Under the pieces are notes generated by a model that was not told where the DNA came from, did not search any database, and saw only the letters and a program-made list of their open reading frames with translations. From NCBI GenBank assembly GCA_014084085.1, contig NPFB01000073.1, positions 57,010-103,536 of the forward strand: a stretch of 46,527 nt of DNA, written 5' to 3'. Both the position numbers and the translations under genes were made by a program. Of the stretch, positions 1-46,527 are shown in pieces. How positions within the stretch are numbered: position 1 is the first letter of the stretch; each line of letters begins with the position of its first letter. The stretch is from Hondaea fermentalgiana (Eukaryota; Sar; Bigyra; Thraustochytrida; Thraustochytriidae).

Positions 1-1250
1 TCGCGCACGACGCCTTGGCTGAGAGCAACTTGATCATCTGCGATGGCATCGAGTAGGCTAAAGGCCACAGACCTGGTACCAGGGCGCGCCACATTGCAGG
101 ACTCGGAGATGCTAGTGTAGACATTAAAATTGGATGCGTCCAAGTGTCGCTCCGCGTGGAAGATAGAGAGCGCATAGACTTTACCCACAGTGAGGTTCAA
201 ATGGTCTTCGTCAGCATACTCGCTAAGAGTGATATCGTCTTGTTGAGACCCGTGCAATCCGCCGAGATCGATGGCAAACCTTTCGTTGATAAACACCCAA
301 AAGTCATCATCACCGTTGAAGGTGAACACCTCGTCGCCAGAGTACTCAAAGTAGGTGTGGAACTCCGTTGTAAACCAAAAGTGCTGCCTTCCTACATCGC
401 GCAGAGAATTTGGCCACACATGTGCACGCTTTGGATCCGGGTAATTCTCTTCAAAGACGGCAGGACCATCAGTGTATAGACCTTCGTCCCGCGTCGCGTC
501 AAACTTGCTGAGGGGAAAGAAACTTCCTGACGTGAACTTGTAAAGTCCGTCAAGTTCGTCGAGGGTGAGGTCGAGCTTCTGTCCCACTCGTTTATTATAA
601 GTAGGGTCGTCATTGTACCACGACGAAAAGTATTGCTGACGCGAGGTCGTGCACAACGACTGATCGGCATTACAGCCACAACGAGAGTTATGTGCGCTGT
701 CGCAGTACACAATCTTCGGCAGACCGGAGGTTGCAATTTCCATTGCAGGCATGATCACACTCGATATGCCGGAACAGCCGACGAAGGCGCCGCCTTTGTA
801 ACATCGTGGTGGTCCGTTAACTTGAGAGAGAGCGGCCTGTTCAAAGTCAGGATGAGGCTTGATGGTTCCATTCGACATGCCTTGCGTCCAATAGGGGCAG
901 TACCGATTTACCTGGACGACTTTATAGTCTGGCCCGCCCCAATTCGACGGCCCAAAGTTTGAGGTCAAATTCATAGCCACAGAGAGGTTGTCCGCGAAGA
1001 AAGTGTCTGGAATCGCCGAAGCTTGATAGTCCTCGTACACGCTGTCGCGCATACCCGTGTACGCGGCGTACTCGTAGAGCTCCTCGTATTCGGTACTTCC
1101 GATGCAATGCGAGGGCAAAAAGTCCCGGAGCGTCAGGCGGTACGTAAGCGTGTCGGGCGCCTGAAAACCTGCGCTCAGCGCTGTCAGCGCGGCCAACATC
1201 AGCGCCTGAAGCGCCGCGCGCCACGGTTGCTGCCCGCGAACCTTCATCAT
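1..1250 (-). CDS. Fibro-slime domain surface protein, partial (3' end outside window)
   Basis: The frame is open without a stop from an ATG-ATG pair at 1250 to the left edge, about 416 codons. A basic stretch and a hydrophobic, Ala/Leu-rich segment form a signal peptide. The mature part carries the fibro-slime/PA14-like region: an early YRLTLRDFLPSHC block, many paired cysteines, and the hallmark GDDDFWVFIN followed by DLGGLHG (about residues 325-350). It is a tandem paralog of the gene at 1548-4295: order, cysteines and the double-Met start all match. The family (bacterial fibro-slime proteins, Dictyostelium Psi factors) is extracellular and probably binds glycans or a matrix. The paralog suggests that lectin, filamin-like and transmembrane parts follow outside the window. 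Binding partner unknown. Confidence 0.85.
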   Translation of the reverse strand, partial: MMKVRGQQPWRAALQALMLAALTALSAGFQAPDTLTYRLTLRDFLPSHCIGSTEYEELYEYAAYTGMRDSVYEDYQASAIPDTFFADNLSVAMNLTSNFGPSNWGGPDYKVVQVNRYCPYWTQGMSNGTIKPHPDFEQAALSQVNGPPRCYKGGAFVGCSGISSVIMPAMEIATSGLPKIVYCDSAHNSRCGCNADQSLCTTSRQQYFSSWYNDDPTYNKRVGQKLDLTLDELDGLYKFTSGSFFPLSKFDATRDEGLYTDGPAVFEENYPDPKRAHVWPNSLRDVGRQHFWFTTEFHTYFEYSGDEVFTFNGDDDFWVFINERFAIDLGGLHGSQQDDITLSEYADEDHLNLTVGKVYALSIFHAERHLDASNFNVYTSISESCNVARPGTRSVAFSLLDAIADDQVALSQGVVR

Positions 1251-1547
1251 CTCGGTGGCGCGCGCGCGCGCGTGTGGATGCAATTTTGATCGATTAGGGA
1301 ATTGGCAAAGGTATTAGGGAAATGGACGATGCGGAAAACATTTTCCCTTAGTCCATACGAGAGTGGAAAGAAAGTAAGACAATAAAACACATGAGCAAAA
1401 TTGGATTGAGTCGATTGCTGGGGTATGTATGCAAGGCAAGCGCCGAAGGGTTGAAGAGTATGCTAGCGCCAAAGGGTTGAGGAGAAAGCCGAGAGAAGAA
1501 GGAAAGGGAACGAAGATGATCACGACGATGGCGACACCATCTCATGT
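1251..1547. other. Intergenic spacer between tandem paralogs
   Basis: This 297-bp spacer serves as promoter of the left gene and 3' region of the right gene. It holds a GC dinucleotide run (about 1259-1271). Near 1314-1356 AGGGAAATG and CATTTTCCCT can pair as a hairpin. Near 1440-1485 there are two close copies of a 19-bp GCGCC(A/G)AAGGGTTGA(A/G)GAG sequence. No gene seen. Confidence 0.5.
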
Positions 1548-4295
1548 TTACAGGTCGGTGGGATTCTGAAATTGTTTGCGCACATGACTGCCCTTGGACC
1601 CAAGAAACCGAGAGAGGCGGGTTCCCTTTGCGGCTTGCAGTTGACGGCGCTGCTTGGCCAAGCGAACCTCCTCTTCAAGCTCGCGGTTCTGCCCGGCTAG
1701 AGTTGCGATGTCGTCACCATCGGTGCCTTCCTCGGATCGCCGAGCACGCTCATGCAAAATGTCGGCGCTCGTTTGCATGACCAGGTTCGCCACCGTCGCG
1801 TACTCATCGTTGGCATCGTAAGAAACCTCGCGCTCCAAATTGTAAAGTTTGCCCTCCTCTATAAACGACTTGTCACGCCGCCAACGTCGCCGGAAGACAA
1901 AAAGGAGAACAAGGGATAATAGAAAGAGAAAACCGGCCACACCGCCGCCAATGGCTGCATTCTGAATGAGGCCCGAGTCCGTCGTAGCTGGCGCCACGTA
2001 ATCGATCGGAGATCGCGTCGGCGAGGCCGTTAGCGCATTTGCCTGGACAGCCGTGTCCACGTGGCTGTAGAATGAGCTCGATTCCAAAGGCTCCAGCGAT
2101 GTCCAATCGTAGCCGCAATCCGGCCCAAAGCACGCATACAGAGCGAAGGTCTCGACAAATTCCGTGCTCAACTCTGCAGTGTATGATCCATCGAGGTTAT
2201 CAATAATTGTCGCCGCAACACGCTCGTCTGGAAATAAGTCCCAAAGCTCTGTCTCGTTGGCGACTTCGAGGGCACGTCGTGAAGACTCGCCACTTTGCCT
2301 CGTGGGGATATACCAGGCCTTCATGTAATCGGCTTGACCGCCATTGTCCATTTCATTTCCGCAAAAGTCCCGCGTGTAAATCGTGAAGCCAGCTGTTTCT
2401 TCGCCATCCGCGGCAATCTCGACCGTGGAAGCCTCGGGGATGAGATCGCCCGCGTCAGTCTGACTCGGCTCTACTGCAACAGTCTCAAGCGAAAACTCAA
2501 GAATCTCCAATGTCGATGGCGTGTCTCTTGTGGCTGACGTGAGCCCAATGTAGGCGTCTCGACCTCCCAGAATCGTCTCGAGATCAAAATTTTTCTGACG
2601 GAGGTAGAGACTGTCGTCCAGGAACACCTGGATCCAGTCTGGTCGCTGCAAGTACTCAATACGCACCGTGTGATTTTCAGCGTCATAATTTAGACCGCGT
2701 TGTATCCCATCATAAACGCGTTCTGTTGCATTCAGGTCGTCGTTCATAAGCTCTGGCGTTGTCGGGTAGTGCAATCGGATTTCCTGCTCCGAGCAAACGC
2801 TGCTCGATTGACGATCAGCGCACGTGTCAATCGCAACTGCAACCGTGTGTGACAGAAATCGGAAACCAAGCCCTGACCCAGTCGACACCGGCATGTCCAC
2901 GAGACCTTCAGGACGTCGCGTCGCCACAAAGGCAAGACCTTCTAGCGCCCCCTCGTCGGGGACACGAAAGGTGAAGCTAGCCACAAAGCCAGCACCTACA
3001 TTTTGCTGCGCGCTCGTAAACATCCATGTTGAAGCGCTTGATGAGGTAGCGGACGCGCTAGTGAGGCGCAAAACGTCCGCTTGTAGCCACTCCACCCCTG
3101 CGCTGTAGGAAAGCGTGGCGTCCGTGGCATTGGCCAATGAAAATGCAGTCGAGCGCGCATCGCGTCGGGCTACGTTGCAAGATTCTGAAATGGTTGTGTC
3201 GACTTGAAAATGTGATGCGGAAAAATGGCGTTCCGCATGAAAGACGGAGAGTTCGTAGATTTCCCCAACCGTGAGGTTGAGCTGCGTCGGATCGCTGTAA
3301 TTGGCAAGAAAGATGCTCCTTCTTTCCTGGCCATGCAGGCCCCCGAGATCAATGGCCGGCTTCCCGTTGATGAAAGCCCAAAAGTCATCATCGCCATCAA
3401 AGGTGAACGACTCATTGCCAGAGAACTCGAAGTATGTGTGAAGCTCGGTCGTGAACCAATAATGTTGGCTATGGAAGTCGCGAATCGCATTCGGCCAAAT
3501 GGGCGCGCGAGCTGGGTCTGGATACACCGACTCAATATCAATACTATTGTAATCCTGAAGTGGGAAGAACTCCGTCGAGGCATACGAATAGACGCCTTCT
3601 GTATTCTTGTCGAGTGTCAGTGGCACGCCAACGCGCTTGTTGTACTTGGCGTCATCGTTGTACCAAGCATCAAAGAATTGAGAGCGGGAAGTCATGTATG
3701 TGTCTAAATTTTGATTCCACCCATGTCCACATCGCGCCATTGCCGAGGAGTTACAGTATTGAAGCTTAGGTAATCCAGAACTCGCGAGTGTCAATGTCGG
3801 GCTGATGATGCTCGTGCGCTCCCCGTTGCAAGTCTGCGCAACACCTCCATAAAAGCACTCCGAAGGACCATCCTCAATTGAGTTTTGAGCGCTTTCAAAG
3901 TCAGGATGACCCGAGATTGTTCCATCGCGCATGCCTTCGGTCCAGTACGGACAGTAATGTTTGACGAGGATTGTGTCGCCGCGCCCCACGTAAGGGGGTC
4001 CATTAGATGAATCGAAGTCAATGAGCCCTGTCACATTGGCGTAGAAGTTGTCAGGGAGCGTTTCGTAGTCCTCGTAGACGGAATCGTTGAGACCAACGTA
4101 GCTATCGTAGTTCCACCAGAGCTCATACTCGGACTTTCTGATGCAGTGGCTCGGCAAGAAATCGCGGATTGTCAGCCGATATACCACGCTGTCTTGCGAC
4201 TCCACCTCTTGGCCGAGCACATTGGTCATCGCAAGCACGGAGAGAAACCAAAACACAGCCATCGTCTTCTTCTTCGTCCTTATCTGCAACATCAT
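1548..4295 (-). CDS. Single-pass receptor-like protein: fibro-slime + L-type lectin-like + filamin-like repeat + TM
   Basis: 915 residues from the ATG at 4295. An upstream in-frame ATG at 4334 exists, but the paralog's double-Met start supports 4295. Order: signal peptide (about 10-30); fibro-slime/PA14-like domain (about 40-370, GDDDFWAFIN then DLGGLHG near 300-322); an L-type lectin-like domain (about 435-608, with GLAFVATR, VAVAIDT, IQVFLDDS and AYIGLTSAT blocks); a filamin-type immunoglobulin repeat (about 620-730, FTIYTRDFCGN, then IDNLDGSYTAEL); a linker; one TM helix (about 780-801) followed by RRRWRR; and a cytosolic tail with a short charged coiled coil. Expected at the plasma membrane, binding glycans outside. 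Domain calls rest on motifs read by eye; ligand and signalling partner are unknown. Confidence 0.88.
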   Translation of the reverse strand: MMLQIRTKKKTMAVFWFLSVLAMTNVLGQEVESQDSVVYRLTIRDFLPSHCIRKSEYELWWNYDSYVGLNDSVYEDYETLPDNFYANVTGLIDFDSSNGPPYVGRGDTILVKHYCPYWTEGMRDGTISGHPDFESAQNSIEDGPSECFYGGVAQTCNGERTSIISPTLTLASSGLPKLQYCNSSAMARCGHGWNQNLDTYMTSRSQFFDAWYNDDAKYNKRVGVPLTLDKNTEGVYSYASTEFFPLQDYNSIDIESVYPDPARAPIWPNAIRDFHSQHYWFTTELHTYFEFSGNESFTFDGDDDFWAFINGKPAIDLGGLHGQERRSIFLANYSDPTQLNLTVGEIYELSVFHAERHFSASHFQVDTTISESCNVARRDARSTAFSLANATDATLSYSAGVEWLQADVLRLTSASATSSSASTWMFTSAQQNVGAGFVASFTFRVPDEGALEGLAFVATRRPEGLVDMPVSTGSGLGFRFLSHTVAVAIDTCADRQSSSVCSEQEIRLHYPTTPELMNDDLNATERVYDGIQRGLNYDAENHTVRIEYLQRPDWIQVFLDDSLYLRQKNFDLETILGGRDAYIGLTSATRDTPSTLEILEFSLETVAVEPSQTDAGDLIPEASTVEIAADGEETAGFTIYTRDFCGNEMDNGGQADYMKAWYIPTRQSGESSRRALEVANETELWDLFPDERVAATIIDNLDGSYTAELSTEFVETFALYACFGPDCGYDWTSLEPLESSSFYSHVDTAVQANALTASPTRSPIDYVAPATTDSGLIQNAAIGGGVAGFLFLLSLVLLFVFRRRWRRDKSFIEEGKLYNLEREVSYDANDEYATVANLVMQTSADILHERARRSEEGTDGDDIATLAGQNRELEEEVRLAKQRRQLQAAKGTRLSRFLGSKGSHVRKQFQNPTDL

Positions 4296-5306
4296 TGTCG
4301 TCGTCGTTTGTTTATCTTGCGTGTGCGCGCACAAGGAAGCGCCTTCGCTCTAGCCTTCAACCTTGCTCTTCAGAGGCCGCAGGCAAGCTGGCCCGCGAGG
4401 TGCTTTCTTCTCCACGCTCGGGGTTTGCTCTGTTTTGTCGACAACCATGCCGCATCATTGACTTTATCATCTATGGCGAGAACCTGTATGCAAATCTAGA
4501 GTGGACATCCGCATAATAACGATAATAATATTCGCGATAACAGAGTATAATACTGTATTCACGACTTGTGGTACTCGAAACGTTGGTGCAAGGTTTCAGT
4601 CAATTGTGATATGTATATTGATACAAGAAGACCATGCGCTTGGCACGCGCGTGGCAGGTGTGCACTGCGTCGTGCAGCGCGTGCCAATGGCTGTGGATCG
4701 CACAGGCTGCTGCCAACATACGGCCCCGGCAGGCAGGCACGCAGGCAATCAAGTGTTCGCAGTCGCTCGACGAGTGATGCGACGCTCGCTCTGACTCTGT
4801 CGCACGGCCCAGCAAACCGCTGTGCGCGGAGAAATGAAAAACAACCATGGAGGTCAACTTGACTGGCGACTGACTTGTGACGGGAGTTTGTTTTGTTCTA
4901 GGCAAGAACGCCGCGGAGGCACGGGATTCCCCCCCCAAGTGCGGGGATAATGAGCACGAAAGTACTCGCTCGGTACCCCCAAGGAGGGTAGAGTCGCGCA
5001 CCGCTCCCCGGTCCTTCATGTTCTTAGCTTATCGAGTTGCCACTCTCTATCGTAAAGACTAGCCAGAGTACCCCCTGAATATTGTTTGGAGTGAAGGCAC
5101 GAAATAGCAGTAGTTGAGTCAGGACTTGCAGAGTACACCCCAACCGGCGGGTGGCCGTGGCACGCGGGCGCGGAGCCATCACAGCAACAGAACAGCAGCG
5201 CGAGCGAGACGTGCGAGACGTCGTGCGCGACGAGCGTGAGGGAGCGCAGCAGCAGCAGCAGCAGCAGCAGTAGTGGAAGCAGTAGAACCGAGGACGGCGT
5301 GGCACG
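4296..5306. promoter_or_regulatory. Divergent promoter region between surface protein and J-like gene
   Basis: About 1 kb between two divergently oriented genes. It holds an AT-rich patch (about 4510-4630), a C-run near 4930-4938 and a (CAG)n tract at about 5247-5270, just upstream of the J-like start. Short ORFs here show no recognisable domain. Confidence 0.4.
5247..5270. repeat. (CAG)8 microsatellite in 5' leader
   Basis: Eight uninterrupted CAG units, about 36 bp before the ATG at 5307 of the J-like gene, so probably in its 5' UTR. Confidence 0.9.
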
Positions 5307-6332
5307 ATGCAGCAGGAAATGGTAGCGCAAAAGGATACGGCCCAGGCGAAAGAGCAGGCGCAACCAGCGTCTGGCGAGGGTTGCCAAAACGACGAAGAGG
5401 ACCGCCAGGACGACGAAGAGGACCGCCAGGACGAGGCCGAGGACCAAGAGAAAAATAAGGGAGATGAAGAGGAGGAAGCCAACGATGAAACCAATGATGT
5501 GAAAGAAGCCGAGGAAACCGAAGACAAGCGCAACGAGGACGATGGTGATGACGACGAGGAGGAAGACGACGAAGAAGAGTCCCGCAAGATTGAGACCTTT
5601 GAAGACCTCGAGCCCTTTGATCTGTACAAGACGCTCAAGCTGAGCGCCTCATCCTGCAACGCGGACAGGGCACGCACAGCGTACCATCGGCGCGCACACA
5701 ACTACCATCCTCGTAGGGGCCGAAAGGCTTCAGCGATACGGTTCGCCAAAGCAGGATTCGCCTACGAAATACTGCGAGACGACGAGCGGCGGCGTATCTA
5801 TGACCAGCACGGATTCCCGGGTCTCGTTGCATCTGAAAAGTTCATGGGTACAAGCGTGTTCGACCTTACCCCAAATGATATTTACAACCAGTTCTTCTCG
5901 GAGGAAAACAAAGAGTACTTTTTCCTCAATGGTGCTTCCATCTATCTAAGTGACAGTGAAGAGGAAGATAGCGACCAAGAAGGTGACGACGCAAATGAGG
6001 CCGAAGATGACGAGGAAGAAGAGGAAGAGGAAGAGGCAGCCGCGCTCGCTGCCGCGGCAGCCTTGGAGGCTGACGAGGCCGCGCGCGAGCGTTTCGCAGA
6101 GAAACTGAGACAAATCGAAAGCAAGCCAATGCCCAAGCTTTCGCCTGCTGCCTCAACTATTGCGCTCATGACACAGCCTTCACTCATGGGCGGGAGCGGA
6201 GAAGCAGACATTTTCAAGGAAATTAAGCGGAGATTTGCCGAAACTGCAAAGGAAGCCTCGGCGAGCGAAGACGACGGAGCTTGTGCTTCGGAAGCTGACG
6301 TTAAGAGTTCCCCGAAGCGTCCCAAGCATTGA
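5307..6332 (+). CDS. Acidic J-domain-like protein with degenerate HPD motif
   Basis: 341 residues. Residues 20-95 are mostly Glu/Asp. Residues about 102-170 look like a J domain: FDLYKTLKLS at helix I, AYHRRAHNYHP at helix II, RFAKAGFAYEILRDDERRRIYDQHG at helices III-IV. The HPD tripeptide that contacts Hsp70 reads His134-Pro135-Arg136. Residues 215-250 form a second acidic run ending in poly-Ala, and the C-terminus is Lys-rich (SSPKRPKH), fitting a nuclear or nucleolar protein. Normal J proteins stimulate Hsp70 ATPase and need the Asp, so this may be a J-like protein without canonical Hsp70 activation. ATG preceded by (CAG)n. Subfamily not assigned. Confidence 0.8.
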   Translation: MQQEMVAQKDTAQAKEQAQPASGEGCQNDEEDRQDDEEDRQDEAEDQEKNKGDEEEEANDETNDVKEAEETEDKRNEDDGDDDEEEDDEEESRKIETFEDLEPFDLYKTLKLSASSCNADRARTAYHRRAHNYHPRRGRKASAIRFAKAGFAYEILRDDERRRIYDQHGFPGLVASEKFMGTSVFDLTPNDIYNQFFSEENKEYFFLNGASIYLSDSEEEDSDQEGDDANEAEDDEEEEEEEEAAALAAAAALEADEAARERFAEKLRQIESKPMPKLSPAASTIALMTQPSLMGGSGEADIFKEIKRRFAETAKEASASEDDGACASEADVKSSPKRPKH

Positions 6333-7222
6333 GCGAGTCTTTTTCCTTTTTTTTTAATTGACAAGCTACATGGGCAATTTCCTTCACTCTCCACGCGTAC
6401 ATATTGTAGTACCGGTAAATGCACGTTTGGGGCCCACCTGACCAGGATAAGCATTCGAGCCTTTGGGTTGTTCTGTGCTAGCTTGCGTTTCGGAGGGGCT
6501 GTCTGTCACGCGGTCGCGCCGCGCGCGAGGACGAGCGGAGGGGAATGTTTAGTTGAAGGACCAGCTCGTGCACACAGCTTGGGATAGGCGCGCGCGCCTT
6601 TTTAAAACCCATGGTAAGAAGCGCGGAGAATTTTTACGGCCCTCTAGTACTACAAATAGGAGTGATGTTCCCGGCCGCCAGCGCAAGTATACAACAAAGC
6701 GGCGTAGTACTCACATTCACATCCCATCCGAGTTTGCGGAAAAGGCGGCCAGAGATCGGCGGATGACCAAAGATGATCGCATGTTCCGCGTGCGACGGAG
6801 AGAAATAGATTCGTGGAGATGTTGACTATCCACACCAAACTTCAAACCAATTCTCCCTTGCAAAGCCCGGCTCATTCACCCTCAAGCAAGATCGCTTGAA
6901 CCACACATTTTCTTTACACTTGGCGCCAATTTTCATTCACAGTCACGCTATTCCTCAACAGTCACCTGAGTTATCTGCGCGAAAAAGTATGTGCTAACGT
7001 GTGTCGGTGCGCTCAAAAGCAGCTCGAAAAGCAAGACATTAAAATTTCAAGAAGACAAGGATGCTGAACGCTGCGCAAGGAGCAATATCTCACTCTTCTT
7101 TGCTTTGTTGATTCGAAGAAATGTAAACATTACGAAATGAACAAAAGTACGTGCCAAAGTTTTCTTTACCAGTGTTTGATGTTGACATGTGCATGTAATG
7201 GTGTTCATCAAAGCACACATCA
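6333..7222. other. Convergent intergenic region
   Basis: This is 3' flank for the J-like gene (plus) and the LAMTOR3-like gene (minus). A T-run follows the first stop (about 6345-6356), and a GC-rich purine stretch lies at about 6515-6545. A 90-codon ORF at 6553-6825 has no recognisable domain and is not called. Nothing else seen. Confidence 0.4.
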
Positions 7223-7621
7223 TTACACGGCATCGCGGAGAGGCTGAAAACCCTTTTGCAGCCTCTCGTGCAGCTCTGTGGAAGTAAGAAGATCAACGTC
7301 AAGATCACTCGTGCCGACCACTGTGAGCACAAGCGGTGCAAGGTTAATGTGTACCAGCTGGCTGGCTTGGAACTGCGCAACAACGCTTCGCATTTGCCCA
7401 AACTGCAGCTTGCTCACTTGGTCGATAATCACTGAGACAGCGGACACGCTCTGGTTCCTCGGCTCCCCATGACCACCATCGACCCACCGTTGTCCGAAGC
7501 AGATGGCATCCGCTGTGCTAAGCACCACGCCCGACACTCCGGGGACTTCCTTGATGAGCTTGTCAAAAACGGGCTCCTGCGTCGCTCGTGTGATTGATTT
7601 CAGGGTCAGAGCACGATCCAT
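7223..7621 (-). CDS. LAMTOR3: Ragulator subunit LAMTOR3 (MP1)-like, roadblock/LC7 fold
   Basis: 132 residues from ATG at 7621; the codon before it is GTG. Human LAMTOR3 is about 124 residues. The match runs along the whole chain: FDKLIKEVPGVSGVVLS aligns with the family's KLPSVEGLHAIVVS start, IIDQVSKLQFGQ with the LATDQGSKLGLS helix, VHINLAPLVLTVVGTSD with the VQFNRLPLVVSFIAS strand, and the last helix ends ELHERLQKGFQPLRDA. The protein is a roadblock-fold scaffold that pairs with LAMTOR2 on late endosomes/lysosomes, recruits Rag GTPases for TORC1 and scaffolds MEK/ERK. It shares a divergent promoter with the TMD0 protein. Orthology rests on recalled family patterns; another roadblock protein is the main alternative. 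Confidence 0.72.
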   Translation of the reverse strand: MDRALTLKSITRATQEPVFDKLIKEVPGVSGVVLSTADAICFGQRWVDGGHGEPRNQSVSAVSVIIDQVSKLQFGQMRSVVAQFQASQLVHINLAPLVLTVVGTSDLDVDLLTSTELHERLQKGFQPLRDAV

Positions 7622-7657
7622 CACTGTCAGTTTTCGCTATCACCCACATGCGCTGCT

Positions 7658-7690
7658 CCTCTCTCCTCTCCTCTCCTCTCCTCTCCTCTC
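7658..7690. repeat. (CTCTC)n pentanucleotide tract
   Basis: Six or more tandem CTCTC units within the divergent promoter, just upstream of the LAMTOR3-like start on the minus strand. Confidence 0.9.
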
Positions 7691-7969
7691 TTGCTCTTTT
7701 CGTCCGCAACCTCCTCGTCCTTGTCTGCGTCTCTGTCTGTTTGTCTGCGTCCTCCTCGTGCGCCATGATATCGGCGCTACCGCGACGCGCGCTCTGCCCC
7801 TGCGCGGGGCCGCGGCTCGCGACGTACCAGTACGGGCTCCATGGCGGCCGGCTGGCTGTCCTCGCGCAACGCAGGCCCGCTCCGCCGCGCTCGAGAGCTC
7901 GCTCGGGGCCGCCGCGATCAGAGTTTGCCTGCTCCACGATGTCGGCGCCCAAGGTGACCAGGGCGAAGA

Positions 7970-8045
7970 CGACGAAGAAGGAGAAGAAGAAGAAGAAGAA
8001 GAAGAAGGAGGAGGAGGAGGAGGAGGAGGAGGAGGAGAAGAAATA
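7970..8045. repeat. GAA/GAG polypurine microsatellite
   Basis: GAAGAA repeats change into GAGGAG repeats; a strong polypurine/polypyrimidine tract 140-200 bp before the TMD0 start. Confidence 0.9.
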
Positions 8046-8180
8046 GGAGGAGAGCGAGGCAGACAAACCCCGCTCGCCCCGCCCGCACGTGCGCGCGCAG
8101 AGCGCTCCCGGGCCGGCGCGGAGACACGCTGGGGCCGCAGCGGCCGTCGCCCGCGTCTGCGCGGCGGCGCGCGGGGCGAC

Positions 8181-9281
8181 ATGAGCTTCGAGGCCGGGAA
8201 CGCGAGCCTGGCGCCCCTGAACGCGAGTCTCGCGGACGCCGACGGCGGGCTCGAGGCCGTCAACACGGTCCACGGCTGGTGCGATGGGCTCACGGGCTGG
8301 GGCCCGACCACACGGGGAGATGCACTGACCATGTGCTTTTGCAGCTCAGTGATCGAGCTGCCAAGCGCGTTCCTCTTCCTCACGTACGCGTTACCTCGCC
8401 TGTACCGAGTCATGCGCGAACCCGAGGTCAAACCGGCAGCTTCGTGGCGATACCAGCTCAAGTTTGTTCTGACGCTCGTCGCGCTCGCATGTGCGATCGT
8501 CCTTGCCATCGACGATGACCCTCCCTCTCCGGCGGTCCGCATTTCCATGTCGCTTACATCCTTGGGCTGGCTCGTATCTCTCGCCTTGCTCGTGGCGGGC
8601 TACCATCGGCATTTGCCCTCCTTTACCTGCCTGCGACTCTGGTGGGTCGGGCAGTTCACCATCACGATCGTCATCTTCCTCATGCATGCCGAATTGCATA
8701 CAAGCGACATTGTGCACTTTGTGCGCGGGGCCTACGCCTTCATCTGCGTTCTCTTAGGCATCGCTTCCCTTCGACCCAGCGACCAGCCCTTGTATCAGAG
8801 TGTGGACTTTAGCACGTCACTCTCGCGCGTCAATTCAGATGATAGCTATGATGTTGGGGCTGCAGAGGCCATGGGCGTGCGGGCTCTCGATCGATCGGTC
8901 TCTGAGACCTCGCTTTCTGACGAAACCCCACTTCTCGACTCGTACGCAGAGCAGTACGACAGTATTGAGGCAGGGAACGTGCCCGCGACGATTCACGAAT
9001 CCTCTGCTGCATCCCCGCCAATGGGGCCCTTTTCAAGGCCCCTGGAGCGTCAGATTTCGAATAATTTGCTCATGACCGGTGCCTCCACGAGTCGGTATAA
9101 CCGTGTTTTCGCGGCCTTTAATGACGCGCTCTATGGGACCAGAGTGCGCAACGAGGAGCGCAAGAGCCCTGAGCATGGTCATGTTCGCGTTCCTCGCGGC
9201 AGTTCTGAACCTGACAGGACTCGCGATAGTAATAGAGAGTCGGGCTTGTCGAGCAGCCTCGGTGCAAATCCAAAGTGGTAA
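8181..9281 (+). CDS. Stand-alone ABCC-type TMD0-like five-helix membrane protein
   Basis: 366 residues from ATG 8181, chosen because N-glycosylation sites (Asn7, Asn14) and helix 1 follow it while the upstream frame is low-complexity. Five hydrophobic helices lie at about 51-74, 92-111, 120-140, 150-169 and 179-197. A WxxLTxCF-like segment precedes helix 1, and SLRPSDQPLYQS follows helix 5, where ABCC proteins enter the L0 linker. This matches the N-terminal TMD0 module of MRP/ABCC transporters, but no ABC core follows. Residues 205-366 are a Ser-rich, presumably cytosolic and phosphorylatable tail, ending at a normal stop. TMD0 modules act in trafficking and partner binding. A different five-TM family cannot be excluded. 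Confidence 0.7.
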   Translation: MSFEAGNASLAPLNASLADADGGLEAVNTVHGWCDGLTGWGPTTRGDALTMCFCSSVIELPSAFLFLTYALPRLYRVMREPEVKPAASWRYQLKFVLTLVALACAIVLAIDDDPPSPAVRISMSLTSLGWLVSLALLVAGYHRHLPSFTCLRLWWVGQFTITIVIFLMHAELHTSDIVHFVRGAYAFICVLLGIASLRPSDQPLYQSVDFSTSLSRVNSDDSYDVGAAEAMGVRALDRSVSETSLSDETPLLDSYAEQYDSIEAGNVPATIHESSAASPPMGPFSRPLERQISNNLLMTGASTSRYNRVFAAFNDALYGTRVRNEERKSPEHGHVRVPRGSSEPDRTRDSNRESGLSSSLGANPKW

Positions 9282-9447
9282 CAAACGAACAACGGGCAGT
9301 GTCTGGCGGAACAGGGAAGCCAGCAACGCAAGCAATTAATCAAGCAAGCGAGCTGACGCGACAAGAAAAAAAAATGGACAAAGATCAGTCTGACCAAGGT
9401 TTTGTTTGTTTATTCGTTCCAATGCAGCACCTTTGCGTCTATACCAA

Positions 9448-9453
9448 AATAAA
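9448..9453 (+). terminator. Probable poly(A) signal of the TMD0-like gene
   Basis: AATAAA lies 167 bp after the stop and is followed at once by a GT-rich stretch (TGTGTGTTTGT), the usual arrangement of a cleavage/polyadenylation site. Confidence 0.45.
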
Positions 9454-9565
9454 TGTGTGTTTGTAGAGCATTTGTGTTGCTTTACGTTACGTGTTTTCTT
9501 GTAATGAACGTGAGAGAATTTGAGCCTGAGCCAATCAACATGCAATGTGCGGTCCCTGGCAACTT

Positions 9566-11887
9566 TCAAGTTGCAGACGCGCGCGTCTTCCCGAAAATAG
9601 CTTCCTTGGACACAAGTTCACTAGGTACCGATGCGCCAGACATTACGCCAACTTGCGAGGCGTGACCGCTTGACGTGCGGTGGCCCGAGTAAACTGTCTT
9701 GAAAACGGCTGTTCGCAAAATTGCCGCGTGCAATGACGGGAAAGGCTCTGAACCGCAGCTGCAGGTGCCGTCAGCGTTCATTTTGATGATAATGTGTTGG
9801 ATCTCTTTCTCAGATGTCTGCGCATTTCCCCACGAGGAATGCGGCGACTGTGCATTCAGTCCTCGGTGTAGCCAGCCTTGGTTTGATCTTTTCACAACGA
9901 CCCCTGCAACGAGTGAGCCCGGATAGCTCTCGCTCAAACGGAGCATAAACGTCCCTGGCGGTGCGTTTCGAATGTGATTTTCCACCCCCGTCCGCGAAGT
10001 TAGCCACAGCACAGGATAGTGGCGACCGACACGACGCGCCCAAATGTCACTCAAAAGACGTATACTCCGAAGCGTATACACATACCAAGGCCAAAAGGAC
10101 TTGATGAAGCGCGAGACGGACACAAGACGTCTCGAGGAGGCCGAAACGACGGCCGGGAGGACAGGCGATATACGCGTAAGATTGCGAATACCTTCTGCAG
10201 ATGAATCACTCAACGGGCGTGTTCCTCCAATTGTCTGTGCAAAGTGGCGACGTAGCTGCTCAGAGAAGCGCGTCCAGGTTGTGCGGCTCTGGCTAGCCAT
10301 GCGCGCACCCTTGCGCTCACAGCACAGTTTCCAAAAGTTCACGCCGGCTGCTGCATCCTCGTCGTTCAGCAGCATGCCGAGCATCTCACGAAAGTCTTCC
10401 AGCGTCGACTTTTCACGTTCTGCACAAAGGATGTCGAGGCGGCCGTTCACCAAACTACAAGGGCTTTCTCGCGCCGCAGCTTGAATCATTTCTGGAGTGC
10501 AGAGTTGCATGGAGTGCAACTTTTCGACAGCGCGACGGAGAGCCCTAGTTTGCTGGGGTGATGGCGCCTCGATGTCATGCTCGTGCTCGAGCATCGCGAG
10601 CGCCGCGGAGGGGTCCATGCCTTCAAGCTCCACGTGTGCAATGTAACTTGAGCTTATTGCGCCCAAAAAGGGAGAGGCAAATCGTGACACGCACAGCATC
10701 GTGATTCCCAAATACTCTGTGAGGCCCCTGACCAGGTCCACAAACGCAGTGTTGCAGACCCCCGCCGCCTCGCAATCGTCTAAAACGAGAACAATTTCCC
10801 GCTGTGGTGTGCAAGTGTCCTCAAAGAGTTCCTTGAGGGCGATCCGGACCTGCTGAAGAGCCTGATCAGGCTTTAGTGCGCTTGCAGCATTGCTTGCCGT
10901 CGTGTTACCCGCTTGACCTCCCGCCAAGAGAGGATGGTTCACCTGCAGATTTGCTTTCCTCGCAATGTCGGCGGCTATTTCCTTGGCAATGTCCAAGGTC
11001 CATTGCAGCCGGGCTGCATCATAGTTAGGGGCGCGTTCGTTGATTCTACGGTTAAGTTTTGCGCAATTGACATAAAATACAGCCCGCATGAGTCTTCGCT
11101 CCAAGGCAAACTGAACGACATGCATGGCCAAAGCAGATTTGCCGCTGCCGGGCATGCCCGTGATAAGAGCAACTCGCTTTTCCTCGTTCAAAAGGGCGTC
11201 GCAAACGTCTTGCATGGCTTTGTACCGACCAAAGAAACGCGTTGGCGTCGATGCCATCTGGGGCAACGCAGGCGCGCTCGAAGCTCGTCGAAGCATGTTG
11301 CGTGGGTGGAAGAGAGCACTTCTGTCGATGCTCACTTCCGTAGCGTTTGCGTGGCTGGGGACGACAAGCTTGACTATGTCTGGATCAACCTCTGACGTTT
11401 CGAGCGCTTGGTTCAGGACCTCTTGCAGAGGTGCTGAGTCGTCTGGCCATGCGAGGAGCGTCGTGTAAAAGACTTCAACAAAGCCAAGTGCAAGCCCGCG
11501 AAGGAGCACAACGGCAGGAACGCCCACATCCAAAAATCCCTCTGCTGCGTCATCGGCGTGCTCGAGCCCTTGTGCGCTCACAAAGACGACGGGTCGTGGT
11601 CGCTGGGCAAGCCGTACTGTGCGAAGTGCCTCGGGTCCGAGGTCGCATAGTTTGCCCTTGTTTGTCTCGAGCATAAGCCTACCCCCAGCAATTCCGGAGC
11701 CTACAAAGTGCAGGACGCTTCCCATCGGGTTCGCGTTTAGTGCGCCCAGCAGCGCTTGGCTTGTCGCTGCGTGAAGAGTATACGCGACGCCGCTCGCTTC
11801 GCAGACGCGCCGCACCACATGGGCCTCTTCACGATATTGTCCAGGCCGCAGCCTCGAGTCGCGCGGCGCGCTGAAGAGCACCTGCAT
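9566..11887 (-). CDS. CHAT-like / STAND P-loop NTPase / STAT-like SH2 protein
   Basis: 773 residues in one frame from ATG 11887. Residues 1-165 read as a CHAT (caspase-HetF-associated) domain: the opening VLFSAPRD...EEAHVVRRV is the typical start, then VLHFVGSG (58-65), VVFVSAQG (100-107) and a GFLDVGVPAVVLLRG block. Both catalytic positions differ: Ser for His in the usual HFAGHG, Gln for Cys in the usual LSAC. Residues 218-440 are a STAND/NB-ARC-like NTPase: GMPGSGKS (244-251), Walker B VLVLDDC (366-372), sensor-like strand ITMLCVSR. Residues about 595-727 resemble the STAT linker plus SH2: FWPWYVYTL, PPGTFMLRLSES with phosphotyrosine-binding Arg650. No TM. Probably a cytosolic switch linking an NLR-like ATPase to phosphotyrosine. 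The trigger is unknown. Confidence 0.8.
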   Translation of the reverse strand: MQVLFSAPRDSRLRPGQYREEAHVVRRVCEASGVAYTLHAATSQALLGALNANPMGSVLHFVGSGIAGGRLMLETNKGKLCDLGPEALRTVRLAQRPRPVVFVSAQGLEHADDAAEGFLDVGVPAVVLLRGLALGFVEVFYTTLLAWPDDSAPLQEVLNQALETSEVDPDIVKLVVPSHANATEVSIDRSALFHPRNMLRRASSAPALPQMASTPTRFFGRYKAMQDVCDALLNEEKRVALITGMPGSGKSALAMHVVQFALERRLMRAVFYVNCAKLNRRINERAPNYDAARLQWTLDIAKEIAADIARKANLQVNHPLLAGGQAGNTTASNAASALKPDQALQQVRIALKELFEDTCTPQREIVLVLDDCEAAGVCNTAFVDLVRGLTEYLGITMLCVSRFASPFLGAISSSYIAHVELEGMDPSAALAMLEHEHDIEAPSPQQTRALRRAVEKLHSMQLCTPEMIQAAARESPCSLVNGRLDILCAEREKSTLEDFREMLGMLLNDEDAAAGVNFWKLCCERKGARMASQSRTTWTRFSEQLRRHFAQTIGGTRPLSDSSAEGIRNLTRISPVLPAVVSASSRRLVSVSRFIKSFWPWYVYTLRSIRLLSDIWARRVGRHYPVLWLTSRTGVENHIRNAPPGTFMLRLSESYPGSLVAGVVVKRSNQGWLHRGLNAQSPHSSWGNAQTSEKEIQHIIIKMNADGTCSCGSEPFPSLHAAILRTAVFKTVYSGHRTSSGHASQVGVMSGASVPSELVSKEAIFGKTRASAT

Positions 11888-12351
11888 CCTGCGTGCGGGC
11901 GCACTCTCCTAGCGCACAGTCCTCCTGCCGCGCCCTCTCACTCAAGCGCGCGCCGGCGGCTCGCGCCGCCCGCGACCCCAAACAGTCTTCGTTTTGATGT
12001 TTAGGCTACATTCCGCCGAGTCATCGTCGTCATCATCATCATCATCATCTTGCTCACATTTGGAAAGAGGAAAGTGCCCTACCTAGCAGAGCACAGGCTG
12101 CTTGCCCGCGATAGCCAAAATTAATGGCAAGAAGAACTCACGCATCTTTCACAAAGATGAATGTTCGATTTTGAGCTTGAGTGCTTTGAAGACGTGATTT
12201 TCCATCATTGTCATTGTCATCATTTTGCCCACCTTTCACGTCTAAATTTAGCATTGCATCCGTCCCTAACGGAGCGCACTCTGCCCTAACCTGCTTGTCC
12301 CCCGCGCGATATTGCAGCAAGAAGCATTCACGCGTCTATCATAAAGATAAT
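11888..12351. other. Intergenic region with a duplicated ~190-bp unit
   Basis: 3' flank of the OTU gene and promoter of the CHAT gene. Two diverged copies of one block occur 190 bp apart. GCAAGAAG followed by TCACGC, TCT, TCA and AAAGAT starts at 12127 and again at 12317; each copy is preceded by GCCCTA(A)CC and a CGCGATA-like string, and by an ATCATC-rich tract. No gene seen. Confidence 0.5.
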
Positions 12352-12688
12352 TTACAATTCTGTCCTGCTCGTGCCGCCGTGATTGGTTTCCGGGGGCTGC
12401 ACATTGTCATTCAAACTACTACTACTGCCATCGGCACTGCCACCACTGCTATTGGTCCCGCTCAGCTCGGCCACATCTGTGGGGCTCGCCGATATACTTG
12501 CGCTGGGGACTTGCATAATGAGCGAAGGAGCCTCGCCCATGCTGTTTGCACGAGAAAGTAGAGCCAACGCTTTGTCAGAAAAACGCTTGCGGCGCTCATC
12601 ATCCCGAATCGTCATTACATTGTAGTGAACTGGAGAGAGATACGTGAGAAAAACATGTCTCTGGGTGTTGTTGTTGGCATCATTATCA

Positions 12689-12728
<40 letters not shown>

Positions 12729-14082
12729 ACTCGCCGCCATCACAACTCCCACCCGCCTCAAGATTATCATGGGAACCCTCTTCCTTTTGTGTTGCGACTT
12801 GCGGAGCATACTCAAGATAGTATCCCCCGAAGCCTTCCGTGGACGTGAGCACATGCACAGTGACACATAGTGCGTCAGCCACGGCCTTGAGTGTCAACTC
12901 GTCGCCCCATTCGCCATTTTTGGACATTTTCTCGAGATATGCTTCGAACTCCTCAGGGCTGCCAAAGAAGACGTTGCTCTCGTCGGGGTGAGCTTGCATG
13001 TGCGCAACAGCCTTGGCCCGAACCCAGGCATGATGCTCCTGCGTTCCAAAGAGCTCGTGACTAATGGCTCGAAATTGACAGTTCCCGTCTCCACTCACGA
13101 CAATTTCGCCCATCCCAAAATTGCTCAGACGCTCCTTGAGCAGGTTCATTTGCGAGGTTCCGCGGCGGACTTGAATCGAGTCGGGAGAGCCCGGGGCATC
13201 CCGTTTGCGAACCGTCTCCTTGGCATCATCCGCTTTGCGTTTCATGGCCACCATGGCGCGAACAAGCGCAGGATTCCACTTGACGCTCGATCGGCCCTTG
13301 AGAGCGCGCAGCATCGCCTTATCGTGAGCACGGCGTTCACGGATCACTGGTGCTGCCACGGGTATGCCCGTGACTACAAGAGCAGGTGGTTCTTCATGCT
13401 CGATGTTCGAACCAAAGCGCGACTGAGGCGTCGAAGAGTGCAGCGTGGCAGGCGACGACATTGTCTTGGGTGTTGAAGGATCGATAATATCGTCTGCCTT
13501 GAGAGCAGCCGTCCCCTTCGACTCGTCCTTTGCATCTGCGCTCACCCAAGTTCTATCCCGAAAGGCATCAGAAGGCGCATGCGATAGCACATGGCGATGA
13601 TGTTCTTTGAGCAAGAGCTTGATCGCCTCTAGCTCATTGTAGCGGGTCTCCCGAAGTGCTCGCAGCGTATGTACGTCCGAGAAACCGAGCTTTCGGAGCG
13701 AATCGATCTCCTTGGCATGGATTGAGCGACGGAACTTGTCAGAGATCTTGCTCGATCGGGCCTGACCTGCAAGATGCGAATCTGGGTCTTCATCATTGAC
13801 GCGCTTTGCGATGGTGCGCAAGATCCGGAGGTGATCTCCCTGGAGTTCCTCGACAAGATCCACGGCGATCTCGTCAGGGACACCAATCTCCTCAACGAGC
13901 TCACGGAGAAGCGCCGAGCTTTCGCGCAAAAGTGCGATGCTCGTGCGCTCCCCCTTGTTCGCGCCCACGCCCTTTCCCCCTGCCGCTGCAGTCCCGCTCA
14001 CGGCGTCCTTCTTCTTCGCATCGCCGTCGCCGGCTCGGTTCTGCGCCGTCGTCGTCGTCGAGGAGGAGGCGTTGTTGCCCAT
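12352..14082 (-). CDS. OTU-family deubiquitinase with UBA-like domain, probably N-myristoylated
   Basis: 576 residues from ATG 14082. The frame stays open upstream to 14211, but MGNNASSS at 14082 is a good N-myristoylation signal (Gly2, Ser6) and upstream sequence is low-complexity. Residues about 125-160 (SLRKLGFSDV ... EAIKLLL) look like a UBA ubiquitin-binding domain. The OTU cysteine-protease domain runs from about 325 to 495: SGDGNCQFRA gives Asp332 and catalytic Cys335, WGDELTLKAVADAL is the conserved helix, SPVHYNVM gives catalytic His486. A poly-Asp run (about 453-466) sits inside the OTU domain just before the His strand. The enzyme should cleave ubiquitin chains, probably at a membrane. 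Divergent promoter with EFL1. Chain preference cannot be read. Confidence 0.9.
12676..12729. repeat. (GTC)n microsatellite coding poly-Asp
   Basis: A TCG/GTC trinucleotide tract on the plus strand is read on the minus strand as GAC codons, giving the poly-Asp insertion inside the OTU domain. Confidence 0.9.
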
Positions 14083-14420
14083 CTTCGCTCCGAGTCTGGC
14101 CGCGAGTCCTGCGCAGGCGCTGTGGGCAGGTCGGCCGCGAAGAGGAGCGCGCGGTCCAGGGCCGGCGGGCGTCGCGCGAAGGGCGTCTGCGCCGAGCCGA
14201 GCGCGCCGCACAAAGCCTCACGCCGCCAGTATCCTCCCTTTCCGGGTCTGCTGCCGCTCGGCTGAGCTGCTTTTTGGGGCCACGTTCTTTTTCAAATTCA
14301 AATCGATTCAAATCCTCGTTCAAAACCAAGTTCAAATCCCCGTTCCAAACGCAGCGACAAAGCCTCAATAAACGCAACAACTCGAGGAGGACACCTTGAA
14401 GGACTCGGAGCAGAACGCCT

Positions 14421-14452
14421 CCTCGCCTCGCCTCGCCTCGCCTCGCCTCGCC
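14421..14452. repeat. (CCTCG)6 pentanucleotide tract
   Basis: Six tandem CCTCG units upstream of EFL1. Related pentamers occur before other starts in this window. Confidence 0.9.
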
Positions 14453-14570
14453 GCCCTGAGCCGCGCGAACGCGAACGCGAGGCCGCTGGACGCGCGCGAG
14501 GGCGCCCGGCCCGCGCTGCGGCCGCCTTGCTCGCGCGCGAGGCAGGGGCTTGGAGATCGCAGCGCTCGCC

Positions 14571-14571
<1 letters not shown>

Positions 14572-14603
<32 letters not shown>
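14572..14603. repeat. (GCTT)n tetranucleotide tract in EFL1 leader
   Basis: Seven or so GCTT units end about 30 bp before the ATG at 14632. Confidence 0.85.
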
Positions 14604-14631
14604 GGCAGCGAGCGGCCACGAGGAAGCCGCC

Positions 14632-17600
14632 ATGCCGGCGACCGTCAAGCCCGCGGAGCTCGCGGAGCTCCAGGGGAACGCAGAGCAGGTACGTGGGCCT
14701 TCTGCTGACCGATGCTGAGGCCGAGACTGCACAGCTGACGCCGACCGGGGGGAGGGGGGAAAGAGAGTGACGAAAGACTGACGCGCAGACGAGCTATGCG
14801 ACTTGGTGATGGCGACGCGCGATGATATGACAAACACGGGTGGACCGCGGGAATTGCCATTCTTTCTTTTCGATCTGATCAATGCTTGGCACAGGTGCGG
14901 AACATTTGCATCCTGGCACATGTGGACCACGGCAAGGTAAGCGAGGAACACAGAGACCAAATTGACGCCAGCTTTTGCTAACTTTACGTGTACGTGCTCC
15001 TTCCGCTTGATGCTCATAATGTAATAGACTACACTTTCAGACTGCCTCGTAAGCAGCAATGGCATCATCTCTGAGCGCCTGGCAGGAAGCGTGCGGTACC
15101 TGGACAGTCGTGCCGATGAGCAGGAGCGTGGCATCACAATGCAATCGAGTGCGATCTCGCTTCTGTACAAGCACGAGCGTCTGAACAAAGAGTACCTCGT
15201 GAACCTCATTGACTCGCCGGGTCACGTGGATTTTTCTTCCGACGTTTCGACAGCAGTACGTCTTTGCGATGGCGCTCTCGTCGTGGTCGACGTCATCGAG
15301 GGCGTGGCAATCCAGACGCATGCAGTCTTGCGTCAAGCATGGGAGGAACGTCTCCGACCGTGCTTGGTTCTCAACAAGATTGATCGTCTCATTATTGAGC
15401 GGCAGCTTGACCCAATCGAGGCATACGAGCACCTTCTCAAGATCGTAGAGCGAGTCAATGCCATCCTGCTTGGCTTTATGAATGCCAGTGTCATGGCAGC
15501 CGGCTCGTCGGAGCGTAACCCGACGGCAGACGTGGACGAGGAGCTCGGCGACGACAAGATTGACACCCAAGCATGGGCGCTCGAGTTCGATGACGATGAG
15601 GAAAACGCATACATTTTTGCTCCCGAAAAGGGAAACGTCGTCTTTTGTTCGGCCGCCGACAGCTGGGCGTTTCGCACGCTCGATTTTGTACCCATGGTGG
15701 CGCAGGCTTTGGGCATTAAGAATCGACGCAAGGTACTACGATCACTTTGGGGCAACTTTTGGTACAGTGCCAAGCAGGGCAAAATCATGCAGAGCAAGTC
15801 AACACAGGCCAGCGTGACGACGGGCGAGGCATCGCGCCAGCACCCACCCATGTTCGCCTCGTACGTGCTGGATGCCATTTGGCAAATTTACGGTGCAACG
15901 GTGATTGATAGCAAGCCCAAGAAGCTGGAAAAAATTGTCACGCGTCTAGGCATTAGCGAAAAGGTGAACCGTCGCGAGCTGAACAAGGGCGGCCGCGCAG
16001 CGCTTCGAACGGCCATGCACGCCTGGCTTCCGGTGACACGTGCCGTGCTTTCCATGGTCGTGCGTTGCGTTCCAGATCCAGTGCGCGCGCAAAACCGTCG
16101 TGCAGAGGTGCTGTGGCCCCACGTACATGCCGAAGAGCCCCTCGAGTCTCGTCTTGCCGAGGCGCGCGCTCACATTGAGCGTTGCGACCCCCAGGGCCCC
16201 CTGATCGCGTACGTCACCAAGATTTTTGCTGTGCAGCGTTCGGAGGTGACGCCGCAGACGGCCGCTCTTCTCGAGGACTTGCGTCGAAAGCAGCAAGCTG
16301 CTGCTGGAGAGACCTCATCAGGCCAAGACCTTGTCTCTTCGGAGGCAGGAGCAGCACTTGGGACCGCAAATGGTGAAGAGCACGACGACAGTTCTTCGGA
16401 GCTCTTTTTTGCCTTCGCGCGCGTATTTAGCGGCACGGTGCGCCCCGGAGTTCCTGTGCATGTGCTCGGGCCCAAGTACCTGCCGACGCACCCCGATCGT
16501 CATCGCGCACAAGTTCCCTGCGGTGTGATTCCGCTTCTCATGATGAACACCGAGTTGGTGCCCCTTGGCGCAGCGCCCGCGGGCAACATCTTGGCGCTCG
16601 CTGGCCTGGACAGGGACGTGCTAAAATCTGCGACCATCTCAGACTCGCCGCAATGCTGCTCTCTCACTAAGATGCCTTCGCAGAGCGCCCCGGTTCTGCG
16701 CGTTTCGTTGGAGCCGAGCAATCCCCTCGAGTGGCCTCAGTTGACACGAGGTCTGAAATTGCTCAATCGCGCCGATGCTGTGGCCGAAGTACGTATTCAG
16801 CCAAATGGCGAGCACATTTTGGGATGCATCGGCGAACTGCACCTCGAGCGATGCGTCAAGGACTTGCAGGAGCGCTTTGCCAAGATCGAGCTCAAGGTTT
16901 CCAAGCCTATTGCCATCTTCCGCGAGACCGTAGTCGTTGCTGGGAGCCATGTCCCGACCCCTCAGCCCTCCTTTGCGCCATTCGATGTACGCAAGGAGGA
17001 GACCAAATTTGCCGAGGCCATGCAACAATATACTGCCGCTGTATCGGGGGGTAACGGTGGCGGTACTGCAGACGCGGATGCACGAGATGGGGAGAATGGC
17101 GAAGTCGATGTGGATCAGATTGCCGTCAAGCTCACTCCTCCGGAGCCCTTTGCTCGTCGCGTGCTTCCGGGCGGTCGCGTGCTAGCCTGCACAGGTGGCA
17201 ATGCCGTGGTGGTGTGTTTGCGCGTGATTCCACTGCCAGAGCCTATTCGTAAGGTGATTGAGGAGTCGCGAGCGGACTTGACCGATTTGCTGGAGGAGGA
17301 TGATGCCGACGCAGATGACCAAGACGCGGCTTTGGATGCGACGGGAGCCGGCGCTGAAATGGGCGATGCTACTAACCGGGGTTCCCGAGTGCATTCGTCG
17401 ACATCGCGAGCATCTGCGCGGCGATCGTCCCGTGCCCAACAACTTCGGCGCTCTTCGTCATCGCGGACGCAAGGTGAGAACGTGGCCGAGGCGGAGCGCG
17501 CACGGCGCGAGGAGGCTCGCCGCGCAGACATTTTTGCCAAGCTGCAAGAAGCGTTTGGTGAAGCTGGCGAAGACTGGGATCTCCAACGCTTGTGGTCTCT

Positions 17601-18519
17601 GGGTCCACGTGGCGTGGGTCCAAACGTCCTGCTCAACGCTGTGGATGCTGGTCAACCGTTGGCGTCGCACCGCATGTATCAGCTGCTGTCCAAGGCCTCG
17701 TCTGCGGTCATTGCCGAAGAGGGGAATGCAGAGGGCCACAATGCAGAGGATGAAGAGGATGAGGATGAAAGTCCTGAGGCAACGAGTCAACTGCTAGAGG
17801 AGGTGGCAGGTGGCATAATTGCCGGTTTTCAACTGGGATGCCGCGCGGGCCCGCTTTGCGAAGAACCCTTGTGGGGGACCTGTGTGGTTGTGGAGCAAGT
17901 TACACTCAAGGATGCGTCTGCCGAAGAGCATGCTGCACTAAAGCGAAATGTTGCGATCCAGGGCCAGGTGATGTCCAGCGTGCGGGACGCTATTCGGCGT
18001 GGCGTTTCACTGCACCATGATCAGCATTTGCACGGCGTCGACACAGGCTGCGAAGTTCGACTTGTGGAGGGCTTTTTCAAGTGTATGCTGCAATGCCACG
18101 TGGAGTCGCAAATGGGAGACCAGCTTGGGCGCATGTACGGCGTTCTCTCGGGACGTCGTGCCAAGATTATGAGTGAAGACATGTGGGAGGGCACGTCTAT
18201 TTTCACGATCGAAGCGCTCGTCCCTATTGTGGAAAGCTTCCGGCTCGGCGACGACTTGCGCAGACAGACCTCGGGCGCAGCCTCCACGCCGCAGCTGTTG
18301 TTTAGTCACTGGCAAGTGATTCCGGAGAATCCCTTTTTCCGCGCCACGACGGAGGACGAGCTCGAGGAGTTTGGCGAGCGCGGCTACGAGGAGTCTTATC
18401 AAGCACACAATCGTGCGTACAAGTACATGCAGGAAATTCGGAAGCGCAAGGGACTCTCGACGTCCGAAAAGGTAGTGGTTGCCGCAGAGAAACAGCGTAC
18501 GCTGGCGCGCAAAAAATAG
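14632..18519 (+). CDS. EFL1: Elongation factor-like GTPase 1 (EFL1/Ria1), three exons
   Basis: Exons 14632-14688, 14895-14936 and 15028-18519, joined by GT-AG introns in phase 0, give 1196 residues (human EFL1 about 1120). The short exons are needed: exon 2 codes NICILAHVDHGK and exon 3 opens TTLSDCLVSSNGI, which together make the G1 P-loop (27-35). DSPGHVDF (95-102) is G3 and NKID (149-152) is G4. The EF-2-like order continues through the beta-barrel and C-terminal domains, with acidic insertions (GAEMG region and EEDEDE region). Switch I RADEQERGITM matches the family. EFL1 works with SBDS in the cytoplasm to release eIF6/Tif6 from pre-60S ribosomes. The largest single open frame starts at a GTG at 15091 and misses the P-loop. 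Confidence 0.96.
14689..14894 (+). other. EFL1 intron 1
   Basis: 206 nt, GTACGT donor and CACAG acceptor; phase 0, between Gln19 and Val20. Confidence 0.9.
14937..15027 (+). other. EFL1 intron 2
   Basis: 91 nt, GTAAGC donor and AATAG acceptor; phase 0. It splits the P-loop between Lys33 and Thr34. Confidence 0.92.
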
Positions 18520-18640
18520 AAGAATATACTTGCCATGATAGGTGTTTAGCGTCGTGTACGTGAGCAGCCAAGCGTCGTCATTTGCTTATCACTTTGATAG
18601 CGTATGATCCGAGCATTTATCTTTATGTCCATGTTCACGA

Positions 18641-18679
<39 letters not shown>

Positions 18680-18827
18680 TTTTCTTACTCATGATCAGTT
18701 TCAAGCTGGCAGACAGACGATGAACATTGGCTCTGTTTACCTGTGTAAACAGGCAGGCTTGGCGAAAAATACAAGGCGGTCAAAATACATCTCGCTTGCT
18801 GGACACTCTCTTGGGTGAAGCGTTTCG
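18520..18827. other. Convergent spacer with (CTTT)n
   Basis: 308 bp between EFL1 and the minus-strand coiled-coil gene. A CTTT tract lies at about 18640-18681. No gene seen. Confidence 0.5.
18640..18681. repeat. (CTTT)n microsatellite
   Basis: About ten tandem CTTT units, 3' of EFL1. Confidence 0.9.
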
Positions 18828-20180
18828 CTAACGCCTTGAACCTCGTGTGGAAAGGCGCTGACTCGCTCGCGTTGTGAATGTTGCAGAAGTTGCTGGTCGC
18901 GTGCGCTGTCGGCTCGCAGGGGTTTCGTTAAAGGTCTGAATGGCCTCGAGAGCCCCGCGACTTTCTTGCTGGCGGCGCTGCAAGGCGCGCTGTGCGTCAC
19001 GCTGCGTCCAAAGAGGAGCGGGGGATATTGCACGCGAGGGAGGTTGTGAAGCTCTTGTGATCCCTGAGAAAGCAGACAAAGGTTTCTCGCGCAAGTCGGC
19101 GGTCTGGGAAACAAAAGACGCTGGCGTTTGCTTCCGCACATACTTTTCGGGAGCTGTGCCAGGACGAGAAGCGCGACGTCTCCGGCTTGTGCGTGCAGGT
19201 ACGGTGCGCGGGACGTGAAGCTGACGCTCGAAAAACACGTTGCCGGAGAGAAGATACTCGCCTATTTCAGTGGCAGAGATGAGCTTGTAGTCATCAAGAA
19301 GACGCATGAGCATGTCTGCAGCTTCGGTACGGTCTCGCGCAGTTTCCCAGACGAGATTTCGAAGCTCGCGCGTATCGTCGCAAGCACAAAGGTCAATTTC
19401 TCGACGCATGTCCTTGCGCTGTTCCTCTTGTACCAAGTAAAGAAGGTGTTCGAGTCGCCGGAGGCGATGGTCGGCCCTACGTTTGCTATTGGCGACCCAA
19501 TGAAGCTTTGTGTTGGCTGCCTTTTGAAAAGGCTTGCCCTTTTCAAGAATGCGTGTTTGAAACTTGTAGCGGACCTGATCTTCTTCGTTCTTGCTCAGCA
19601 CGGAGAGCCAGGGGCGCTCGGTAGTCTTGCTTGGTTTGCCGAGCTTAGTCGAAGGCTGCGACTTTTCCACTTTGGCTTTAAGAGCGTCGCGTTCCCGCTC
19701 GAGCACAAAGTAGTCCTTGTGTTCCTGCGCTACGCTCTCCGGATAGAAGCGCTTTGCAGGCGCGGCATGGTGGCGTGGATCGAAGGGTGCCTTTGGGCGA
19801 GCTTTCACTTTTTCAATTTCGTTTGTAATTCGGGTCACGGCGCGTTCCAGAACCTCGCCCAGCGTGTCCGAGGCGTTGAAGAGCGAGTCCTCCCGTTCTG
19901 CCTGCAAGGGTCCGGGTGCGCTGTCCGCATTCGCGGGTACGCTACGCGCTCGAGCCGCCTCCCTTGGCTTTTCCGCCGCGCCGGTGTTGCTGCCCCAAAA
20001 GATGCCAAGAGACTGCGTCTGTGACTGTGACTGCGCCTGCGCCTGCGCCTGCGCCTGCGCCTGCGCCTGCGCCTGCGCCATGCTGTTTATCCTCGTCACC
20101 CGCCGCGAGATCAAAGTTCTGCTTTCTTTTGCTCTCTCCAGCTCCAGAGGCACTTCCTCGCCAAAACGGTGTGTACCCAT
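18828..20180 (-). CDS. Hypothetical basic coiled-coil protein with Ala-Gln repeat
   Basis: 450 residues from ATG 20180. Not recognised. Residues 34-57 are an Ala-Gln dipeptide run that shifts to Ser-Gln, coded by a six-base repeat. The middle (about 105-320) is rich in charged heptads (LERERDALKAKVEK, LRRLEHLLYLVQEEQRKDMRREI), predicting a coiled coil. The C-terminal third is basic and Ser/Arg/Thr-rich, with SRPGTAPEKY and RPATSATF segments. Such segments remind me of axonemal and other cytoskeletal proteins, but this is a weak hint. No TM or enzyme motif. Met34, directly before the repeat, is an alternative start. Codon use and length make the frame credible. Confidence 0.7.
   Translation of the reverse strand: MGTHRFGEEVPLELERAKESRTLISRRVTRINSMAQAQAQAQAQAQAQAQSQSQTQSLGIFWGSNTGAAEKPREAARARSVPANADSAPGPLQAEREDSLFNASDTLGEVLERAVTRITNEIEKVKARPKAPFDPRHHAAPAKRFYPESVAQEHKDYFVLERERDALKAKVEKSQPSTKLGKPSKTTERPWLSVLSKNEEDQVRYKFQTRILEKGKPFQKAANTKLHWVANSKRRADHRLRRLEHLLYLVQEEQRKDMRREIDLCACDDTRELRNLVWETARDRTEAADMLMRLLDDYKLISATEIGEYLLSGNVFFERQLHVPRTVPARTSRRRRASRPGTAPEKYVRKQTPASFVSQTADLREKPLSAFSGITRASQPPSRAISPAPLWTQRDAQRALQRRQQESRGALEAIQTFNETPASRQRTRPATSATFTTRASQRLSTRGSRR
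20036..20083. repeat. Hexanucleotide repeat coding Ala-Gln
   Basis: TGCGCC units on the plus strand, read on the minus strand as alternating GCG/GCA and CAG codons in the coiled-coil gene; expected to vary in length. Confidence 0.9.
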
Positions 20181-20511
20181 CCTCGTGAGTACTATGGTGT
20201 GTACCCCTTTTGGGAGAGAATTCGTCTGCTTTTGTCATTCCGCCAGTTTCCTGTGATCGCTTGTAGGCCTAGGCCCTCTCACAAAAGCAAAGAAAAAAAA
20301 ACTTGCCCGCCTTGAGCGATGGCGAGAATCCAGCACCTCGAGGCTTCTTCGCGATGCAAAGGTACGGGCGACTTCTTGATTCTTGCTCTTGCATTACGCT
20401 TGCATACACGACCGTTCCGACCGATCGATCGGGTCGATCAGGCCGATTTCTTGCGGTCCCCGGCGACACGGACTGCAGAGAAGGTTCTAGCATTGTGCCG
20501 GGGTGACTAAT

Positions 20512-20548
20512 CGACCGATCGATCGATCGATCGATCGATCAATCGGTC
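20512..20548. repeat. (GATC)n microsatellite
   Basis: Palindromic GATC units with slightly diverged ends; can form cruciform structures. Confidence 0.9.
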
Positions 20549-21525
20549 GATGTGCGCTTTCGTCATCATCATCACCCTCATCTCATTATCATCAAGAGCG
20601 GTAGCGGCCATGGCTAATCTATGGGACTCGTGCCCCTTGCGCTCCGATTTTCGCGGCCCACGAGCTCCAGCTCGCGACGCCTATGCACATACATTTCACG
20701 CTCACAGCTCTCGCGGCAAGGTCGCCATCGCTCGCGGAGGGGCGGGCGGGGGCCGTTTCCGCGGGGACTGACTGCGTGCGAGCGTGAGCCCAGCAGCCAG
20801 CAAGCAAGCCGTGCAGGCAAGGCAGCGGGTTGGCCCGAGGTGTTGCAAAGTGGCCTCACGGGCGACCTGCGGACGACCACAAGGCGACGAGGCGGCGGCG
20901 GGCCTCGCGGGCAACAAAGAATCATGGCAAACAGCACACAAACAAGCAGAGGCCAACACTTGCCATCGCCGCAACTTCCTTCCCCGCGCACTGCGCCCCG
21001 GGAAAAGCAGCCGGAGCTCGCCTGGAGCGACCGGCCCAGGGAGGCCCTGCGCCCATTGTCCGAGTCGCGCCCATTCTCGCGCCGCGCGTCGCGCCTTCGA
21101 GGCCGCGAGGTAGGTGAGGAGGGGCCAGGGTCGCCGGGATACCGAATTTGCTTTAGGCTTTCGCAGTCCCAGTGGTGGTGGCGGTAATGATGGAGGTGGT
21201 GGTGCGTTATAGGGGGGTTTGAAAGTCGACTCGACGCGGGTTTGTCGCTCGGTCGATCCACTCTGGCTGCGCCCGCCGCCGTCTGGCCGTCTTCATTCAC
21301 CTCGTCCCGCCCGGCGTCTCGTCGGGGCTTTGTTTTGCGGCGCTGCTCGTCTCGGGCGCGCGCGGCGCGTTGGAGTTTGCAGTACTAGTACTACTTGTTA
21401 GCCTGCTGCTGTCGCGGCTGTAGCTGGCACTGTATCGAGAAAAACTGCACTTGCGCCACCCCGCGCGCAAGGGCTTATCCATACCTTTCTACAGTGCGGC
21501 AGCGGCCGGAAGAAAACTTGGCAAG

Positions 21526-21791
21526 CAAGGGAGGAGGGAGGGAAAGAAGGAAGGAAGGAAAGAAAGAAAAAAGAAAGAAAGAAAGAAAGAAAAAAAGAAA
21601 GAAAGAAAGAAAGAAAGCGGAGATTTGAATTTGAATTTGAATTTGAATTTGAATTTGAATTTGACAGTGAATTTGAATTTGAATTTGAATTTGACTTCGA
21701 AAAGGCAAGAAGAAGGGAAAAAGGAAGGAAGGAAGGAAGGAAGGAAGGAAGGAAGGAAGGAAGAGCAGGGAGGGAGGAGGGAGGGAGGGCA
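21526..21791. repeat. Compound polypurine microsatellite (GAAA, TTTGAA, GGAA)
   Basis: Three tracts in a row: GGAA/GAAA (about 21540-21616), two blocks of a TTTGAA hexamer separated by GACAGT (about 21623-21693), then GGAA/GGGA (about 21716-21791). Confidence 0.9.
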
Positions 21792-22335
21792 GACCCAAAT
21801 TGGAGCGACGCGAGGCGGCACGAGGCGCCGGCGGACTCGCTTGGCTCGCTCGCGTCCGCAGACGCGCCCACCGCTGCGCGGCTCAGGCACGACACTGCGC
21901 CCGCGCTGCGACTGCCCTGTCTAGATCTCGGCCTCGCTCCGCGCGCGCGCGCTTTCGCGGAGAGACGGGGCCCAGGCCACCCGGACAGTAAAAACAAAGC
22001 CAAACAGACCTCGCGAAATCCCGCGTCGAGCTCGTGCCGTCCTCGGCTCGTCACGGCCTCGACGCGCACAGCCGCGCGCGAGAGAGACCGACCGCGCTGC
22101 TGCTGCCTGCAGCTACTGGCGCGGCCGGTGGACTTGCGGCGGCTCCGGTGGCCGCAGCGGCGTGAGCAGGCGGCCCGTCGGCGGCTGCACGTGCTGCGCC
22201 GCGCAGCGCTGCGTGTGGCGGACGTCGTTCGGACGGACCTCGTCTCCTTACGTGCCTGCCTGCTTCCTTCCTTTTTTTCTTTGCCAGCCGGCCTTGGCTG
22301 GGCTGCCGAGCGCGTGTCAACGCAGCCGTAGCCTG

Positions 22336-22360
22336 CGAGGCGAGGCGAGGCGAGGCGAGG
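22336..22360. repeat. (CGAGG)5 pentanucleotide tract
   Basis: Ends 18 bp before the kelch-RING ATG, so probably transcribed. Same motif as the CCTCG tract at 14421. Confidence 0.9.
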
Positions 22361-22378
22361 CGGGGCGGCAGGAGAGCC

Positions 22379-24916
22379 ATGGCCATGATCCGGGCGGCCG
22401 TGGCGCGGTGCGCTGCGGCGGCGCTCGCAGCCTGCCTCGTCATGGAGCAGGCCTCGGCGCAGTCGTTCTGGACGCAGCCCACAACCGACCTGAGCGACCT
22501 GGAGGCCCGCGAACTTCCGGGCATGGCGTACTGCGAGGCTTTGGACGTCATGCTCGTGGCCTTTGGGGCGGGCGCAAATGAAACGATTCTCAATGATCTG
22601 GCCCTGTACGACTTCGCTTCCCAGACCTTTGCGAGCTTTACGCTCCCGGACGAGGTTATCCCTCGCTTCGGACCGAGTGTTGTGAGCATTGAGGCGCCGC
22701 TTGCTGCGGCAGACTCGTGCCGCTTCTTGCTCTGGGGAGGCTCTTTCAACTACGTAGATAATTTGCAAGACCCGTTCGAGGACGTGGTTTCGGACTCGCT
22801 CGTCTGGGCCATTGATGTGCTGAGCGTGAGCGCCGGCGGGGAGATCATCGTTAATGCGACCGAGGTCCAAGTCTCAAATCCGCTTCTTGGCCGCTTGGGC
22901 GCCACAGTGTCTGTACGGAATAATTCTATGGTGGTCGTTAGCGGCCAAGAGGCTTTGGAAAATGGTGAGGACGCCTCGTATCCGGCAAACGACCTTTGGC
23001 GACTCACGCTGGACACCAATGCTCCTGCGGACGCACCAGCTGGGAACTGGACGCAAATCGCTGACTCTCTTACGAATCGATTTTACTCGGGTGCAACGTG
23101 GTCGAATGATGGCCAGAGTCTCGTCATGCATGGAGGCCAGGGCCGCGTCTTTGACACCTCGAATAATCCCCGCGACATTGCCAGGTCTGATATTTCTGTT
23201 GTCAGCTCTCCGTCACTATTTACTGAAGATGTAGCCAGCCTCGAGATTACGTCCGACCGCGTGCAGCAATCGAATGTCCTGTACCGTTTACATCACATAA
23301 TGGGGCATGTCGGCGACACGATTTTTATCTTTGGCGGTCTTCAATTTGTGCAGACTTCATCCGGCGGGACCGTTCTTCAGGCCAATCCATTCTTGGCCTT
23401 GACCACGATTGATTTTGACCTTTTCACATCTTCGTGCGAGCTGGCTGATGGCTCTGTCGTGGCATGGTGTGGTCTCACCGAGGAGTTTCCGGGCACATCC
23501 AAACTCGTGAGTGGTACCCAGCGGGGCGACGAGCTTGTTGTGCTCCGACAGGTTAGAAACCAGAATGGAACTCTCGATAACGAACTGTGGTCGCTCGATA
23601 TGGCTGCTGTTCTGACGGAAGGCAAACAATTTTTGAAAAACGGTTACACGCTCGAAGGCTGGGGCGGAACGGACGCGGGTTTGAAAGGGTATTTTGCATT
23701 ACAATTCTCCCTCGTCATCGTCGCGATTGTTGGCGTGTGCGCCATTGGCATAATACACCGATCACGCATGCGCAGCGACTCGAGTTTTGCCAATGCCTTC
23801 ACGGATCGTCGCAGCCGATCCTATGGCGTGCCTAAAGAAGTTGTGAATGCCCTTCCCTGGATCCGCTACGATGTAGACGGTCATCACGTGCGCCTTCGTC
23901 GTGAGGTTGACGAAGATGGGAATGAAACTTTTACCGAGATTCCTGGGTCTGACATTATCGTTAAAAAGGCATCCATCGGCTCCAATGCAAGCATCAGCCA
24001 TACCCCGCAGTCAGGCATTTCCATCGAGGTGTCGCGGCCGGAAGCTGACGTTGTAGACCATCGCGCTGAGCACAATTGCGATCGTCGGCCCTCTGAGATT
24101 ATAGACGACGATCACCTCGACAAAACGCAAGAGTCGGACACAAATGCGGACGCGAACGAGATTGATATCGAGGATGACGGCGAGGTGACCGATACCGACG
24201 GCGGCGAGCAGACCGATGACGAGGATAAGCAAGAGAACGACGACAAAAAATCGGACATCGGACGGACCAACTCAGCCAGCTCCGAAGCTACGATTCTAGT
24301 GGAACGCATCTCTTCCAAACTGAGCGAGCTTTCGGAGCGGGTCCCATCACTTATTAGCGCCGGAAGCCGGCGACTGTCGCGTCTCAGCAATCTAAGCCGT
24401 GAGTCTGGGGCAGGACTAGCCGCAACTGGCCAGCCAGGCATTTCTGGGGCAACATTTAATTTTATGGACGAAGAAGAGGGTGATCTCTGCTCCATTTGCC
24501 TTTTGGAGTTTGAGCAAGGCGAACCCATCAAGCAGCTTCCCTGCAACCATTTTTTCCATGGCGACTGCATTGAGCCCTGGCTTCTCAAGCGTGGCGATTG
24601 TCCGCTTTGCAAGCGCCACATCATCACTCTGCGTACCATCGAGGAGGAGGAGGCGCTTCGCGAGGCCTCGCCCGATAGTTACGTCAGCCAGGCCTACACA
24701 GAGCGCGAAGCTCGGGCCTCTGGTATTGGCACCAACGACATGGAGTCTCAGCGGCCGGGTAGCGACAACATGAGCGACCCCGCAGCCTCGTCGGCTGCGG
24801 TGGCTGCCGGGGCGTCCTCGCGTCCTCCCGCATGGCGGCGACTTGCGACTTTTGTCACGGGCAGCAACTCCCTTCGCCCAGAACTCCCGTTTCGCCGTCA
24901 CGAGAGCCGACAGTAG
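22379..24916 (+). CDS. Transmembrane RING-H2 E3 ligase with kelch-like ectodomain
   Basis: 845 residues from ATG 22379. Residues 1-28 are a signal peptide ending near ASAQ. The ectodomain (about 30-420) has kelch-type blades: repeated hydrophobic-strand, GG and W/Y pairs such as FLLWGGSFNY, MVVVSGQE, SLVMHGGQG and TIFIFGGLQF, plus several N-x-S/T sites. One TM helix lies at about 438-460. The cytosolic part has a basic segment, a long acidic Asp/Glu stretch (about 570-625), and a RING-H2 finger (Cys704 to about 745; CSICLLEF ... LPCNHFFHGDC ... CPLCKRH, C3H2C3). Layout parallels PA-TM-RING ligases with a kelch propeller in place of the PA domain. Predicted in endomembrane or plasma membrane; substrates unknown. 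Confidence 0.88.
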   Translation: MAMIRAAVARCAAAALAACLVMEQASAQSFWTQPTTDLSDLEARELPGMAYCEALDVMLVAFGAGANETILNDLALYDFASQTFASFTLPDEVIPRFGPSVVSIEAPLAAADSCRFLLWGGSFNYVDNLQDPFEDVVSDSLVWAIDVLSVSAGGEIIVNATEVQVSNPLLGRLGATVSVRNNSMVVVSGQEALENGEDASYPANDLWRLTLDTNAPADAPAGNWTQIADSLTNRFYSGATWSNDGQSLVMHGGQGRVFDTSNNPRDIARSDISVVSSPSLFTEDVASLEITSDRVQQSNVLYRLHHIMGHVGDTIFIFGGLQFVQTSSGGTVLQANPFLALTTIDFDLFTSSCELADGSVVAWCGLTEEFPGTSKLVSGTQRGDELVVLRQVRNQNGTLDNELWSLDMAAVLTEGKQFLKNGYTLEGWGGTDAGLKGYFALQFSLVIVAIVGVCAIGIIHRSRMRSDSSFANAFTDRRSRSYGVPKEVVNALPWIRYDVDGHHVRLRREVDEDGNETFTEIPGSDIIVKKASIGSNASISHTPQSGISIEVSRPEADVVDHRAEHNCDRRPSEIIDDDHLDKTQESDTNADANEIDIEDDGEVTDTDGGEQTDDEDKQENDDKKSDIGRTNSASSEATILVERISSKLSELSERVPSLISAGSRRLSRLSNLSRESGAGLAATGQPGISGATFNFMDEEEGDLCSICLLEFEQGEPIKQLPCNHFFHGDCIEPWLLKRGDCPLCKRHIITLRTIEEEEALREASPDSYVSQAYTEREARASGIGTNDMESQRPGSDNMSDPAASSAAVAAGASSRPPAWRRLATFVTGSNSLRPELPFRRHESRQ

Positions 24917-25141
24917 CACAAAGCTCTTTCTGTACATTTGCAAGCTTTGGGCTCTTCCACATGGTTGATCGTGAGTGACATGGATTGATTTATTCTTTTT
25001 ATATTCGATTTGTTCGACTGGAGGGACCCATCACCTGGGGAACCAGTGAAGGGAATGACTTAACCACAATGTGACCGTCTTTCCTTCACCAAGCCCTCTG
25101 TGCTTGTAAGTGCGTCCAGTGTCAAAGAATTTGGGCGTGAC

Positions 25142-26587
25142 TTAATCATCGATCTCGATGACCTCGGTCTCGTTCTTGCTCGCGCAACGGCGCTGCGTTT
25201 GGGTGGCCTCGGGGATCTTGCTCTCCGTCTCGCGGGAGCGCTTGAAGTAGCCATGAGGGATCTCCTTGTCACTGCCGTGAGGGTCAGAAGTCCCCTGAGA
25301 GCTGCGCGTGATGAAAGGCTGCGACTTGCGCTCCGGAAGACTTTCATACTTGAAGCGCTTTGGCTTCGGGCCCGTGCGGCCATGCTTGGTCGACTTCGGG
25401 CCCGTGCGGCCACGCTCGGTCGACTTCGAGGGTTGATACGCCGGAGTGTCGCGGCGGGAGGTATTGGTCTCGGTCGAGCGCGAAGGCTGCATGGCCTGCT
25501 TCACCGGAACCTCGCGGTCGGTACCATGGCTCTTCCATGTTGTGTCGAATTTCTTCTTCTTCTTGTCAGCCGGGGAGATGGAAGTCATTCCGTTCGGAGC
25601 ATCAGCCACAGTCGACTGGGAATCGTCCGGCTCGCCCATGTGGTAGTCCACGATCGAGGGCTCGCTCATCTCCTTGTCCTCCTCCACGATCTTGTCCTCC
25701 TCCTCGTACTCGTCCTTGGCCTGGTCCGCAGCCGAGTCCTCAGCCTTGTCATCCTTGACCTGAGCCTTGGCCTGGTTCTCAAACTTGGCCTCGGCCTTGT
25801 CGTCCTCGGCCTTGTCGTCCTTGGCCTGGTCCGCAGCCGAGTCCATCATCGTCTCCGCGTCCTTGGCCACGGCCTTGTCGTCCTCGGCCATGTCGTCCTT
25901 GGACTGGTCCGCAGCCGAGACCGCCATCGCCTCCGCGTCCTTGGCCTCGTCCTTCGTCTGGTCCGCAACCTTGTCTTCAGGCTTAACCTCAGCCTTGTCG
26001 TACTTGGCCTGAGCCTTGTCCTGGGCCTCAGCCTTGTCGTCATCCACGATCTTGTCCTCCGTATTGTCCGCAGCGTTGTCGCCATTGGCCTTGTCCCCCT
26101 CCTTCGCTTGGCCCGCAGCCGAGTTCTCCGCCGAAATGTCGATCTTTTGCACCTCAGTCTCCATGGTGACGTCCTTGATGTCCTCGATGAAGCCGGCAAT
26201 GCTGGGCGAAGCGCGCTTGCGACCACGACGGCACGACATGCCAAGGAGGATCACCGCGGTGACAAGAGCTGCGCCGGCGATTCCCATGGTTGCGTGATCG
26301 GCACTGTTGCAGGCTTCCACAAAGACGGCAACTTTGTCTGCCACGGCGTCAAAGTTCTGCGTCAGCACGGCACGAAACTCCTCTGCTTTGCCAGCGACGA
26401 CGTTGGGGGCGTCCTCGATGATCTTCTGGATCTCAGCCATGGCCTTACTCTCCGTATCCTTCATCACTTCAAAGCCAGCTTGCACAATGGCTGGCACCTT
26501 GAGCGTGAGGTTGCCGCACATCGCTTTTACGCTCTTGCAGAGGGCGATCATGTTCAGCCTGCTCGGCATCTTCAGCTTGGACGTCAT
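25142..26587 (-). CDS. Membrane-anchored Lys/Asp/Ala-rich repeat protein
   Basis: 481 residues from ATG 26587. Not recognised. Residues 1-98 are helical and amphipathic (VPAIVQAGFEVMKD..., QNFDAVADKVAVFVEA). A hydrophobic helix at about 99-117 (GIAGAALVTAVILLG) followed by CRRGRKR fits one TM segment. Residues about 150-330 are an imperfect repeat of AADQAKDDKAEDDKAEAK-like units, strongly charged and probably disordered or helical. The C-terminus is basic, with two SKSTERGRTGPK-like copies, and ends acidic. A 563-codon frame covers the same DNA on the plus strand. I prefer this strand for its TM plus positive-inside pattern and C/G-ending codons. Convergent with kelch-RING, 225 bp apart. Confidence 0.65.
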   Translation of the reverse strand: MTSKLKMPSRLNMIALCKSVKAMCGNLTLKVPAIVQAGFEVMKDTESKAMAEIQKIIEDAPNVVAGKAEEFRAVLTQNFDAVADKVAVFVEACNSADHATMGIAGAALVTAVILLGMSCRRGRKRASPSIAGFIEDIKDVTMETEVQKIDISAENSAAGQAKEGDKANGDNAADNTEDKIVDDDKAEAQDKAQAKYDKAEVKPEDKVADQTKDEAKDAEAMAVSAADQSKDDMAEDDKAVAKDAETMMDSAADQAKDDKAEDDKAEAKFENQAKAQVKDDKAEDSAADQAKDEYEEEDKIVEEDKEMSEPSIVDYHMGEPDDSQSTVADAPNGMTSISPADKKKKKFDTTWKSHGTDREVPVKQAMQPSRSTETNTSRRDTPAYQPSKSTERGRTGPKSTKHGRTGPKPKRFKYESLPERKSQPFITRSSQGTSDPHGSDKEIPHGYFKRSRETESKIPEATQTQRRCASKNETEVIEIDD

Positions 26588-26632
26588 GCTTGTCTTGCTT
26601 GTCTTGCTTGTCTTGCTTGTCTTGCTCGTCTG
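26587..26632. repeat. 9-bp tandem repeat at the start codon
   Basis: Five TGCTTGTCT units (last one diverged) directly abutting the ATG of the acidic repeat gene, so in its 5' UTR. Confidence 0.85.
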
Positions 26633-27226
26633 CTTTCGCTCCGAGGATTTTTGCTCTTAGGTTTCGGGATTGCTTTCCGAGCGCTGGTGCCCGCTGCTGC
26701 TGGCGCTGGTGCCTACCTGCCTTTCCACTCCGCGGACCGTTCTCGAGAGCGCTTGCTAAAGGAGGAGGGAAATACGCAGAAGGAGAGTTGAAATCATAGC
26801 TGGACGGACCACCCGGGCCGTCTGTGGCCACCGGCACGGCTTTCCCGTGTCGCCTCCCGCAGTGTAGCCCATCCTTTCTGTCTCGCTGCGCACCGGCGCG
26901 CGAGCGGCGAGTCCCGGAGTGCTCTCTTTTACGAAGGCCGCACAGGCCTCTTCGCGCGGAGATCAACCACCTTCTCGATCGGCCAACCGACCCCGCGAGT
27001 CCGACGCGTCAGCTTCGCGCGTTCCCCCCCTCCTTCTCAGCTCCGGCTCCGGCTCCGCTCCAGCACCGCGCTCTCGCTCTCGCCTCGCTCTCGCTCTCGC
27101 TCTCGCTCTCGACCTGGTCGCTCGACCGCGTTTCGACGTTTGCGCTCGATCTTTAGCGCTCTCAATTTTTAAGTCCCGATTTGCGGCTGCACTTGGTCCC
27201 ATCGTCCCATGCTCTGTCAGTGCATA
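26588..27226. promoter_or_regulatory. Intergenic promoter region with (CTCTCG)n
   Basis: About 640 bp upstream of the acidic repeat gene and downstream of the HECT gene. It has the 9-bp repeat and a CTCTCG hexamer tract at about 27071-27112. No gene seen. Confidence 0.4.
27071..27112. repeat. (CTCTCG)n hexanucleotide tract
   Basis: About seven CTCTCG units, one shortened. Confidence 0.85.
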
Positions 27227-29818
27227 TCAGCCCAGCAAGAAACCGTCGGTGTTGCGAATGGCAAAGAGCACCTTGTCGCGGAGCACGGCCTCGGTCGCGT
27301 AGTCCGGGAGGACGACCTGGTTGAAGCAGGCGTGCGCCTTGCAGAGGGCATGTCTGTCGAGCTGGTCGTTCAACGTGAGGTTGAAGGGTGGCGTGAAGCC
27401 GTCCATCGGCACCTTGGAAGTTCCCGTCGCGAAGCGCAATAGCAGCGCCTGATCGGCGGCGTCCATGTCGCGAAAGAGCGTCCAAAACCAGTGCACGGCG
27501 GGGCTGTTGGCATCAAACCCCCCTTGATACACGCAACCAGCCCGGATCTGCTGTACGTCAATAAAGGGCAAACCATTCCACAGCATTTCGAGCTCGGCAA
27601 GCGAAAAGTCGGCGGCGCGCAACGTCGCCTCGGGCACGACCTCGAAAAGACCGCGCCTTATTGCCTCGATGTGGGGCCGGCACGAGTCCACAGCGCGCCA
27701 TTTGAGCATCTTTTCAACGTAGTCCTCCTTGTTCTCGTTGGTTACCTCGATGTTGCGACCGCCGGGAACGAGATCGACAATGACCTGTTCTTGCACGGGC
27801 GCGTTCGGATGCGGGTCCACATTGACGCAAAATTCCTCAAAGAGAATGCCGTCAATATCATTCTCAAGCATCCACATCATGTTCTTGACGAGGGCCGGGT
27901 CAGATTCACGCAAGTCGTCAATATCCACATGCATGCCAAGAATCTGCTTGAACAGGGTGCCGCTGAGTTTGACGTCAACGAGCTGGCGGTCGAGAATGGC
28001 CTTGCCAAGAACGCGGCCCACAAAATAAAACCAGGACTCCAACGCGCCGCCGTCAGGAGCCGCGGGCGCGAGGCGAACGTCATATCCTCCCGCCTCGCTC
28101 TCGCTCATGACAAAGAGACCAGAGTCCTCGGCAAAAAGGAGCTGTGAGACGCGCAGAAACCAATCTTTGGCAATGCCGCCAGCATCAATGCCCTCTTCAC
28201 CCTCGTATTCGACCTTGATTCGCATCTGGAGTTTTTCCATGTCATGCACCGCCATGAGCTTTGCCATGGAGTCCATGAGGAGAGAATTCCGATGGATGTA
28301 AAGACGCAACACGTTTGCTGGGCCTTTTGGCACCTTGCGTAATAGCTCGGCATTGAAGCGAAACCTCTTCTTTTTGAACTCTACAATTGGATCCACCGGA
28401 CCGTCAATTGCGGCGGGGCGATCGTCAGTCTCCGTGCCGGTTTCGATATTAATATAGCTGGGCGCGTACGTGTCCCAGCGCACCACTTCGACCCAATCCG
28501 ATATGTAAGGTCCAGGACCTGGGCCATCTTGCGAGCTGCTAGCAAACCCAGCACTAACACCCGCACCAACACCAGCAGAAGTAGCGCTCGTAGCATTAAC
28601 GGCGGTATTTGGTGGCTTGGTGCGAACGGTCATGTACTCGCTCCAAGGACTTGGACCCACTGCATTGACTGCCTGGACCTTGAAGTGGTAGTCCGCGGAA
28701 GGAGCGAGATTCAGCAGACGCAAGTGAAGAGCTTGACCCGTGAAAATATCTTGCACCGTCTCGTCGCGCAGCGCCCCGCCAGCGACACGGAATTCTCGAA
28801 TTTCGCTGCCCCGCGCAGCCGGGCATGTCCATTGCAAAACAAGCCGATCCGCACGAATACCGGACGGGTGCTGCACAAACGGAGGTGCTGGGACAGAGGG
28901 AGCTTCGGGGAATGTGTGCACGGCTTCACTGGGTACAGAAAAGGGGCCCCAGCCAAGTTTGTTATGTGCGCGTGCGCGAAAGATGTACTGCACGCCACAT
29001 TGAATATTCTCGACGTCAATTTGGCGCGAGGCAGCGGAGACATGTCCGAGCGAATCCCATTCGCGCGAAGTACGAAGACGCGGATCAAGAATGACGGCGT
29101 CGTGGTTCGGAACGACGGCCATGTACTGCACCTCGTAATAGTCAACAAGTCCGAGGACGTTGCAGATGGTGACGAAAATGATATTTGCGCCATGCACCTC
29201 GGCGCGAGGGGGTTTGCGCGGTCGGCGCGGCGGCTCAAAGGCTGCCCAGACGTCATCGCCGGATATTTTGCGACCGGTTTCCCCAACCTTGACGTTTCCG
29301 ATATTATTCACCGAGACGCCGGGGGGAAAAGAACGTTTGTGCTTTTCCCATTCGGCAGCGTCTGCGGTCCCGGTGTTGGCTTGTCGGTCGACGGCCCGCT
29401 CATCGAGCTCAATCCAAATGTAGCTCTCCCGCTTCGCCTTGAGCTTGCTCACGCGGACTGGCGCCGCGTAATAGATGTTGTTTACAACATAGTGAACTGA
29501 GACCTTTTGTTTGACGACGTCGCCGCCTTCGAGCACGACACCAAACTCTGCGCCACGCTCTGCAGCCTCGGTCTGCAGCGCCGAGGTCGCGGCGTCGGTC
29601 TCACCCTCGTCCTGGCGCACCTTGGAACTGTTCGAGACCAGCGAGCCGGACGAGAGTCGCTTGCGCGAAAGAACGCCGGACAGCCACGTCAGCATTTCGT
29701 GAACGCCTCTGGACGCTCCTTTGGCATTGCGCGCGGACTCTTCATCCAGCCGCTCTGCCGCGCTCGCTGCGTCCCACCTCCTTGCGCTCTTCTCGAGTGC
29801 GAGCCTGCGCTCAATCAC
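27227..29818 (-). CDS. HECT-type E3 ubiquitin ligase with two fibronectin III-like domains
   Basis: The frame gives 863 residues. It opens with GTG at 29818, directly after TAG. Either the first ATG (29695, 822 residues) is used or a small 5' exon is spliced on; a candidate ATG exon is 29883-29897. Numbering is from 29818. FN3-like domains lie at about 197-302 and 305-402 (YIFRARAHNKLGWGPFS; YHFKVQAVNAVGPSPWSEY). A WW-like remnant is at 441-468 (YINIETGTET), and the HECT domain at about 485-863: LRIYIHR-like start, EGEEGIDAGGIAKDWF, FYFVGRVLGKAI, and HACFNQVVLPDY with catalytic Cys831. HECT ligases accept ubiquitin on this Cys and pass it to substrates; the FN3 pair probably binds partners. 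No TM segment, so cytosolic. Confidence 0.93.
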   Translation of the reverse strand: MIERRLALEKSARRWDAASAAERLDEESARNAKGASRGVHEMLTWLSGVLSRKRLSSGSLVSNSSKVRQDEGETDAATSALQTEAAERGAEFGVVLEGGDVVKQKVSVHYVVNNIYYAAPVRVSKLKAKRESYIWIELDERAVDRQANTGTADAAEWEKHKRSFPPGVSVNNIGNVKVGETGRKISGDDVWAAFEPPRRPRKPPRAEVHGANIIFVTICNVLGLVDYYEVQYMAVVPNHDAVILDPRLRTSREWDSLGHVSAASRQIDVENIQCGVQYIFRARAHNKLGWGPFSVPSEAVHTFPEAPSVPAPPFVQHPSGIRADRLVLQWTCPAARGSEIREFRVAGGALRDETVQDIFTGQALHLRLLNLAPSADYHFKVQAVNAVGPSPWSEYMTVRTKPPNTAVNATSATSAGVGAGVSAGFASSSQDGPGPGPYISDWVEVVRWDTYAPSYINIETGTETDDRPAAIDGPVDPIVEFKKKRFRFNAELLRKVPKGPANVLRLYIHRNSLLMDSMAKLMAVHDMEKLQMRIKVEYEGEEGIDAGGIAKDWFLRVSQLLFAEDSGLFVMSESEAGGYDVRLAPAAPDGGALESWFYFVGRVLGKAILDRQLVDVKLSGTLFKQILGMHVDIDDLRESDPALVKNMMWMLENDIDGILFEEFCVNVDPHPNAPVQEQVIVDLVPGGRNIEVTNENKEDYVEKMLKWRAVDSCRPHIEAIRRGLFEVVPEATLRAADFSLAELEMLWNGLPFIDVQQIRAGCVYQGGFDANSPAVHWFWTLFRDMDAADQALLLRFATGTSKVPMDGFTPPFNLTLNDQLDRHALCKAHACFNQVVLPDYATEAVLRDKVLFAIRNTDGFLLG

Positions 29819-30632
29819 CTAGAGGCTCTCTCCCGTTGCTCTCCATCTTGTCGCTAACGCCGCCCGGCCAGTCACCGGACACCTTGACGCAAGCCATGTG
29901 TCCCCGCTGCTGCTGCCTGTCGCTGCATGCTCAAAGGCGATCGCTTGGGCTTGCTTGCTTGGCCATGCCGAGGCCTTTTCTGACTTCCCTTGCGCGCAAC
30001 GTCGAGGGCGAGAGCAAGCCACTGCCCAAGCAAGCGATGCGCGATCGCCGCTGGGACGCGCTCGCAGGCCCTCCGGGCGCGTGCCTACGACTCGTTCCCG
30101 TCATTTGATGGATGCAATACAACGAGGAGTCGAGGCAGAGCGTCTGGCTGCATGAACACGGAAGGCGGCCTCGATGGCCTCCAAAGCATCCACCGTCTCC
30201 ATTCCGTGCTTGGACGCTGAGGCGCTGGAGATCCTGCTTTCGAGAAATGTCTGGCACCGCCTCCCGCGCGGTTTGTTGCCCTCGCCCTGGCGATGACGAC
30301 GATGGTGATGTGGTGATGGACGCGATGGCTCCCTCATGACGACGATGCCAGTTCATCGATGCGAGCAGAGCGTGCATCGATCGTCGAACCTGCGTTTTTT
30401 GTGAGGACCCGGATGACGGCGTCGCGCAGGGCGAGCGCCGACCCAGACCGCCTTCGCTCGGCGCGGCGTGCTCGTCCAGCGGCGAGCCCGGCTGCCTGGC
30501 TGCCTGTCTCCTGGCTGCCTGCGCGCGGTCGCGGAGCCGCGGGGGCGCGAGCGAGCTCGCGTCGCAGGGCAGGACGCGCAGCCGCGAGGAAGCGGGATCG
30601 AGAGCGAGCTCGAGCACGAGGAGGGGGACAGC
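29819..30632. promoter_or_regulatory. Divergent promoter between HECT and SLC25 genes
   Basis: About 810 bp. Nearest the HECT frame is a possible 15-nt exon (29883-29897) and a 64-nt GTGTCC...TCTAG intron. GCTTGCTTGG-type repeats occur near 29945-29970. Long minus-strand frames here are antisense or low-complexity. No other gene seen. Confidence 0.4.
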
Positions 30633-31556
30633 ATGACGGACGCCAAGCTGCAGCAGCAGCCGAGCACGGCGGCGGAGAAGCACCGACGCAACCTGGAGGA
30701 GCTCAAGCTCAACATCCTGGCCGGGTCGTCGTGCACAGCGTTTAGCGTGGCCGTCTTCAACCCGCTCGACACCGTGAGGATACGATGGCAGGTGGCGACC
30801 GCGGAGGACCGGGCGCTGGGTATTCGGGGCTTCGCGCGCAAGGTAGTAGCGAACGAAGGCTTCGTGCGCGGGTTCTGGGTCCCCGGCTGCGTGGCGCACT
30901 CGAGCGCCGTGGCAGTGAGCTCGGGCATGCGTCTCGGCTTCTATCCGACCTTGCGCGACCTGCTCGCGGGAGACAAGGACAAGAGCGCCTTTCACATGTG
31001 GCTCGCAGGTTTTTCGGCCGGAGCTGTAGGCTTTACGATCGCGAACCCATTGTTCCAGGCCAAGGTCCGGCTCCAAGTGACAGCACACATGAAGCAGCGA
31101 CCGTACGCGTCAATGACAGATTGTCTCGTCAAGATGGCCCGAGAGGAGGGTTTGCCGTCGCTGATGCGTGGCTCCTCGACGCTCATGGTGCGTGGAGCCC
31201 TCCTGTCTGCAGGCGCTCAGCTCGGCTACGACTATACAAAGACAGAGGCACTGCGTAACGGCGTCGAGGAGGGTCCGTTGTTGCACGTGGTTGCCTCTAT
31301 AGCTTCGGCATTTTTGGCCTCGACGTTCTCGGCTCCGTGCGATTTTATCATGACCAAGTATCAGGCGGCCCCGGCCTTGGGCATCCGGTACAATGGCATT
31401 TTTGATTGCGTACAGCAGATTGTGCGCCAGCATGGTGTTCTGGAGCTCTACAAAGGCTGGACTCCACTGTTTTTCCGCTTGGCGCCGCTGTGGACGCTCA
31501 ACATGCCGCTGTACGAGAACGTGCGCAAGCTCATGGGTCTCGGATACATGACTTGA
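30633..31556 (+). CDS. Mitochondrial carrier family (SLC25) protein
   Basis: 307 residues from ATG 30633, the usual carrier length; the frame is open further upstream but low-complexity. Three carrier repeats are visible. The signature P-x-D/E-x-x-K/R is intact in repeat 1 (Pro44, PLDTVRIRW), altered in repeat 2 (Pro139, PLFQAKVRL, Phe for the acidic residue) and partly kept in repeat 3 (Pro235, PCDFIMTKY). Repeat ends show EGFVRGFWVPG, EGLPSLMRGSS and HGVLELYKGWTPLFFRLAP. Six TM helices in the mitochondrial inner membrane are expected. The pattern is closest in feel to the dicarboxylate/UCP/oxaloacetate group, but the weak repeat 2 matrix gate makes substrate assignment unsafe. Confidence 0.93.
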   Translation: MTDAKLQQQPSTAAEKHRRNLEELKLNILAGSSCTAFSVAVFNPLDTVRIRWQVATAEDRALGIRGFARKVVANEGFVRGFWVPGCVAHSSAVAVSSGMRLGFYPTLRDLLAGDKDKSAFHMWLAGFSAGAVGFTIANPLFQAKVRLQVTAHMKQRPYASMTDCLVKMAREEGLPSLMRGSSTLMVRGALLSAGAQLGYDYTKTEALRNGVEEGPLLHVVASIASAFLASTFSAPCDFIMTKYQAAPALGIRYNGIFDCVQQIVRQHGVLELYKGWTPLFFRLAPLWTLNMPLYENVRKLMGLGYMT

Positions 31557-32198
31557 TTGATAGAAATCGATATTGCTTACCAACCTAGAGTTATCGGGTC
31601 CAGTGAGACTGTTCACTGTTCTTCTTCGTTTTCACTTGGTCTCACGCTCTCCTTGCTTTCCTTCCGGGGAAACCGTCGGGAAAGACAATGAAAGACACCG
31701 TTGTCTCACGAAAAGGGCTTCTTTATTTTGATCATTTGTTCGTAGTTCCTGTTGTCGCTTTGCACGCATGTAGAGATCGTAAAAGTGGTTGCGCGATCTT
31801 ACCATAGAAACATTGCAGTCAGCTTGTTCTCTGGTGTGTTGCAGCAGGTCGCGAGTAGCTAAACACCACACGATCGAGGCAAAGAAGCTCAAGATCAAGG
31901 TCAAGCAAGGTCTCCGCCCAAAGTGCATTTGTTCGTGAAGCAGGACGCTGCCAACTACTTTAAGAGGAAGGCATTGACCGTATCTTGTGGGCCATATCCT
32001 CCAGATGGGGTAGTGCTTCGCGTTTCCCGTGGACAAACAACGCGAGTCCTAGATGACGCCGCTGCAGAGGAGAATTCCAGAATTTTTCAAAGAAAAACAT
32101 GTCTCAGAGCCCGTAGACCTGTACTTAAAATCATTGGCCAATACGTAACAAGGATTAAGCGGGGAGGGAAACATCGACGGCCCCCCAGCTGAAAATAG

Positions 32199-32254
32199 GG
32201 CATCGAACCCGTTCTCTCGGATAGAACAATCCGAAGAACATTATTTGGGTTGCC
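32199..32254. other. Long imperfect hairpin
   Basis: Nested arms: GGC/GCC (32199-32201, 32252-32254), AACCC/GGGTT (32206-32210, 32247-32251), GTTCT/AGAAC (32211-32215, 32235-32239) and TCGGAT/ATCCGA (32217-32222, 32229-32234) around a 6-nt loop. Not a tRNA: no cloverleaf fits. Could be an ncRNA or an element end. Confidence 0.6.
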
Positions 32255-33395
32255 CACACTGATGATCGATCGACCCCGAAAATTTTGAAAATTGAAAATT
32301 TCGATTTTCGAACTGATTTTTCCGAAAAATCGGGCTGTGAATACAGACAGACACGTCAGGGGTTCTGTGGCGCCCTTGACTTAAAAAGCCCTCGTGACCT
32401 CAGCGCGACCAAAACCTCGAGTCTCATTAGTATGGCGACCGGAGAAGTAAGCCAAATTGAGATAATATGCGATGAATCAGCCCACCTTAGGTTTTTACTT
32501 CTCCGTTCACGGTAGTAGGCCTATACCCCCCTTCATTGATTGTGCAAACTCTTTTCCCAAATAAACTAGTTCGGGTAAATTATTGCCACGCCGGAAAAAT
32601 AAATAGCATGACACACTATAGCATATTTCTATCCGTCACTGACTCATGTTGTGGGGGTAAATACCACTTTAAGGTGATAACTTTGCAGCCTCCGTAGCTG
32701 AGGTATAGTACCCCTAATCGTCTGCAAATTATTCCGTGGGGAGATTGACCCAGTCAAGGTGGATCAAAAATTAAGGAATGTACATTTCTGCACAATTGTA
32801 CAAATCTGGTCGCGTTGAGGTCACGAGAGCTTTAACATCCTTTTCCGGTCTAATGTGTACCTAATACTGGACTGAGAGCATTTCATCGTCTGTGTCTATC
32901 AGGCCTTGCCAGACGACGACCAACACCCAGATAGGCAGGCAGGCAACCTGAGACCGCGAGCGAGAAAATGCCAAGTGAAAGGATTGCTGAATGGAAAATC
33001 GCGCCTGATTGCATGACAAACAATTTTTGCGCATGGAAAGATGCACGTATACTACGCGCGCGAATGGGCATACTTTGAGCAAGGCCAAGGAAAATTGAAA
33101 GACAAAAGAGGATGGCAAAGCGACACCACAGGAAAACGTAGTCGTACGCGCAAGGGGGAGAGGGCGGGCACGTAAAGGAAACATGTGGTCGTGCGCTTTC
33201 ATACTTGCGTTCGTTATTATCTTCAGTTCTTTTTATTTTTTTTGTTTTCTGGGTGCTTGTTTGTTTGGCTTTTCTACAAATAAAGGAAACGTCTGCGCGC
33301 ATATGCGCGCGCGCAAACAAAAAGGTGGGAATAAGTTGAATACGCAGCATTGAAATAACACAGAATTGGAGCGGGTGAATGAGCGAGTGGGAGAA

Positions 33396-33397
<2 letters not shown>

Positions 33398-33426
<29 letters not shown>
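33398..33426. repeat. (GA)n microsatellite
   Basis: About 14 GA units just past the kinase stop, probably in its 3' UTR. Confidence 0.9.
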
Positions 33427-33430
<4 letters not shown>

Positions 33431-33443
33431 GGGGTGTAGTTGC

Positions 33444-34625
33444 TCAAACGGTCGTGAGCCAAGGATGACGAAGGACTTCCACAGCAGTCGGGCGGTCAAA
33501 GGGCGAATAGTGGAGAAGGTCGCTGATAAGATGCTGCGCATCTAGTGAAATGTCATTCCATCGGTGGTTCGAGTAACGCGGACCGCGGTAGGCCTCCTGC
33601 AGGTGCTCTTCCATGAGCGTGCTGCCATCGGTGCTGGCTGGGAAGGGGAGCTCACCGCTCAGGGCGGCATACATCATGACTCCAAAGGACCACATGTCGC
33701 AAGCGGAGTCAATGTTCTTCTCCCTCTTGAGCACCTGAGGGGAGGCGTACCCAAAAGTTCCGGCAGGAGGCTCGATGAGGTCAACCGTTCCAAAGACATG
33801 GCTGAGGCCAAAGTCACAGAGCACAGGCGCGAGCGAAGACCAAGGGAGCATTTCATCAAAGCCGATGCATGTCGGGTCGAGCTGTGTATTGGGACGAGAA
33901 GCCACGCGAAACAGGATATTTTCAGGTTTGACGTCGCGATGGATAATGTCCTGATGGTGAAGGTGAGCCAGGCTGTGGGCGACCTGGCGCATGACCGGCT
34001 TGAGGTCGCGCTCAGGTACGTGTCCAAGGTGCACGATACGATCGAACAGGTCGCCGCCACCAAGATACTCGAGCACCACGACGAACTGGTCCTCGAGCTC
34101 GATGATTTCCTGTGGCACGGTGAAAAGGCTGCGCGCACATGCATCGCTTTTCTCAACCTCCATGAGCTGGCGCAGCACGGAAAGCTCCGTTTGCAGTACC
34201 CTTTGGTCCGCGTTCTTGTTTATACACTTGAGTGCGACGCACTTGTTCTTGTCTTGGGTGTCAATGCCGAGTCGAACGAGTCCAAAACCACCGCGGCCGA
34301 TGAGCTCCTTGACCTCGTACCTGTCTGCGAGGCGCTCATTTTGTAGAGATCGCGAGCTACGCTCGCGACGGCGAAAGGCAGAAGGCAGGCCGGACCCCCT
34401 TGCGCCGCGCGAGGTAATTCGAGCGCCGGTGCCCTCGGATTCACGTCCATCCGAGCTGGCAAAGGTGGCCTCGTGCGGCTCCGGAGCCGTCGAGGATAGT
34501 GGGCGCGTTTGGGCGCTGTCGCGTGCGGTCACTTTCCACGCAGCATTGAGTCGCCCTCCAAAGCCGTCCAAATGCGCGCGACGTCCTGCGTTCGTGGCCA
34601 GGCTCTTGAGCAAGGTTTGCGCCAT
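33444..34625 (-). CDS. Serine/threonine protein kinase, CAMK-like
   Basis: 393 residues from ATG 34625. The kinase domain (about 103-391) is complete: glycine loop GRGGFGLV (110-117), VALK with Lys133, helix C Glu147, HRDVKPEN with catalytic Asp231, DFG (271-273), SPQ in place of APE (295-297), DMWSFGVMMY, and DRPTAVEVLRHPWL at the end. The extended P+1 loop GTFGYASPQ and the HPWL ending fit the CAMK group. An insertion (about 243-266) lies between catalytic loop and DFG. No Ca/calmodulin-binding tail follows, since the protein stops right after the domain. The first 100 residues are basic and Ser/Arg-rich and lack acidic residues at the start, so a mitochondrial presequence is possible. Substrate unknown. 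Confidence 0.93.
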   Translation of the reverse strand: MAQTLLKSLATNAGRRAHLDGFGGRLNAAWKVTARDSAQTRPLSSTAPEPHEATFASSDGRESEGTGARITSRGARGSGLPSAFRRRERSSRSLQNERLADRYEVKELIGRGGFGLVRLGIDTQDKNKCVALKCINKNADQRVLQTELSVLRQLMEVEKSDACARSLFTVPQEIIELEDQFVVVLEYLGGGDLFDRIVHLGHVPERDLKPVMRQVAHSLAHLHHQDIIHRDVKPENILFRVASRPNTQLDPTCIGFDEMLPWSSLAPVLCDFGLSHVFGTVDLIEPPAGTFGYASPQVLKREKNIDSACDMWSFGVMMYAALSGELPFPASTDGSTLMEEHLQEAYRGPRYSNHRWNDISLDAQHLISDLLHYSPFDRPTAVEVLRHPWLTTV

Positions 34626-34715
34626 GAGCGTGTACGACGTGGTGGGTGGGTGGGCTACGTACGGCGCCCGCTCTCTCGCGCTCTTCTTCTACGAAGCTCA
34701 AGCGCTCCGTACGAC

Positions 34716-34757
34716 CGAGGCGAGGCGAGGCGAGACGAGACGAGACGAGACGAGACG
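34716..34757. repeat. (CGAGG)n-(CGAGA)n pentamer tract
   Basis: Three CGAGG and about six CGAGA units upstream of the kinase ATG; same pentamer family as at 14421 and 22336. Confidence 0.9.
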
Positions 34758-35149
34758 ACGCCCGGGTTCAGGGAGGTGAAGCGGGCGAGGGGGAGGCGGA
34801 GACGGCGCGCGCGACGCGGCACGCAGCGCGCAGGTCTGCCTCGCTCGCAAGACGGCTGCGTCTGCGTCTAACCAACCGACCCCTGCGCGACCGATTTCCG
34901 GCTCCGCGGACGCCGACCGCTTCGATGCGGCTTGGCCAGAGGGAGGCGAGGGACCCCTTGCCCTCGCGGGGGGGGGAGAGGAGAGACCGCGACGCGACCC
35001 GCCCGCGCAGCTAGCTGCCAGGCGGGCGAGCGAGCGGCTGCGGCGGGCTCGGGCGAGCGAGCGAGCGAGCGAGCTGCGACGTCTTCGCACGTGCCTGGCG
35101 GGTTTCAAAAAGGCGTCTGTTTCCTCGCTCCTTTCTGTGTCCTCTTTCC

Positions 35150-35242
35150 TGCTTTGTTTGCCCTCTTTTCTTTCCTCTTTTCTTTCTTCTTTCTTTCTTG
35201 CTTTCTTTCGCTTTCTTTCCTTCTTTCCTTTCTGCAAGTCTT
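35150..35242. repeat. Polypyrimidine TTTCC/CTTT tract
   Basis: Imperfect CTTT and TTTCC units over about 90 bp. Confidence 0.8.
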
Positions 35243-35998
35243 CTTCGCAACTGCGGCCGCCGGCTCTGCGCGCCTGCGCAGCTGGCTGGCCGGGCGCACG
35301 TGTGCGCAGCTTGGCGCGGCTCTGCGCGCGGGGACAGGTCGCGGGGGAGGAGGGGGCGAGACGCGGCGAGGCTGCTGGCTGGTGTCCGGTGGCGATCTGG
35401 CTGGACGCGGAGACCTGGCTTGCGAGCGAGAGTGGATTTTTGACTGTATGTGCGACTCGACCTGCGAAGATTTTACCGGGAGAGTCAAAAGAAGCACAGC
35501 GAGAGAAAAAGAACGTTCGTTCTCAGGGTCCCGGCTCCAAAGATGCTAGCAAGCGCGGACGCGAAGAGGGGAAGCGAATGGGGCAGGAGCGCGCTTGATG
35601 ACAGCAACTTAGCCTTTCACGGTTTGATTATGGTCGAAAATTGCTGAGAACTCCTCATCAAAAAGCTCTCGGGTCCCATGGATGCTCTCTCTCGCTCGCT
35701 CTCGTTTGATAAAAACGAGGTCGCTCAAGCAAGTAGCTTCGAGACATGGAACACTCGATAACTGTGTGTATATTGGACTGTCAAAACGGAGTGAAAATCA
35801 TGATGGGTTCAAAGGTGATTTCTTTGTTTTCATTTGTTTTTCTAGACTCATTTGCATGTCGCAGTGTTGTTCTAAGCTAACCCTTATTTTGTTTGGTTTC
35901 GCAATTCCAAATCGAAACGGGTCCCAGCTTCTTCCTTTTCTACCCTCCTCCTCCCCCCCCCCGAAAAAAAAAAAGAGACTTTAGCTTGAGCCATCATT

Positions 35999-37228
35999 TC
36001 ATTTGATACTTCCGCGCGTAGTTTCGTTGACTAGACGCGCCCAGGGCATGAGCTCGCGCTCAGAGCGCTGCTGAAAGACAGCGACAAGGCGGAGCAGCGC
36101 GCGTTTCACCTTTGCCAGTCGAGTGTTGATGACGTTGCGACTGTCATTATTAAGAGCCATGGAAGAGTTGATGACTTCGAGCCAGGACGGAGCGTGCTCT
36201 TTGAACATAAGATGAAGGCGGTCGAGAAAGTCGTCATCGAGCACAAAGGCAGCCGGATCGACAGGCTCAAGCCAGGCGTCGAGCGCAAAGATGAGTTTGT
36301 CCTGCTCCTCACGCAGCTGAGCGCGAGAGAGAGGCCCCTTGACCCCAGCAGAGTCGCGCAGGCGCTTCAAGGGGCCAAAAAGGTGCCGGGAAAGGGATGG
36401 ATCCAAATCACACTGGGACATGAGGAGAGATTGCGCCGTCGCAAAGTCTTCGCGGTCTTCGAATTTGACCTTGCCCTTGGGAAGTTTCTTCATGGTAGCG
36501 GCAAGCCAGCGCCACCAGAGCGTCGATTCGCGGGAACAAGAGTAGCGCCGTAATTTGGAGCCCGGTTTGCTGAGATTAAGCGCGGAGAGATCGCGGTCGG
36601 AAAAGAGTCCGCCGTTGATAAAGTGCGCAGCTGCGTCACACGTGGCACAGAGCGAGGCGCGGTCAATGTCGTATTCTTTGTAGTGTTGCTCGAGGTCGTA
36701 CGGAGCATAGCGCTGGACTCGGAGTTTGGGGACGGCCACGTAATTCTCAATTTCATACTTGAAGCCAATGATATTATACACTCCCGTGGGTGTGGGTGTT
36801 GCTGGACTGGCATTGAGAAAGACCTGAATCTTGCGAGCCACGTTGTGATCCTCCGTAGGACCCATTGGGTCGACGAACAGAGGGCCCTTTAGCCCGCAGA
36901 CACCGGACGCAAGAGCCAGGAGCTCGTCGTGCAATCTGTGCAGTCTATCGATGCAGGAGACGGCGATGGTGATGCAGCTTAGCTGCAAGTTGATGCTTTC
37001 GCCTCGCGAGACGCGACGCTTTGCTTCGTGTCCTCCATCTTCTTCAAGGCCGCCTGGTGCGCCACCGGGCGCCTTGCGTTTGTGGCCGCTGGTGTCAGTA
37101 ACCAGCCCGGCTGCGGCTGCCGCTGCCTCAAGCAGCGGCGCTCCGCTTTGCGTCATGGGTGGCGGTGGTGGTGGGGCCACCTGCACCATATGGCTCATGC
37201 CGTCTTCATTCTCCTTGCCCTCCATCAT
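35999..37228 (-). CDS. Hypothetical protein with proline-rich N-terminus and possible NLS
   Basis: 409 residues from ATG-ATG at 37228. Not recognised. Residues 18-24 are poly-Pro and 34-40 poly-Ala. A basic patch (GHKRKAPG, HEAKRRVSRG, about 48-75) could be a nuclear localisation signal. The folded part begins near residue 80 and looks alpha-helical: SCIDRLHRLHDELLALASG, a Cys-containing ASLCATCDAAAHF segment, SLLMSQCDLDPSLSRHLFGPLKRL and a Leu/Arg-rich end (NTRLAKVKRALLRLVAVFQQ). No TM or catalytic motif seen. The complex composition and even codon use support a real gene. Might be a nuclear regulator, but that is only a guess from the N-terminus. Confidence 0.72.
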   Translation of the reverse strand: MMEGKENEDGMSHMVQVAPPPPPPMTQSGAPLLEAAAAAAGLVTDTSGHKRKAPGGAPGGLEEDGGHEAKRRVSRGESINLQLSCITIAVSCIDRLHRLHDELLALASGVCGLKGPLFVDPMGPTEDHNVARKIQVFLNASPATPTPTGVYNIIGFKYEIENYVAVPKLRVQRYAPYDLEQHYKEYDIDRASLCATCDAAAHFINGGLFSDRDLSALNLSKPGSKLRRYSCSRESTLWWRWLAATMKKLPKGKVKFEDREDFATAQSLLMSQCDLDPSLSRHLFGPLKRLRDSAGVKGPLSRAQLREEQDKLIFALDAWLEPVDPAAFVLDDDFLDRLHLMFKEHAPSWLEVINSSMALNNDSRNVINTRLAKVKRALLRLVAVFQQRSERELMPWARLVNETTRGSIK

Positions 37229-37994
37229 CCTTTGCTGATCGTCGTCGTGGTCTCTTTGTCTCGTCGTTAAGTGGGTCGCGCGTCAACTTGACTGACGACA
37301 GCGCACCAAGTTGACCAGCTCGCTTTGCTTGCTGGCTGGGCAGCTTTCGTTGACGGGGTCTCCGCAACTCCTACGCCAGGTCGCCGCTCGCACGGCGCGC
37401 ACGCTGGCCTTGGTCTCGCGCCCAGCGCCGCGCCCGCCGCCTCTCCCGAGGCCCCCTCCTCTTTTTCGCATGCGCTCTGCCGCCCCGCCGGGCGCGTAGG
37501 TCGACGGGGAACCCCCGCCCGTCGCCCTCTTTCTTCTTTTTTTCTTTCTAGGTCGACGGGGAACCCGATCGATCTTCTCTGGCCTTGTCTGTCCTTCATC
37601 ACCATCGTCATCGTCATCTTCTTCTTCTTCTACTTCCTCAGCATCACGTTCTTGGACTTCTTCACGATCGGCTCACTCTTCTCAACCTGCGTCGTTTTCC
37701 CAACTTTACCTGTCGAGATCCTCCTCCTCCTCCTCCTCCTCCTCGTCGTCGTCGTCGTCGTCCTTGTGTTCGTGCTCGAAGCGGACTCCGCCCACCTTCC
37801 TTCGCGTAGTAGGGAAAGCGCAGCAGCGGCAGCAGCGGCAGCAACAGCGGCGACGGCGGCAGACCCGATCGAGCAGGGCGGGGACGGCGAGCGAGCTGCG
37901 CGCGGACGCGGGGCGAGGAGAGGAGAGGAGAGGGAGGGAGGGAGGAAAGGAAAGGAGAGCCCCGTGCGGAGGTCCGGACGCGCGGCCCAGCACG
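37229..37994. promoter_or_regulatory. Divergent promoter between orphan gene and UEV gene
   Basis: About 770 bp. It holds a CTC-to-GTC trinucleotide tract (about 37720-37762) and GAGGA/GGGA purine repeats (about 37914-37945) near the UEV start. A 334-codon plus frame crosses it, but the translation is repeat-derived. Confidence 0.4.
37720..37762. repeat. (CTC)n(GTC)n trinucleotide tract
   Basis: CTC units pass directly into GTC units, upstream of the UEV gene. Confidence 0.9.
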
Positions 37995-38803
37995 ATGGCG
38001 GCGCCGGTAATTGGTGCGTACAGCGCGCGGACGAGGAGACGGAGACGCGGCGAAGAAGCGAAGCGAAGAGAAGAGAAGCAGAGCAAAGCAGGGCAGAGCA
38101 GAGCAGAGCAGAGCAGAGCAGACTGACGAAGGCAGCGAGACTGAATCGGTTTGCTCGGATCGCGAACGCGTGCCCAACCTTTTCATCGTTTAAACCCCCC
38201 AAACCTGCACAGTGCCCCGAAGCTTCAAGCTGCTGGACGAGCTCGAGCAAGGCGAAAAGGGTGGCGGTGTTCCCGCCCCCCACGCTGGATTTGTCTCGTA
38301 TGGTACGTTCGCGCTTGGCATCAACGTAAAGGATGCACAAGAAGACAAAGGAGTGGCGAGGCATTCGGAAAGCAAAGAAAGAGAGAAAGACCTCGAGGCA
38401 TGAAGAAGAAGAAGAAGAAGAAGAAGAAGAAGAAGAAGGAAGGGAAAAATGATATGCTCTCGCATACTGACGGTACCGCACGGCGCCAGGCCTTGCTGAC
38501 CCGGAGGACATTACGCTCTCGAGCTGGAACGCGAGCATCATCGGTCCGCAAAACACGAGCCTTGGAGATCGCATCTTCTCCCTCAAGGTCTACTGCGATG
38601 ACTCGTACCCGGACAACCCACCAGAGATCACCTTTGTCACGAAAATTAATATGAGCTGCGTAAACCAGACGACTGGCGTCGTGTCCAAAATTCCAGGCTG
38701 GAACAGGGACTGCTCGATCGCCACCTGCCTCTGCTACCTTCGCGAGCAAATGAAGCGTGCCAGCCGGCACCACCAGCCTCCCGAGGGCGAAGAGTTCTCC
38801 TAA
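37995..38803 (+). CDS. UBE2V2: Ubiquitin E2 variant (UEV, Mms2/UBE2V), three exons
   Basis: Exons 37995-38013, 38213-38302 and 38490-38803 join in phase 1 at both GT-AG introns to give 140 residues (human UBE2V2 is 145). Exon 2 codes VPRSFKLLDELEQGEKG and ends VSYG. Exon 3 continues LADPEDITLSSWNASIIGP, then FSLKVYCDDSYPDNPP, TFVTKINM and the ending QPPEGEEFS, all matching UEV proteins in order. The E2 active-site Cys region (HPN...C) is absent, as in all UEVs. These proteins pair with Ubc13 to build Lys63-linked chains in DNA-damage tolerance and signalling. No single open frame shows the gene. Whether it is closer to UBE2V1 or UBE2V2 cannot be decided. Confidence 0.95.
38014..38212 (+). other. 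UEV intron 1
   Basis: 199 nt, GTGCGT donor and GCACAG acceptor, phase 1 (the G of Val7 lies before it). Contains the GAGCA pentamer tract (about 38094-38121). Confidence 0.88.
38094..38121. repeat. (GAGCA)n pentamer tract in intron
   Basis: Five or six GAGCA/CAGAG units within UEV intron 1. Confidence 0.9.
38303..38489 (+). other. UEV intron 2
   Basis: 187 nt, GTACGT donor and GCCAG acceptor, phase 1. Contains a (GAA)n tract at 38402-38439. Confidence 0.9.
38402..38439. repeat. (GAA)n microsatellite in UEV intron 2
   Basis: About twelve GAA units, about 50 nt before the intron 2 acceptor. Confidence 0.9.
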
Positions 38804-39112
38804 AAGTCGAAGCTTTTCCTTTGGAATCTTCGATGCATGACCCCATGCATACAATCATCTCAAATCATCTTTGTTGCTTCCTTTTATATCTTCCTCTGCC
38901 ATGTCGAAACCATCAAATCAAGGCCTTATTTACCCAATCAGCGCACCAAAGAATCAAAAGCGAGGAAGAGGGGGCGCGAGGGCACTTGGTTTTGTTCTTT
39001 TATTTGAAATTCGGCTCTAGTTGTTGTGTCGTCTCTACGAGCTATTTGTCTGCGTTGGGACCGAGGTCCAGGGCCGGGGCCATGACCAGAGAAGGAGTAG
39101 AAGCATTCGAGG
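38804..39112. other. Convergent spacer UEV / ParA-like
   Basis: 309 bp of 3' flank for two convergent genes. A CATGCAT palindrome sits near 38832-38850. No gene seen. Confidence 0.4.
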
Positions 39113-40780
39113 TTAAGGATTGCAAACGGTCATGATAAACCTTGCGAGATGTTTGTAACGCTTCCTGGCGTGCTCAGCGTACTTTTTGTAGGTTTGGGTA
39201 CGCTGCTGCCCGTTTTGCTGCCCAAACCTACCCTTTTGCTGTTGCTTTTTTTGGGCATCCATGGCAGCTTTGAGCACATCCTCGTCCCAGACAGACGCAG
39301 CAAGGCCATGATCGTGCGAAAGATGCTGCAGCTGTTGCAAGTCTTGACAATGCGGAGTCACCATATGCCCTTTGTCACATACAAAAAGCTCTACGACCGT
39401 CTTGGGAATGCTTCCACTCTGGACAAGCTCTTGCATGGCAGAGACAAAACGACCCGGCTGGATTTGCAGCGCCTTGTTGTGATGCATGGCAAAGTTGGTT
39501 ACCAGAAAGGGCAAAATCTTGGGCAGAGAGGGGTTAAAGGCATACCCGAGCATCTTCTGCTTTGCGTCTAGGTGTTTTTCCTCGTTGCCACGAATCACCT
39601 CCTTCTGCCTGAGGAGCGACGGGATCACGTGCGTGAGAAGCACATCCATGCTACTCAGAGAAAAGTAGTCGGCAAAGAGTGGAGGCAAAATGTAGTCGCA
39701 GGAAAGCAGAAACACCATGTTCATGGTGCTTACGCTGGGGCCAAAGTCGACCAGCACAAAGTCGATGTCGTGCAGCTGTGCAGTGTCGATAAGAAGCTTT
39801 CGAAAAGCTCCAAAGTACATGCAGCTCGTCTTGGGCTGAGCCGCCGTGAGACTCAACGAGCTCTCAAACTCAGAAATGAGTGGCGAACCAGAGATGTAAA
39901 AGATACGCGAGGGCTCATCCACGAATGGCATCGGCGCCGCGGCCAGTTTGACAGCAGGACGAAGGCCCGACATGTCTCCCTTGAAGGCTGGATTTAGCAG
40001 CTCGTGCAGATTTTTGATTCCATCTTCAGGCTTCTTGTTGAGAATGTCGAGAGCAATGCCGTACCTCTGTGAAGCCTCATGCAAACTGAGTGGGTCCAGT
40101 ACGCGGACGTCGCCCTCTTCATCATCACTGTCGTCGGCGCTTGTGCCATCGTCGCCCTGATCCTCTGTGCTGTCCTCGCCATCGACAGTCTCATCGTCCG
40201 TGACGTCATCTGCTGCAGAGGGCGGACGGTAAAAGTTTGTGAGGTTGCACTGCGGATCAGCATCAATCACAAGAACGCGCTGCTTTTGCGCGGCGAGCTG
40301 GGCGGCCGTGTTGATCAGGTTTGACGTCTTGCCGACACCACCCTTGAAGTTGTAAAAACCGAGGATCCGCGTCTTGTTTTGCTTTGCAAAAGGTTCTGCC
40401 TCTTCAACGCTCTTGCTCTCGTTCTCATCCAAATACAGTTCGAGATCGAGGCGGAACTTGACATACTTCTTTGCCTGGTCGCGGTCTTTCGGGTTCACCT
40501 TGCCGGCCTCGCGCGTCAGATTGACACGCCTCGTCTCCTTTCTGCGTTTGTTGTTGCTCTTCTTTTGCGGCGACGAACCGGTCGCTTTGCGCTTCTTTCT
40601 CTTGCCAAGGCCAGGGGGAGATGTCGAAGCGCTTGAGCCGCCGTCTGAACGACTCGATCCTCCCGTGCGCGCTGATGTTGATGAGGCGAGCGGCGACGGC
40701 GGTACATGTCGGGGCGCGACCGGAGAATCAGAGCCAGTTTTCTCCTCTTGCTTGACCCTGCGCGCAGTACGGGATGCCAT
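39113..40780 (-). CDS. ParA/Soj-type P-loop ATPase with basic N-terminus
   Basis: 555 residues from ATG 40780. The frame also has a GTG at 40819 and stays open upstream. Numbering from 40819: residues 1-115 are Ser/Lys/Arg-rich with GKRKKRKATG and NNKRRKETRR, good nuclear localisation signals. The deviant Walker A of the ParA/MinD class is FKGGVGKTSN (158-167), with the signature Lys at 159; VLVIDADPQCNLT (182-194) is motif A', and DFVLVDFGPSVSTMN (353-367) is the Walker B region. An acidic insertion (about 201-238) separates A' from the rest, and the C-terminus is Gln/Lys-rich. ParA proteins dimerise on ATP, bind DNA or membrane and move cargo such as plasmids. MinD, chloroplast or Nbp35-type functions are less likely, since their extra motifs are absent. 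Role in this nucleus unknown. Confidence 0.88.
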   Translation of the reverse strand: MASRTARRVKQEEKTGSDSPVAPRHVPPSPLASSTSARTGGSSRSDGGSSASTSPPGLGKRKKRKATGSSPQKKSNNKRRKETRRVNLTREAGKVNPKDRDQAKKYVKFRLDLELYLDENESKSVEEAEPFAKQNKTRILGFYNFKGGVGKTSNLINTAAQLAAQKQRVLVIDADPQCNLTNFYRPPSAADDVTDDETVDGEDSTEDQGDDGTSADDSDDEEGDVRVLDPLSLHEASQRYGIALDILNKKPEDGIKNLHELLNPAFKGDMSGLRPAVKLAAAPMPFVDEPSRIFYISGSPLISEFESSLSLTAAQPKTSCMYFGAFRKLLIDTAQLHDIDFVLVDFGPSVSTMNMVFLLSCDYILPPLFADYFSLSSMDVLLTHVIPSLLRQKEVIRGNEEKHLDAKQKMLGYAFNPSLPKILPFLVTNFAMHHNKALQIQPGRFVSAMQELVQSGSIPKTVVELFVCDKGHMVTPHCQDLQQLQHLSHDHGLAASVWDEDVLKAAMDAQKKQQQKGRFGQQNGQQRTQTYKKYAEHARKRYKHLARFIMTVCNP

Positions 40781-41129
40781 CTTGTTCTTCTTGGGAGACT
40801 TGGGCTTGACTGGGCTCACGCAGGCGCTTTCGTAGCGTGTGTTGAGATGGGTTGCGAGTCTGCTGTTAGGTCTGCTACAGCTCGCGGGCGTTCAATGCTT
40901 GTTAGATCGCTGGAATTTGAGTTCTGGTTTTGCTTCGATCGTGAGCGAGACCACGACCGAAGAACAACCCCGCCATATCGCCCCTCTTTTTAATTCGTGA
41001 CACAACCGTGCACCTATTATAAGATTTGTGCAATGTATAGGAGCCAAATACGTTTTGTGAAGAAAAAAACTCATAGTCCGTTAATAACAGCGTACACGTG
41101 AGAGCGCTCGTGAGAGCGCTCTCGAATGG
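40781..41129. promoter_or_regulatory. Upstream region of ParA-like gene
   Basis: About 350 bp between the ParA-like start and the repeat array. It includes a palindrome-rich edge of the array (GAGCGCTC, 41102-41121). No other gene is evident. Confidence 0.4.
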
Positions 41130-41560
41130 GGTTTTCATGTCACGCTCTCGAGAGCGCGCGCTCTCGAGAGCGCGCGCTCTCGAACGCGAGGTCTTCATGT
41201 CACTCTCTCTAGAGCGCGCGCTATCAAACAGGGTTTTCATGTCACGCTTCCAGGAAGCGCGGCCCGAGAAAGGTGATTTCATGTCACTCCCTTGAGAGTG
41301 CGCGCTCTCGAAGGCGATTCTCGTGACACGTCCCTGAATGTGTTCGATCACCAAGGCGAATTTCGTGTCACGCCCTTGAGAGTGCGCACCCCGAATGGGT
41401 TTCATGACACGCACCCGAGCGAGCGAGTATGCAACCCCCTAGCGAGAGGAGTTTCTATGCCACTCTTTCAAGACAGAGCGCGCGGCCCCCGGAAGTGATT
41501 TCCTATGTTTCTCTCAAGAGAAAGAGCACCTCGCCCCCAAAGGGATTTTCATGTCACGCC
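41130..41560. repeat. Array of about ten degenerate repeats, mostly 42-bp period
   Basis: Every unit carries a TTTCATGTCAC-like core followed by a palindromic CTYGAGAG-type arm and a GC-rich end. Cores begin at 41136, 41196, 41238, 41280, 41322, 41364, 41403, 41455, 41503 and 41550, so spacing is 60, 42, 42, 42, 42, 39, 52, 48 and 47. The left half is the more regular. 42 bp equals four turns of B-DNA, placing cores on one face. All left-half spacings are also multiples of three, so both strands read as short repeat ORFs. The units differ too much for a CRISPR array. Confidence 0.85.
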
Positions 41561-41874
41561 ATTGGAAAAAAATAAAAAAACTATTCTATCGTTCGATGTC
41601 GCCTGTCCTGCGAATCGGCGAGATTATAAGTGCTATTGGTTCACAGTTGATCATGGCAGGAGCCTCAGGCTATTTGTATTTGGGCATGGATTATTTTTTG
41701 ATCAACGACGACACCCGAGTCGGTGATTCCATGAGATTGAAATGGGGTAAAAAAGGCAACATTACGCGAAGTCGTCCGTACCGAGGAACCCCCCCCCTCA
41801 GGGCGCGATCAATTGAATGCAGACTCGAGTTTATTTCGCAGCGCGACCATCTCCACGACGGCAACTTCCCATGA
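41551..41874 (+). CDS. Possible small membrane protein (uncertain)
   Basis: 107 codons, starting at the ATG inside the last repeat core (MSRHWKKIKKLF). A basic start is followed by a hydrophobic stretch (IGEIISAIGSQLIMAGASGYLYLGMDYF, about 22-50), then a polar end. No family recognised. It might equally be chance. Confidence 0.2.
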   Translation: MSRHWKKIKKLFYRSMSPVLRIGEIISAIGSQLIMAGASGYLYLGMDYFLINDDTRVGDSMRLKWGKKGNITRSRPYRGTPPLRARSIECRLEFISQRDHLHDGNFP

Positions 41875-42290
41875 TGTGCTTGGTTCGGGGAACTACTGGC
41901 GGGAGGCGCTGTCATCCACCAGCCGGGGGGGCTGTCATCTACCAGCGCGTGCAGGAGCTTGGTCAAGGAATTTTTGCGCTGGGGCTCTTTTCTACTTGTC
42001 AAGCGCATGTACGCTCATTCTCCAGCTTATGAGTCGTGATGGTCTTGCGTGCACGCCACAGCAAGTTGACTCGACTTGATTGCTTGCTTGTTTCTAAGCT
42101 TTTAGAGAAGCAAGCGTGCAAAACTATGGCTTCCTTTCCTACAGATTGTGCGTGAATACACCTCGAGGGCAAGGCTGCGTGCGTCCCTGCTAAGGCAAAG
42201 TAGCCCGTCCAGGTTCGTGCACGCTCGAACACCGCGCCTGAACGCTCGCGCCACGCTTGTAAGGTCGGCCGAGCAAGAGATCGGGTTGCC
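41561..42290. promoter_or_regulatory. Region between repeat array and Zn2Cys6 gene
   Basis: About 730 bp. Apart from the uncertain ORF at 41551 it holds two near copies of CTGTCATC(C/T)ACCAGC at about 41909-41945, and it must contain the promoter of the plus-strand Zn2Cys6 gene. Confidence 0.35.
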
Positions 42291-43454
42291 ATGACGTGTG
42301 AGGCCTGTTTCCGCGCACACAAGAGTTGTTCTCTGCGCGAAAAAGAGGCGCAGGCGTGCTCGCGCTGCGTCGAGCGCGGACTTGTCTGCGTACGGCGCAC
42401 GCAATCTCGACGCGGAAGGCCTCCGGCCATAGCAGTGAGCGCAAAGGAGGTTCAGAAAGATGAGCTGTCGTCGCCAACACCAGAGCAACTCTCAGGCTCG
42501 CACGATGCACTTGAGGCCCTTTTTCCGCACACAAGCTGCTTGCTACAGTACAGATTTGCGGGTGCCTTATCAAGTATCCTCAAAGCGCAAAATCTCAAGT
42601 GCGCCCCTCCTGCTTTGGCCTCATATGTGCGCATTATGGGCGAGATGAGTGCTGCAGAAAATTCGGCACCTTTGCTGCACGCCTTTACCACCTTGGCCGT
42701 CTCACTCGGCCTTGGAGACGCAATACCATACCCTAGTGCTGCTTATGAAACGCCACGACCCTTGCCGCAAGCCTCATCCTTTGTCGCACTCGATACCGCA
42801 GCTCAGCATCTCTTGCACGAGGATCAAGATACGACAGAAGCGAGCACCGACACCGTGCCGGGCACTTGTTGCTACATGGTGCTAATCGAGATGGGCAAGA
42901 GGCATATTTATGCTGGTCCGCAATGGGCCAAGTATTTTCTTCCACTCGAGGCCATGCAGCAAATCTCGAATGCCAAGCCTGGTTATTACAAGTTTTGGCT
43001 CGATGTCGTTTCCGATCCCGATGAGCGCGCACGTCGGCTACACCGTTGCTTACGAGGTTGGCTCGATGTACCAGTCGTGTATGATGACAATGGGCGCGAA
43101 AGTTTCTGGCATTTCTGTGGCACCATTGCGGATGTAAGCGTACGGGACCGCTCGGGGCGTGTTTGGATGGTTGACATTGATGAATTTGACGTTTTCGTGT
43201 GTGGGCCACCGACGCGACTGCGCCACAGCATCAGGCTGCACAACTTTCGCGCGCAGCGAGCAGCACCCGAAAAAGTCGCAGAACCGCTCGAAAGCGGAGA
43301 GGCAATCTTGCGCACGGTTCCGGGCCAGGAAACCCAAGTTTTCGATTGGGATGCCATGGAGATCGAGCCACTCGATGCGCCAGAAATTATGGGACCCTTG
43401 CACGATTATCTCACGGACCCCAACAACCCATTCAAGCTCGACGAACTAGGATGA
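42291..43454 (+). CDS. Zn2Cys6 binuclear-cluster transcription factor-like protein
   Basis: 387 residues from ATG 42291. The N-terminus has a Zn(II)2Cys6 cluster: Cys3, Cys6, Cys13, Cys23, Cys26 and Cys33 (C-x2-C-x6-C-x9-C-x2-C-x6-C; CEACFRAHKSC ... CSRCVERGLVC), then a basic RRTQSRRGRPP linker with an AT-hook-like GRP. This is the DNA-binding module of Gal4-type factors, common in fungi and rarer in other eukaryotes. The rest (about 65-387) is not recognised; it has a helical part (LLHAFTTLAVSLGLG) and a beta-rich part (WHFCGTIADVSVRDRSGRVWMVDIDEFDVFV). No fungal middle-homology domain is seen. Probably a nuclear regulator; targets unknown. The repeat array upstream is a possible binding site, which is speculation. 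Confidence 0.82.
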   Translation: MTCEACFRAHKSCSLREKEAQACSRCVERGLVCVRRTQSRRGRPPAIAVSAKEVQKDELSSPTPEQLSGSHDALEALFPHTSCLLQYRFAGALSSILKAQNLKCAPPALASYVRIMGEMSAAENSAPLLHAFTTLAVSLGLGDAIPYPSAAYETPRPLPQASSFVALDTAAQHLLHEDQDTTEASTDTVPGTCCYMVLIEMGKRHIYAGPQWAKYFLPLEAMQQISNAKPGYYKFWLDVVSDPDERARRLHRCLRGWLDVPVVYDDNGRESFWHFCGTIADVSVRDRSGRVWMVDIDEFDVFVCGPPTRLRHSIRLHNFRAQRAAPEKVAEPLESGEAILRTVPGQETQVFDWDAMEIEPLDAPEIMGPLHDYLTDPNNPFKLDELG

Positions 43455-43567
43455 GCCGCTGCAAATGTATTGACGCTCGAAGCGCTAAATTTGCCAACTG
43501 CAAGTGTATATTTTTGGAATGGAAATTGAGTGCATGTATTTTGTTTTATGAGAAAAGAAGCGCGCGC

Positions 43568-44341
43568 TCACTTGGTGAAGAGACCGCCGTTGAGCAGAAT
43601 CGTCTGGCCAGTCATCCACCATCCTTCTGTGGCAAGAAAGCGTGCCCAAGGGGCGATATCCTCCATTTCACTAAGGCCAACCGGAGCTTGGTCCCCAAGC
43701 GCCGTCAGAGACTTGAGATGGTTTGCGGCAGCCTGCGGCGAGGTGGCGAAAAAGAAGGAGTTGTTGATGGGACCAGGGGCCAGACAGTTGGCCGAGATGC
43801 CCCGATGTCCCAGCTCCTTGGCGGCCGCGCGGGTAAAGTGCTCAAGCGCGGCCTTGGATCCGGCATAGAGACCATAATCAGCCTGAAACCCACCGACAAG
43901 AGAAGTACCAATGGTGAGGATGTTTCCGTTGTCGTTGAGGGCGATTCCAGCGTGTTTGATAAAAAGGAAGCCTGCGCGAATGTTGATGTTGAGCGTCGCA
44001 TCAAGATCATCTTCTGACATGTCGATAATCTTGTTCTTCTTGAGGACTCCCGCACAGTTGATGGCCAAGTCGATGCCTCCCATATCAGCCTTGGCGCTCT
44101 GGAAAAGGTCTTCAACAGCACCAGGGTCGGCTAAGTCCGCCTGATACAAGAATACTCGGGTGCCCGCGTCCTGGACCTGCTTCTTGGTCGCTTCAGCCTC
44201 CTCCAGGGACGATGCACTGTTGTAATGAATGCCCACGCACGCAATTCCATGTTCGGCAAGATCTTTGGCAAAGGCTGCACCCAGATTCTTGGATCCGCCT
44301 GCAATGAGAGCAGTTTTACCTTGAAGCGTGCGCGAAGTCAT
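43568..44341 (-). CDS. Short-chain dehydrogenase/reductase (classical SDR)
   Basis: 257 residues from ATG 44341, the standard classical SDR length. The Rossmann glycine motif is GGSKNLG (15-21), slightly altered from TGxxxGxG. Asp71 (ADLAD) is the adenine-contact position, NCAG (95-98) the structural motif, and Tyr159-x3-Lys163 (YAGSK) the catalytic pair. Thr146-Ser147 supply the hydroxyl. The PGPINNSFFF segment and the ending GQTILLNGG complete the fold. The residue after beta-2 is in HYNSASS, favouring NADP(H). Related enzymes include 3-oxoacyl-ACP reductase and sugar dehydrogenases; the substrate cannot be read. No targeting peptide, so cytosolic. 3' end converges with the Zn2Cys6 gene, 113 bp apart. 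Confidence 0.94.
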   Translation of the reverse strand: MTSRTLQGKTALIAGGSKNLGAAFAKDLAEHGIACVGIHYNSASSLEEAEATKKQVQDAGTRVFLYQADLADPGAVEDLFQSAKADMGGIDLAINCAGVLKKNKIIDMSEDDLDATLNINIRAGFLFIKHAGIALNDNGNILTIGTSLVGGFQADYGLYAGSKAALEHFTRAAAKELGHRGISANCLAPGPINNSFFFATSPQAAANHLKSLTALGDQAPVGLSEMEDIAPWARFLATEGWWMTGQTILLNGGLFTK

Positions 44342-45438
44342 CTTGGCGTCTTCTTTCTTGGCTCTTGTTGTTGCTACGACTTTGGTCTTTCCTGATATTG
44401 GTCTTGGTCCTTGGTCTTGCTGCAGGTTTCGGGTTTGCTGATGATCTCAAGGTTGCATGCGGACTTTGCTCGTCCTGGGGAACCAAGCTCACGGCTCCTC
44501 AAGAATAAAGAAGCATCCTATAGAATATTTGACGATTTGTCCCACTGTTAAATACTGCTCTCGCAACATATTAGTTGCCTGACTTGCACGACGACCAGCC
44601 CGAACGACAAGATGCATTGTCGCGCACCCTCACCTTTTCGGAGAAAATCTCCGCAAGAGGATCCTTTTGTTGCCGAAGCGAATTACTTCGGAGCATTTAA
44701 GTCATGCCCCCGAATTCTCGAAATCTAGCATCATGCTGATTCACAAACAAGGACTAGCCGCAGAACGGCGTGAACGTGCTAGCACCGGTCCGTCGAACCT
44801 TTCAGCCATGGATCGGCGGAGAAAACCTCCGCTAAGACCCCCTACTGTTTTCAGTAAATGTACACTCGATTCCCAACAATACCATAGTCTCCTGCCAGGA
44901 GTGTTTCGGAGAAAACACCCGCCCCAACCCTTTGCTGACGTGACGTACAATGCTCTCCTAGGCGTCATTGTCTTCACTGCCACCGGGCATGGTGGCCTTG
45001 ACTCGCGTTCAACATATTGTGAATCGGAGAAATTATCCGCTAAGACTTCCTACCATTGATAGTAGGTAGCATGGTGATTCCACGAGGACGACCGTTCGCA
45101 TCACCATCGTGGCCAAGTCATGAGGTAGTCGCACTTGCCGTGTCGCTCACACATTGATGATGAAACCCATGGAATCAGCAAGAAGACAAGGGGTCAAAGG
45201 ACAGCGAAATATGTGTGGCACATCAACAAAGATCATTTTTGATCGAATCATACAGGGGAGGGGTTTATGTAGAGAGAAACGAGATCTTGCGCACGAGGCA
45301 ACGAGGGAGAGAGACGTCGGCTATCCGAAGGTCTGGCTTTAGATCTGACTTGCTAGCATTCGCAAGAATTTGCAAGATCGCCATCGCGCGGTCCCGTTCA
45401 GTTTGGTTTGTTTTGGGATTTGGCTAGCTTCCTGCCGC
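44342..45438. other. 1.1-kb intergenic region with repeated hairpins
   Basis: Promoter of the SDR and 3' flank of the orphan at 45439. Its main content is the hairpin family at 44637-45068. Before the SDR start are TTGGTCTTGG-type repeats (about 44385-44415). A 130-codon plus ORF (44667-45059) runs across the hairpins and shows no domain. Confidence 0.45.
44637..45068. repeat. Dispersed family of double hairpins (four copies)
   Basis: Hairpin A: CGGAG/CTCCG at 44639-44653, GCGGAG/CTCCGC at 44816-44832, a weak copy at 44907-44921, CGGA/TCCG at 45025-45039. Hairpin B neighbours each: CCGAAG/CTTCGG (44673-44691), TACTG/CAGTA (44843-44856), CTCCTG/CAGGAG (44889-44901, before A), CCTAC/GTAGG (45049-45066). 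Copies 2 and 4 share CTAAGAC after A. Arms vary in sequence but keep pairing. Confidence 0.65.
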
Positions 45439-46041
45439 TTACGGGACGGGAAGCTGAGGGCATTCGTAGGGATCAGTTTCGGAGAGAATAGGGCGCGAGC
45501 GGTAGGCCTCGACAGGAGTCGTGGGCTGTGCAGGCTGGGGCGGGGCCTTGTACTTTGCGAGCAAAGACATGAGGCCGAGCTCGGCGGTGAGAACCTGTGT
45601 GGCTCGCGCAGTGTTGGTGCGCGAGTTGATCTGTACAGCCACTGCAAGATGATCAGGGCTCGTCTGGCGCAGAAAGCAGCAGTGGGAAAGGTGAAGACGG
45701 CCGCGGCCCGAGTCGAGGACGTCCTCCAACGAGGATCCCATGAGGACCTCAATGACCTCACGATCGAGAACGACCTCGCAGGCAAGACCGTTGCCTCCGT
45801 TCGGGTCCTGGACGTACGAGACGCCGCCGGATGCCTCGAGCGCGCGCTCGCCAATCTGGCAGAGGGCGTCCACCGCCGTGGCCTGCATGTGTTTCAGGTC
45901 CTCCGCGGGGCAGAACGCCTCGCTGGCCGCCGCAGACGTGCCCGTGCCGATCGCCGCCGACGACATGGTCCTCGCCGCCGTCATCCTCGCCGCCGCGGGC
46001 GCGTACGCCGCCCGCGCGAGCGTCTTGGCCGCGAGCATCAT
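45439..46041 (-). CDS. Hypothetical protein with probable mitochondrial presequence
   Basis: 200 residues from the ATG-ATG at 46041; the frame stays open upstream but is only GC-rich low-complexity sequence. Residues 1-30 (MMLAAKTLARAAYAPAAARM...) are rich in Ala and Arg without acidic residues, a typical mitochondrial targeting peptide. The mature part is not recognised. It has FCPAEDLKHMQATAVDALCQIG (helical), a segment VSYVQDPNGGNGLACEVVLDREVIEVLMGSSLEDVL, HLSHCCFLRQTSPDHLAVAVQINSRTNT, and a Pro-rich tail ending PYECPQLPVP. No TM helix. Probably a small mitochondrial matrix protein. Confidence 0.68.
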   Translation of the reverse strand: MMLAAKTLARAAYAPAAARMTAARTMSSAAIGTGTSAAASEAFCPAEDLKHMQATAVDALCQIGERALEASGGVSYVQDPNGGNGLACEVVLDREVIEVLMGSSLEDVLDSGRGRLHLSHCCFLRQTSPDHLAVAVQINSRTNTARATQVLTAELGLMSLLAKYKAPPQPAQPTTPVEAYRSRPILSETDPYECPQLPVP

Positions 46042-46527
46042 CGTTCGTCCTCTCCCCGCCAAACAAGCACACGACCGACCAACCGACCGACGCGCCCACG
46101 GACCTCGACCTCGTGCGCGCGCGGGGAGGCAGGCGGAGCTGCGAGGCCTCGCGCGGTCTGTCTGTGCCTGCCCTGTCCTTCGGCGCCGCTCCTCGCTCGG
46201 GCAGCCGCTCGATCCGTCGCTCGCTCGCTCGCTCGATCGGGGTCTGCTTCTCCGCCAACTTTTCCGCGGCCGCGTGCGCCTCCTCCTGCTCGCCCCCTTT
46301 CCGCGTAGGGACGCGCGGGCCCCGTCCCCCCGGGGTGAATGTGCAATCATGATGACGCGAGCGCCGCCGCGCAGTCTGGCCCGCGTGCCCCCCGCGGGGG
46401 GGTGCCTACCGCCTCCGCCGCGGGAAGGAGGGGGGCTCATGGGGAGTCTGCGCCGCGGTGATGCGCCGCGCAGACTCGCGAGGTAGAGCCCCTTAATCGG
46501 GAGGGGGGAGGGGGGAAAGGGGGGGCA
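46042..46527. promoter_or_regulatory. GC-rich upstream region with inverted repeat and G-runs
   Basis: Promoter side of the mitochondrial orphan, running to the window edge. Contains GCTCGCTCG repeats near 46215-46235, a perfect 9-bp inverted repeat AGTCTGCGC/GCGCAGACT (46445-46453, 46468-46476) and four G-runs at 46500-46525 that could form a quadruplex. No gene seen. Confidence 0.4.

Follow-up and report, generated by a model that had tools for sequence, protein, structure and literature searches.

Caspase-like CHAT effectors described to date include SAVED-CHAT (8tl0) and TPR-CHAT (Csx29). According to PMC10028731, the CHAT protease uses a catalytic His/Cys pair and is activated allosterically, mutation of the H615 and C658 pair of Csx29 abolishes cleavage, and a pseudo-caspase domain, CHAT1, is present in the same protein. 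In fungi, CHAT also serves as the protease of gasdermin-linked NLRs (PMC12881547). The protein that we analyse here resembles these fungal CHAT-NLRs and prokaryotic CHAT-NACHT-TPR proteins in that its CHAT domain is followed by a STAND NTPase. The CHAT-NACHT-TPR proteins end in TPRs, whereas this protein ends in a STAT-type linker and an SH2 domain. It differs from 8tl0 and Csx29 in that no SAVED or TPR was found in it and in that its CHAT domain, which lacks both the His and the Cys, is joined to a STAND NTPase and an SH2 domain. CED-4, Apaf-1 and plant NLR NB-ARC proteins are among the closest known systems to its STAND part. In comparison with STAT proteins (Dictyostelium STATa, STAT5, STAT6), its N-terminal half is CHAT-STAND and a conserved tail tyrosine is absent. 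In NLRs and Apaf-1, the C-terminal part is the sensor, the NTPase is the switch and the N-terminal domain is the output. Most work on SH2 domains concerns animals and amoebae, in which these domains link kinases with adaptors and with transcription.

The original prediction had treated the combination of CHAT, STAND and SH2 as apparently undescribed, and this agrees with the literature searched (which included few subscription papers and no bioRxiv preprints), where no publication joining a CHAT domain with an SH2 domain, or a CHAT domain, an SH2 domain and NACHT, was found. For an SH2 domain together with a STAND NTPase, only PMC8195603 was returned, in the accessible part of which the SH2 domain occurs just in the reference list; in the accessible part of PMC4053784, SH2 and NB-ARC appear in separate passages. 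What appears to be new is thus a CHAT-STAND protein with a phosphotyrosine reader as its putative sensor, here with a predicted dead protease, while the presence of CHAT on fungal NLRs was already known (PMC12881547).

The window, i.e., the whole 46,527-nucleotide stretch of DNA that was analysed, is part of contig C209 of the 36-Mb genome of the thraustochytrid stramenopile Hondaea fermentalgiana. The features discussed below are the following:

9566..11887, minus strand: single reading frame of 773 aa, CHAT-like / STAND NTPase / STAT-type linker-SH2
11318..11887, minus strand: CHAT-fold domain, residues 1-190, catalytically degenerate
11693..11710, minus strand: HFVGSG, residues 60-65, where Ser64 stands in place of the catalytic His of CHAT (all the others of 17 aligned proteins, i.e., 16, have His)
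11567..11581, minus strand: VSAQG, residues 103-107, where Gln106 stands in place of the catalytic Cys of CHAT (present in the 16 other aligned proteins), with an insertion of 3 residues after it
10448..11245, minus strand: STAND NTPase (nucleotide-binding and helical part), residues about 215-480
11135..11158, minus strand: Walker A, GMPGSGKS, residues 244-251
10772..10792, minus strand: Walker B, VLVLDDC, residues 366-372
10013..10291, minus strand: STAT-type linker, residues about 533-625, including FWPWYVYTL
9683..10012, minus strand: SH2 domain, residues about 626-735
9938..9940, minus strand: Arg650, phosphotyrosine-binding Arg of GTFMLRLSES, invariant in all six SH2-bearing members
9794..9796, minus strand: His698, aligned with the conserved SH2 His, invariant in all six SH2-bearing members
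9759..10059, minus strand: GT-AG 'intron' of the deposited model FCC1311_064392, 301 nt, stop-free in frame, encoding 85 of the about 110 SH2 residues

The frame lies on the minus strand, starts at 11887 and ends at 9566, with in-frame stops upstream of its ATG; the plus-strand reading of 9566-11887 is interrupted by stops. It is far longer than chance gives, the longest open run being 438 codons in 200 simulated 46.5-kb sequences with the dinucleotide make-up of the ORF (three frames of one strand in each), and its G+C content by codon position is similar to that of three other long frames of the window. The single uninterrupted frame of the original prediction is therefore real, and the motifs it quoted are found at the residues it gave (GMPGSGKS 244-251, VLVLDDC 366-372, FWPWYVYTL 598-606 and GTFMLRLSES 645-654 with Arg650). 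Motifs and domains were right, but the strand, the catalytic loss in the CHAT domain and the absence of most of the SH2 domain from the deposited protein had escaped it. The neighbouring frame on the same strand (12352-14211, minus) encodes an OTU-type cysteine protease domain (62.1 bits), and further along the window a HECT ligase is encoded at 27227-29818 and a Kelch-RING protein at 22379-24916.

Besides Pfam, family profiles from which the window protein had been left out were used to assign the domains, the CHAT profile being built from 11 relatives. The window protein had been part of the alignment from which these profiles were taken and was removed before realignment, so that a small bias is present in their scores. 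The background is the best score of 1000 shuffles. Among the 272 open frames of the window, each held-out profile clearly matches the 773-aa frame only. NCBIfam and PADLOC gave no meaningful family for the protein, nearly all of their matches falling on the P-loop part.

The Pfam scan reported no match of PF12770 (CHAT) in the window protein up to E 10. The held-out CHAT profile gave 33.2 bits against 5.2 for the best shuffle, and still 33.2 bits against 5.6 when the Hondaea paralogues were removed, leaving 8 relatives. The caspase/CHAT fold match is strong in both predicted structures, i.e., in the AlphaFold2 model of the window protein, which is of middling quality (mean pLDDT 60.7, pTM 0.47) and unreliable in residues 421-532 and 732-773, among others, and in the better model of the relative P0010 (pLDDT 70.3). 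The catalytic His and Cys are both kept in 16 of 17 aligned proteins, where the motifs are of xHG- or GHC-type (His) and AC- or SC-type (Cys) and align opposite HFIGHG and LNAC of 8tl0; the window protein, with Ser64 and Gln106, is the sole loss. Because both residues are absent, the window protein has a CHAT fold but is not a CHAT peptidase; judged from its sequence, it should be a pseudo-protease that does not cleave.

The STAND part is matched by AAA_16 over its cut-off at residues 217-375 (47.1 bits, Pfam) and by the held-out STAND profile over residues 216-437 (70.5 bits against 6.1 for the best shuffle); the NACHT and NB-ARC models of Pfam stay under cut-off, and no winged-helix part was recognised in the STAND module of the window protein. 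The fold matches of the NTPase part are CED-4, Apaf-1 and a plant NLR, with Cdc6/ORC proteins at similar Z; in Foldseek, Cdc6/ORC ATPases occupy the first rows for the window model and rank better than CED-4/NLR. The CHAT and CED-4/NLR fold matches extend from residue 1 to about residue 507, and in the P0010 model NLR and CED-4 rows cover the STAND part. The Walker A Lys is kept in all 17 aligned proteins (Lys250 in the window protein) and Walker B Asp370 is also kept. With these motifs and SH2 Arg650 and His698 (the latter in what we take to be strand D of the SH2 domain) retained and the catalytic pair lost, the window protein should still bind both nucleotide and phosphotyrosine, without being able to cleave.

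At residues 631-720, PF00017 (SH2) scores 24.0 bits against a cut-off of 21 in the Pfam scan and 27.5 bits in the genome scan. The held-out profiles gave 30.3 bits for SH2 (best shuffle 8.7), 18.4 for the linker (7.4) and 54.5 for linker and SH2 together (6.3). The best single-sequence PDB match is the linker and SH2 of Dictyostelium STATa (residues 532-659, E 8.9e-4, phmmer). PF21354 (STAT_linker) matches two of the six SH2-bearing members, with a best E of 0.03, and EF-hand_12 matches one of the six, both staying below cut-off in the member for which scores were listed; STAT_bind gave no match, and no positive control responded to it either. The presence of a CHAT fold, a STAND NTPase and a STAT-like linker-SH2 in one chain, as originally predicted, is borne out by profiles and fold matches. 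At the level of fold, CHAT is strong in both models, and the STAT-type linker-SH2 unit was recovered by structure in P0010, but an SH2/STAT fold was absent among the 50 matches listed for the window model, so that the window SH2 domain is supported by sequence and by the P0010 model.

The SH2 domain is largely missing from public annotation. The deposited protein FCC1311_064392 (P0001, 647 aa) is identical to the window protein over 609 residues, and SH2 is not among its listed Pfam domains. Removal of 9759-10059 is the only splice in the scanned range that gives P0001 exactly, and past this 301-nt segment P0001 reads another frame for its last 38 residues. It could be argued from the exact fit of the GT-AG pair that the deposited model is right for the major isoform, the intron being spliced so that most of the protein has no SH2 and the SH2-containing form is a retained-intron variant. 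We regard this as very unlikely, since the 'intron' is open in frame and encodes 85 of about 110 residues of a domain common to five relatives, and since the last 38 residues of P0001 are in another frame. The deposited model of a second Hondaea gene, that of contig C15, similarly omits in-frame sequence: this protein (P0002, named STAT A) keeps its SH2 domain but lacks, starting at the Walker B region, 297 residues that are in frame. Open frame and SH2 content together make the deposited 301-nt intron most likely a mis-prediction. Both deposited Hondaea models thus omit in-frame sequence and one of them loses most of its SH2, so annotation can hide proteins of this kind. In the C15 gene (L012:2211-4853, G000:C15), whose product is this STAT A and a CHAT-STAND-SH2 protein, a run of N comes directly before the N-terminus.

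Homologue searches with the window protein as query returned only its own deposited model. The CHAT end of the C15 protein as query gave 12 proteins, C15's own P0002 included, and a Pfam scan of all 12 placed both CHAT and SH2 over cut-off in P0002, P0003, P0004, P0005 and P0010 and no SH2 in the other seven. The CHAT-STAND-SH2 architecture is found in six distinct proteins: the window protein, C15 (= P0002), P0003, P0004, P0005 and P0010. The C15 gene has CHAT (52.4 bits) and SH2 (25.1 bits) in one open frame of at least 880 residues, and P0003, an MMETSP transcript ORF labelled complete, carries all three domains in a single ORF, which speaks against two separate transcripts for the window gene. 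Four of the six (the window protein, P0004, P0005 and P0010) have a STAND-type family above its cut-off, while in C15 and P0003 the STAND assignment comes from Walker motifs and matches under cut-off. A profile of the 12 aligned members matched, with three separate stretches, STATa (5.4e-19), the CHAT protein 8tl0 (2.8e-13) and the plant NLR At5g66900 (3.2e-7). The score of the window SH2 domain alone, only 3 bits above the Pfam cut-off, might be taken to mean that the parts were joined by chance or by an assembly error. This is extremely improbable, and refuted as far as sequence can refute it: six distinct genes or proteins, drawn from genomes, metagenomes and transcriptomes, have the same domain order, and it is backed by the held-out profiles and the structure match. 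The name given to P0010 in its source, 'DNA polymerase III delta prime subunit', is not borne out by its domains.

In all five other CHAT-STAND relatives scanned for them (L024, L025, P0007, P0008 and P0009), TPRs hold the C-terminal place, being over cut-off C-terminal of the NTPase. The original prediction noted that the window protein has no WD40, LRR or TPR, and indeed none was reported by the Pfam scan (the HMMER filters drop most weak matches). It went on to place the sensing part in the CHAT-like domain or at residues 440-590, which is not supported, the last third of that stretch (from about residue 533) being STAT-type linker and the C-terminal place belonging to TPRs in the five relatives. 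By analogy with their position, the linker-SH2 would occupy the sensor position of a CHAT-STAND protein. L024 and L025, from an Anaerolineae MAG and a Theionarchaea MAG, respectively, are the two relatives obtained from 75 matches of one degenerate pattern in GTDB genomes; both are CHAT-NACHT-TPR proteins, and the Pfam scan found no SH2 in either. L024:3698-6838 (EAD7-CHAT-NACHT-TPR) is the closest named bacterial relative of the CHAT-STAND part among the pattern-search matches, and its N-terminal effector-associated domain EAD7 (56.6 bits) fits a conflict-system background. In IMG/VR, 27 pattern matches contained no confirmed relative. P0012 and P0013, CHAT-STAND proteins of Achlya and Thraustotheca, have a different N-terminal extension, and P0013 continues into an ABC-transporter membrane region, possibly through a gene-model fusion.

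In the CHAT-STAND tree (17 rows, P0002 being omitted as a copy of C15), the SH2-bearing proteins do not form one clade, with P0010 outside; of 14 inner branches, 9 are left open, and the test does not reject a single clade (p-AU 0.231). A single origin of the SH2-bearing architecture is neither shown nor excluded by these sequences. The window row has an end branch of 3.41 against a median of 0.55 and its tree position is unsure. This very long branch, the loss of both catalytic residues with a 3-residue insertion beside the Cys site, and the low identity to relatives (45 of 166 CHAT residues between the window protein and C15; 118 of 185 between C15 and P0003) could mean that the window gene is a decaying paralogue, a drifting relic whose protease function is already gone. 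In that case Walker A, Walker B and the SH2 Arg and His should have been hit as well, but all of these are kept, the frame is open over 773 codons and its codon-position G+C is like that of the three other long window frames, so that we give a relic a low probability.

Resemblance to STATs suggests another reading, according to which the window protein is a STAT-like signalling adaptor that relays phosphotyrosine signals, with CHAT-STAND serving as an assembly platform only and not in immunity or cell death. It is suggested by the deposited name 'STAT A' of the C15 gene, by the linker-SH2 family profile, which matches STATa at 1.1e-22 and STAT6 at 2.6e-14, and by the window CHAT domain being without its catalytic pair. 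However, no STAT DNA-binding or coiled-coil domain was reported in the Pfam scan of the window chain, and the other five of the six SH2-bearing members (C15, P0003, P0004, P0005 and P0010) have the CHAT catalytic pair intact. The STAT-type tail tyrosine is not conserved either, a Tyr beyond +60 of the GTF motif being present in only two of the six (733 in the window protein, 960 in P0003), and STAT-type dimerisation through it is not supported by the aligned sequences. We consider an adaptor role of this kind unlikely.

The Hondaea genome contains PF00017 in at least five places in four genes (a two-SH2 protein, a gene that we read as SPT6-like, C15 and the window gene) and PF12770 in at least five places. 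The protein with two tandem SH2 domains (L016:2200-4845, G000:C189; 67.9 bits in all) also has a Cbl_N3 match (26.0 bits, cut-off 25). Three other CHAT loci deserve mention. L015:1703-5113 (G000:C79) encodes a CHAT-STAND protein with a receptor-like start, in which a signal peptide and a transmembrane segment (both recognised by eye) and an EGF-like region (EGF_Teneurin, 25.3 bits, cut-off 24.3) precede CHAT with His and Cys and then a STAND part (NB-ARC 19.8, under the cut-off of 23.5); a caspase-like domain inside a cell-surface receptor would be striking. L013:5977-9867 (G000:C91) is a frame of at least 1296 residues in which CHAT and STAND come after LRR-like repeats (below cut-off), its Walker B region reading LLLLSGCD, without the usual Asp. 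L017:1540-4269 (G000:C93) is a CHAT-like frame (34.4 bits, cut-off 24) in which HFSGH (97) and NACHS (480) are about 385 residues apart with a long low-complexity insertion between them.

To judge from motif and domain matches, phosphotyrosine writers and erasers may be present in the same genome. A classical PTP domain is found with 210 bits, and one kinase (G000:C47:125700-126365) combines HRDIASRN with GPIKWMAPE; it may be a tyrosine kinase, in a genome where SH2 genes are few. The kinase motifs were examined for 30 of the 144 PF07714 matches, with motif output for only part of those 30. The phosphotyrosine supply is uncertain because this kinase is the only place in the genome with the searched P-x-K-W-M-A-P-E and because the HRDLAARN pattern has no match there. 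One Pfam model of gasdermin (PF04598) found none in the Hondaea genome, and the substrate type of fungal CHAT proteases was thus not detected.

The architecture is well supported, and on it we build an inferred mechanism. The explanation that we favour, with confidence a little short of even, is that the window protein belongs to a family in which a STAND NTPase with a C-terminal linker-SH2 sensor controls a caspase-like CHAT domain, the window copy being a dead partner. By analogy with NLRs and Apaf-1, the SH2 domain would bind a tyrosine-phosphorylated partner, and its engagement would free the STAND module for nucleotide exchange and oligomerisation. The resulting STAND ring would cluster CHAT domains and, in members with an intact pair (Hondaea C15, P0003, P0004, P0005 and P0010), clustering would switch on the caspase-like protease. 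Since the window protein should not cleave, it would most likely be a dead partner in the same assemblies and serve there as a brake, decoy or scaffold, the part that dead caspase relatives play towards caspases. c-FLIP and other pseudo-caspases are catalytically dead caspase-fold paralogues, and the window protein is, like c-FLIP, a predicted dead paralogue of the intact-pair members, its partner and cell-death role being putative. Against this explanation, the window gene is fast-evolving and could be decaying, and the meeting of the window protein with C15 is assumed. The uncertain phosphotyrosine supply, the negative gasdermin search, the unrecognised winged helix and the resemblance of the nucleotide-binding part to Cdc6/ORC proteins, nearly as good as to CED-4, also count against it.

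A bolder proposal, possible though doubtful, is that thraustochytrids and other organisms have a one-polypeptide, phosphotyrosine-gated, apoptosome-like machine with the SH2 domain as reader, STAND as switch and CHAT as output, the window gene encoding its dead regulator. If true, tyrosine phosphorylation would here be coupled to a caspase-like switch by a route independent of that in animals. If functional, the proteins described here would link phosphotyrosine signalling in a unicellular stramenopile straight to an output of protease or cell-death type. They would also mean that CHAT-STAND proteins can have, in the sensor slot, a domain that reads a post-translational mark.
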